A stretch of DNA of 38,415 bases from positions 1 to 38,415 of the IMG/VR virus record IMGVR_UViG_3300033141_002898, one strand, 5' to 3'. How positions within the stretch are numbered: position 1 is the stretch's first letter; the number at the start of each line of letters is the position of its first letter. The DNA is from a virus. Position numbers and translations under genes: made by a program. The notes beneath the pieces are model-generated. The model was not told where the DNA came from. It saw only the letters and a list, made by a program, of their open reading frames with translations, and did no database searches. Below are positions 1 to 38,415 of the stretch, piece after piece.

Positions 1-25
1 AAAAGAGGAGCGTAAGGAGGAAGCT

Positions 26-1078
26 ATGCAAGCTATAGATGATTTTTTATTTAAGAAAGCAGATAGGATTAATATGTTATTATCACGTTTACGTTATCCT
101 TTTTTGCCTATGAAGGATAGAGTAGGTGGTATTGCAGATGGTACTGTTGATATATTACCAACAGTAGCACCTCAACAATCAGAAAATACAACTAATACTG
201 ATGTTATGTCGGAAGAAGAAATTGCTACTGAGATGAGTAAGAGAATTGTGGAGTACTTTAAAAATGAAGTTTCTGGCACAGCAGAGGAAGGAAATGCTAA
301 TATAGAAAAACAACAGATTCAACCATTGCAACAAGAACAACCTGTTGGTATAGCGAAAGTACAATCAAATAGGATTAAAGTTTCATATGAAGTAGATGAT
401 TTATATAATGGAATTAAACATTGGTTAAAGGAAGTGCGAAAGGAATTTAAAAATTATGAGCGTACAAACGATGTTACTATAAATAGAGATAAAGTGACAT
501 CTATGGTGGAAGATATAGTACTTTCTGGAGATCCTGCTACAATTAAAGAAAAAACTGGGATTGATGTGGATCAAAAAGTTGCAGACGTTATGAAGGAAGT
601 TATGCAGATGGAAGTAGGTGTTCCTTCTAAGGGAAAAGAAAGTGATGTTGGTGATGTTGAAATGAGTACATTAACTAAATCTTTAGAAAGAACAGCTATG
701 GCTCCTGATGATATGCTGTCTAAAATACTTGGTTTAGTTAATGTTGACCGGAAAGATGATGCAGAGCGTATTATTATTGAGGATTCTGGAAAAAATATTG
801 ATTTTATTAATGATAATCTGCCGGAGACATCTAGTGGGGAATTAATACATGAATTTATAGAATCATTAGAAGATGCTTCTAGTTCTGAAAAATCCTCGAA
901 GGAGGAGCCATCAATAGAAGTTTATGTAGTATCTTTTTGGAATCATGTAGATAAGGTTAAAGAGGCGAATACATTAGATAATTTATTTTTGCAATGGAAG
1001 CAGGCTCAAGGTATTTCTAATGATACAGCTAGTCGTGTATTTGGTGCAATACTGAATCAAATAAATAGTTATATGTAG
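26..1078 (+). CDS. Acidic virion-associated protein with C-terminal SFW module
   Basis: A 350-residue protein with no family I can name. The ATG follows a perfect TAAGGAGG ribosome site at 13-20. The N-terminus is basic and hydrophobic, followed by a long acidic, Glu/Lys-rich and probably helical middle with low-complexity stretches. The last ~45 residues (from Ser303) form a compact module, SFW-x10-TLDNLFLQW, that aligns without gaps to the N-termini of the proteins at 12235 and 13823. The shared module suggests docking to a common partner, perhaps in the virion; that is inference. It is the first gene of a + strand run, and the next gene starts within a few bases of its stop. Confidence 0.75.
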   Translation: MQAIDDFLFKKADRINMLLSRLRYPFLPMKDRVGGIADGTVDILPTVAPQQSENTTNTDVMSEEEIATEMSKRIVEYFKNEVSGTAEEGNANIEKQQIQPLQQEQPVGIAKVQSNRIKVSYEVDDLYNGIKHWLKEVRKEFKNYERTNDVTINRDKVTSMVEDIVLSGDPATIKEKTGIDVDQKVADVMKEVMQMEVGVPSKGKESDVGDVEMSTLTKSLERTAMAPDDMLSKILGLVNVDRKDDAERIIIEDSGKNIDFINDNLPETSSGELIHEFIESLEDASSSEKSSKEEPSIEVYVVSFWNHVDKVKEANTLDNLFLQWKQAQGISNDTASRVFGAILNQINSYM

Positions 1079-1083
1079 GATTG

Positions 1084-1524
1084 ATGGTGTTAGTACGTAA
1101 GCTTTCAAAATATGTACATATGGATAATTCTGTTAATATAATGAACGATTCTACTACTATTACATCTGACAATATTATAGTAAATGATTCTACTGTTGCT
1201 ACAGATATTTATTTAGAAAAATCTGATAAATTGTTGATAGAATATTGTGTTGATCGTAGAAATAGTTTACAGACATGTATTAATATGGTGGAGGATCAGA
1301 TTCGACTTATTAAAGATAATATAGATACTTTAAAAATGTTGCGGATAGCTAAACGAAATGAATTAAATACTGCTGAAAGAGATGTACAATATTATAAAAA
1401 TTTATTACAGAAAATATCACAGGAATATAAAGATATTATTTTAAAATTGAACTCTAAATATAAGTTGCAGGATAAATGGAGTTTTGATAGAGAGACTGGA
1501 AAGATAATATTGAATGATGTATGA
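1084..1524 (+). CDS. Coiled-coil hypothetical protein
   Basis: A 146-residue protein of unknown function. Residues ~50-128 are a strongly charged heptad-like helix (many Lys/Glu/Asp with Leu/Ile spacing), which predicts a coiled coil. The first ~45 residues are Asn/Thr/Ser-rich and probably extended. It begins three bases after the previous stop region. TTG at 1081, ATG at 1084 and GTG at 1087 are all possible starts, and the weak AGGA at 1077 does not decide between them. Its place just before tail-fibre genes suggests a virion or assembly role, without direct evidence. Confidence 0.65.
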   Translation: MVLVRKLSKYVHMDNSVNIMNDSTTITSDNIIVNDSTVATDIYLEKSDKLLIEYCVDRRNSLQTCINMVEDQIRLIKDNIDTLKMLRIAKRNELNTAERDVQYYKNLLQKISQEYKDIILKLNSKYKLQDKWSFDRETGKIILNDV

Positions 1525-1536
1525 AGATTTTAATTT

Positions 1537-1827
1537 ATGTTTACAGGAAAAAAGATAAATGTATTTCGCAGATTTATTGAGGATACAAGTACAGGTTATT
1601 GTACAGAAATTTATCCAGTCGATGTTGATATAATACAAACACATACTTTTATTCTTTCTAAAGATCCAAAATTAGATACATTAGTTATACATTTAAATGG
1701 TTTAAAGCAAGTGCGCCACTCTGATTGGGATTATACTATTAATAATCGAATTGTCTCTATTAATTCTAAATGGAAGTTATATATAGGTGATACTTATGTA
1801 GCTAGTTATTATGCTTTAAATACCTAA
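1537..1827 (+). CDS. Small beta-rich tail-appendage-like protein
   Basis: A 96-residue protein. Its second half has the pattern hydrophobic-LNG, then DYT, then a strand and a GD turn ending in a tyrosine. The same order is seen in the last ~50 residues of the tail fibre at 1944-3647 (LAVYLNG, DYTV, final DYRY). This points to a small beta-sandwich domain of the kind found at fibre tips or as free appendage proteins. It carries one TSTG tetrapeptide near residue 18. The ribosome site is poor, so expression may depend on coupling with the upstream gene. Confidence 0.6.
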   Translation: MFTGKKINVFRRFIEDTSTGYCTEIYPVDVDIIQTHTFILSKDPKLDTLVIHLNGLKQVRHSDWDYTINNRIVSINSKWKLYIGDTYVASYYALNT

Positions 1828-1943
1828 ATTCTTTTTTCTAACCCTAAAAGATAAAAACCATCTTTATTATTTATATTGAGAGAATAAGATAATATGAGAT
1901 ATATAATAGAAAAAAATATATTTTTTAATCTCTGGGGGTTTGT
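1828..1943 (+). other. Intergenic gap before the tail-fibre gene
   Basis: A 116-base, very A+T-rich non-coding gap, one of the longest in the window. It holds the ribosome site CTGGGGG (about 1932-1937) for the fibre gene and an A/T palindrome at 1911-1926. No convincing sigma70 -35/-10 pair and no GC-rich terminator was seen. It could still hold a phage-specific late promoter that cannot be recognised without the cognate sigma factor. Confidence 0.4.
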
Positions 1944-3647
1944 ATGAGTCGAACATGGATTAGAGGGAATACTCAGATAATGCCATGGTCTGTGACATTA
2001 GACAGAACATGGGGTTATGATGGGAATACATCAACTGGTTTTTTAACAACATCTACAGGTGCTGCTAAAGATTGGGATATGACTAATGGTGCGAAAGATG
2101 CTACCATTACAGGTTTACGTAATCCTACAGCGGATTCTGATGCAGCTACTAAAGTATATGTTGATAGTGTTGCACAAGGTTTGGATCCAAAGGAATCAGT
2201 GAGACTTGCGACTGTAGCAGCATTGCCGTCACATACACAGTCTGGTGCTGGTCAAGGGGCTACTCTTATAGGATCATCTACTGGTCAATTATATATTGAT
2301 GGAATAGCTGTTAATGTGGATGATAGGATTCTAGTTAAAAACGAGACATCTACTGGGGCTGCGGTTAACGAGAGTTCTGAAAATGGTATATATATTGTTA
2401 CCAGTACTGGAGCTAGTGGTGGTTGGGTATTAACTAGAGCAGAAGACTGGGATGGTTATACTTTACCAGGTGTTACAGAGCAGTTGTCCGGATCGTATAC
2501 ATGGATAGAGGAAGGTAATACGATTAGTGATACAGCGTGGGTTTGTATCACAGATGAACCGATTACTGTTGATACTACTGGAATCAAATGGACACAGTTT
2601 GGAGGAGCTGGTACATATACAGCTAGTTTAGGTGTTAAGAAAGTAGGTAATGATTTTCAAGCAGATCTATTGTCCACGGGTGCGATTGGTTTGTCTACTA
2701 ATAGTATGTATGTGCGTGTGGATAATACTACTATTGGTATTAATGGTAGTAATAATCTTTATGTAATAGCACCTCCTGCACATACTCATTCGTTAGCTAG
2801 TGGTGATATTACAGATGTAGATGTTACTGGTGCAACTGCAGGTGATATTTTAATAAGAAGTTCTGATGGTAATTGGTATGATCGTACAATGACTGGTGAT
2901 GTTCATATTACATCTACTGGTGTTACTGAGATTCAGGATGATGCTGTACAAGCATCTGATATTGACTGGGGTTTAGGTTCTGATCAGGTAAATGCTTCAG
3001 ATGTTCCTACGGATACTACTAATTTTGATACTATATTAAGTTCTGCTGATGATACTGTACAGAAGGCTTTGGATACATTAGATGATCATAATCATGGAAG
3101 TACATATACAAGTTATGCTTTCCGTACAATTATACCTAAAACTGGAAATAATGCTGTTGCAGATCAAATACATGATACATTGTATTTGAGAAGTACTACT
3201 GGTGTTGTTGAAATTAATGGTATAGATGATGATATTATTGATTTCGACGTTGCTGATTCTGCTATAACTGAAACGCATTTGAATACAAGTGTAGCTGGAA
3301 GTGCTCTTAGTGGTGGTGGTGGATCATCTTTGGATGTTCAGGTTGATGGTACTACTATTCATGTAAATGGCAGTAATCAACTTGAAGTTATTGGTACTAC
3401 CAGAGAAGTTATTGGTGAGTATGTTACTGTTACACATAATAGTCCAACTTGTGGTGCAGTTGCTAATATTCCTATAAAGAGTGGTACGTTGGCTGTTTAT
3501 TTAAATGGTGAACGTGTGCGAGAAGGTGCGTCGCATGATTATACTGTTAATTATACAACTGGTGTAATTACATTTAATTATAATTTAAAGGCACCATCTG
3601 GTCAGCCCGATCATTGGGATCAAGTTTGTGTAGATTATAGATATTAG
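1944..3647 (+). CDS. Tail fibre protein
   Basis: A 567-residue extended fibre. Residues 61-75 carry the PTADSDAATKVYVDS motif common to phage fibres. Residues ~105-170 have the repeat usual in phage fibres: an LYIDGIAV strand, DRILVKN, ENGIYIV and then WVLTRAEDWDG. Later segments repeat short strand motifs (GVKKVGNDFQADL, NNLYVIAPP, HTHSLASGDITDV), and the last ~50 residues form an LNG..DYTV tip domain. It contains seven Ser-Thr-Gly tripeptides. It probably trimerises and contacts the host surface; the receptor is unknown. It starts the fibre cluster, with a GGGGG ribosome site 6-7 bases upstream. Confidence 0.85.
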   Translation: MSRTWIRGNTQIMPWSVTLDRTWGYDGNTSTGFLTTSTGAAKDWDMTNGAKDATITGLRNPTADSDAATKVYVDSVAQGLDPKESVRLATVAALPSHTQSGAGQGATLIGSSTGQLYIDGIAVNVDDRILVKNETSTGAAVNESSENGIYIVTSTGASGGWVLTRAEDWDGYTLPGVTEQLSGSYTWIEEGNTISDTAWVCITDEPITVDTTGIKWTQFGGAGTYTASLGVKKVGNDFQADLLSTGAIGLSTNSMYVRVDNTTIGINGSNNLYVIAPPAHTHSLASGDITDVDVTGATAGDILIRSSDGNWYDRTMTGDVHITSTGVTEIQDDAVQASDIDWGLGSDQVNASDVPTDTTNFDTILSSADDTVQKALDTLDDHNHGSTYTSYAFRTIIPKTGNNAVADQIHDTLYLRSTTGVVEINGIDDDIIDFDVADSAITETHLNTSVAGSALSGGGGSSLDVQVDGTTIHVNGSNQLEVIGTTREVIGEYVTVTHNSPTCGAVANIPIKSGTLAVYLNGERVREGASHDYTVNYTTGVITFNYNLKAPSGQPDHWDQVCVDYRY

Positions 3648-3658
3648 GATTAATATTT

Positions 3659-4162
3659 ATGCCTAGAATACGTCTCCGTGGTGGAGATCAGTTAATGGAT
3701 GGTACTGTTGATTCTGCTGACATCAAAGATGGTGATGTCAGCAGAGTTGACTTAAATGTGAGTTCGACAGGGCGGGCTGTTGTACGTAAAGTATTACCAG
3801 GGAATGGTACTACTATAATTTATGATGGGGTGGATGCTGGAACTGGTGATGTTATAATTTCTTTAGATGAATTATATCATAGAGGATTGGATGAGTTAGT
3901 ACATGAAATATCAGAAAATTGTTATATAGAGATAAGTAGAGATGTATCACAGAGAATAAATAGTATTATTTATTATACTAGTACTGGAAAGACTACAAAG
4001 GTTAGGGAGTATATTTTTACTAGATCAAATAATCGTGTTAGTCAGGTTGTTACGAGTCAATATGATAGTAGTGGTATTCTTGCAGAAAAATATACAGAAA
4101 CTATTAATAGAGGATCTGATGGTAGAGTAATTTCTGTAGATTCTTCATTGATTCTCTATTAA
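3659..4162 (+). CDS. Fibre-associated structural protein
   Basis: A 167-residue protein. The N-terminal ~80 residues (DGTVDSADIKDGDVSR, then VRKVLPGNGTTI, then DAGTGDVIISL) match the short repeat units typical of phage fibre attachment regions. The C-terminal half is a series of beta strands rich in Tyr, Ser and Thr. It starts 11 bases after the large fibre gene and is probably a partner or adaptor of that fibre. Two STG tripeptides are present. The assignment to the fibre system is good; its exact place in the particle is inference. Confidence 0.7.
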   Translation: MPRIRLRGGDQLMDGTVDSADIKDGDVSRVDLNVSSTGRAVVRKVLPGNGTTIIYDGVDAGTGDVIISLDELYHRGLDELVHEISENCYIEISRDVSQRINSIIYYTSTGKTTKVREYIFTRSNNRVSQVVTSQYDSSGILAEKYTETINRGSDGRVISVDSSLILY

Positions 4163-4188
4163 TATTTTTTTGAAAGGAGCAGCAGATT

Positions 4189-4386
4189 ATGCCTAATTTT
4201 GATAAGACAGGACCTATGGGTAAAGGACCTCGTACCGGTCGAGGGCGGGGTGGTTGTGATGCAACAGATATGAAAAAATTTAAACAGATGGGTTTATTTA
4301 AGGGAACATCTAATAAAGAGCGTAATCGTCCGATGGATGGACGTGGTCGTGGAAGAGGACCTGGTTTGGGAATTGGTCGAAAGTAA
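4189..4386 (+). CDS. DUF5320-like small Gly/Arg-rich protein
   Basis: A 65-residue basic protein. The start MPNFDKTGPMGKGPRTGRGRG fits the DUF5320 signature (MP..D.TGPMG.GP.TGRG), a family of unknown function often found beside iron-sulfur or nitrogenase-accessory genes in anaerobes. The C-terminal third is Gly-Arg repeats. Only one Cys is present, so a metal site is not obvious. A GAAAGGAG ribosome site lies ~9 bases upstream. Its presence among fibre genes is unusual; nucleic-acid or sugar binding by the RG repeats is possible but unproven. Confidence 0.75.
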   Translation: MPNFDKTGPMGKGPRTGRGRGGCDATDMKKFKQMGLFKGTSNKERNRPMDGRGRGRGPGLGIGRK

Positions 4387-4396
4387 TTGATTTTTT

Positions 4397-5071
4397 ATGA
4401 TTTTTGTTGTTGCGGACATAGACAACGAAATAGGACTAGCTACTGTTACTAGTACTGGACAACCTCTTGGAACCAGTACAGGTGATTATACAGCATTGGA
4501 TGTTAATGTAGTTAGTCCTATTAATACACAGGTTACTGTGGATGCTGTTAGTATAAAAGATCCTGCTGAAGAGACTAAGCAGGTAACTACAACATCTACT
4601 GGTGAACGTATTGCTCTTGATGTTAATATAACAAATGATGGTTTTGATGTTTCTTTTGGAGATAAGATTCGGTATGATGAATTTACGAAAGATCAACCAT
4701 TAACTAATGGTTCTTATGTAACTGTTTATTCAACGACTTCTGGTAATCCTGGGAAAATATATACTTTAGAAATGGTTTTCAGAAATAATGATGTTGATAT
4801 CCAGATTTTGGTAGATGGGGAGGCTATGGTAGATGGTTTGAATATCAGAGATCTTGCAGATAATCATTATATAGATGCATCTCCTGGAGGTTTATTTCAA
4901 GGTACTGTGGCACAAGTGCCTCGTTTTGTGTATGTTCATGCCAATAGTAGGGGTATTATTTTTGAGCCACCTGCTGCTGGTATATTTAATGATCAAGTTG
5001 TTGTTAAGGCTAGAGCACATACTAATGGTAATAGAATGCGTAGAGGTTTAATTGTAAGGGCAATAGAATAA
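4397..5071 (+). CDS. Virion appendage protein with TALDV repeats
   Basis: A 224-residue protein. Two N-terminal repeats have the form TSTG-x-x-TALDVNV (residues ~25-40) and TSTGERIALDVNI (residues ~65-77). The same unit is found once in the fibre at 7139-9049 (TSTGEGHTALDV). The C-terminal ~130 residues look like a beta-sandwich with long strands (YTLEMVFRNNDVDIQILVDG, RFVYVHANSRG). It probably forms part of the tail-fibre or baseplate appendage. The start is an ATG with little ribosome site, 11 bases after the previous gene. Confidence 0.65.
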   Translation: MIFVVADIDNEIGLATVTSTGQPLGTSTGDYTALDVNVVSPINTQVTVDAVSIKDPAEETKQVTTTSTGERIALDVNITNDGFDVSFGDKIRYDEFTKDQPLTNGSYVTVYSTTSGNPGKIYTLEMVFRNNDVDIQILVDGEAMVDGLNIRDLADNHYIDASPGGLFQGTVAQVPRFVYVHANSRGIIFEPPAAGIFNDQVVVKARAHTNGNRMRRGLIVRAIE

Positions 5072-5088
5072 TATTTTAAGGGGGATTT

Positions 5089-5412
5089 ATGAGTAAAGAA
5101 ATTAAATACATGTCTATTAAAGAGTTTAGGGAAAAGGGATATTTGCAGGAATTAAATAGACGATTTTTGCATCCACTGGGACTTGCTTTAGAAATATCTA
5201 TACAGGATAATGGTAAAGAGGTACTAGGTGGAATTTGGGATTATCGTGATGATCCTGAGGGAATTTATTATGATTTAAAAAATTCGAATGAAAAGCGAAT
5301 AAAAAAATTTAGTGAAAGAGCTCAATTTATTGATAAGCAAATGGAAAAATATAGATCAGATAGGATCTTAAAATTAGGAGCGATAGTCGAGCCTATTCCA
5401 GATATTAGTTAG
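5089..5412 (+). CDS. Conserved phage protein (GIWDYRDDPEG family)
   Basis: A 107-residue protein with the features EKGYLQE-x-NR-x-FLHPLGLALE, then LGGIWDYRDDPEGI, then a charged helix. I recognise this as a recurring small phage protein family of unknown function, usually near virion genes. It has a good GGGGG ribosome site just upstream (5081-5086). No catalytic motif is evident; the Arg-Asp-Asp cluster is the most conserved-looking part. Being in the fibre operon suggests late expression. Confidence 0.65.
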   Translation: MSKEIKYMSIKEFREKGYLQELNRRFLHPLGLALEISIQDNGKEVLGGIWDYRDDPEGIYYDLKNSNEKRIKKFSERAQFIDKQMEKYRSDRILKLGAIVEPIPDIS

Positions 5413-5422
5413 GTAGGTTGTT

Positions 5423-6106
5423 TTGGGATTAGTTAATTCAGCACATTTAGTAGATATTGATTGGGATCAGTTACGTCCTTTATTAACTAGTACTGGTTTA
5501 TCTTATACATATATAGATAACTGGAATATAAACCGAAGGACTATACTGGCACGTAAAGATGCTGGTAGTTATTATGTGTGTAATATTCGTATTACAGATA
5601 CTAGTACTGGGTTTGTTGATCAGAAAGATTTTGATGATAATTTTGCTTCTTTTGCTAATTTGGAGGATTCTTTAGATTTTACAATACCTATTTCTGATTA
5701 TTGGATACATACTAGTATACCTATGATATATGAGCCGCCTTCTAATAAAACTGGTGTTGCTGAAGGAGGAGAGGTTCTGGTAGCGGCTAAGGGGGGTATT
5801 TTAAATTATTCATGGATAATACCTAACGGAGAAACTTTTTATTTAAGACAGTTAGAATTTGGTGCTATTCAAATACATCATAGTATTCATCCTCTGCAAG
5901 CTAAATGTATTTTGTATTATCGCCCAAATGGGACTGCTATAGGACAACAAATTCTTGCTCCTATATTTTTGCAAGGTGAAAGTCATAAATATGTACATTT
6001 TAATAAATCTTTTGTAGGAGATGGAGTTGCTACTATGTATTTACATGTAGTGAATTTATCGGAATTTGTTATTGATTGTTTTCGTATGTTTAGGGGATAT
6101 TATTGA
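5423..6106 (+). CDS. Tail appendage / structural protein
   Basis: A 227-residue protein starting with TTG, six bases after AGGTAGG at 5411. The N-terminal ~95 residues contain YYVCNIRITD followed by DFDDNF, a module shared with the proteins at 7139 and 9059. Residues ~100-227 are strongly beta (YSWIIPNGETFYLRQLEFGAI, KCILYYRPNG) and resemble a jelly-roll tip domain. Two TSTG tetrapeptides lie in the N-terminal part. The stop overlaps the next ATG (TGATG), so translation is coupled. It is probably a fibre or adhesin subunit. Confidence 0.65.
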   Translation: MGLVNSAHLVDIDWDQLRPLLTSTGLSYTYIDNWNINRRTILARKDAGSYYVCNIRITDTSTGFVDQKDFDDNFASFANLEDSLDFTIPISDYWIHTSIPMIYEPPSNKTGVAEGGEVLVAAKGGILNYSWIIPNGETFYLRQLEFGAIQIHHSIHPLQAKCILYYRPNGTAIGQQILAPIFLQGESHKYVHFNKSFVGDGVATMYLHVVNLSEFVIDCFRMFRGYY

Positions 6107-7131
6107 TGTATTTTTTAGGTATATCATCACTTGATTATCTCTTAAGATTTGCAGGGAAGCCTCCAACTGTTGATAATATTGCTGAGAAATACAAAGTATC
6201 TTCTGATTATATATATTCGATTGTTAAATATGATCCTAGTTTTGATTCTCATAGAGGTATTATCAAACCATTAGGTATGTGGTTATTGAAAAATGTTAAT
6301 AAAGGTTACTTATCTAATGATGATAGATCTTTGAGAAATGCTGTAGTTAATGTATTATTTTTGAATAAACAGATTGATAAAAAAGGTGTATTTGCGGAAA
6401 AAGCAAAAGATGATTTTGAATTGGTAGATTGGGTAGAAAAGCATTTTAAAGGTTGCTCTGCTAGACAGATTTCTATTGCTTTTGATTCTATTGCGGATCT
6501 TAATAAAGAATCATATTTGCGAATGGCTCCGGAAGAGATTTTTAATATAGTAAGGAAATTTAAGCCTGAAAATGTATCGTTAGATAAATATTATAAATAT
6601 AATGAAGATGCTGCGGATGATGTTAATGTTTTATATAATAAAGATGGTTGGTTGATTTTATTTCCTTTGACATCCGATGCTGCTGTGTATTTTGGTTCTG
6701 CTACAAAATGGTGTACATCAAATATGTCAAATTGTGGAAAATATTATGAAGAATATATGAGTAAAGGACCTTTATATATAATAATTGATAATAATTCTGG
6801 TCATAGATTTCAATTACATTATACAACTGGTAGTTTTATGAATGAATTAGATAGACCTGGAGCGATTTTATGGAAAAGTTTGGATGTACCTGATGAAGTA
6901 AATAATTTTTTGTATAATTTAACTGGATTAGGGATTTTTAATAAGGATTCTTCTTTATTAGAAAGTGAAAAGCAATTGTACAAATATATTATACTTAGTA
7001 ATACTTATCCGAATGTTTATGCTGATATATTGAAAGAAGAATATATAGAAGGATTAAAAAATGGTTATCTTACTATGGATGAATATTCTTATATCATGTC
7101 ACATTTAAGTCAAGATGAATCTGTAATGTAG
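6106..7131 (+). CDS. Conserved phage protein with WCT/GPLY domain
   Basis: A 341-residue protein. Residues ~175-250 carry a set of motifs I know from many tailed phages: LFPLTSDAAVYFG-x-ATKWCT (near 200), GPLYIIID (near 221), RFQLHY (near 233) and SFMNELD (near 245). The biochemical role is unknown; the conserved Trp-Cys-Thr and His look like an active or binding site. The first 21 residues (M-x-F-L-G-I-S-S-L-D) match the N-terminus of the small protein at 17964. ATG 6106 is preferred over the upstream TTG because it overlaps the preceding TGA and follows AGGGG. Confidence 0.75.
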   Translation: MYFLGISSLDYLLRFAGKPPTVDNIAEKYKVSSDYIYSIVKYDPSFDSHRGIIKPLGMWLLKNVNKGYLSNDDRSLRNAVVNVLFLNKQIDKKGVFAEKAKDDFELVDWVEKHFKGCSARQISIAFDSIADLNKESYLRMAPEEIFNIVRKFKPENVSLDKYYKYNEDAADDVNVLYNKDGWLILFPLTSDAAVYFGSATKWCTSNMSNCGKYYEEYMSKGPLYIIIDNNSGHRFQLHYTTGSFMNELDRPGAILWKSLDVPDEVNNFLYNLTGLGIFNKDSSLLESEKQLYKYIILSNTYPNVYADILKEEYIEGLKNGYLTMDEYSYIMSHLSQDESVM

Positions 7132-7138
7132 GTGAGAG

Positions 7139-9049
7139 ATGTATAATAAATGCTACACTAGTTGGGCAGATTTTAAATCTGCGATGATTTTGAAAGATGC
7201 TGTAGGTACTTTACAATATGAGGAGCTAGAGTTAGGTACCAGTACTGGGAGATATGCTCTTACGTTTTTTGATGATAATTTTGAAGGTTGCTATTTATTA
7301 TATCAATCTGATACTTCGGATGTTGAAGATTTTGAAAATAATTATAAAGCCAATGCTAATAGATCTGTTTCTAGAGATTATTTTAAAATTAGGTGTAGTA
7401 AAGATTATACTATTACATCTACATCTACTGGTGAAGGACATACTGCTCTTGATGTATTCATTCACGGCAAACTGGATGATGTATATCATAATGATCTTCC
7501 TGGTTTAAACGTTGGGGATTTTAGACATCTTACTGAGAATGAAAAGAATGGTTTAACTGGTGGGACATCTACTGGATTACATACACATAATCATAATATA
7601 TTGACTAATATCTTACCTGATCAGCATCATAATCAAGTTCATGCTATTGATGGATCTGATCATACTGGTACTTTAGATCATTCATCATTGAATGATGATG
7701 AGCCGGATAAACATAGAGTAATTAATGATGGTACTGTATCATCTACTGGTTTGTGGTCATCATCGAAAATACAGAATGAACTTAATGATAAATCTGATAT
7801 AGGACATACTCATGTAGAGACAGATATTACAGATCTTGATCATGATGCACAAAAGATAAAAGGTGTTGTTGTTGATGATACTAACATATCGGATGGTAAA
7901 ATCCTTAAATATGATAGTAGTACAGGTACTTTAGTTTATTCGGAGGATAACAGTGTAGGTGATCATGCTTTAAGTACACATACTGATGTTTCCTCAGAGT
8001 CTCCGGAGGATGGAGAAGTACTAACGTGGGAAAGTAGTACTGGACAATGGATTCCACAAAGTGTAGCGTTATCTGGTCTTGTTTTATCTTGTGTGCAAGC
8101 TAGACAATCAGGTATTATTTCTATTCAAGATTCTTGGACTGATATATTCTTAGATACTACTGATGTAGAGACTAGAGCTTCTGTGATAGAACACGATGAT
8201 ATTAATACAGATAGAATTCTTATAAAAGAAGATGGCTATTATCAAATAACATATTGTGTTTCTATAAACTCACCTAGTAGTAGTGATACTAGTGATATAA
8301 GTGGAAGATTACGTAAGAATGATACGGTTGTATTGAATGGTTCTGAAAGTGCTACATCAACATATAATGGATCTGGCCCACGCTTAGAGGATAGTTTAGC
8401 ACAGACTATAATTACTTTTTTGAATGAGAATGATTTTATAACATTACAACTTAAAAAAGCATGTCCAATTACGTATACATTATATGGTCCTGTAGTAACT
8501 GTCATTAAATTAGATGGGATTAAAGGAGAAAAAGGAGATACTGGTAGTGGTATAGATGCAGAATATATACAAGGAACTTTTGTTGATGATACGAATAAGT
8601 CTGATGGAAAGGTATTAGGATATAATGCAACTTCTGGTAATATTGAATATTTGTCTCAAAGTGGTGCTAATGGATCTACTTGGCTTTTACATGGATGTGT
8701 TCGAAATGTTGGTAAGTATGCATCTATATTTATGAGTTTTGGTAGGGCTGGTGTTAATGCTGGTGTCGTCATGATTGATGATGGTGAAATTATTGGACTT
8801 AGTATTAGTATGTCTCAGAATCGTGTTGGAGGAACATGTAAGCTTCAGATTGCTATTAATGGAGTTTGGCAGACAAATCCAGATTATATTGTAATTATTG
8901 ATGGAAATAATCCTAAAACAAACTTTAAAAAATTCAGTGTTCCCTTACAATTTAATGCTGGGGATGTTATTCATATGCGGACTGTAACGCATAATTTTAG
9001 TAATACTAGTAATGATGCTACTGGTGGATGTTTTATACAAAATAGGTGA
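7139..9049 (+). CDS. Tail fibre / receptor-binding protein with C1q-like and collagen-like parts
   Basis: A 636-residue multidomain fibre. Residues 1-120 contain DFENNY and TSTGEGHTALDV modules shared with neighbouring genes. Residues ~130-310 form a shaft with His-rich repeats (HTHNHN, HTGTLDHSSL, ETDITDLDHD) and units such as LTWESSTGQWIPQ. Residues ~313-455 resemble a C1q/TNF-like jelly roll (SWTDIFLDTT, ILIKEDGYYQITYCVSI). Residues 460-471 are a short collagen-like Gly-x-y run (GIKGEKGDTGSG). The C-terminal ~140 residues form another beta domain, probably the receptor-binding tip. AGGTGAG provides the ribosome site. It has six STG tripeptides. Confidence 0.85.
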   Translation: MYNKCYTSWADFKSAMILKDAVGTLQYEELELGTSTGRYALTFFDDNFEGCYLLYQSDTSDVEDFENNYKANANRSVSRDYFKIRCSKDYTITSTSTGEGHTALDVFIHGKLDDVYHNDLPGLNVGDFRHLTENEKNGLTGGTSTGLHTHNHNILTNILPDQHHNQVHAIDGSDHTGTLDHSSLNDDEPDKHRVINDGTVSSTGLWSSSKIQNELNDKSDIGHTHVETDITDLDHDAQKIKGVVVDDTNISDGKILKYDSSTGTLVYSEDNSVGDHALSTHTDVSSESPEDGEVLTWESSTGQWIPQSVALSGLVLSCVQARQSGIISIQDSWTDIFLDTTDVETRASVIEHDDINTDRILIKEDGYYQITYCVSINSPSSSDTSDISGRLRKNDTVVLNGSESATSTYNGSGPRLEDSLAQTIITFLNENDFITLQLKKACPITYTLYGPVVTVIKLDGIKGEKGDTGSGIDAEYIQGTFVDDTNKSDGKVLGYNATSGNIEYLSQSGANGSTWLLHGCVRNVGKYASIFMSFGRAGVNAGVVMIDDGEIIGLSISMSQNRVGGTCKLQIAINGVWQTNPDYIVIIDGNNPKTNFKKFSVPLQFNAGDVIHMRTVTHNFSNTSNDATGGCFIQNR

Positions 9050-9058
9050 TTGTAAAAG

Positions 9059-10039
9059 ATGCCATATGTAAAGATTAATAAAGCTACTCATATAGTTGAG
9101 GATGTATATTCAGAATCGGAGCAGCTTTCTTCAGAAGATACTTCCTTTGAGATACAAAGTGATTTCGTTTTTGATCCTATTGTAGATATTTCTATTTGGA
9201 AATATCTACAAGCAAGTACAGGATATACTTTTGTTTTTAGAGGATATAGAGATTTCTATGCACATGCGGAGTATAATGAGTTATCTTACGAGGATTTTAT
9301 AACAAAGTGTGAAAGTCAGCATTTACCTATACAATATAAAGTGTTAACTGATGATGTAGATGATGTAGATAGAGCATATTATTTATATACATATGATGGT
9401 AATGAAAAATATTTTTGTAATATTAACATGATAGATTCTTCTACCGGGGTACTTGATTTTGATGAAAATTATATTCTTACTGGTAAGGCTAATCAGCCGC
9501 TTGCTCCGCGAGAGTTTTCAACAGGTATTATTAAATTTAAACCTAGGCCAGTTGAGGGTAAACTTTTTGTAAATCATTTGTATTTTACAACAGGTTTATC
9601 TGAATGTGATGCTGGTATTTATACTCATTATTGGACTATTACAACATCTACAGGATTTCCAGATATAGATAATACTGTTTTTTCTTCTGAAACATCAACA
9701 GGTATCACAATTGCTAGCTTTATTCCAGATTTTGATTATTACATTGATGGAGGGTATTGTTGTTTAAATTTATCGGATATTGTTACAACTACTGGTACTT
9801 TAATTCTACAGATGTATTTAGCACCTGCTATTCCCAGAGAATATGGTGGAAGTGTTATGTTTGTGGGTAATAAACGGTTTAAGCGGTGGAATGGCGGTAT
9901 TTACAAGTTTGAATTGGTAACATCTCCGGCATTTGTAAGATATTATCCAGGAGTACCTTCTAATGAAATTAGGATAACTGTTTTACATGATGTTATAGAG
10001 AGGGTTGAGCTAGAGATAGGCTTACGGTTATATTTATAA
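9059..10039 (+). CDS. Tail appendage structural protein
   Basis: A 326-residue beta-rich protein. Near residue 120 it has YFCNINMID-SSTG-VLDFDENY, the same module as in the genes at 5423 and 7139, so the three are partial paralogues. Five STG tripeptides occur, two of them 14 residues apart. The C-terminal third (YGGSVMFVGNKRFKRWNGGIYKF) looks like a globular beta domain. It lies directly after the C1q-like fibre with only nine bases between and no clear ribosome site, so it is likely coupled. It is probably a baseplate-proximal fibre or cap; the precise function is unknown. Confidence 0.65.
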   Translation: MPYVKINKATHIVEDVYSESEQLSSEDTSFEIQSDFVFDPIVDISIWKYLQASTGYTFVFRGYRDFYAHAEYNELSYEDFITKCESQHLPIQYKVLTDDVDDVDRAYYLYTYDGNEKYFCNINMIDSSTGVLDFDENYILTGKANQPLAPREFSTGIIKFKPRPVEGKLFVNHLYFTTGLSECDAGIYTHYWTITTSTGFPDIDNTVFSSETSTGITIASFIPDFDYYIDGGYCCLNLSDIVTTTGTLILQMYLAPAIPREYGGSVMFVGNKRFKRWNGGIYKFELVTSPAFVRYYPGVPSNEIRITVLHDVIERVELEIGLRLYL

Positions 10040-10063
10040 TTTTTTTCAAAGGAGCGGATAGGT

Positions 10064-10424
10064 ATGTCTACTGAGATTTGGATGGCGTTGATTGGGTTGC
10101 TTGTATTATTTTAAGCGAAGAATGGATAAAGAAGTTGTAGCTAGTAATAATGCTTTGCTTGATGCAATTAAATCTATGGATAAAGGTTTAATGAATATTA
10201 TGTCTAATCAATCAGAATTATTACGTAGTGTTAAAGATACGGTTGAATGGACAAAAGATATTCATAATAAATTTGATACGGATGGAGCACCTATATGGTA
10301 TGTTCCTAGATCTTGGTCAGAGACACAGAAAGAGATTGTGGAAATGTTAAGAGAAATTTCTAATAAATTACAAAGATTAGATGATATTTTATCTAGATTA
10401 GATAGACGTTTGAATAACAAATGA
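10064..10424 (+). CDS. Membrane-anchored coiled-coil protein, needs +1 frameshift
   Basis: ATG 10064 has a good ribosome site (AAAGGAG, 10048-10054) and encodes MSTEIWMALIGLLVLF, a single hydrophobic helix, then stops at TAA 10112-10114. The +1 frame continues directly with KRRMDKEVVASNN and a ~100-residue charged helix ending in a coiled coil (LREISNKLQRLDDILSRLDRRL). Joined, they make a sensible 119-residue protein: helix, positive stop-transfer, cytoplasmic coiled coil. The junction TTT TAA G lets tRNA-Phe re-pair with UUU after slipping one base. Alternatives are a sequencing or homopolymer error, a real inactivating mutation, or separate translation from ATG 10122. The stop overlaps the STAS gene's ATG. 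Confidence 0.6.
10109..10114 (+). promoter_or_regulatory. Candidate +1 frameshift site (TTT T-AA)
   Basis: Zero-frame Phe codon TTT at 10109-10111 is followed by stop TAA at 10112-10114. A one-base forward slip re-pairs tRNA-Phe with TTT at 10110-10112, and the next codon is AAG (Lys). A slippery P-site codon with a stop in the A site is the layout of the prfB +1 site (CTT TGA). No close upstream stimulatory Shine-Dalgarno is evident, which counts against high efficiency. Confidence 0.4.
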
Positions 10425-10726
10425 GAGTGGATACAGAGATAAAAGAAAATAAGTTAATTTTGCGAATCTCTGAAGATATGTCTATTAAAGACTTTAGAGA
10501 TTTGAAAATATCTATATATAATATTCTTGATGATAATGATATAGATGTTGTATTAGATATATCAGACTTAACATATATAGGTTCTTATGGGATTGGTGTA
10601 ATTATTACTATACAAAAATTACAGGAAAAACGTAATAAAAGTTTTGAAGTTATAGCTAATAATAAAATAAAGTTAGCATTAGATCTTGTGGATTTGTCTT
10701 CTGTGGTTAAAATTGTTCAAAAATGA
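10421..10726 (+). CDS. STAS-domain protein (anti-anti-sigma factor-like)
   Basis: A 101-residue single STAS domain. It has the expected order: N-terminal strands, VVLDISDLTYIGSYGIGVII at ~43-62, a helix, then FEVIANNKIKLALDLVDLSSVVKIV. In SpoIIAA/RsbV antagonists the loop is D-S-(S/T)-G-(L/I)-G with the first Ser phosphorylated by an anti-sigma kinase. Here it is G54-S55-Y56-G-I-G, so the Ser is kept, the preceding Asp is lost and a Tyr follows. It could bind a host anti-sigma/switch kinase or a phage partner. Start ATG overlaps the previous stop (ATGA), and its own stop overlaps the next ATG. The fold call is strong; the target is inference. Confidence 0.85.
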   Translation: MRVDTEIKENKLILRISEDMSIKDFRDLKISIYNILDDNDIDVVLDISDLTYIGSYGIGVIITIQKLQEKRNKSFEVIANNKIKLALDLVDLSSVVKIVQK

Positions 10727-11268
10727 ATAATGGTGATTTAATGATCGATAATAAATTTATAAAATATTCTAATATACTTCGTGAGGCTGATATAATTGTT
10801 GTATATAATAGACGTAGCTGGTTGCATCGATTAATTTATGGTGTGACTGGGTATAAGGCTGGGCATGTTCTTATTTATCTTTTTTCTGATTTAATAGCAG
10901 AAGCACAGATAAACGGTGTACGTGTTAAAAATTTAAAAAAATACAAAAAAACTAAGTATGATTTATATATTTTTCGATATAAAATGGTTGACGTTGATAA
11001 GTCATCTGCTATTATTGCATCCTCTTTAAAGTGTTGTGGGGAACGGTATGCTGTGTTACAATTAATTGCTATTCTTTTTAAATATCTTTTTCGATTAAAA
11101 AAGATAAAAGATGTTTCTAGAAAAGCAATGATATGTTCTGAATTTGTAGCTAGGGCATATAAAGATGCTGGTGTGTCTTTGTTTCCTAATAAGAATACGG
11201 CGGAAGTTGTTCCGTCGGATTTTATTCACAATGCTTTATTAGATAATGTGTTTATGCATAAAAGTTAA
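10723..11268 (+). CDS. Permuted NlpC/P60 (YiiX-like) cysteine hydrolase
   Basis: A 181-residue protein with the circularly permuted papain-like order in which His precedes Cys: AGHVLIYL with His48, a nearby acid Glu60 in IAEA, and the nucleophile Cys138 in MICSEFVARAY, followed by VVPSDF. This matches YiiX/YebB-type proteins, a group that includes amidases, peptidases and lipid acyl-hydrolases; the substrate is unknown. A hydrophobic patch (~110-125) may contact membrane. No signal peptide is present, so it probably acts inside the cell or in the virion. ATG 10723 overlaps the STAS stop; ATG 10741 is an alternative start. Confidence 0.8.
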   Translation: MNNGDLMIDNKFIKYSNILREADIIVVYNRRSWLHRLIYGVTGYKAGHVLIYLFSDLIAEAQINGVRVKNLKKYKKTKYDLYIFRYKMVDVDKSSAIIASSLKCCGERYAVLQLIAILFKYLFRLKKIKDVSRKAMICSEFVARAYKDAGVSLFPNKNTAEVVPSDFIHNALLDNVFMHKS

Positions 11269-11284
11269 AAAATAGGTGGTAATA

Positions 11285-11473
11285 ATGGCAGATAGATATT
11301 ATATTATTAGTGAAAAGTTAGCAAATGCTATATTAAATTATTTAGTGAACAAACCATTTATTGAAGTAGCTCATATTGTTCAAGGTTTACAGGGATTATC
11401 TCCTTTACCTATGGATATGCAAAAACAATTATTTTTGGATGTAAAAGATCAGAAATCTCAAAGTAATAAGTAA
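11285..11473 (+). CDS. Small conserved phage protein
   Basis: A 62-residue protein. ATG 11285 is chosen because AGGTGG at 11274-11279 lies five bases upstream; the longer GTG-initiated form would start inside the ribosome site. The core (ISEKLANAILNYLVNKPFIEV, then QGLQGL) resembles a small helical protein seen in many tailed phages near virion genes. Two helices are predicted, with no catalytic motif. Function is unknown. Confidence 0.65.
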   Translation: MADRYYIISEKLANAILNYLVNKPFIEVAHIVQGLQGLSPLPMDMQKQLFLDVKDQKSQSNK

Positions 11474-11474
11474 T

Positions 11475-12179
11475 GTGAGAGTAGTTGCAATAATACAAGC
11501 TAGGAGTAATTCCAAGCGATTACCTGGTAAGATTTTTAAACCTCTTGGTGGAAAACCTTTATTATATCATGTTATACAGTCTGTACGAGGAGATTTTGAG
11601 ACTGTAGTAGCTATTTCTACATATGAAAAAAATGCTCCGTCTATTTTAGATATTTGTACAGATTGTCATTGTTCTTTGATTGCTGTATCTTGTTTGGAAG
11701 ATGATGTATTATATAGATATTACAGAACAGCGTCTTTATTAAAAAGTGATTTTATAATAAGAATAACTGCTGATAATCCATTCATTTCTTCTTTTTTTGT
11801 TAAAAAAGCAATACAATATGCTTTAAAACTGGATACAGATTTTTTTCATTTTGAAGGTTTACCTATAGGAGTAGGAGTAGGTGTGATTAAATTCTCTGCT
11901 TTAGAGAGATGCTACTATGAAGCTTGTAGTTCATATGATAGGGAGCATGTTACGACTTATATGTTGAATAATCCGGATGAATTTAATATAGGTGTGTGTT
12001 ATATTAAATATAAATATCCTATATCGCATATTAGATTAACAGTAGATTATGAGGAGGATTATAGAAAAGCTTTTTATATTTATGATAATTTATATAAGGA
12101 GAAAGTTCTTTCTTTAAAAGAAATTCTCAGATTTATTGAGAATGATGTTAAATATAAAGAAAAATTTTGTATTATTTAA
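11475..12179 (+). CDS. SpsF-type cytidylyltransferase (acylneuraminate CTP transferase-like)
   Basis: A 234-residue nucleotidyltransferase. The N-terminus VVAIIQARSNSKRLPGKIF is the CTP-binding loop of the SpsF/NeuA/KdsB superfamily (RS-x-S-x-RLPGK at residues 10-19). RITADNPF (~95-102) is the metal-binding region, where the usual family form is RITGDCPL. DREHVTTYM (~155-163) is typical of the SpsF branch. The full length is present. It would activate an acidic or amino sugar as a CMP conjugate, although SpsF proteins' substrates are mostly unproven. It starts with GTG one base after the previous stop. A glycosyltransferase-like gene lies at the far end of the window. Confidence 0.85.
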   Translation: MRVVAIIQARSNSKRLPGKIFKPLGGKPLLYHVIQSVRGDFETVVAISTYEKNAPSILDICTDCHCSLIAVSCLEDDVLYRYYRTASLLKSDFIIRITADNPFISSFFVKKAIQYALKLDTDFFHFEGLPIGVGVGVIKFSALERCYYEACSSYDREHVTTYMLNNPDEFNIGVCYIKYKYPISHIRLTVDYEEDYRKAFYIYDNLYKEKVLSLKEILRFIENDVKYKEKFCII

Positions 12180-12234
12180 GAATAACTGGAATTTCTTATA
12201 TGTAATATTTTAAAAAAATTGGTGGTGCTTAGTT

Positions 12235-12933
12235 ATGTTAATAAATATAGATACTAGATCTTTTTGGAAATATGCTGAATCATTGCAAGAAGATATATCT
12301 TTAGAAGATATATTTGCTTCGTGGATATCTATGAAAGATGTATCTATTCGAGAGGCAACTGCTTTATGGTTTGGTATTAATTCGGAAATACAAAATATAT
12401 ATCAATTTACACAAAGAATTGCTGATTATCAAAGTAATGGTTTAGCTCGCTTTACTGTGTCTGAAGAACATGATGGTGCGTATATTGAAATATATAGTGC
12501 TTATATTAGCATATCAGAACTCAGGCATAGTTTAGTTGTGACGGTTATAAGAAGTGTAATAGATCCTGAATTTGAAAAAAGAGTAAACAGAGCGATAACA
12601 CAATATTTAGAATATACTGTTTTTGCTCCTGAACAGCTTGAGAAAAAAATAGTAGAAGAAGATATTATAGATAAATTACAAATTGCTTTGGATAGTGATG
12701 ATTTTGTTGTGCTTATTGGTACATTGTTTGCAAAGATATGTGATCCTAAAATACAGTCAATACAATTGTATGCGGAACTTAAAGATAGAGCTTATGGCGG
12801 TAAAGTGATTGCTACTGGGATTGAAATATTACATAGGAAGAGTGAGTTTGATCCTTTTATTAAGTATGATACTGTAATAGATCGTAATCAACGAAATGAT
12901 CAAAATAGTTTTGAAGAAATAGGTTTCAAATAA
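12235..12933 (+). CDS. Hypothetical protein with N-terminal SFW module
   Basis: A 232-residue protein. From Ser9 it carries SFWKYAESLQ..SLEDIFASW, aligning without gaps to the C-terminus of the protein at 26 and the N-terminus of that at 13823. The rest is mixed: strands around 75-110 (ARFTVSEEHDGAYIEIYSAY) and long helices around 125-170. No known fold was recognised. Ribosome site GGTGGTG lies a few bases upstream. It is convergent with the minus-strand gene, with a 12-base gap and no visible terminator. Confidence 0.7.
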   Translation: MLINIDTRSFWKYAESLQEDISLEDIFASWISMKDVSIREATALWFGINSEIQNIYQFTQRIADYQSNGLARFTVSEEHDGAYIEIYSAYISISELRHSLVVTVIRSVIDPEFEKRVNRAITQYLEYTVFAPEQLEKKIVEEDIIDKLQIALDSDDFVVLIGTLFAKICDPKIQSIQLYAELKDRAYGGKVIATGIEILHRKSEFDPFIKYDTVIDRNQRNDQNSFEEIGFK

Positions 12934-12945
12934 AAGATCGAAGTT

Positions 12946-13677
12946 TTATGATAATGATATTATTTTATGTTTCATGATAGTTCTGTTTTGAAATTGTGTA
13001 AGTATTTCATATATATGTTCATTTTGTATTTCGATATTTGATCCGTCTTTTATTAGAGTAGTTATTTTGTTTCTTTTTTTTGAATTCACTTCTTCTTTTG
13101 ATGCCTGTCCTATGATTTTTATGAATGTTCTATTACTTAATCCATTTCTTATGAATTCATAACATAGATCTTGTATATTCGTAATTAATATACGTTTGAT
13201 TTTTTTCTCAACGAGTGCCATGATTGTAATGATAATACTTTCATTGTTTACTACTTCTCTTGTGTACATAAAATATCTGCTGTAAGCTAAATGGGGATAT
13301 TTTATCATATGAGGTAGGGTTTTTTTGTCGTATACTGTATTATGTATTGCTTCTTTTTTTAGTTGAACGAATTTTTTAGTACGTTTTATAGCGTTTTCTT
13401 TGGGAAAGGGTTGCCATTTTTCAATATATGTTCCGGTTAATTCTTCTGCTTGTGTGGGAGATAGTAAGTATGGATCATATTGGAGTACCAGATCATATAA
13501 CCATATAGGATCCCATTCTGGTGGAGATTCTATACCCCACTCGTTTATTGAATTGTAGAAACGAGTAATTGCAAAACGAACCATATCAAATACTTGAAGA
13601 TCTCCTAGTTTAGTTTTGAATATCTTGGTGTTTTCAATATACTTGTCTTGAAATGATAAAATGTTATTTTTTCTCAT
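12946..13677 (-). CDS. Lone minus-strand gene, unknown function
   Basis: A 243-residue protein and the only convincing minus-strand gene here. Its reality is supported by AGGAGG five bases before ATG (complement of 13683-13688) and a sigma70-like promoter just upstream. The sequence is basic and helical, with aromatic-rich segments (RYFMYTREVV, EWDPIWLYDLVLQYDPY) and a Lys/Arg-rich stretch near 195-205. I do not recognise the family. Orientation and a private host-type promoter resemble a moron or an early host-takeover gene placed in the late region. It is fully convergent with the gene ending at 12933. Confidence 0.75.
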   Translation of the reverse strand: MRKNNILSFQDKYIENTKIFKTKLGDLQVFDMVRFAITRFYNSINEWGIESPPEWDPIWLYDLVLQYDPYLLSPTQAEELTGTYIEKWQPFPKENAIKRTKKFVQLKKEAIHNTVYDKKTLPHMIKYPHLAYSRYFMYTREVVNNESIIITIMALVEKKIKRILITNIQDLCYEFIRNGLSNRTFIKIIGQASKEEVNSKKRNKITTLIKDGSNIEIQNEHIYEILTQFQNRTIMKHKIISLS

Positions 13678-13694
13678 AAAATCCTCCTATTATT

Positions 13695-13723
13695 ATGATA
13701 TAAACAAAAATGTACAAAGTCAA
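13695..13723 (-). promoter_or_regulatory. Sigma70-like promoter for the minus-strand gene
   Basis: On the minus strand the -35 box is TTGACT (13723-13718) and the -10 box TATCAT (13700-13695), with a 17-base spacer. Each box matches consensus at five of six bases. Initiation about six to seven bases after the -10 would put the AGGAGG ribosome site at the very 5' end of the transcript. This is the best host-type promoter I found. Confidence 0.65.
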
Positions 13724-13822
13724 CCGTCTTTCGAAAAAATCCTTAAAATTTTAGATTTTTTTATAGATTTTATATTGAGCTATAGGATATTTTTATATTG
13801 TATATATAGGTGGTGGTTTTTT

Positions 13823-14350
13823 ATGCGTGAATTAGAACAGAGTTTTTGGAAATATGCTAAGAATTATCCAGGTGTAGCATCTTTAGATGCTGTATTTTTT
13901 AAGTGGGCCTACTTGCATAATTTGTCGGTAAATATTATGAATGAATTATGGAGTCATTATATTTATAAAAGAGCATTGTGTGTACTTGGTCGGGATAAAA
14001 AGAGTGATGTACATGTTGAAGTCTCTGGTCCTGAAGAGGAAGTTAAAGGTATTTTACAAGGAAATGTATCTTCTAATTTAGGGAATACACAGGAGAAAGA
14101 GACTAGGAAAGAAGAATCTCCTGTATCTGATCTTACTTCGGAGGTAGAGCAGGCTTTATCGAAAGTTGAGGAAAAAAATACGAAAGAAAATGTAAACAAG
14201 AAACCAGAAGAAGAGAATAAATCTACATCTATTTTACGTGGAGAGTTAGGGAAGCCAGAGGAGAATACTACAGAAAAAAATGAATCAAAAGAAAATACTG
14301 CTGAAGAGGGTGTTCTAGAGACACCATCGACAGGAATGTCTTATTTTTAA
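13823..14350 (+). CDS. SFW-module protein with acidic low-complexity tail
   Basis: A 175-residue protein. ATG 13823 is preferred, with TAGGTGGTGG upstream; the open frame extends to 13661 but that part overlaps the divergent promoter and has no ribosome site. Residues 7-45 are the SFWKYA..SLDAVFFKW module shared with the proteins at 26 and 12235. Residues ~60-165 are low-complexity Glu/Lys/Asn/Ser, likely disordered, and the protein ends ETPSTGMSYF. The layout of a fixed docking module plus a disordered arm suggests a scaffold, decoy or virion-internal protein; this is inference. Confidence 0.75.
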   Translation: MRELEQSFWKYAKNYPGVASLDAVFFKWAYLHNLSVNIMNELWSHYIYKRALCVLGRDKKSDVHVEVSGPEEEVKGILQGNVSSNLGNTQEKETRKEESPVSDLTSEVEQALSKVEEKNTKENVNKKPEEENKSTSILRGELGKPEENTTEKNESKENTAEEGVLETPSTGMSYF

Positions 14351-14373
14351 TAATATATTAAAGGGGTTTTGTG

Positions 14374-14613
14374 ATGACTTATACAGGTTATATCAGATTT
14401 ATTTCTGAAGATGGAAAAATGGCATTGGTAGAGGAAACAGAAAGTGGTGCTGACTACTTTCATAGGTTTGCTATAATTAATAGTCCTACTGGTGCTTTTA
14501 GTTCTTTTTCTAGGGGTGATGAGAATCCAGATACAAGGGATGCAGATACTATTAATTATGTTTATAATTCTTATTCAGTTAATAGTAATGGTAGGGATGT
14601 AACTCTTACATAA
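14374..14613 (+). CDS. Small hypothetical protein
   Basis: A 79-residue protein of unknown family. ATG 14374 follows AAAGGGG at a suitable distance; GTG 14371 is an alternative. It looks beta-rich and acidic, with alternating strands (TGYIRFISEDGKMALVEE) and an Asp/Asn/Ser-rich end. It lies between the SFW-module protein and the larger structural candidate at 14629. A virion role is plausible from the context only. Confidence 0.55.
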   Translation: MTYTGYIRFISEDGKMALVEETESGADYFHRFAIINSPTGAFSSFSRGDENPDTRDADTINYVYNSYSVNSNGRDVTLT

Positions 14614-14628
14614 ATTTAGGTGGTCTAC

Positions 14629-15636
14629 GTGGATCTTGTTAAACTAGAGGAATTAATAAAATATGACTATTACAGTCATTTATATCCGGAGATAGATATT
14701 CGATCATTTCTACAAAAGCCTATTGTGAAAGTTTCTGCGGATTCTAGACGTAAGTCTGCTGCTCCTTTGACTTTGCCTCCGATTGGTGGAGTAGATGAAC
14801 CAGGAGCAGGAATGGGAGGAACAGCCCCTACAAATATTCCAGGTGAGATAACGCCTCCACCTCCTGATGCAGCAGGTGGTGTAGGAAATGTTGGGGTTGG
14901 GGGTATGTCAGCTCCTACTGGTGTTCCTATGTCTAAGGATAATACTTTATCAGATAAAGATAAAGAAAAGATTCAAAGAACTATATCTGATATAGAAAAT
15001 TATATAAATAATATCAAGCAGACTGTAAAATCAGAGCTTTTGAAAGATGAAATTCTTGCTGAGATAGATGTCAAGTATGAAAAGCTTAAGAAGGAAATAG
15101 AATCGTTTAAAGAACGTCGGATTCCACAACGGAGTTATTTTGATACAGAAGGAGCATATAGACATCGTCTATTTGATATAGCTGTTCGTGTTTTGGATGA
15201 GGTATTACCACAATTGTTTGATGCTGTTCCAGAGTATGATTTTATTTCTAGTCAGGTGAGCAGAACTTTTGAAGATGGTACAGTAGCGGATGCATTAGTA
15301 ACTATACAAGCTACTGTAGTGAGAGATGGTATGAAATATCAATTTTTTGTAGAGGTTCCAGTTTTAAATGGATTAATGATGTATCCTCTTTACGTGAAAA
15401 GAGGACAAAGAGTTATTCCTCTAACTAAGGAGGAGATTCAAAAGGAATTAGCATCTATGTCTTATAGACGTATGGATATAGATACTCCTTATGAAAAAGA
15501 GAATTTATTTAGTAATATTGGGGAGAATATTCATAGAAAACCAGATACACAGAAATGGTATAAGGTTCGACCTAATGTTTATAAACCTGTAAGTGTTCCT
15601 AAACAGCATTTATATAAAACTGACAAGCGGTTATAA
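14629..15636 (+). CDS. Probable virion structural protein with Pro/Gly linker
   Basis: A 335-residue protein. GTG 14629 is chosen because TAGGTGG (14617-14623) sits just upstream; GTG 14620 lies inside that ribosome site. Residues 1-45 are helical, ~45-105 are a Pro/Gly/Ala-rich flexible linker (GGVDEPGAGMGG, ITPPPPDAAGG), and ~110-165 form a coiled coil. Then comes a beta domain (ALVTIQATVVRDGMKYQFFVEVPVLNG, YPLYVKRGQRVIPLT). The last segment and its proline-rich linker resemble uncharacterised virion proteins of large phages. No enzyme motif is seen. Confidence 0.6.
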   Translation: MDLVKLEELIKYDYYSHLYPEIDIRSFLQKPIVKVSADSRRKSAAPLTLPPIGGVDEPGAGMGGTAPTNIPGEITPPPPDAAGGVGNVGVGGMSAPTGVPMSKDNTLSDKDKEKIQRTISDIENYINNIKQTVKSELLKDEILAEIDVKYEKLKKEIESFKERRIPQRSYFDTEGAYRHRLFDIAVRVLDEVLPQLFDAVPEYDFISSQVSRTFEDGTVADALVTIQATVVRDGMKYQFFVEVPVLNGLMMYPLYVKRGQRVIPLTKEEIQKELASMSYRRMDIDTPYEKENLFSNIGENIHRKPDTQKWYKVRPNVYKPVSVPKQHLYKTDKRL

Positions 15637-15639
15637 ATA

Positions 15640-15876
15640 GTGAATAATGATAAGTTTTATACAAGTGATTTGACGCTAGCTATATATCTTGCTTATAACA
15701 ATATTAGATTTGCTAGTACATATGACAAGAGTAGTAAGTCATGGGTATTTTGTGATAGTGATAAGTGTAAAGAATTAGAGATGAGTTTGCGAAATGGTGA
15801 AGCAATGGTGGAAGTTATAAAATATGAAAGTTTACGTAGAAATTTAATAGGGATGGCTAAGGATAGGTGTGGATAG
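15640..15876 (+). CDS. DUF5659-like small phage protein
   Basis: A 78-residue protein starting with GTG three bases after the previous stop. It has the DUF5659 pattern: FYTSDLTLAIYLAYNNIRF, a strand WVFCDSDKCKELE, then a helix ending VIKYESLRRNL. The domain is found in many tailed phages and has no known activity. It overlaps the next gene by eight bases, indicating coupled translation. Confidence 0.65.
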   Translation: MNNDKFYTSDLTLAIYLAYNNIRFASTYDKSSKSWVFCDSDKCKELEMSLRNGEAMVEVIKYESLRRNLIGMAKDRCG

Positions 15877-16060
15877 TAATAATGTAGAGTTGAAGGACAT
15901 TTTAGATATTCTGCATGAGATATTGAGTTGTGTTCGGCATATTGATGAGAGTGCGGGTTCGATGGTCAAAATGCAGCATATTATTGACTCAGAGAATTCT
16001 ACTGAAAAGAAGGTAAACAAATGGCTGAATGCGCTAGAAAGAAAACAGTTGAATTCATAA
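15869..16060 (+). CDS. Small helical hypothetical protein
   Basis: A 63-residue helical protein with a GTG start overlapping the previous gene; GGATAGG is just upstream. Short hydrophobic heptads (LKDILDILHEILSCVRHI) suggest oligomerisation. Its 3' end overlaps the next gene by 40 bases in another frame. Function unknown. Confidence 0.5.
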   Translation: MDSNNVELKDILDILHEILSCVRHIDESAGSMVKMQHIIDSENSTEKKVNKWLNALERKQLNS

Positions 16061-16224
16061 ATAAAGAAAAGGTTACAGGTATTTGTATTGAGGTTCCTAC
16101 TATTATGTATATGAAGTTTAAAAAGAAAGCTGCGTCGGAGGGTTTTTCTGTAAAGAGAGCAGTATGTAACCTTATGGAATTATATGTAAAGGGTGATCAA
16201 TTTTTTATTTCTACGGATGATTAA
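16021..16224 (+). CDS. Ribbon-helix-helix-like DNA-binding protein
   Basis: A 67-residue protein. The pattern TGICIEVPTIMYMKFKKKAA, a turn (SEGFSV), then a second helix KRAVCNLMELYV fits a CopG/Arc-type ribbon-helix-helix fold: one strand for DNA contact and two helices for dimerisation. AAGGT at ~16010-16014 provides the ribosome site. The gene overlaps the preceding one by 40 bases. A transcription regulator among late genes is uncommon; it could control this operon or a host gene. The fold call rests on pattern only. Confidence 0.6.
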   Translation: MAECARKKTVEFINKEKVTGICIEVPTIMYMKFKKKAASEGFSVKRAVCNLMELYVKGDQFFISTDD

Positions 16225-16227
16225 ATT

Positions 16228-16512
16228 GTGGAACAGATGCAGAGAGATCAACATCGTTATGATTTAGTAGAAAAGTATAGACATAATAAGGATGATAGAA
16301 AGTTTCCTCCTGTAAAGGAAAAGACAGTAACACAAGGAGATACTTATCCTACAGATTTAAAAACAGAGACAGATGAATATTCTACGAGTGAGATAGATAC
16401 AGTATGGTCAGATGATTCATATGAGAAAAGAGTATTTTATGATAAGAATATGTATACTAAATTTGCTGGGTTTGATACACTTGATGATTTTTTAGATTAT
16501 TATAGGTATTGA
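16228..16512 (+). CDS. Small acidic hypothetical protein
   Basis: A 94-residue, highly charged, Asp/Tyr-rich protein with GTG start three bases after the previous stop. The first two thirds look disordered (EKYRHNKDDRK, TDLKTETDEYSTSE), and the end is a short helix (FDTLDDFLDYYRY). No family was recognised. It is coupled tightly to neighbours on both sides. Confidence 0.5.
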   Translation: MEQMQRDQHRYDLVEKYRHNKDDRKFPPVKEKTVTQGDTYPTDLKTETDEYSTSEIDTVWSDDSYEKRVFYDKNMYTKFAGFDTLDDFLDYYRY

Positions 16513-16513
16513 T

Positions 16514-16849
16514 GTGGCTACATGTAAAGTATTTGGATATATTCGAGATGGTGAGGAGCTTCCGGTAGAAGGAGTTCTTGTTCAATTTATACCGGTTGCA
16601 TTACCTGCTATAAATGTTTCTTCAGGAGACATAATACAACCACGTGTGCTGTCTGCTGTTTCAAGTTCAACTGGATATTTTTATAAGGATTTAAGAATTA
16701 ATACAGATTTTACTGTTATTATAAAAGCTGCTGGCTTAAAAGAGACTATTAGAATACCGGATGCTAATGAGGTTAATTTGTTTGATTTAACATCTACATA
16801 TGTGAGTGGTGATCCTACACCTGAAGATACTAATGAGGATACTTGGTGA
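16514..16849 (+). CDS. Transthyretin/prealbumin-like beta-sandwich protein
   Basis: A 111-residue protein, GTG start. The pattern CKVFGYIRDGEELPVEGVLV at the start, a variable loop, SSSTGYFYKDLRINTDFTVII and a final strand fit the carboxypeptidase-regulatory/transthyretin-like fold often used in phage appendages. It carries one STG. The acidic C-terminal tail is probably disordered. It likely decorates or links tail parts; no direct evidence. Confidence 0.6.
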   Translation: MATCKVFGYIRDGEELPVEGVLVQFIPVALPAINVSSGDIIQPRVLSAVSSSTGYFYKDLRINTDFTVIIKAAGLKETIRIPDANEVNLFDLTSTYVSGDPTPEDTNEDTW

Positions 16850-17940
16850 TTATTGTGAGATGGGCTCATTTTGACAGATTACCAAATGTACTAAATGTAA
16901 TGAATCGATTTCATGTATTGGATCGTACTATAGATCGCAATCGTGTAAAGATGGCTGCGTCTGGATCTCCTTGTACATATTGGAGAAATACAGCGGTATC
17001 TTCTCTTATTAAAAGGCCTTCTAATGAATTACCTTGTTATTGTTGGGTTCCTCCTCAAGGATGTGATACTAGTGTAGCAGATCGTGCATCGCCTGATAGA
17101 GGACATTTCTTGTGTATGGGTACAGGTATTCTGGGGGGTGGATCTATATCTGGTATAGGAGATGATCTTCCTGCTGTTGGTGGCTATCAGAAATATGGTT
17201 ATGTAGAATTGACTATAAGTACGCCTTCAGAGTTTACTAGATCTTCAAATAATATTGTAATAAGCGGTAAACGTGGTAGTAAGTATGTTATAACTGGTGA
17301 TTCGACTGTAGAATCATTGACCACAGAACGTTATGAGTTATATAATTTCAAGGATGTGAATCACTTTTTAATTAATGAGGCAATTGATCCTGATCAAAAT
17401 AGAATAGAATATGAGTATACTACTGATGATTCTAATTGGGTACAATTAACATTATCTCCTTATACAGATAGTAAATTGGCTAATAAAAAAGCTGAGTTTA
17501 ATTTGCCAGAGGGTACTGAATATATACGATTTAGAATAACGTTGAGAAAACGTTATTCTAGATCACAATCTCCTCGGTGGAATTCTATTCGATTTAGATA
17601 TAGGATACATAAGACATTATATGAAATTGACTCTAGATTTAATATTCATGTTCCTGCTTTTTTAGCAGCAAGACAGGCACAGACTAAGGAAATTGAGCAA
17701 GGTGAATATGGTTGGAAAGTTAAATTTCCGTTGGATTGGTGGGTATTGCCAGAAGCTGATATACAAGATACTGATGTTATGATGTTTTTGCAAGGTTTGT
17801 ATGCAAATTATAGGTTTCAGATTCAGAATGTCAAGGAATATGTGTATGGTCAATATTTACAATTATTACATAAGGATTTCCGAACAGAGTTGATACGGGA
17901 TAAACATAGTTTATTAGGTATAATACATTTTTTGATTTAA
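16846..17940 (+). CDS. Structural protein, probably tail or baseplate
   Basis: A 364-residue protein. GTG 16846 overlaps the previous TGA and sits eight bases after GAGG. Residues ~55-95 are Cys-rich (PCYCWVPPQGCDTS, HFLCMGTGILGG), recalling a family of phage structural proteins with CxxC..C..GTG..GG zinc-like knuckles, but here most Cys pairs are reduced or rearranged. The middle is beta-sandwich like (EYEYTTDDSNWVQLTLSPY, TEYIRFRITLRKRYSRSQ) and the C-terminal part is mixed. The coding sequence contains a 12-bp perfect inverted repeat at 17532-17560. Confidence 0.6.
   Translation: MIIVRWAHFDRLPNVLNVMNRFHVLDRTIDRNRVKMAASGSPCTYWRNTAVSSLIKRPSNELPCYCWVPPQGCDTSVADRASPDRGHFLCMGTGILGGGSISGIGDDLPAVGGYQKYGYVELTISTPSEFTRSSNNIVISGKRGSKYVITGDSTVESLTTERYELYNFKDVNHFLINEAIDPDQNRIEYEYTTDDSNWVQLTLSPYTDSKLANKKAEFNLPEGTEYIRFRITLRKRYSRSQSPRWNSIRFRYRIHKTLYEIDSRFNIHVPAFLAARQAQTKEIEQGEYGWKVKFPLDWWVLPEADIQDTDVMMFLQGLYANYRFQIQNVKEYVYGQYLQLLHKDFRTELIRDKHSLLGIIHFLI
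17529..17563 (+). repeat. Strong intragenic inverted repeat
   Basis: A perfect 12-base stem (17532-17543 with 17549-17560) surrounds a five-base loop GAGAA. It extends to about 15 pairs with one G-T wobble. It lies within the coding region of the structural gene, in the segment encoding FRITLRKRYSR. It could form an mRNA hairpin or be a protein-binding palindrome; there is no U-run, so it is not a typical terminator. Confidence 0.7.
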
Positions 17941-17963
17941 ATTTTTGAAAGTGAGGTGTGATT

Positions 17964-18212
17964 ATGGATTTTATAGGAATTTCATCTATAGATGAATTGA
18001 TAAAAATAGCGAAGAAATTAACCACAAAGGAAAGAAATGCTCTGCCTGATTCTGCATTTGTTTTTCCGAAGGAACGTAAATATCCCATACATGATGAATC
18101 TCATGCTAGGTCTGCATTGCAGAGAGTATCTCAATTTGGAACACCAGAAGAGAAAGCTAAAGTAAGAGCAGCGGTTAAGCGTAAATATCCAAATATGAAA
18201 GTTGAAGATTAA
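17964..18212 (+). CDS. DUF6582-like small protein
   Basis: An 82-residue protein. ATG 17964 is preferred with GAGGTG five bases upstream. The core (LPDSAFVFPKERKYPIHDESHARSAL, then RVSQFGTPEEKAKVRAAVKRKYP) is the DUF6582 pattern, a small domain frequent in phages, often beside head-protease or capsid genes. Its first 21 residues (M-x-F-I-G-I-S-S-I-D-x-L) match the N-terminus of the unrelated protein at 6106, suggesting a shared targeting tag. Function is unknown. Confidence 0.75.
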   Translation: MDFIGISSIDELIKIAKKLTTKERNALPDSAFVFPKERKYPIHDESHARSALQRVSQFGTPEEKAKVRAAVKRKYPNMKVED

Positions 18213-18342
18213 GATTGCTGTTTTTATTAAGTGATTTTATGATTTAATAAAAGTGGTGACTTGACTTGGCTTAATATTTAATCTAAATATGTTATTATTT
18301 AGATTGTCAATAAAATTTTAATAATTAAGTAGGTGTTTTATT
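18213..18342 (+). promoter_or_regulatory. Intergenic region with two perfect inverted repeats
   Basis: A 130-base A+T-rich gap. One inverted repeat has 9-base arms at 18222-18230 and 18244-18252. A second has 10-base arms (AATCTAAATA) at 18280-18289 and 18296-18305 around a six-base centre. TTGACT at 18261-18266 with TAAATA at 18284-18289 (17-base spacer) is a weak promoter candidate that would overlap the second repeat's left arm. No U-run follows either repeat. An operator or RNA element is possible. Confidence 0.4.
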
Positions 18343-18963
18343 ATGGATAGATATCTTATTGAGAGTTTAGCTAAGAAATATGCTTATCAAGGCATGGATT
18401 TCAATAAAGTATTGAGTGTGTGGGCAGATAGTGGATTAGATATAAACGGAATCAGAGAGCAAGTATATTATGATATAGGTAGAAGAGTAACTGCTGATGA
18501 GGCTGCTGAATTATATAGGATAGGATCGAAAATGCTATATGATTATACGTATGATACTGCGGATTTTGAAGTTTCTTCTGGTAGGTCTGATCTTATACCA
18601 GAGCAAGTTAAGAGGCGACAAATGAAATTTAATCCAGCTAACAGGAAGTTGATGCATCGAGTTGGTCCTAATTTATACAGGGATAAGTATGCAAAACGCT
18701 ATTGGACTTTGAAGGAGCGTATGGGCGAGGATGGGCGTAAATCAATATATTTGGTAGCTATAGAAGAGCATTCGGATGGTATTAAAACTGCACAGGATAC
18801 TCAACAAAATGTACAACAAGGTCAACAGAATAATCAACAAACACAACAAAATACGCAAGGTACCTCACAGCAAAATGAGCAACAAGGAACGGATCCTAAT
18901 AAATTATTGCAGATTACACAAGAATATAATCCATGGGCAGAAGCTGGTACTGCAAATCAATAA
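18343..18963 (+). CDS. Hypothetical protein with Gln-rich tail
   Basis: A 206-residue protein. The N-terminal ~40 residues (KKYAYQGMDFNKVLSVWADSGLDI) loosely resemble the SFW module of other genes but need a gap and lack the SFW triplet. Residues ~75-145 are basic with a small beta segment (MHRVGPNLYRDKYAKRYWTL). Residues ~150-190 are a low-complexity Gln/Asn/Thr stretch, then a short tail. AGTAGGTG lies upstream. It may be a virion or scaffold protein; unproven. Confidence 0.6.
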   Translation: MDRYLIESLAKKYAYQGMDFNKVLSVWADSGLDINGIREQVYYDIGRRVTADEAAELYRIGSKMLYDYTYDTADFEVSSGRSDLIPEQVKRRQMKFNPANRKLMHRVGPNLYRDKYAKRYWTLKERMGEDGRKSIYLVAIEEHSDGIKTAQDTQQNVQQGQQNNQQTQQNTQGTSQQNEQQGTDPNKLLQITQEYNPWAEAGTANQ

Positions 18964-18979
18964 AATGTGTGATATTTAA

Positions 18980-19252
18980 GTGCGTGTAATTAATACTATT
19001 CCAATAGATACCTTTATTAAAAGGACAGCGAAGACAGAGATACTGTTAATGGGTATACTTGTTGATGCTGAGGATGGCACAACGGTTGTACCTGCTAATT
19101 GTCCTGCTAAGGGTAGAGAAGATAACTATGGTAAGGATGATAAAGATAGACCAGCATGTGTTTATAAAAATACTGTATGTCCATATTTTGAGCAATCTAT
19201 GTTTGCTCTTAATGATTTTACTAAGAGAATATTTTGTACATTTGAAAAATAA
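18980..19252 (+). CDS. Small Cys-containing hypothetical protein
   Basis: A 90-residue protein with GTG start. An N-terminal strand segment (AKTEILLMGILVDAEDGTTVV) is followed by four Cys spread over ~45 residues (NCPAK, ACVYK, VCPYF, FCTF), which could bind a metal. No family recognised. Being next to tail-completion and sheath genes suggests a neck or tail role. Confidence 0.5.
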   Translation: MRVINTIPIDTFIKRTAKTEILLMGILVDAEDGTTVVPANCPAKGREDNYGKDDKDRPACVYKNTVCPYFEQSMFALNDFTKRIFCTFEK

Positions 19253-19276
19253 TATTCCAAAGACAGGTATTGTATA

Positions 19277-19990
19277 TTGATAGGATTTAATGCACCATTC
19301 TTGCCAGAGAATCAAGTTACTGCTTTATATGATTTTAGTTTTTATAAAATACAGCAGCAAACTAAAACTATTCTTGTAGAAATGCTAAAGAATTTCTTTT
19401 GTTCAGCTAATACTATATATAAGTTACAGTTTCCAGATATTGTAGAGATCCAAAATAGTAAAGATTTAACGAAATTATTTATTAGTCGAGATTTTCCTTA
19501 TGAAGAGCGTAAGGTTCCAATAATAGTAGTATCTTTGAAGAGTGCTAAGGAAAATAAGATGTATATAGGAGCTGATAATTTTCTTACGTATATAGAGAGG
19601 AAGACATCTACTGGAAAGGTTGCTATACCTTTGTATCATGGGGCAGTAGATTTATCAATGTCTTTGATTATAGTAGCTAGATCATCAGATGAGCGTATGC
19701 ATCTTGCTGAATTATTAGGAATGTGCTTTACTCATTATTATAGATGGCAATATTTTTATACTACTGATGATGGTTATATGTTAAGTATTGTGCCGTCAAC
19801 TACACCAGTTGACTATGGTTCAGAAAGTGAAACGACAGATGTCTCATCGGATTCTTTATTATATATAACAGATTTGATTATAAATCCGTTTGTTGAGTAT
19901 ACTTTTACAGATCTTGAACATTTGCATTATTTGGAGGATTATAATGTTGATCCTGAAAGTGGTCCTATTGAAGTGTTCAATGATCCGTAG
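19277..19990 (+). CDS. Probable tail completion / terminator protein
   Basis: A 237-residue protein starting with TTG and no strong ribosome site. It directly precedes the sheath gene, where contractile-tail phages keep neck, connector and tail-terminator genes. The order strand (KVPIIVVSLKSAKENKMYIG), then IERKTSTGKVAIPLYHGAVDLSMSLIIVARSSDERMHLAELLG, then a helix and C-terminal strands fits the alpha/beta tail-terminator type fold. The assignment is from position and general pattern; a portal-proximal adaptor is an alternative. Confidence 0.55.
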   Translation: MIGFNAPFLPENQVTALYDFSFYKIQQQTKTILVEMLKNFFCSANTIYKLQFPDIVEIQNSKDLTKLFISRDFPYEERKVPIIVVSLKSAKENKMYIGADNFLTYIERKTSTGKVAIPLYHGAVDLSMSLIIVARSSDERMHLAELLGMCFTHYYRWQYFYTTDDGYMLSIVPSTTPVDYGSESETTDVSSDSLLYITDLIINPFVEYTFTDLEHLHYLEDYNVDPESGPIEVFNDP

Positions 19991-20072
19991 TTTCAATTTT
20001 TCTATTGTGTAGCCTTAAAATTTGTGTTCTATATATTAGTTTTTTCTATAGAATATTGTTAGGAGCTTTATT

Positions 20073-21464
20073 ATGGCTGGTTTGGGATATAGATTACCTG
20101 GTACAACTATTGAAGAAGTTACACAGCCTACGACTGTTAATGTATCTTCATCGCAGAGGATACCATGTTTTATAGGTATTGCAAGTGATTATATTAGGGT
20201 AAATTATGAGCGTGTTGTTAGAAGTTCAACTGGTTTGGTTGATGATTTAGCGTATACATCCAATGGTATTTATCAGGTAATTCAAGTAGGATCGCAAAGA
20301 GGATTAAACGATTATATAGAAGGTGTTCATTTTAATCTTACAAATGATCAAATTGTGTGGACATCAAGTGGTATTGTAACTCCAGGAGCTACTTATTTTG
20401 TATCGTATAAATATAATAGATTGTATGATCCAAATAATTTGACTAATCCTGAGTTGAATGATTATAGGTATAAAGAATTTACCAACTTTGAAGATGTGGT
20501 TGCGGATCTTGGAGAAGATATTCCTGATCATCCATTGGTTATGGTATGTAAAATAGCTCTTACTTTTTTCAATGTTCCTAGAGTAGCTACGGTTCAGATT
20601 AAGTCTGAAACTACTACTAATTATGCTAATGCGCTTGATTTGATTAAATATAGAGATATACAAACAGTAGTACCTTTGACGACTAGTGCTGCTGTGCGTA
20701 CTGCAACAATAGCACATGTTACTGAAAGAAGTTTACCCGATAATGGTAGATATAGAATGATGTGGGCAGGTGCTGAGGCAGGTACTCCTGTAGGAAGTGA
20801 AAGTGATCCTACATCCTTGAGGGGTATAGCTGCTAATATTAAGAATGAGCGTTGTGTCTTTGTAAATGCAACAAGAGCTAGGTATTATTATAATGATCCT
20901 GACACAGGAGAGGAGTTATCTACTACAGTAGATGGTTCTTTTATTGCTGCGGTTTTGGCAGCATATCGTGATTCTTTTGTATATCCAGCAACTACATTGT
21001 TAGGAAAGACTGTTCCTGGGATTGAGCTTTTTGATGAAGATTTTGATGACTATTATTCAGAGGAACAATTAACGTTGTGTGGTGGTAGTAGCTTGTTTAT
21101 AGTACAGTCTGTAGCAGGTGTAATGAAAGTTGTAGATGATTTAACTACAGATAATTCTACAGTCGAACGTAATAACATTAATATAATCACAGCGAAGGAT
21201 TATATTGCTAGAGATGTTGCTATTCAGATGGATAGAACATTTAAAGGTAGATTGATATTAGATTCAGGCGCGTATACGAATACTATTCGTAGTTATTTAG
21301 CTACTATGTTTGCTACTTATAGGAGAGCATCTATTATTGAGAGTGTGAAAACTATAACTGCTACTATTTCTCCATTGCGGAGAGATACTGTGGATATTTA
21401 TTATGGTTATACTGCCATTTATACACATAAATATACTGATGGTACTTATTCATTAGTAACTTAA
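20073..21464 (+). CDS. Tail sheath protein
   Basis: A 463-residue contractile sheath subunit. The N-terminus LPGTTIEEVTQPTTVNVSSSQRIPCFIGIA is typical of sheath domain I, and the variable insertion carries a single STG. The C-terminal half has LFIVQSVAGVMKVVDDLTTD, then INIITAKDYIARDVAIQMDRTFKGRLI and a final strand exchanged between subunits in known sheaths. It is shorter than T4 gp18 but within the usual range. TTAGGAGC is the ribosome site. It polymerises around the tube and contracts to drive penetration. Confidence 0.92.
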   Translation: MAGLGYRLPGTTIEEVTQPTTVNVSSSQRIPCFIGIASDYIRVNYERVVRSSTGLVDDLAYTSNGIYQVIQVGSQRGLNDYIEGVHFNLTNDQIVWTSSGIVTPGATYFVSYKYNRLYDPNNLTNPELNDYRYKEFTNFEDVVADLGEDIPDHPLVMVCKIALTFFNVPRVATVQIKSETTTNYANALDLIKYRDIQTVVPLTTSAAVRTATIAHVTERSLPDNGRYRMMWAGAEAGTPVGSESDPTSLRGIAANIKNERCVFVNATRARYYYNDPDTGEELSTTVDGSFIAAVLAAYRDSFVYPATTLLGKTVPGIELFDEDFDDYYSEEQLTLCGGSSLFIVQSVAGVMKVVDDLTTDNSTVERNNINIITAKDYIARDVAIQMDRTFKGRLILDSGAYTNTIRSYLATMFATYRRASIIESVKTITATISPLRRDTVDIYYGYTAIYTHKYTDGTYSLVT

Positions 21465-21485
21465 ATTGATTGGAGGATTTATACT

Positions 21486-22211
21486 ATGGCTGATGATAGT
21501 GTTTGTAAAGTACAGTCTAATAGATTATTGCCTTTACATATTTCTGAGGTTGAAGAACAGCAGCTTTCAGGTGGAGGTAAACCACATTCTGCGATTCAAT
21601 CTATCACAATGGGAATCCGGGTTGGGGCACAGAAATGGGCAATTGGTTATATAAAAAAGTTTTCTTTTTCTGCTAAAAGGAATGCTACACCTATCTATCA
21701 GATAGAACCTTATCCTGGTATTAAGGGAGATGATGAACAACCACCTGCTGGTATTAGTACTGATTTTACTACATTACCTGATGGATATACACATTTCTGT
21801 GAAAACACAGCATATTATCCTGGTGAGGCAGTAGAGGTTATTCCTGGTAAGATGGAACCTATGGAACTTACATTAGATAGGTATGCGGTATATACTGCTA
21901 ATCTACTGGCAGCAGTGATGCGTGCGACAGGAGGTGGGGTATATACTAATGCATCAGGACCTCCACATGTGCCTGTAGGAGATACAGATCCTATTTTGTA
22001 TGTAAATCTTTTACAACAGGTAAGACCATTTGATATTTATCAAGTATTTGTTTCTCCTCTTACTGGTGGAGTTTTGTGGGGTAGGAAATTTGGTGGATGT
22101 TGGTTTACTGAGATTAGTGAAGATGTGCCAGAGGCAAAAGAGAATATGGCTATTTTAGAAAATGGCAAGGTTCAGGCTACTTATATGAGGCCGTTGACTA
22201 CGTCTATATAA
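21486..22211 (+). CDS. Tail tube protein
   Basis: A 241-residue protein directly after the sheath, the standard tube position, with GGAGG upstream. The sequence has strands expected of a tube subunit (SITMGIRVGAQKWAIGYIKKFSFSAKR, MEPMELTLDRY, FDIYQVFVSP) and ends near ILENGKVQATYMRPL, resembling GKVQAT-type ends in other phage tube proteins. It forms the inner tail channel whose length is set by the tape measure. Confidence 0.85.
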   Translation: MADDSVCKVQSNRLLPLHISEVEEQQLSGGGKPHSAIQSITMGIRVGAQKWAIGYIKKFSFSAKRNATPIYQIEPYPGIKGDDEQPPAGISTDFTTLPDGYTHFCENTAYYPGEAVEVIPGKMEPMELTLDRYAVYTANLLAAVMRATGGGVYTNASGPPHVPVGDTDPILYVNLLQQVRPFDIYQVFVSPLTGGVLWGRKFGGCWFTEISEDVPEAKENMAILENGKVQATYMRPLTTSI

Positions 22212-22257
22212 TATTTTTTTGTTGTTTAAAAATTAAATAAAATAAAAGGAAAATTAA

Positions 22258-22935
22258 ATGAAACCTAGAATAATTAATCCTATGCCAGAGGCTATAGGAG
22301 AGCAAGTTATAGCCCCTGAAGATTTACCGCAAGTACAACCTAATCAGAAAAAGCAGGATATATCCGAGTCACAGGAATTATCTGGAAAGGATATGCAGAA
22401 AATACAAGAGCAGACGGACCAGATGATTGGTAAGGATATAGATGCAGAGATTCTAAATGAAAAAATCCGGCAAGATATAGATGAAATAAAAAGTAAAGGA
22501 AGTAAAGTTCCTGCTCCAACAAGTCCAAAAGATGTATTACTAAATCTGATTGCAAAAGGTGAATATAAAGAAGATAGAGAGATATTTGGACATACATGGA
22601 CGATGAAGGCTTTGAATCAACGTGATATGGTAATAATCTTTGGGGAGTTGCAAGATGATGTTACAACTACAGTAGGACAGTTATCTACTTTAGCTTTTTT
22701 ACAAGTTGTTTATTCTATTGAAGCTATGGATGGTATTTCGGTTTATGAGTGGTTTACACATCTTGTTAAACGTAGTGATTTTGATAGTATTGAAGAATAT
22801 AGAGCTGCGGTTAGGAGAGTTCTGAAGAGATATATATATGAAATGCCTCCAGAATTCATAAGACAGTTTGATGTTGCATACAATGAGATCGAAAGGAATA
22901 GGAATAAAGCATTTAGTGAATTAAAAAAAAATTAG
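22258..22935 (+). CDS. Tail assembly chaperone, zero-frame product
   Basis: A 225-residue G-type chaperone just upstream of the tape measure. The first ~95 residues are hydrophilic and Gln/Lys/Glu-rich. The core (~110-215) has the helical chaperone pattern (NQRDMVIIFGELQDDVTTTVGQLSTL, YIYEMPPEFIRQF). It ends ..SELKKN at TAG after a run of nine adenines. A fraction of ribosomes is expected to slip -1 there and continue to 23396, giving the longer GT-type protein as in lambda and Mu-like phages. The family is recognised from position and the frameshift layout. Confidence 0.85.
   Translation: MKPRIINPMPEAIGEQVIAPEDLPQVQPNQKKQDISESQELSGKDMQKIQEQTDQMIGKDIDAEILNEKIRQDIDEIKSKGSKVPAPTSPKDVLLNLIAKGEYKEDREIFGHTWTMKALNQRDMVIIFGELQDDVTTTVGQLSTLAFLQVVYSIEAMDGISVYEWFTHLVKRSDFDSIEEYRAAVRRVLKRYIYEMPPEFIRQFDVAYNEIERNRNKAFSELKKN
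22923..22931 (+). promoter_or_regulatory. -1 programmed frameshift site (A AAA AAA)
   Basis: Nine adenines cover zero-frame codons AAA AAA AAT before TAG 22933-22935. Slipping -1 on A AAA AAA moves reading into a frame open to 23396. The position, immediately before the tape measure, is where tailed phages use frameshifting to make two chaperones. No stem-loop or upstream Shine-Dalgarno stimulator was obvious. Confidence 0.8.
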
Positions 22936-23396
22936 AGAATCCGATTGAAAAGTGGCAAGAGTTATCGAATTTATTAGGTGATTCCTTTATTAAATACTAT
23001 GTTTGTGTATATAATAGGTGGAATCCATATTCGGATGAAGTTAAGAATATTCCAGATATTTACTGGATAATTGCTTTTAATTTCATACGAATGTTTAATA
23101 AACATGATTGGGACAACTTTTATTTACCTCAAGCAGAGTTAATTGGTCAATTAACTCATCCAGAAATATATACAGAATATTTGAAATATAAGAAGAAGAA
23201 GCAAAAAAAGGAAGAATTAAAAGATGGTGATTCTTATACTTCTGTAGCTCCAGATGGTACAATCATTGGAGGAGGTGTGTCAAATGCTCATTTTGATCCA
23301 ACAATTGGACTTGTAGATGAGAAGGGAAATCTTATATTTACTAAAGAGAAGTATAAAGATTTACTGGGTTTAGATGGTTTTGCTGTTACATATTAA
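22923..23396 (+). CDS. Tail assembly chaperone, -1 frameshift extension
   Basis: This frame is open from the A-run to TAA 23396 and encodes ~155 residues (KLENPIEKWQELSN.., KYYVCVYNRWNPYS.., then a Lys-rich helix KKKKQKKEE). It has no good start near its beginning: the first ATG, 23091, has no ribosome site and would miss ~50 coherent residues. It is therefore the T part of a G-T chaperone, giving a fusion of about 379 residues. T regions bind the tape measure while G coats it during tail assembly. It also ends 21 bases before the tape measure start. Confidence 0.8.
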   Translation, partial: KKKLENPIEKWQELSNLLGDSFIKYYVCVYNRWNPYSDEVKNIPDIYWIIAFNFIRMFNKHDWDNFYLPQAELIGQLTHPEIYTEYLKYKKKKQKKEELKDGDSYTSVAPDGTIIGGGVSNAHFDPTIGLVDEKGNLIFTKEKYKDLLGLDGFAVTY

Positions 23397-23417
23397 ATAA
23401 TATTTGAGGAAAAAGTT

Positions 23418-25862
23418 ATGGCTAAAGGTGAAGGGAAAAATACACCAAAAGATATATATGATATATTTGAACAGCATCGTACTCGTCAAGCTAAGATGAA
23501 GGCGGATATAGGCAGGATTATTAATATAGATACTGGGACTGGTGATTTAGCTGAGATACTTACTGAGTTTCGTACTATTATGAGTAGGACTAAAGATGGT
23601 CTGTCAGCGATGTTAGCTCATATAACTCCTGCTCAACAATATATTCTGGAATCTGGTAAAAAGTCTGCTGCTTTGAAAGCTATGTATAAACAAGCTAGTG
23701 ATACTATTAAGTCTATAGTAAGCCAAGGTCCCTTTACAAGGGGAGAGGCTTTTAAAAAGGCAGGATTAATGATTTATAGATTATTATCTTCTGGTTCTAA
23801 ATTGGCGGAAGATTTAGCTGTTGGTATAGCAGGTGTGAGTATGAGTGTTGTTACTTTCTTAAACAAGAAAGTAAGTCAAGCTATGGGAAGTATTTCAGGT
23901 GCTTTTACTGCTATTACTTCTACTGTTACAGATGCTATGCGGGCAATTGGAGGTCCTAATACTCTTGTAGGTAAAGCTGCTAATATGGCAGATAGTATTA
24001 TGCAGAATTTTATTAATGCAGCTATGGTCTTATTTAGGGATACTTTAGCTATCCGTAAAACTATTCAGGCAGCGAAAGTGCAAGCTGGTACTCCTGCGGT
24101 AGGAGGGAGTGGTGTTGTTCGTGAAATGCGTGGTATGATGTGGGGGCTAGGTCGAGATGCAGCTCAAAAATGGGCTACATCTTTGATAGATGTTGGTGTA
24201 GTTGCTGAGAGTAAGGTATTACCCGAAATTGTACGTGTAGGTCTGGCTACTGGTCAATCTACTAGTCAAGTTATGGAAGGATATAGTAAGATGTTAGCAT
24301 TAACTAATAATGCTAATGAAGCTGCTACAATGCTTCATGATACTTTCCGTGCTGCTGGTGCAGCGGCTAAGGGTACACATTTACCTGTTAAAGAGCTTGC
24401 TAAGTGGATACAAACAGCAGGTGCTAATTCTAGATTTTTAAATATTGATATGAAGGGTGTATCTGCTACATTACAAATGATGACAAGTGATCAAGAGAAA
24501 TTGAATGCTATGGGGATTAGTATGCGGTTGCATGGCAAGAAGATTCTTGAGGATTTAACATCAGGTGCAAATAAAGCTACTGATGCTCTTCATGTATTTT
24601 ATGGTACTAAGGGTGGTACATCTGGTTTAAGTGCAATGGAAGGATGGGTAGAGTCAAAATTTGGTGCAGGTGCCTCTACTACTTTAAAGGCAACTGCTGG
24701 TGGTGGTTTTGAAATGGAAAAGGCTTCTGGTACACAGATGTTGGCTCAACGTTTAGAAGTAATGAAGAAGACTATGATGGATGCTGCTAAGGGTGCTAGT
24801 ACTGATTCAGAAAAATTATATATTCAAATGAAAGTAGCGCAGGAGACTTTTGGAATGTCAGAGGAGACTGCAAGATTAATGGCTGGTAAGGATCTGGATG
24901 AGATGAAAAAGATTGCGGAGAATCCAAAACTTGCACAGAAATTTGATAATACTAGAAAATTGATGCGTGATCTTAGGGGTATAAATGAACGGCAGGAACA
25001 AATACAAAGAGCTCTTGCAAATATGTCTATGAATCAGGTAGATATGTTAATATCTGCTGTAGGTTTTTTAAGTACAATAGCAGCGGCTGGAGTTCTTACT
25101 GCAGCAGAGGCGGTGGAAATACCGACAGACGAGGGAGCGATGGCAGAGCTCAAGACATATTTGCAAACTAAATCTGTAGGTTTTATGACGAATATGGGAA
25201 AGAGTGTAGAAAATATGGTAAAGCAGTTTGATGTTGTTACTAGTGTTTTGGGTGGTGTTATACCTGAAGCAACAAAGAGATCGTTGGCTAAGTTAAGAGA
25301 GGATATAAGTGGTGGGAGAAAAGGTATAATTTCAAGTATAGTTGGTGGGACTGGGAGTAGATCTGGGAGTGAATCTAGTAATGCATCAGGAGATTATTAT
25401 GGTGGATATTTGCCCCAGTTAGCAGTTGGAGGTAGTTTAGGGTACGGAGCTGTAGTAAATGAGTGGGGGAAATTTGAATCTATTCTAGGTGGATTAGGTA
25501 CGGCTGTGGAAAAGGAGGGTATGTTGTTATTGGCTCCTGGAAATAGAAGAGTTGTTTCTCACAGAGATACTATGGAAAAGATTAATAAAATGACAGAGAG
25601 TATAATTGAAGATGTGATAAGTAGTGAATATAAGGATCAGTTTAGTGGTATTCTTGCTAGTACTTTATCGTCTGCAGCAGCGGGTTTTACTGGTTCTCCT
25701 GTTATTAAGATGGAAGTTCCCGAGACACCAAAAACCGCAGTAACAACAACAAAGACTGGTGGTTCTGTTAATATTAATATAAATATTAGTGGTTATACTT
25801 CTCCAGAAGAAGTAGGTAATATGATTACAGATTTAATGTTAAAAAATGTAGGCACTGTATAA
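23418..25862 (+). CDS. Tape measure protein
   Basis: An 814-residue, mostly helical protein placed after the chaperone pair. It is rich in Ala, Lys, Met and Gly, with hydrophobic segments near 115-185 (LAEDLAVGIAGVSMSVVTFL) and 540-560 (MLISAVGFLSTIAAAGVL). The C-terminal part has Gly-rich linkers and a final strand domain (SVNININISGYTSPEEVG). At the usual ~1.5 A per residue it would give a tail of roughly 120 nm, a rule-of-thumb value. The ribosome site is TGAGGA. A 10-base perfect hairpin occurs inside the gene (23851-23874). Confidence 0.9.
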   Translation: MAKGEGKNTPKDIYDIFEQHRTRQAKMKADIGRIINIDTGTGDLAEILTEFRTIMSRTKDGLSAMLAHITPAQQYILESGKKSAALKAMYKQASDTIKSIVSQGPFTRGEAFKKAGLMIYRLLSSGSKLAEDLAVGIAGVSMSVVTFLNKKVSQAMGSISGAFTAITSTVTDAMRAIGGPNTLVGKAANMADSIMQNFINAAMVLFRDTLAIRKTIQAAKVQAGTPAVGGSGVVREMRGMMWGLGRDAAQKWATSLIDVGVVAESKVLPEIVRVGLATGQSTSQVMEGYSKMLALTNNANEAATMLHDTFRAAGAAAKGTHLPVKELAKWIQTAGANSRFLNIDMKGVSATLQMMTSDQEKLNAMGISMRLHGKKILEDLTSGANKATDALHVFYGTKGGTSGLSAMEGWVESKFGAGASTTLKATAGGGFEMEKASGTQMLAQRLEVMKKTMMDAAKGASTDSEKLYIQMKVAQETFGMSEETARLMAGKDLDEMKKIAENPKLAQKFDNTRKLMRDLRGINERQEQIQRALANMSMNQVDMLISAVGFLSTIAAAGVLTAAEAVEIPTDEGAMAELKTYLQTKSVGFMTNMGKSVENMVKQFDVVTSVLGGVIPEATKRSLAKLREDISGGRKGIISSIVGGTGSRSGSESSNASGDYYGGYLPQLAVGGSLGYGAVVNEWGKFESILGGLGTAVEKEGMLLLAPGNRRVVSHRDTMEKINKMTESIIEDVISSEYKDQFSGILASTLSSAAAGFTGSPVIKMEVPETPKTAVTTTKTGGSVNININISGYTSPEEVGNMITDLMLKNVGTV

Positions 25863-25893
25863 AAAATATAAGATAATTTAAAGGAAGATATTT

Positions 25894-26757
25894 ATGAGCT
25901 GGTTAGATACATTGTCAGAGAAATATAATACAGCTAAAGATGCTGTATTATTAAATCCAAGAGGATTTACCCCATTTCAATTTTCATCTAGAAAGATGCA
26001 GATTAATACTACGCAATTGGGAGGTCTTATTCCGGATAATCCGATTAGTGATCTCTTAAATGAAGCGATGTCTTGGTATGAAATGTGGATAAATCCAGAG
26101 AAAGTAGCTATGAAGCGTCCTATTAAAAATAAGATGCAGCATACTGCTGGGAGTATTGTAACTTATCATTATAGACCTGATGTTATTACTATGTCAGTAG
26201 CTGGTAAGTGTGGATGGATAATGATACCTCCTTATGAGGAAGAGGAGAGTAAGGCATTAGGGTTTAAAAGTTCTAGATTATCTGGAGCTTTGTTAGGAGG
26301 GGCAATTGGAGGAGCAACAGGTTCAGGAACAGCCGCATTGGTAGGAGCAGGAGTGGGTGCAGCAGTAAGTAATAAGCGGAATATGGCATTATGGGATAAA
26401 GATAAGTTTATGATGGATCCGGGTAAAAATAATTCTCCTAGAGTTTTTTTAAAGAGATTACGTGAGATGGCTGAGGAGCCTATGTATTTTGTAGATTTAC
26501 ATGGAGTTGAGCATTATAATACTAAGTATATAAAAATATATACTAAACAATATCCAACAGGAGTAGTTTGTGAGGGTTATTATAACAGTTTTAATGTTCC
26601 TGAAGAGGGAAGTGATGATCAAACTATAGCATATGATTTTGATTTTATAATTGAAAGAATTGTACCTATTTCTACTTTACAGAAGATGGCTGGTATGTTT
26701 GGGAATAAAGGAACAGCACTTGGACGTGCTATGAGATCTATACCGGGGTTATCATAG
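25894..26757 (+). CDS. Baseplate hub / tail protein with glycine zipper
   Basis: A 287-residue protein. EMWINPEKVAMKRPIKNKMQ is the strand-turn of a hub or distal tail family often written WINP, and its second half (FLKRLREMAEEPMYFVDLHG, YNTKYIKIYTKQYPTG, TIAYDFDFIIERI) is the matching beta domain. Between them, residues ~128-160, lies a glycine zipper (SGALLGGAIGGATGSGTAAL, then VGAGVGAAVS), a small-residue hydrophobic helix pair that could insert in membrane. It sits between tape measure and hub, overlapping the next start. Confidence 0.75.
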   Translation: MSWLDTLSEKYNTAKDAVLLNPRGFTPFQFSSRKMQINTTQLGGLIPDNPISDLLNEAMSWYEMWINPEKVAMKRPIKNKMQHTAGSIVTYHYRPDVITMSVAGKCGWIMIPPYEEEESKALGFKSSRLSGALLGGAIGGATGSGTAALVGAGVGAAVSNKRNMALWDKDKFMMDPGKNNSPRVFLKRLREMAEEPMYFVDLHGVEHYNTKYIKIYTKQYPTGVVCEGYYNSFNVPEEGSDDQTIAYDFDFIIERIVPISTLQKMAGMFGNKGTALGRAMRSIPGLS

Positions 26758-29700
26758 TGGCTTGGGTAAAAGAAGGACCTGGATTTAAATGGCCTAACTG
26801 GCATTGTCCTATTGACTTTAAAAATCCTCAAGTTTCTTGGGAATATGGTAAAGTTTTTGGTACATGGGATGTTACTTTTGATCCTGCAGAATTTGAGAGG
26901 GAGGCTCCTGATGGTACGACAATGATAGGACTTAATCCAGAGTGTAGGGTCTTTATTTGTGGTGCAGAGGTTACTAAGGATATAAAAAATGTTAGTATAT
27001 TGAATTCTTTTGATGGGAATACATGTAATATTTCTTTGACTAATCCTAGAGGTAGATATACTATAAGCAGATCTGATTTGAGAAAAAAATGGAGAGAAGA
27101 TAAAGATATATTAGCAGCATATAGTTATGACATATTTGATAAACAGGATCCTTTACAGTTCGATAGTTTTATGAATCAGGTAGGTAATCTTGCTTTAGGT
27201 AAAGATAAATGGGAAAAGACAAAAGCTGGTTTAGATGTAGCTAAGACTGCTGGAAAGTTGTTTTTTAAATCTAGAGTTCCTACAGTGCGTGGTGTAACAC
27301 GACAAATATTTGAGGTCAAACATTTTAGTGGTATAACTAAGAGAATTGGAGATGTAGTATTTGATTATAGGGATCCTGTATATGTATTCCTTAAAGGGAG
27401 GTTTTCTTCTTATTGGTATTTTGGATTTACTGGTATTATTACTGGATGGGATGATGAGTATTCTTATGGTAGTGCGGAAGAGATAAGATTAAAGTGTGAA
27501 GATGTTTTATCTATATGGAAGAGGGCTAAATTAACAAAGAAAGCTGCTTTTTATCCGAAGGCCAGGATGGAGACTGCTCTTTCAGATTCTAGTAGTAGCA
27601 CAGCCGCAGAGTGGGCTAGTGATGCTGCTGCACGGTTGGCATTACCTGATTTAATTAGATATATAGCTTTTTCTAGGAATTATGGACCCAGAGTATTTAA
27701 TTGTCATATAAGTAGTCCAGGTATTTATAAAGGACAAGAATTAATTAGATTGGATAAACCAGAGAAATATAGAGATGCTGTTAAAAATGTTAAGAAGTAT
27801 TGCAGTATAGGTGAGCAATATATGTTTACCGAAAATTGGAGTTTTGTTAAATCTCATAAGCATACTATTAAGACAAGTAAAATAAAATTTCCTGTTTCTA
27901 TGTATTCTGATAAAGATGTAAAGGTAGTTCCTTTTGAAGGAGGTCCTAATCAATTACCTTTTAGTCCTGATCTTGCTTTATACTTACAGTATAATGAAAT
28001 AGAGTTACCAGAGTTTAGACCTAAATATTTAAGTGGTTTCTTAGATACTTCTGTTCGTTTTTGGGAGATGCATCATAAATTACAAAAGGGTTTTACTGCT
28101 AGTAGTGTTGGTACTGGTTGGCAAGATAATAAGGCTTTTGGTGTTGCAGGAATACATCCTGCTCTTACATATGATGCTGTTAATAATTTTAATATAATCG
28201 AAAATATATGGAAACAGTGTCATTTGTATCAGAAAGCTTTACAACAAGCTGTATTATCTCCTCTGGATAAAATAAGAGAAAGTGTAGCAGGGTCTCCTAC
28301 AGAGCAACCTAGTTCTGGAAGGAAAGTTACAGATAGTACAACTGTAGAGGGTACTCAATATAATTTATTCAGGCCTAGGTTATTTTTAATACTACCTCAA
28401 AAATTTGCGAATAGAATAAAAGCAAGTGGTGATGGGGTTATAAAGCAACTTGGTAAATTATTTGATGAAGAGAAAGCAACTGTACTTTCTTATTTACGAG
28501 AGAAATTGAAAGGTATAGAGTATATTACTTATGCTAGTCCTATGGGTGATATATTTATAGAGCCAGAAATGTATGATTTTCATCCACTTGAGTTTTGCCA
28601 TGAAATAGATTCAAGATCAATTATACAGAAAGATATGCCAATTGCATTTAGAGATATAACAGAGGATTTAGATAAAAAGGCTGTTAAGAGATATGATCGT
28701 GCTTATTTTTATAATCCCAAGGCTAACCATCCTTATTTTCTGATGAATAAAGACATGATCCGCTGTACACAGACTTTCAAACATGAGATGATATATACTA
28801 GTGTTATTATAATAGGATCTATGACGGAGCGAGGAGGTATTATAAATCCTAAATTAGATGCAAAGATACAAAAAGCAATTACTTTTATGGAAGGTAGAGC
28901 TGGTGCTAGGAGCAGTAGTCACTCTAGTTCAATAAGCTATGGAATATATGTAGCACATGGTATGGAAAGATATCTTCAAGCAGTTGTTGACTACGAAGGT
29001 TCTTCTAAGATGATAAAGAAAGATTATGATGTTCTTCTTAAGTTGGCATTTTCTAATTTATTATCTAGCGGATCATCTGAGTTTAAAAATATTAAGGAGC
29101 TAGTGAGCGAGGCTTTGAAGGCTGTTAAAAAGATTAAGTCTAATCCAAAATCAGATGCAGCTAAATCGGTTACGGATAATACATATGTATATGATGCTGA
29201 AAAAATAAAAGCACTTTTTAAAGATAAACAGAAGGCAGATGATTTATTGAAATCAAATGGTGCTTTTCATGTTTTACAACCACATGAAAGTAAACGGATA
29301 GATCAGCTATTTAATGTAGGGAATCTTACTAGGAGAGGTGCTACTGCAGAAGCAAAGAAGAGAAGAAAAAAACAGAAGAGTATATTAAAGCGGTTATTAT
29401 CTACAGATATTGAAGGTGTTGATTTTGGTAATTATGTAAATTATATGAATTCTAAGGAAGATTTCGAGCTTAGATTTGATGTCAAAAATCAATATTTTGA
29501 GGATACTTTTGGTGTAAAGATGGATGTAGTTAAAAGTATTCTGCAATTGTACATTTTATTGTTAGTAGAGAAAGGTTCCGAAAAAAAGAATAAGGAATAT
29601 CTTTTTTTCAGAAAGCAGTGGATCGCTTTATATAAAAAAGATAAGGCCTTGAGGGAACAACATGCATTAGGGGAAAGTGTTGGTAGAGTAATGACTCCTC

Positions 29701-32700
29701 AAGATGAAAAGAAATTAGCAGAAATGGGTTTGTACATCCCTAGGTTAGATATGATAAAATTGTATGGATATAATCCAGCAGATCCTATTTCTAATCCATA
29801 TATAGAAAATAGAGGAGAAGCTACTACTTATGCTAAATCTGTATTTAATCGTTTTTTAGGTAAGGCTTTTGAGATTCATATTGATTCTATTGGTAGACCT
29901 GAAATGTTTTTGAATAGGACATGTTATTGTGAATTTAAAGATGCTATTGGTTTAATAACAACATGGTCTATTAAATGGGAGCAGGGAGGAGATTTCAACA
30001 CATCACTTACATTGAGTTATATTAGGAAGAATGCTATTACCTATGCATATTCTTTGGATGTACTCGATCCTGCGATTGGTGCACAGGGTAATGATTATTT
30101 TGCATATCAAGCTGAACTGTATTATAAATGGAATCGGTTGTATAATCAGGGTGCAAATATGTTAGGAGATGCTCTTAGTAAGAGTATTTCAAAAGATAAA
30201 GGAGAATCTACTATAACTTATACAAAGGAAGTTGAAGTTACTCCTGAAGGGGAACCCCGTTATGCTAGTTCTTATATTAAAGATAATACTGCTCATCTTA
30301 ATCTAGTTGAAGTTAAATCGAAAATTGCAGGTGAGGATGGGAATAATTATGCATATAAAGTTGAGCTAAGTATTCAAAGTACAGATAAGCTAGAAACAGG
30401 CGAAGATTCTATTTCCACAAAAACTTTAGTATTTACAGAGAATGTTTCTAATATCCAAGATGGTGATTTTGTTTATATAGAGTCTAAATATAGTGAGACA
30501 GATAAAGTTATTTCATTTTTTGATCCAGAAGGTATGATATATACTACAGAGACTTTTAAATATGATCATTTTGCTGGATCTGTGTTGACTACTGATTATG
30601 GTGATGAATTAAATATATTGGATGATGTAGGTTCTGGATCGTCTATGTTAAAAGTGGATGCTGATTCTTCTTTATTGCGAGCATTAACTTTGGAGCTTGT
30701 ATATAGGTCTGATGTTTCTTTAAATAGAAAGATTGTACATTACGATACTGCTTATGTACGATGTGATGATGTTTTTCTGTGTGTACTTGATCCTACTGTT
30801 ACTATTATAAAAGATAAAACATCAAGCCAGCATGAATATCAATTAACACAGTCAAATGAATTTGGAGCAGATGTTTTATATTTGAAAGCTTTTAATCCTA
30901 CTCAGCCAGATTTGGTAAGTGTAGATATAAATTTTAAGTTAGAATTTACAGAGCATAATTTTGAGGATGTATATGTAAAAGAAATTGACATTAAAGATAA
31001 TACTGTTCTTTTTTACCTAGAAGATCCTCTGTGGTATACTTATGATAAATATAAAACTACTGTTGTAGATAGAGATACTGGTAAGACTTTTAGTTTGAAG
31101 AATACAATATATGCAGGTGAAGATATTTTAGAAATTGAAAGTCCTGAAAATATTGATGTAGGACATTTATTATCTTTAAGTGAAGTTCATTCGGATACTG
31201 TATATATTAATGAAGTGGATGGGAATGTTGTTAAGCTTAAGCAAGGAGTATCTTATGATTATAATATTCCAAATACAACAATAGAGGATAGTTTTGGTGT
31301 TTCTTATGAATTAGATAAAGAAGCGAATCAAGGTAATATGGCGATAACATTGAAGGATTCTAAAGAGCTCGCACAGCTCTTTGAATTAGAAATAGTAGGT
31401 AAGGATAAGAGATATTTTAAAACGTATATATCTGATGTAGATGTTTCTAATTCTATTATATATATAAAAAGTGGAGTAAATGCTCTCTTTCCTAAGGAGT
31501 CTACATTAACAGATATGCAGGAAAATGCTGTATCATATGAATTAACAGATGAAGTTGCTGTAGGTAGTAAAGAGTTACATGTAAATTCCGATTTAAGTGA
31601 TTTAGCTAGTAGATTACGTTTTAAAGTAGAATCTGAAATGAGTCATTATGGAGAAGTTGCATCTGCTGCGGTTTCTGGAAATTATATTACGATGGTATCT
31701 ACTATTCCTTATAATTTTCCAAAAGGGGCATCTGTTTATAAATTGTACTGGACATTGTATGTAGGGTATGATAGTAGTGGTAGTGGTGTATATGAAGAGA
31801 AAGAGAAGAAAGGACCTTTTGGTGTGACTGCACAAAATTCACTCATGTTTAATGAAAAGTTTGAGCATGTAGAACTCTTTCAACAGCCTCAATGGTATTT
31901 GGGAAGAAATGTTTATCCTGGTGAATATGGTTGGGTGGCTTTAGCTGGAGGTGTAAAAGCAGAACCTAGACAGACAAAGCAAGTTAGTGTAACTATACCT
32001 GCTAAATCGGATACTAGTATAGGTAGGGTTATTGGTGGTAAAATTGCAGGACAAGCTTTAAAATCTGTTTTGAAGGGACTTGTACCTCAAGGAGGTTTAT
32101 TTACAGCACATGATAGATTGGGGCATATGGAGTTCGAGAAGCGTGGATTTGCAGAACATGCTGAAAAAATTGCTTTACCACGTGCTGCTAGTCTTGGAAG
32201 ATATACACAATATCATTATTTATTATATGATATTTCTAAACGAATTACTGATATTATCGAGTCTCGTGCATGGAATGAAACTGCCTATGAAGGAATACTG
32301 GAAGAATTAGCAGCTACAGAACAGGCGCGTCGGAATGTACAGAGTAGTATTGATGCTCTGCAAAGGGAATTAGTAGATTTAGGTATGAAAGTTGCGGAGC
32401 AGAAATCTATTAATGTAAAAGAGACAGAAAAAGCACCAGAAGGGGTAGTAGTACATACTGATGAGTGGGTAGCTGCTCTTAATGAGAGGAATAAATATAT
32501 ACTTACTAAATTAGATAAAGAAGGGGAGATTGTTGGTATTAAGATGGAACTTGCCTTATTAAAACAAAGTATTGATTTTTTTAATCAGGAATTATATGGG
32601 ACTAAGATAAATATAGTGAAGAAAGAGGGCTCTTCTGAATTAACAAAACTTATTAGTTTAGTTTATATGGATACACATGGTATTCATATAAAAGATGAAA

Positions 32701-32921
32701 GGTCTCCTTTAGAGTTACTTACTCCTTATTTTAATACTTATGAGACTAATGTTAAAAATGTGAGGAATTCTTTATATTATAGGTTATTTGAAGCACATTT
32801 TGCAGCTTTTGATGCTAAGTTGGAAGAGTGGGAAATAGATGAAGAATCTAAGAAGACTGTACGTGCGTATATAGATAAAGATGCTGGAAAGACTACTAAA
32901 TATTATATTGTAAGGAGATAA
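26757..32921 (+). CDS. Giant baseplate hub protein (2054 aa)
   Basis: A GTG-initiated 2054-residue protein, the largest here. Residues ~1-260 look like a gp27/gpD-like hub domain (FICGAEVTKDIKNVSI, GFTGIITGWDDEYSYGSAEEIRLKCED). The middle is helical with basic stretches. Residues ~1289-1665 contain five degenerate tandem beta repeats of 72-84 residues, and the last ~350 are coiled coil (EELAATEQARRNVQSSIDAL). The hub closes the tube above the spike. Such length suggests a hub fused to wedge-like or cell-contact parts. No catalytic site was seen. The first base is shared with the last base of the preceding gene's stop. Confidence 0.8.
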   Translation: MAWVKEGPGFKWPNWHCPIDFKNPQVSWEYGKVFGTWDVTFDPAEFEREAPDGTTMIGLNPECRVFICGAEVTKDIKNVSILNSFDGNTCNISLTNPRGRYTISRSDLRKKWREDKDILAAYSYDIFDKQDPLQFDSFMNQVGNLALGKDKWEKTKAGLDVAKTAGKLFFKSRVPTVRGVTRQIFEVKHFSGITKRIGDVVFDYRDPVYVFLKGRFSSYWYFGFTGIITGWDDEYSYGSAEEIRLKCEDVLSIWKRAKLTKKAAFYPKARMETALSDSSSSTAAEWASDAAARLALPDLIRYIAFSRNYGPRVFNCHISSPGIYKGQELIRLDKPEKYRDAVKNVKKYCSIGEQYMFTENWSFVKSHKHTIKTSKIKFPVSMYSDKDVKVVPFEGGPNQLPFSPDLALYLQYNEIELPEFRPKYLSGFLDTSVRFWEMHHKLQKGFTASSVGTGWQDNKAFGVAGIHPALTYDAVNNFNIIENIWKQCHLYQKALQQAVLSPLDKIRESVAGSPTEQPSSGRKVTDSTTVEGTQYNLFRPRLFLILPQKFANRIKASGDGVIKQLGKLFDEEKATVLSYLREKLKGIEYITYASPMGDIFIEPEMYDFHPLEFCHEIDSRSIIQKDMPIAFRDITEDLDKKAVKRYDRAYFYNPKANHPYFLMNKDMIRCTQTFKHEMIYTSVIIIGSMTERGGIINPKLDAKIQKAITFMEGRAGARSSSHSSSISYGIYVAHGMERYLQAVVDYEGSSKMIKKDYDVLLKLAFSNLLSSGSSEFKNIKELVSEALKAVKKIKSNPKSDAAKSVTDNTYVYDAEKIKALFKDKQKADDLLKSNGAFHVLQPHESKRIDQLFNVGNLTRRGATAEAKKRRKKQKSILKRLLSTDIEGVDFGNYVNYMNSKEDFELRFDVKNQYFEDTFGVKMDVVKSILQLYILLLVEKGSEKKNKEYLFFRKQWIALYKKDKALREQHALGESVGRVMTPQDEKKLAEMGLYIPRLDMIKLYGYNPADPISNPYIENRGEATTYAKSVFNRFLGKAFEIHIDSIGRPEMFLNRTCYCEFKDAIGLITTWSIKWEQGGDFNTSLTLSYIRKNAITYAYSLDVLDPAIGAQGNDYFAYQAELYYKWNRLYNQGANMLGDALSKSISKDKGESTITYTKEVEVTPEGEPRYASSYIKDNTAHLNLVEVKSKIAGEDGNNYAYKVELSIQSTDKLETGEDSISTKTLVFTENVSNIQDGDFVYIESKYSETDKVISFFDPEGMIYTTETFKYDHFAGSVLTTDYGDELNILDDVGSGSSMLKVDADSSLLRALTLELVYRSDVSLNRKIVHYDTAYVRCDDVFLCVLDPTVTIIKDKTSSQHEYQLTQSNEFGADVLYLKAFNPTQPDLVSVDINFKLEFTEHNFEDVYVKEIDIKDNTVLFYLEDPLWYTYDKYKTTVVDRDTGKTFSLKNTIYAGEDILEIESPENIDVGHLLSLSEVHSDTVYINEVDGNVVKLKQGVSYDYNIPNTTIEDSFGVSYELDKEANQGNMAITLKDSKELAQLFELEIVGKDKRYFKTYISDVDVSNSIIYIKSGVNALFPKESTLTDMQENAVSYELTDEVAVGSKELHVNSDLSDLASRLRFKVESEMSHYGEVASAAVSGNYITMVSTIPYNFPKGASVYKLYWTLYVGYDSSGSGVYEEKEKKGPFGVTAQNSLMFNEKFEHVELFQQPQWYLGRNVYPGEYGWVALAGGVKAEPRQTKQVSVTIPAKSDTSIGRVIGGKIAGQALKSVLKGLVPQGGLFTAHDRLGHMEFEKRGFAEHAEKIALPRAASLGRYTQYHYLLYDISKRITDIIESRAWNETAYEGILEELAATEQARRNVQSSIDALQRELVDLGMKVAEQKSINVKETEKAPEGVVVHTDEWVAALNERNKYILTKLDKEGEIVGIKMELALLKQSIDFFNQELYGTKINIVKKEGSSELTKLISLVYMDTHGIHIKDERSPLELLTPYFNTYETNVKNVRNSLYYRLFEAHFAAFDAKLEEWEIDEESKKTVRAYIDKDAGKTTKYYIVRR

Positions 32922-32933
32922 TAAAAGTTAGTC

Positions 32934-32955
32934 ACTCCTTCCTTCAGGAAGGAGT
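32934..32955 (+). repeat. GC-rich hairpin between hub and spike genes
   Basis: A perfect 9-bp stem, ACTCCTTCC with GGAAGGAGT, closes a TTCA loop 12 bases after the hub stop. It is far more GC-rich than its surroundings. No U-run follows, so it is not a standard terminator; RNA processing, stability control, or the end of a vanished mobile element are possible. The spike ribosome site AGGAGGGG lies 12 bases after it. Confidence 0.75.
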
Positions 32956-32976
32956 CTTCGATGCCTAGGAGGGGTT

Positions 32977-34314
32977 ATGATTGGGTTAAGTAATAATCCG
33001 GTTTTGAAATATCAGGAGACTGGTAGTAATACTAAGATTGTGTGGGGTGTTATTGATAAAGTTTATCCAGAGACACAACAGATGGTTGTAATGATACCTG
33101 AAGGAGGAACTAATAAGCCAGTAACGGTGTGGATAAACAATATGATAACTGACCAGGGTGTTGGTATTAGACAGATGCCTAGAGCTGGTATAACATCAGC
33201 AGTATTATATCGGGATGCGGATGGTCAGTATTATCATATCGGCTATTATCTGAAACAGGTTGGTTTATCTACAATGGATAGGTTTGGAGACAAAGATCAG
33301 ACACCGACTATGCTTTTACATAGATATTTGGAAGAAGGTGAAGTACAGATAGAAGGTAGTTTGGGGAATGAAATACTTATGTCTTTGGATGGTAGTGTAT
33401 TAATTAAGGATAGTTTTGGTTCTTATATTCGTCTTGAGAGTTTTACTTCTACATTAAAAGGTTCTTTTTCTAATTTGCATTATGAAATGGATGGGGTACG
33501 TATACGTTCTGGAAATATAAGAAGATCAACTAAGAAAAATACAACAGAAGATCAATTTATTTTGTCTGTAGAAGATGAGGTTAAAGGAGAAGATGAATTA
33601 GAAGAAGATGAAGAAGGTTCTTTTATCAAGGAATTTATGGTGAAGGTTGGTACTGTTCCAGATATTTATAATTATTATAGAGATGATGAATACTCAGGTC
33701 CTAAAGTTACGTTTTATCTGGGAGATAAATTTATAAGGGAAGATGGTTCAGAGCTGATGGCTGCTGGAAAGTCATTAACATGTGTATTACAGACTAAGAC
33801 AGATGATGGATATCCTGGAAGTGGTTATGCGATTGATGAAAGTGGAGCTTTCTTTATAATGGATTGGAAGAGTTTTAATTCAACTAAGTTTGGTGTTGGT
33901 GGAGAAGGAGTTACACCGCAGAAAGTATTTAGAGTTGGTAGTAATATGGTATCTATTGATTCTGAAGGTATATTGGTTCAACATGAGAAGAATGCATATA
34001 TTGAAATTAATAAGAATGGTGATTTGCGTATGCAGGATCATGCGGGTCGCTATATATCGATAGATAATCAAGGTATCAAATTAGATGCTTTTCAATCACC
34101 TATATTATTAAAGGGTAAGAGTATTAGTATTTTAACGACTAAGATGTCTATGGGTTTGTTTGGAGTTGATGTGCCATTGAAAGCAACTGGTTTTGCTGTA
34201 TATTATGATACGCATATACATTTAGGTCCTAATGGGCCTGTTGCTGTTCCGATAACACCATTTATTCCAATACCACAGAGTCCTTTGGCTACTCAAGGAT
34301 TCATGGTGACTTAA
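32977..34314 (+). CDS. Baseplate spike protein (gp5/gpV-like)
   Basis: A 445-residue protein. The N-terminal ~95 residues have an OB-fold pattern (KIVWGVIDKVYPETQQMVVMIPE, then GIRQMPRAGITSAVLY) as in gpV/gp5 spikes. A long series of beta strands follows (ILMSLDGSVLIKDSFGSYIRLES.., YIEINKNGDLRMQDHAGRYISI), consistent with a trimeric beta helix. The end FAVYYDTHIHLGPNGPVAVP is typical of spike tips. No lysozyme domain is present. It plugs the tube below the hub and pierces the host envelope. Confidence 0.85.
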   Translation: MIGLSNNPVLKYQETGSNTKIVWGVIDKVYPETQQMVVMIPEGGTNKPVTVWINNMITDQGVGIRQMPRAGITSAVLYRDADGQYYHIGYYLKQVGLSTMDRFGDKDQTPTMLLHRYLEEGEVQIEGSLGNEILMSLDGSVLIKDSFGSYIRLESFTSTLKGSFSNLHYEMDGVRIRSGNIRRSTKKNTTEDQFILSVEDEVKGEDELEEDEEGSFIKEFMVKVGTVPDIYNYYRDDEYSGPKVTFYLGDKFIREDGSELMAAGKSLTCVLQTKTDDGYPGSGYAIDESGAFFIMDWKSFNSTKFGVGGEGVTPQKVFRVGSNMVSIDSEGILVQHEKNAYIEINKNGDLRMQDHAGRYISIDNQGIKLDAFQSPILLKGKSISILTTKMSMGLFGVDVPLKATGFAVYYDTHIHLGPNGPVAVPITPFIPIPQSPLATQGFMVT

Positions 34315-34341
34315 GAATTTTTTGAAAGGAGGAAGTTTTTT

Positions 34342-34695
34342 ATGCCAGCGATTAGTATTACACCATGGGAACAACAAACATATACTATAGGAATTGAATT
34401 ACCTATACCGCCTTTACCGGAGTTACCGGAAGTAACAATGGCAGTAAAGTTAGATTTGATAGCAACGTGTCCAGGAGCTGTATATTGTGGAAATCCTGAT
34501 GCTCTTAAAAATTGTAGTATTGGGAGAGTTGTAGGTTTCGATTTATCGGATATAATTCCTATTGTTCCTTTTCCGCCAGATATACCTGTTCCTAAATTAT
34601 CTGTTTCTTTTGTGTTTCCACCTCAGATATTAATACCTATTAATTGTCCGAATTATCCAGAGAAGAAAAGTAAAGAAGGGGAAGAAAAGAAGTAA
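34342..34695 (+). CDS. Pro/Cys-rich protein after spike, possible tip
   Basis: A 117-residue protein with AAAGGAGG upstream. Proline-rich stretches flank a Cys cluster (TCPGAVYCGNPDALKNC), with one more Cys in INCPNYP and a Lys/Glu tail. PAAR-type spike tips bind metal through Cys/His and lie next to spike genes, so this could be an analogous tip, although the sequence is not a clear PAAR. It overlaps the next ATG by one base (TAATG). Confidence 0.5.
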   Translation: MPAISITPWEQQTYTIGIELPIPPLPELPEVTMAVKLDLIATCPGAVYCGNPDALKNCSIGRVVGFDLSDIIPIVPFPPDIPVPKLSVSFVFPPQILIPINCPNYPEKKSKEGEEKK

Positions 34696-35150
34696 TGTTA
34701 AAGAAGGAGTTTGTATTTCCATTAAAAGCATATAAAATAAGTACAATGGGGAAAGATGTTGTTGTATCAACTTTTCCAGCATTGGTTGCTAATTGTTGTA
34801 GGATGGCGACTATTACTAATGTGCAGAATAAGAATCAGAATTTGTGTTATGACTGGACTAAGTTTATGGAATTTAGAAATAATCTTAGTATAGTTATTAT
34901 GCAAAATCAATTTGAGTATTTAGATAATATTATTATTGACTTTTTTAAGACTTATAATTATGAAGTTCTACGAGATATTAGTACAAAGGTTAGGTTTACT
35001 ATACAATTTCCTGATGAGGCTATTCAAACGTTTACATCCAGATGTAATGCATTTAAAGGAAAAGAGTGGGATGATATTCTGGATGGTTTTGTAGATGCCT
35101 TATATGATTTTTTAAATTCAGGAACAATACATAATCAAACTCCGAAATAA
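34695..35150 (+). CDS. Hypothetical baseplate-region protein
   Basis: A 151-residue mixed alpha/beta protein of unknown family. Its start is coupled to the previous stop. Segments include KKEFVFPLKAYKISTMGKDV and a helical end (WDDILDGFVDALYDFL). It lies in a tight run of baseplate genes, so a structural or assembly role is plausible. No catalytic motif was recognised. Confidence 0.5.
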   Translation: MLKKEFVFPLKAYKISTMGKDVVVSTFPALVANCCRMATITNVQNKNQNLCYDWTKFMEFRNNLSIVIMQNQFEYLDNIIIDFFKTYNYEVLRDISTKVRFTIQFPDEAIQTFTSRCNAFKGKEWDDILDGFVDALYDFLNSGTIHNQTPK

Positions 35151-35163
35151 GGTAGGTAAGTTT

Positions 35164-35478
35164 ATGGCGTTGAATTCAACAACATTAAAGAATGCTATAT
35201 ATGGTGCTTTAGAAGCATCTCTTCAAAGTACTTTTACTACTCCTGGTAAAACATGGTCAATGGTAGCCACTGAGATAGCAGATGCTGTTTCTTCAGCGGT
35301 TGCTGAGCAGGTTATTTCGCATTTTCAACAAAATGCCGAGGTGCGTGTAGCTGTCAATACTACTGGTGAAGGAGTCTGTAATGGGATTACCGAAGGAGGA
35401 GATAATATTGTAAATCAGCCTGTTACAGTAACATCTTCAGGTTCTGGTGAGGGTGTGGCTGGTTCTGCTATACTTTAG
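35164..35478 (+). CDS. Small phage baseplate-associated protein
   Basis: A 104-residue protein. It opens with helices (TLKNAIYGALEASLQ, WSMVATEIADAVSSAVAEQVI) and ends in a short Gly/Ser/Thr beta tail (VRVAVNTTGEGVCNGI, VTVTSSGSGEG). I recognise this arrangement from small proteins encoded near phage baseplate genes, of unknown function. GGTAGG lies just upstream. Confidence 0.55.
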   Translation: MALNSTTLKNAIYGALEASLQSTFTTPGKTWSMVATEIADAVSSAVAEQVISHFQQNAEVRVAVNTTGEGVCNGITEGGDNIVNQPVTVTSSGSGEGVAGSAIL

Positions 35479-35496
35479 TTTTATTGGGGTAAATGA

Positions 35497-35964
35497 TTGG
35501 GAAATTTTCAAGACATATTAGAGACAATAAGTACTCCATTATTATTGAATTATTCAATTGTGATAGAGCTTGCGAAGTCTAGACTTATAGCACGTAGAGT
35601 ACAGCTTGAAAACTTATCTAGATTTATTGGCAATAGGTTTAATAGGATTGATAGTATAGTTAATTTGATCAAAGCGGAAGAGGATGATGAAGATATAGGT
35701 ATAGAATATAGTGCTTTCAAAAGTATGCTTGAGGGAATTCATTATATATCTGAAGAATTTGAGACTTTGAATGGTATGATTCATTATACTATTTATGGTG
35801 ATGTTAAGCATGTTGATTTGGTGAAAAGGGAACGAAATGAACTATATTATACATATTCTAAACTTTTGGTTTATATAGATGAGATGTCGGAGATGGAAGA
35901 GAAACTAGATGCATTGAAAGAAACTGTGGATTCTATATTGGAAAGTAGATCGGGTTCAACTTAA
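35497..35964 (+). CDS. Helical hypothetical protein
   Basis: A 155-residue, all-helical, acidic protein starting with TTG after TTGGGG. Heptad-like spacing in ~110-150 (RNELYYTYSKLLVYIDEMSE) predicts a coiled coil. It ends SRSGST. It lies between a small baseplate protein and the gp25-like wedge. Role unknown; an assembly chaperone is one possibility. Confidence 0.5.
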   Translation: MGNFQDILETISTPLLLNYSIVIELAKSRLIARRVQLENLSRFIGNRFNRIDSIVNLIKAEEDDEDIGIEYSAFKSMLEGIHYISEEFETLNGMIHYTIYGDVKHVDLVKRERNELYYTYSKLLVYIDEMSEMEEKLDALKETVDSILESRSGST

Positions 35965-36021
35965 TAATTGACTAATTTAGTCTATCTTTTTAATTAGAAA
36001 ATAAAAGAACAGGAATATTTT

Positions 36022-36468
36022 GTGGCAGTAGGTTTAAAGATAATAGATGGTGATTTTGTTATTAATCGTTCTGGACAGGTAGAGACGGTAGTAGAGTCTG
36101 AAAAATGTAAAAGAGATTTGCATAAGATGTTAATGACAAGTGCTGAGTATCCTGGAAATACTACCACCTTTGAGCGTTATAATCCTAATTATGGAACACA
36201 GTTAGATAATTTATCTTTGTATCAAGGATTATCTAGATTAGCTATTAGGGATACTGTGATTCAGTTGTTGAATGAGGCGATTGCTTCATATATTACTTTG
36301 CAGGAAAGCAGAACTAATTTAAGTATAGGAGAAGTTATTACTTATATTAATTTTGATGTATTTTATAATGTGGATGATATTAGAGAATTAGTTGTTAGAA
36401 TAACATTTGGTACAGCAGGCACTACTGGGGATATAACGTTGCCAGATTATATCCAGTCGATTCAATAG
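36022..36468 (+). CDS. Baseplate wedge protein, gp25-like
   Basis: A 148-residue protein, GTG start. It has the gp25/GpW order: LKIIDGDFVINRSGQVETV, KCKRDLHKMLMTSAEYPGN (helix leading to the wedge core), YNPNYGTQL, and a C-terminal strand pair (IREL-VVRITF). Position directly before the J-like wedge gene agrees. It joins sheath to baseplate and starts sheath polymerisation in T4-like systems. Confidence 0.85.
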   Translation: MAVGLKIIDGDFVINRSGQVETVVESEKCKRDLHKMLMTSAEYPGNTTTFERYNPNYGTQLDNLSLYQGLSRLAIRDTVIQLLNEAIASYITLQESRTNLSIGEVITYINFDVFYNVDDIRELVVRITFGTAGTTGDITLPDYIQSIQ

Positions 36469-36491
36469 ATATTATTTTGGAGTAATGTATA

Positions 36492-37952
36492 ATGATTACC
36501 AAAACTAAAGATGATATTCGTACTGATATTCTGGATACATATGACGAGGTATTACCCAATCTCGATTTAACTTCAGGTACTCCAGAGAGGGATATTTTTG
36601 TAGAGGCCCCTCTTGCTGGTCAACTAGAGCAGTTGTGGGAGAAGCTTATATATGTAGCTAAGTTACATGCTCCTATTAACTATGTTGATGATTTGGAAAC
36701 AGATGACATTACGGCTTATATGGGTAATTATAATATTGTACCTTTTCCTCCTACTTATTCTACTGGAAATGTTGTTTTTTATACAAATTCTATTCCTACA
36801 GAAGATATTGTGATAACAGATGGTACTATTGTGCGTACACGGGATGCATCTCCGATAGAGTTTGAAGTGCAGGGTAGTTATACTATGTATGCTGATTTAG
36901 CGTCGTCTTATTATAATGCAGAGAAGCAGCGTTGGGAGATTTCATGTGATATTAAGGCATTGAATCCTGGTCCTGATTTTAGAGCTGGGGCATCTACTAT
37001 TGTAGAGATGGCTAATTCTATTACAGGTATTGATGGTGTTGAGAATTATGATGCTGTTACAGGAGGTACTGCTGGAGAAGAGATAGAAAGTGCGGTTGAG
37101 CGTGTAGTGGAAGTATTTCAAGGTAGAGGGCTTGCTACTACGGCTGCTTTGAGTAGATACGTGAAGGCGTATGTAGAGGCTGTTAATGTAGTAAGTGCTA
37201 ATGATCCTGAAATGAAGCGAGATGAGGGTCTTGGTGGAATGATTGATTTTTATGTTATTGGAGAGGATATTACAACTGCAAATGATATTGTAGATATAAC
37301 ATCGACTGGTTTACAATCTGATGTGAATGTTAACTATTCGTCTACGGGTATTGTTATGGAACACCAACCAGTTCGGGAAATATTAGCACTGATAATTAAT
37401 GGTGATCTTGTTTCTCCTACTTACTATACACTCCAGAAGGATGAAGGTATTCTAGCTGGCTCTACACAAGCATTTGATAAAGTTGTAATAACAAGCACAG
37501 GAACTTCAACTGGGTTTAGCTTTTCACCTGGAGATACAGTTGAAATTAATTATACATATAATGCTTTGTTACAAACAATAGAAGATGGTTTAAATATACC
37601 AGAAAATCATTACATAAACAGAGATTATTTACTTAGAGAGATGGATAAGGTTACTGTTGATGTGTATATGGCATTTAAGGAGAATGATGGACAGGATTGG
37701 ACACTTATTGCAAACTCGGTAGAGACAGAATTGTCAGCATTTATTAATGCTGTTAAGAATAACGGTAGTATAGAATTGGCTGATTTTATAGCAGATGCGA
37801 AAAGTGTAGCAGGTGTTGATAATATAGACTTGACAACTGTATCGCTTACAAATATAAATGGTGGTACAAAGACGGAACAAGGTGATATTTTATTTGGCAA
37901 GAATGAATATCCGGTTGCGGGAACAATAACGCTAGAACGGTGGACAAATTGA
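36492..37952 (+). CDS. Baseplate J-like wedge protein (gp6/GpJ)
   Basis: A 486-residue protein. The start TPERDIFVEAPLAGQLEQLWEKL and the middle EFEVQGSY, then TAGEEIESAVERVVEVFQGRGLAT fit the baseplate J domain. The end (VTVDVYMAFKENDGQ, then DIDLT-type strands) is its C-terminal part. Five STG tripeptides occur, two adjacent in TSTGTSTG. It follows gp25-like directly, as in T4-like and P2-like wedges, and its TGA overlaps the next TTG. Confidence 0.85.
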   Translation: MITKTKDDIRTDILDTYDEVLPNLDLTSGTPERDIFVEAPLAGQLEQLWEKLIYVAKLHAPINYVDDLETDDITAYMGNYNIVPFPPTYSTGNVVFYTNSIPTEDIVITDGTIVRTRDASPIEFEVQGSYTMYADLASSYYNAEKQRWEISCDIKALNPGPDFRAGASTIVEMANSITGIDGVENYDAVTGGTAGEEIESAVERVVEVFQGRGLATTAALSRYVKAYVEAVNVVSANDPEMKRDEGLGGMIDFYVIGEDITTANDIVDITSTGLQSDVNVNYSSTGIVMEHQPVREILALIINGDLVSPTYYTLQKDEGILAGSTQAFDKVVITSTGTSTGFSFSPGDTVEINYTYNALLQTIEDGLNIPENHYINRDYLLREMDKVTVDVYMAFKENDGQDWTLIANSVETELSAFINAVKNNGSIELADFIADAKSVAGVDNIDLTTVSLTNINGGTKTEQGDILFGKNEYPVAGTITLERWTN

Positions 37953-38415
37953 GAAAAACATTAGCTTTTCTTAGTACAGATACTCTTCCTCTACCTTTAA
38001 AGGAAAATGCTCCAGAAACCATTGATGAAGATGGGAATCAGTATTCTCTTAAAGATAAATGTAGTTATAGTACTGGCCTAGGTAATAGAATATGGAAAAT
38101 AGCTTATAGTTTATCTAAATTGGATTTTTTAGATATAGTAGTATTGGTTCCTAATTTAAATTATCCTGGAGAGGATTATATAGATATAGATAAATTACCT
38201 TTTAAAGTAGAATCTTATAATTATAAAGCTGCTTTATGGAATTGGAGTGAGGAATTAGATAGAAAGCTGAAAGATAAGAATTTTGTAATAATACAATCTG
38301 CTACTGGTGTTGGTTTTATGAATTGTGCGGTGTTACCTGGGGAGGTAAACGTAATTGTTGATGGATATGTTCCTATTTTTGCAGAGTTACCTTGTGCATT
38401 ATTAGGTAAATCTTC
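37949..38415 (+). CDS. Glycosyltransferase-like protein (3' end cut)
   Basis: Open from TTG 37949, overlapping the previous stop (TTGA), to the window end, ~155 residues. The part SYSTGLGNRIWKIAYSLSKL followed by a strand DIVVLVPNLNYPGED and FVIIQSATGVGF resembles the N-terminal Rossmann domain of GT4/GT1-type glycosyltransferases. The C-terminal donor domain is beyond the window. It may add sugar to virion appendages or host glycans, possibly with the cytidylyltransferase at 11475; this is inference. Confidence 0.5.
   Translation, partial: MRKTLAFLSTDTLPLPLKENAPETIDEDGNQYSLKDKCSYSTGLGNRIWKIAYSLSKLDFLDIVVLVPNLNYPGEDYIDIDKLPFKVESYNYKAALWNWSEELDRKLKDKNFVIIQSATGVGFMNCAVLPGEVNVIVDGYVPIFAELPCALLGKS

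Follow-up and report, generated by a model that had tools for sequence, protein, structure and literature searches.

An operon of coil, STAS and YiiX-like genes in a poorly known myophage combines known parts in a new way

We analysed the whole of virus record IMGVR_UViG_3300033141_002898 (38,415 bases), referred to here as the window, whose source is a poorly known contractile-tailed phage (myophage). It carries fibre-like genes (7139-10039), a sheath gene (20073-21464) whose top match among named phages is in Virus Rctr197k, with 28% identity, and a baseplate wedge gene (36492-37952). Between the fibre-like genes and the sheath block lies a block of three genes encoding a coil protein, a STAS protein and a YiiX-like enzyme. 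The nearest relative, and the single closer contig found, is the 64-kb contig IMGVR_UViG_3300032053_014324 (G001; sheath identity 72%), in which window positions 14620-37952 are retained in the same order and different genes occupy the place corresponding to the trio, the variability of this region being judged against this one near relative. The GC content is 28.5% in 10040-13677 as compared to 33-34% on both flanks. A cytidylyltransferase gene of KdsB/PseF type (11475..12179, plus strand; Pfam CTP_transf_3 at 2e-27, with matches to KDO/pseudaminate cytidylyltransferase models) shares this AT-rich accessory stretch with the trio, and both the base composition and the presence of a sugar cytidylyltransferase suit an accessory region. 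Relatives of the cytidylyltransferase are scattered across phyla, and the phage host cannot be named from them; a single phage relative, a weak one, was found in an uncultured marine virus.

The three genes overlap by four nucleotides (ATGA) at 10421-10424 (coil/STAS) and at 10723-10726 (STAS/enzyme), as an earlier note on this DNA had described. By themselves, such overlaps are ordinary. The Shine-Dalgarno duplex energy is -2.2 kcal/mol at the STAS start (rank 34 of 38 starts) and -3.5 kcal/mol at the enzyme start (rank 31 of 38), as compared to a window median of -6.2 kcal/mol. The only strong ribosome-binding site ahead of the coil, STAS and enzyme genes is AAAGGAG at 10048..10054 on the plus strand (-12.0 kcal/mol, rank 2 of 38). 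Since the STAS and enzyme starts lack a good Shine-Dalgarno sequence, translation of the block probably relies on coupling from 10064. The overlaps and the missing ribosome-binding sites support, at the level of sequence, co-translation of the coil, STAS and enzyme genes, and in this form the co-expression suggested in the earlier note is backed.

We found that the block is a real operon whose first gene needs to be corrected. The frame opened at 10064 closes after 16 codons, with a stop at 10112-10114, and this ORF, MSTEIWMALIGLLVLF* (10064..10114, plus strand), either encodes a leader peptide or forms the 5' portion of the coil gene. Its stop codon lies on a T4 run, within UUU-UAA-G (10109..10115, plus strand), which may be a +1 shift site, an indel or an assembly error. 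After a +1 slip at UUU-UAA (UUU to UUU), tRNA-Phe would again be fully paired and reading would continue in the coil frame; given this placement of the stop, the slip would join the 10064 frame to the coil frame in a product reading ...GLLVLF-KRRMDKEV.... The coil ORF itself (frame +1, plus strand) runs from ATG 10122, or TTG 10092, to 10424 and encodes a soluble helical coil. The ATG at 10122 stands 7 nt after the UAA stop, and its Shine-Dalgarno is nearly absent (-1.8 kcal/mol). The coil ORF is possibly reached by reinitiation 7 nt past the stop or by +1 frameshifting, or the break may reflect an indel, real or introduced in assembly. The viral collection yielded no other copy of the UUU-UAA site by which to choose between these readings.

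The membrane coiled coil that had been read from 10064 is therefore not borne out as described, because of the frame break and because hydropathy revealed no transmembrane segment in the open coil frame (best 19-residue value 0.41). Hydrophobic residues number only about 12 in the shifted fusion (19-residue mean 0.93), which leaves a membrane anchor unproven in either form. An N-terminal transmembrane segment plus coil of the BhlA/UviB type is absent in the open frame, and the coil protein has no holin family match. Profile matches in the coil region (JetA, WXG100, COG6, SesA and others) fell below their cut-offs, were of the kind typical of coils and were set aside.

The third gene (10723..11268, plus strand) encodes a 181-aa YaeF/YiiX-like permuted NlpC/P60 enzyme (C92, phrog_1128). 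The protein matches the phrog_1128 profile at 2.5e-16 and the YaeF model at 3.6e-11, while PF05708 reaches 22.7 bits against a cut-off of 27. An AF2 model built from 12 sequences (pLDDT 80) matches B. cereus 3KW0 with a Z score of 17.4 and E. coli YiiX (2IF6) with 16.1, as compared to about 8 for human PLAAT/HRASLS phospholipase-acyltransferases and at most 3.5 for canonical cell-wall NlpC/P60 domains. The YiiX-like identity first proposed from the letters thus holds in both the profile matches and the predicted structure. Its catalytic residues come in the permuted order His-Glu ... Tyr ... Cys, and none of the four is missing: H48, E60, Y109 and C138, which match the family's His/Glu/Tyr/Cys set (residue roles from PMC3142127), do not vary across our 10-sequence and 12-sequence alignments. 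Cys138, the residue that the earlier note proposed to replace, lines up with the catalytic Cys of every relative aligned. With E. coli YiiX and B. cereus BcPPNE (3KW0), the enzyme shares the fold over 146-159 residues, the His-before-Cys permutation and the Tyr signature, whereas it is phage-borne and only about 20% identical to them.

In YiiX, the hydrophobic S1 pocket is occupied by a fatty acid, and a peptidoglycan substrate has been argued against (PMC3142127). Tox-Act1, another permuted NlpC/P60 enzyme, is a phospholipase (PMC12994826), and LnsA participates in lipoprotein N-acylation (PMC7387801). By analogy with these relatives, the phage enzyme probably acts on lipids, although fold likeness by itself does not prove the substrate. 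Hydropathy gave no strong transmembrane segment in the enzyme (best 19-residue mean 1.31), so an envelope substrate would be reached via lysis, the virion or the cytoplasmic face.

Large phages and prophages repeatedly carry YiiX-like genes. In PHROGs v4, phrog_1128 is filed under moron/host takeover and carries the label 'enoyl-CoA hydratase/carnithine racemase-like', a name also used in phage records such as NC_022088.2 and NC_071050.1. Contrary to the label, the members that we examined are YaeF/YiiX-type permuted papain-like enzymes, and those aligned here share the four catalytic residues of the window enzyme at about 19-28% identity. The window enzyme is a divergent new member of this known and widespread phage family. 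Even if the operon itself proves to be ordinary, its analysis corrects the annotation from enoyl-CoA hydratase-like to permuted papain-like.

The middle gene (10421..10726, plus strand) encodes a 101-aa STAS-only protein that is SpoIIAA/RsbV-like by Pfam, PDB sequence match and NCBIfam. Pfam PF01740 matches at 1.2e-7 (31.8 bits, cut-off 22.6), and SpoIIAA structures match over the whole length at 2.5e-6 in a PDB sequence search, which upholds the STAS domain proposed for the trio. The NCBIfam anti-sigma antagonist model gives 3.5e-11, below its curated cut-off, and the spore II AA equivalog TIGR02886 gives 32.6 bits, under its cut-off of 114.75. The single-sequence structure prediction was poor (pLDDT 54), and a fold search with it returned no meaningful match, so the STAS assignment rests on sequence. 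Like the SpoIIAA/RsbV antagonists, the phage protein is a stand-alone STAS domain of about 100 aa with a serine at the phosphoacceptor position: Ser55 aligns with SpoIIAA Ser58, the position at which 1TID carries a mutation to Ala (PMC13373217). It differs from them in that Gly54 replaces the Asp normally preceding this serine, in having an enzyme as operon partner and in having no anti-sigma kinase alongside. A PF13581 search of the window and of G001 yielded no GHKL anti-sigma kinase; both genomes are incomplete, and the host might supply such a kinase.

These features bear on whether the STAS protein mimics a host anti-anti-sigma factor and would free a host sigma factor late in infection, with the enzyme as an incidental neighbour. 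Its best matches are SpoIIAA and RsbV-type proteins, Ser55 occupies the phosphoacceptor position, and STAS proteins are widespread among Bacillota, being encoded in 38 of 41 genomes. However, the similarity to SpoIIAA is weak, Gly stands before the serine in place of Asp, and no GHKL kinase is encoded nearby. Sigma-factor mimicry would also leave the translational coupling to the enzyme unexplained, and we consider it very unlikely. A different precedent is VapS-VapC, in which a STAS protein controls a neighbouring enzyme (PMC13373217); here, too, the STAS gene adjoins a putative enzyme partner, although the phage enzyme belongs to an unrelated class and the phage block has no kinase gene.

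We compared the gene context of the enzyme's relatives in Bacillus, Geobacillus, Exiguobacterium and cyanobacterial phages and in prophages. A search with Troll gp102 reached 82 phage records, mostly from Bacillus phages, while a narrower alignment of the window enzyme retrieved Geobacillus phage E3 only. In Herelleviridae (Troll, BSP14, Moonbeam), the YiiX-like gene is flanked by minor tail/fibre genes and baseplate genes; it lies between the distal tail protein and the tail endopeptidase in PJN02, and shortly past the tape measure in phage 136. In Exiguobacterium phage 132 and Geobacillus phage E3, it is directly upstream of the holin and endolysin. In prophages of Pseudomonadota, DUF4376 (L134, L135) or tail protein X (L138) precedes it, and next comes a CHAP enzyme, a sheath gene, or a holin and muramidase. 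In Microcystis phage MaeS, it comes after fibre genes and before a gene for a transmembrane coil protein. It stands among tRNA and metabolic genes in Streptomyces phage GiJojo, and no clear tail neighbours are annotated around gp212 of phage G. These contexts indicate that the junction of fibre, lysis and baseplate genes is the usual address of such genes. The enzyme, which the earlier note had seen as foreign to a late structural cluster, is therefore in common company there, with relatives adjoining tail-fibre, baseplate, sheath and lysis genes. The phage genes of phrog_1128 (Troll gp102, BSP14, Thrax4-5 gp52b, Izhevsk, PJN02) combine the same enzyme type with a late position near fibre and tail genes, and YiiX-like enzymes have already been named as tail-module genes (PMC9703825, PMC7685451).

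The main rival to the reading that we prefer, an accessory late operon, arises from this context. The enzyme might be a virion component of the tail or baseplate that alters the host envelope at entry, the coil and STAS proteins being unrelated neighbours or assembly helpers. The gene order fits a virion-borne role equally well, since fibre and baseplate genes are such regular neighbours of the relatives: those in Troll, BSP14, Moonbeam, PJN02 and 136 lie inside the adsorption module, and a papain-like amidase occurs in the tail module of Thrax4-5, where such enzymes have been assigned to wall degradation at entry (PMC9703825). On the other hand, further relatives adjoin holin and endolysin genes or, in GiJojo, tRNA and metabolic genes, that of phage G is without clear tail neighbours, and the fold of the window enzyme is distant from canonical cell-wall NlpC/P60 domains. 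Our search of the literature found no virion proteome evidence for any YiiX homologue and no report of a tested role for phage YiiX-like genes. The virion bands identified in Tsamsa are the tape measure and gp199, 206, 207 and 222 (PMC3903500), and its YiiX homologue may or may not be among these numbers. Taken together, we judge a virion role to be somewhat unlikely.

The neighbouring holin genes raise a further alternative, an extended lysis cassette in which a holin-like transmembrane coil, produced via the +1 shift, and the enzyme would break the membrane while STAS sets the timing. In addition to the holin and endolysin neighbours in 132, E3 and the prophages L134 and L138, a transmembrane coil gene follows the YiiX-like gene in MaeS. 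The gene after the trio (11285..11473, plus strand), which has its own ribosome-binding site, encodes a 62-aa protein whose sole match is a weak relative in phage ctpbd312 that sits between the tail spike and the holin/endolysin region, just before a coil-transmembrane protein, a holin-like frame and an endolysin. However, this match is short (58.6% over 29 aa, E 6e-3), a PHROGs search recognised no endolysin in the window, and the window coil has neither a holin family match nor a transmembrane segment in its open frame, with only the dozen or so hydrophobic residues noted above in the fused form. A lysis cassette is thus improbable in our view. The MaeS coil gene (L011:5501-5833), directly downstream of the YiiX-like gene, matches phrog_1625 (bacteriocin production or immunity) at 2e-19.

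The trio does not form a conserved module, as STAS is missing beside the other YiiX-like genes searched. STAS was absent from 32 YiiX-bearing phage records (10 from GenBank and 22 from IMG/VR, with E3 in both sets and some being fragments), the window serving as positive control for the GenBank set; Thrax and Izhevsk were compared from papers. A STAS model built here, which recovers the window protein at 7e-8, found none at 76 chromosomal YiiX loci (flanks of at most 1.5 kb) and none in the phage loci. The STAS and coil proteins had no match at E 1 among 50,697 phage records, close relatives of the coil, STAS and enzyme were not found in viral contigs, and PADLOC left the trio unmatched. The earlier note had named non-adjacent homologues as grounds against its reading of the cassette, and this is what we observed, homologues being nowhere adjacent in the 32 records and 76 loci. 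Within the searches made, the pairing of STAS with a YiiX-like enzyme is new, with one genome as its only instance. In MaeS, the 130-aa gene that precedes the enzyme gene was considered as a STAS counterpart and rejected, having no match to the window STAS.

Our best explanation, held tentatively and at slightly less than an even chance, is an accessory (moron-like) late operon in which a YiiX-type enzyme acts on acylated envelope substrates together with a STAS partner. This accessory late operon builds on the gene structure, protein families, fold, active site and relatives' context described above. The operon's insertion point would lie downstream of the tail-fibre genes and ahead of the sheath/baseplate block. 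Ribosomes loaded at the strong site before 10064 would be passed on by coupling to the ORFs for coil, STAS and enzyme, so that the three proteins would be produced together; we infer that this happens late in infection. The Cys/His/Glu enzyme with its Tyr would most likely attack an acyl-amide or acyl-ester bond in a lipoprotein, lipopeptide or phospholipid, a substrate class suggested by likeness to the known or proposed actions of its structural relatives. The STAS protein, small and intracellular, would most likely work by binding another protein, which could be the adjacent enzyme or else an anti-sigma or STAS-binding protein of the host. A more specific proposal is a YiiX-type lipid or lipoprotein hydrolase under STAS control, with synthesis gated by +1 frameshifting or reinitiation at UUU-UAA and STAS restraining or releasing the enzyme; the same gating might possibly also govern membrane attachment. 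We give this elaboration very little credence. If STAS is indeed coupled to the enzyme, the operon would be a rare case of a phage employing the anti-sigma-antagonist fold and would offer a handle on the targets of YiiX-like enzymes and on how they are restrained.

Two compositional features of the window were also observed. The tripeptide Ser-Thr-Gly is strongly over-represented, with 35 occurrences in 11,816 residues as compared to about 4 expected, mainly in the fibre-like and baseplate proteins (window 1537-10039 and 36492-37952) and in G001 proteins as well. The octamer TCTACTGG occurs in 10 copies on the plus strand and in none on the minus strand.
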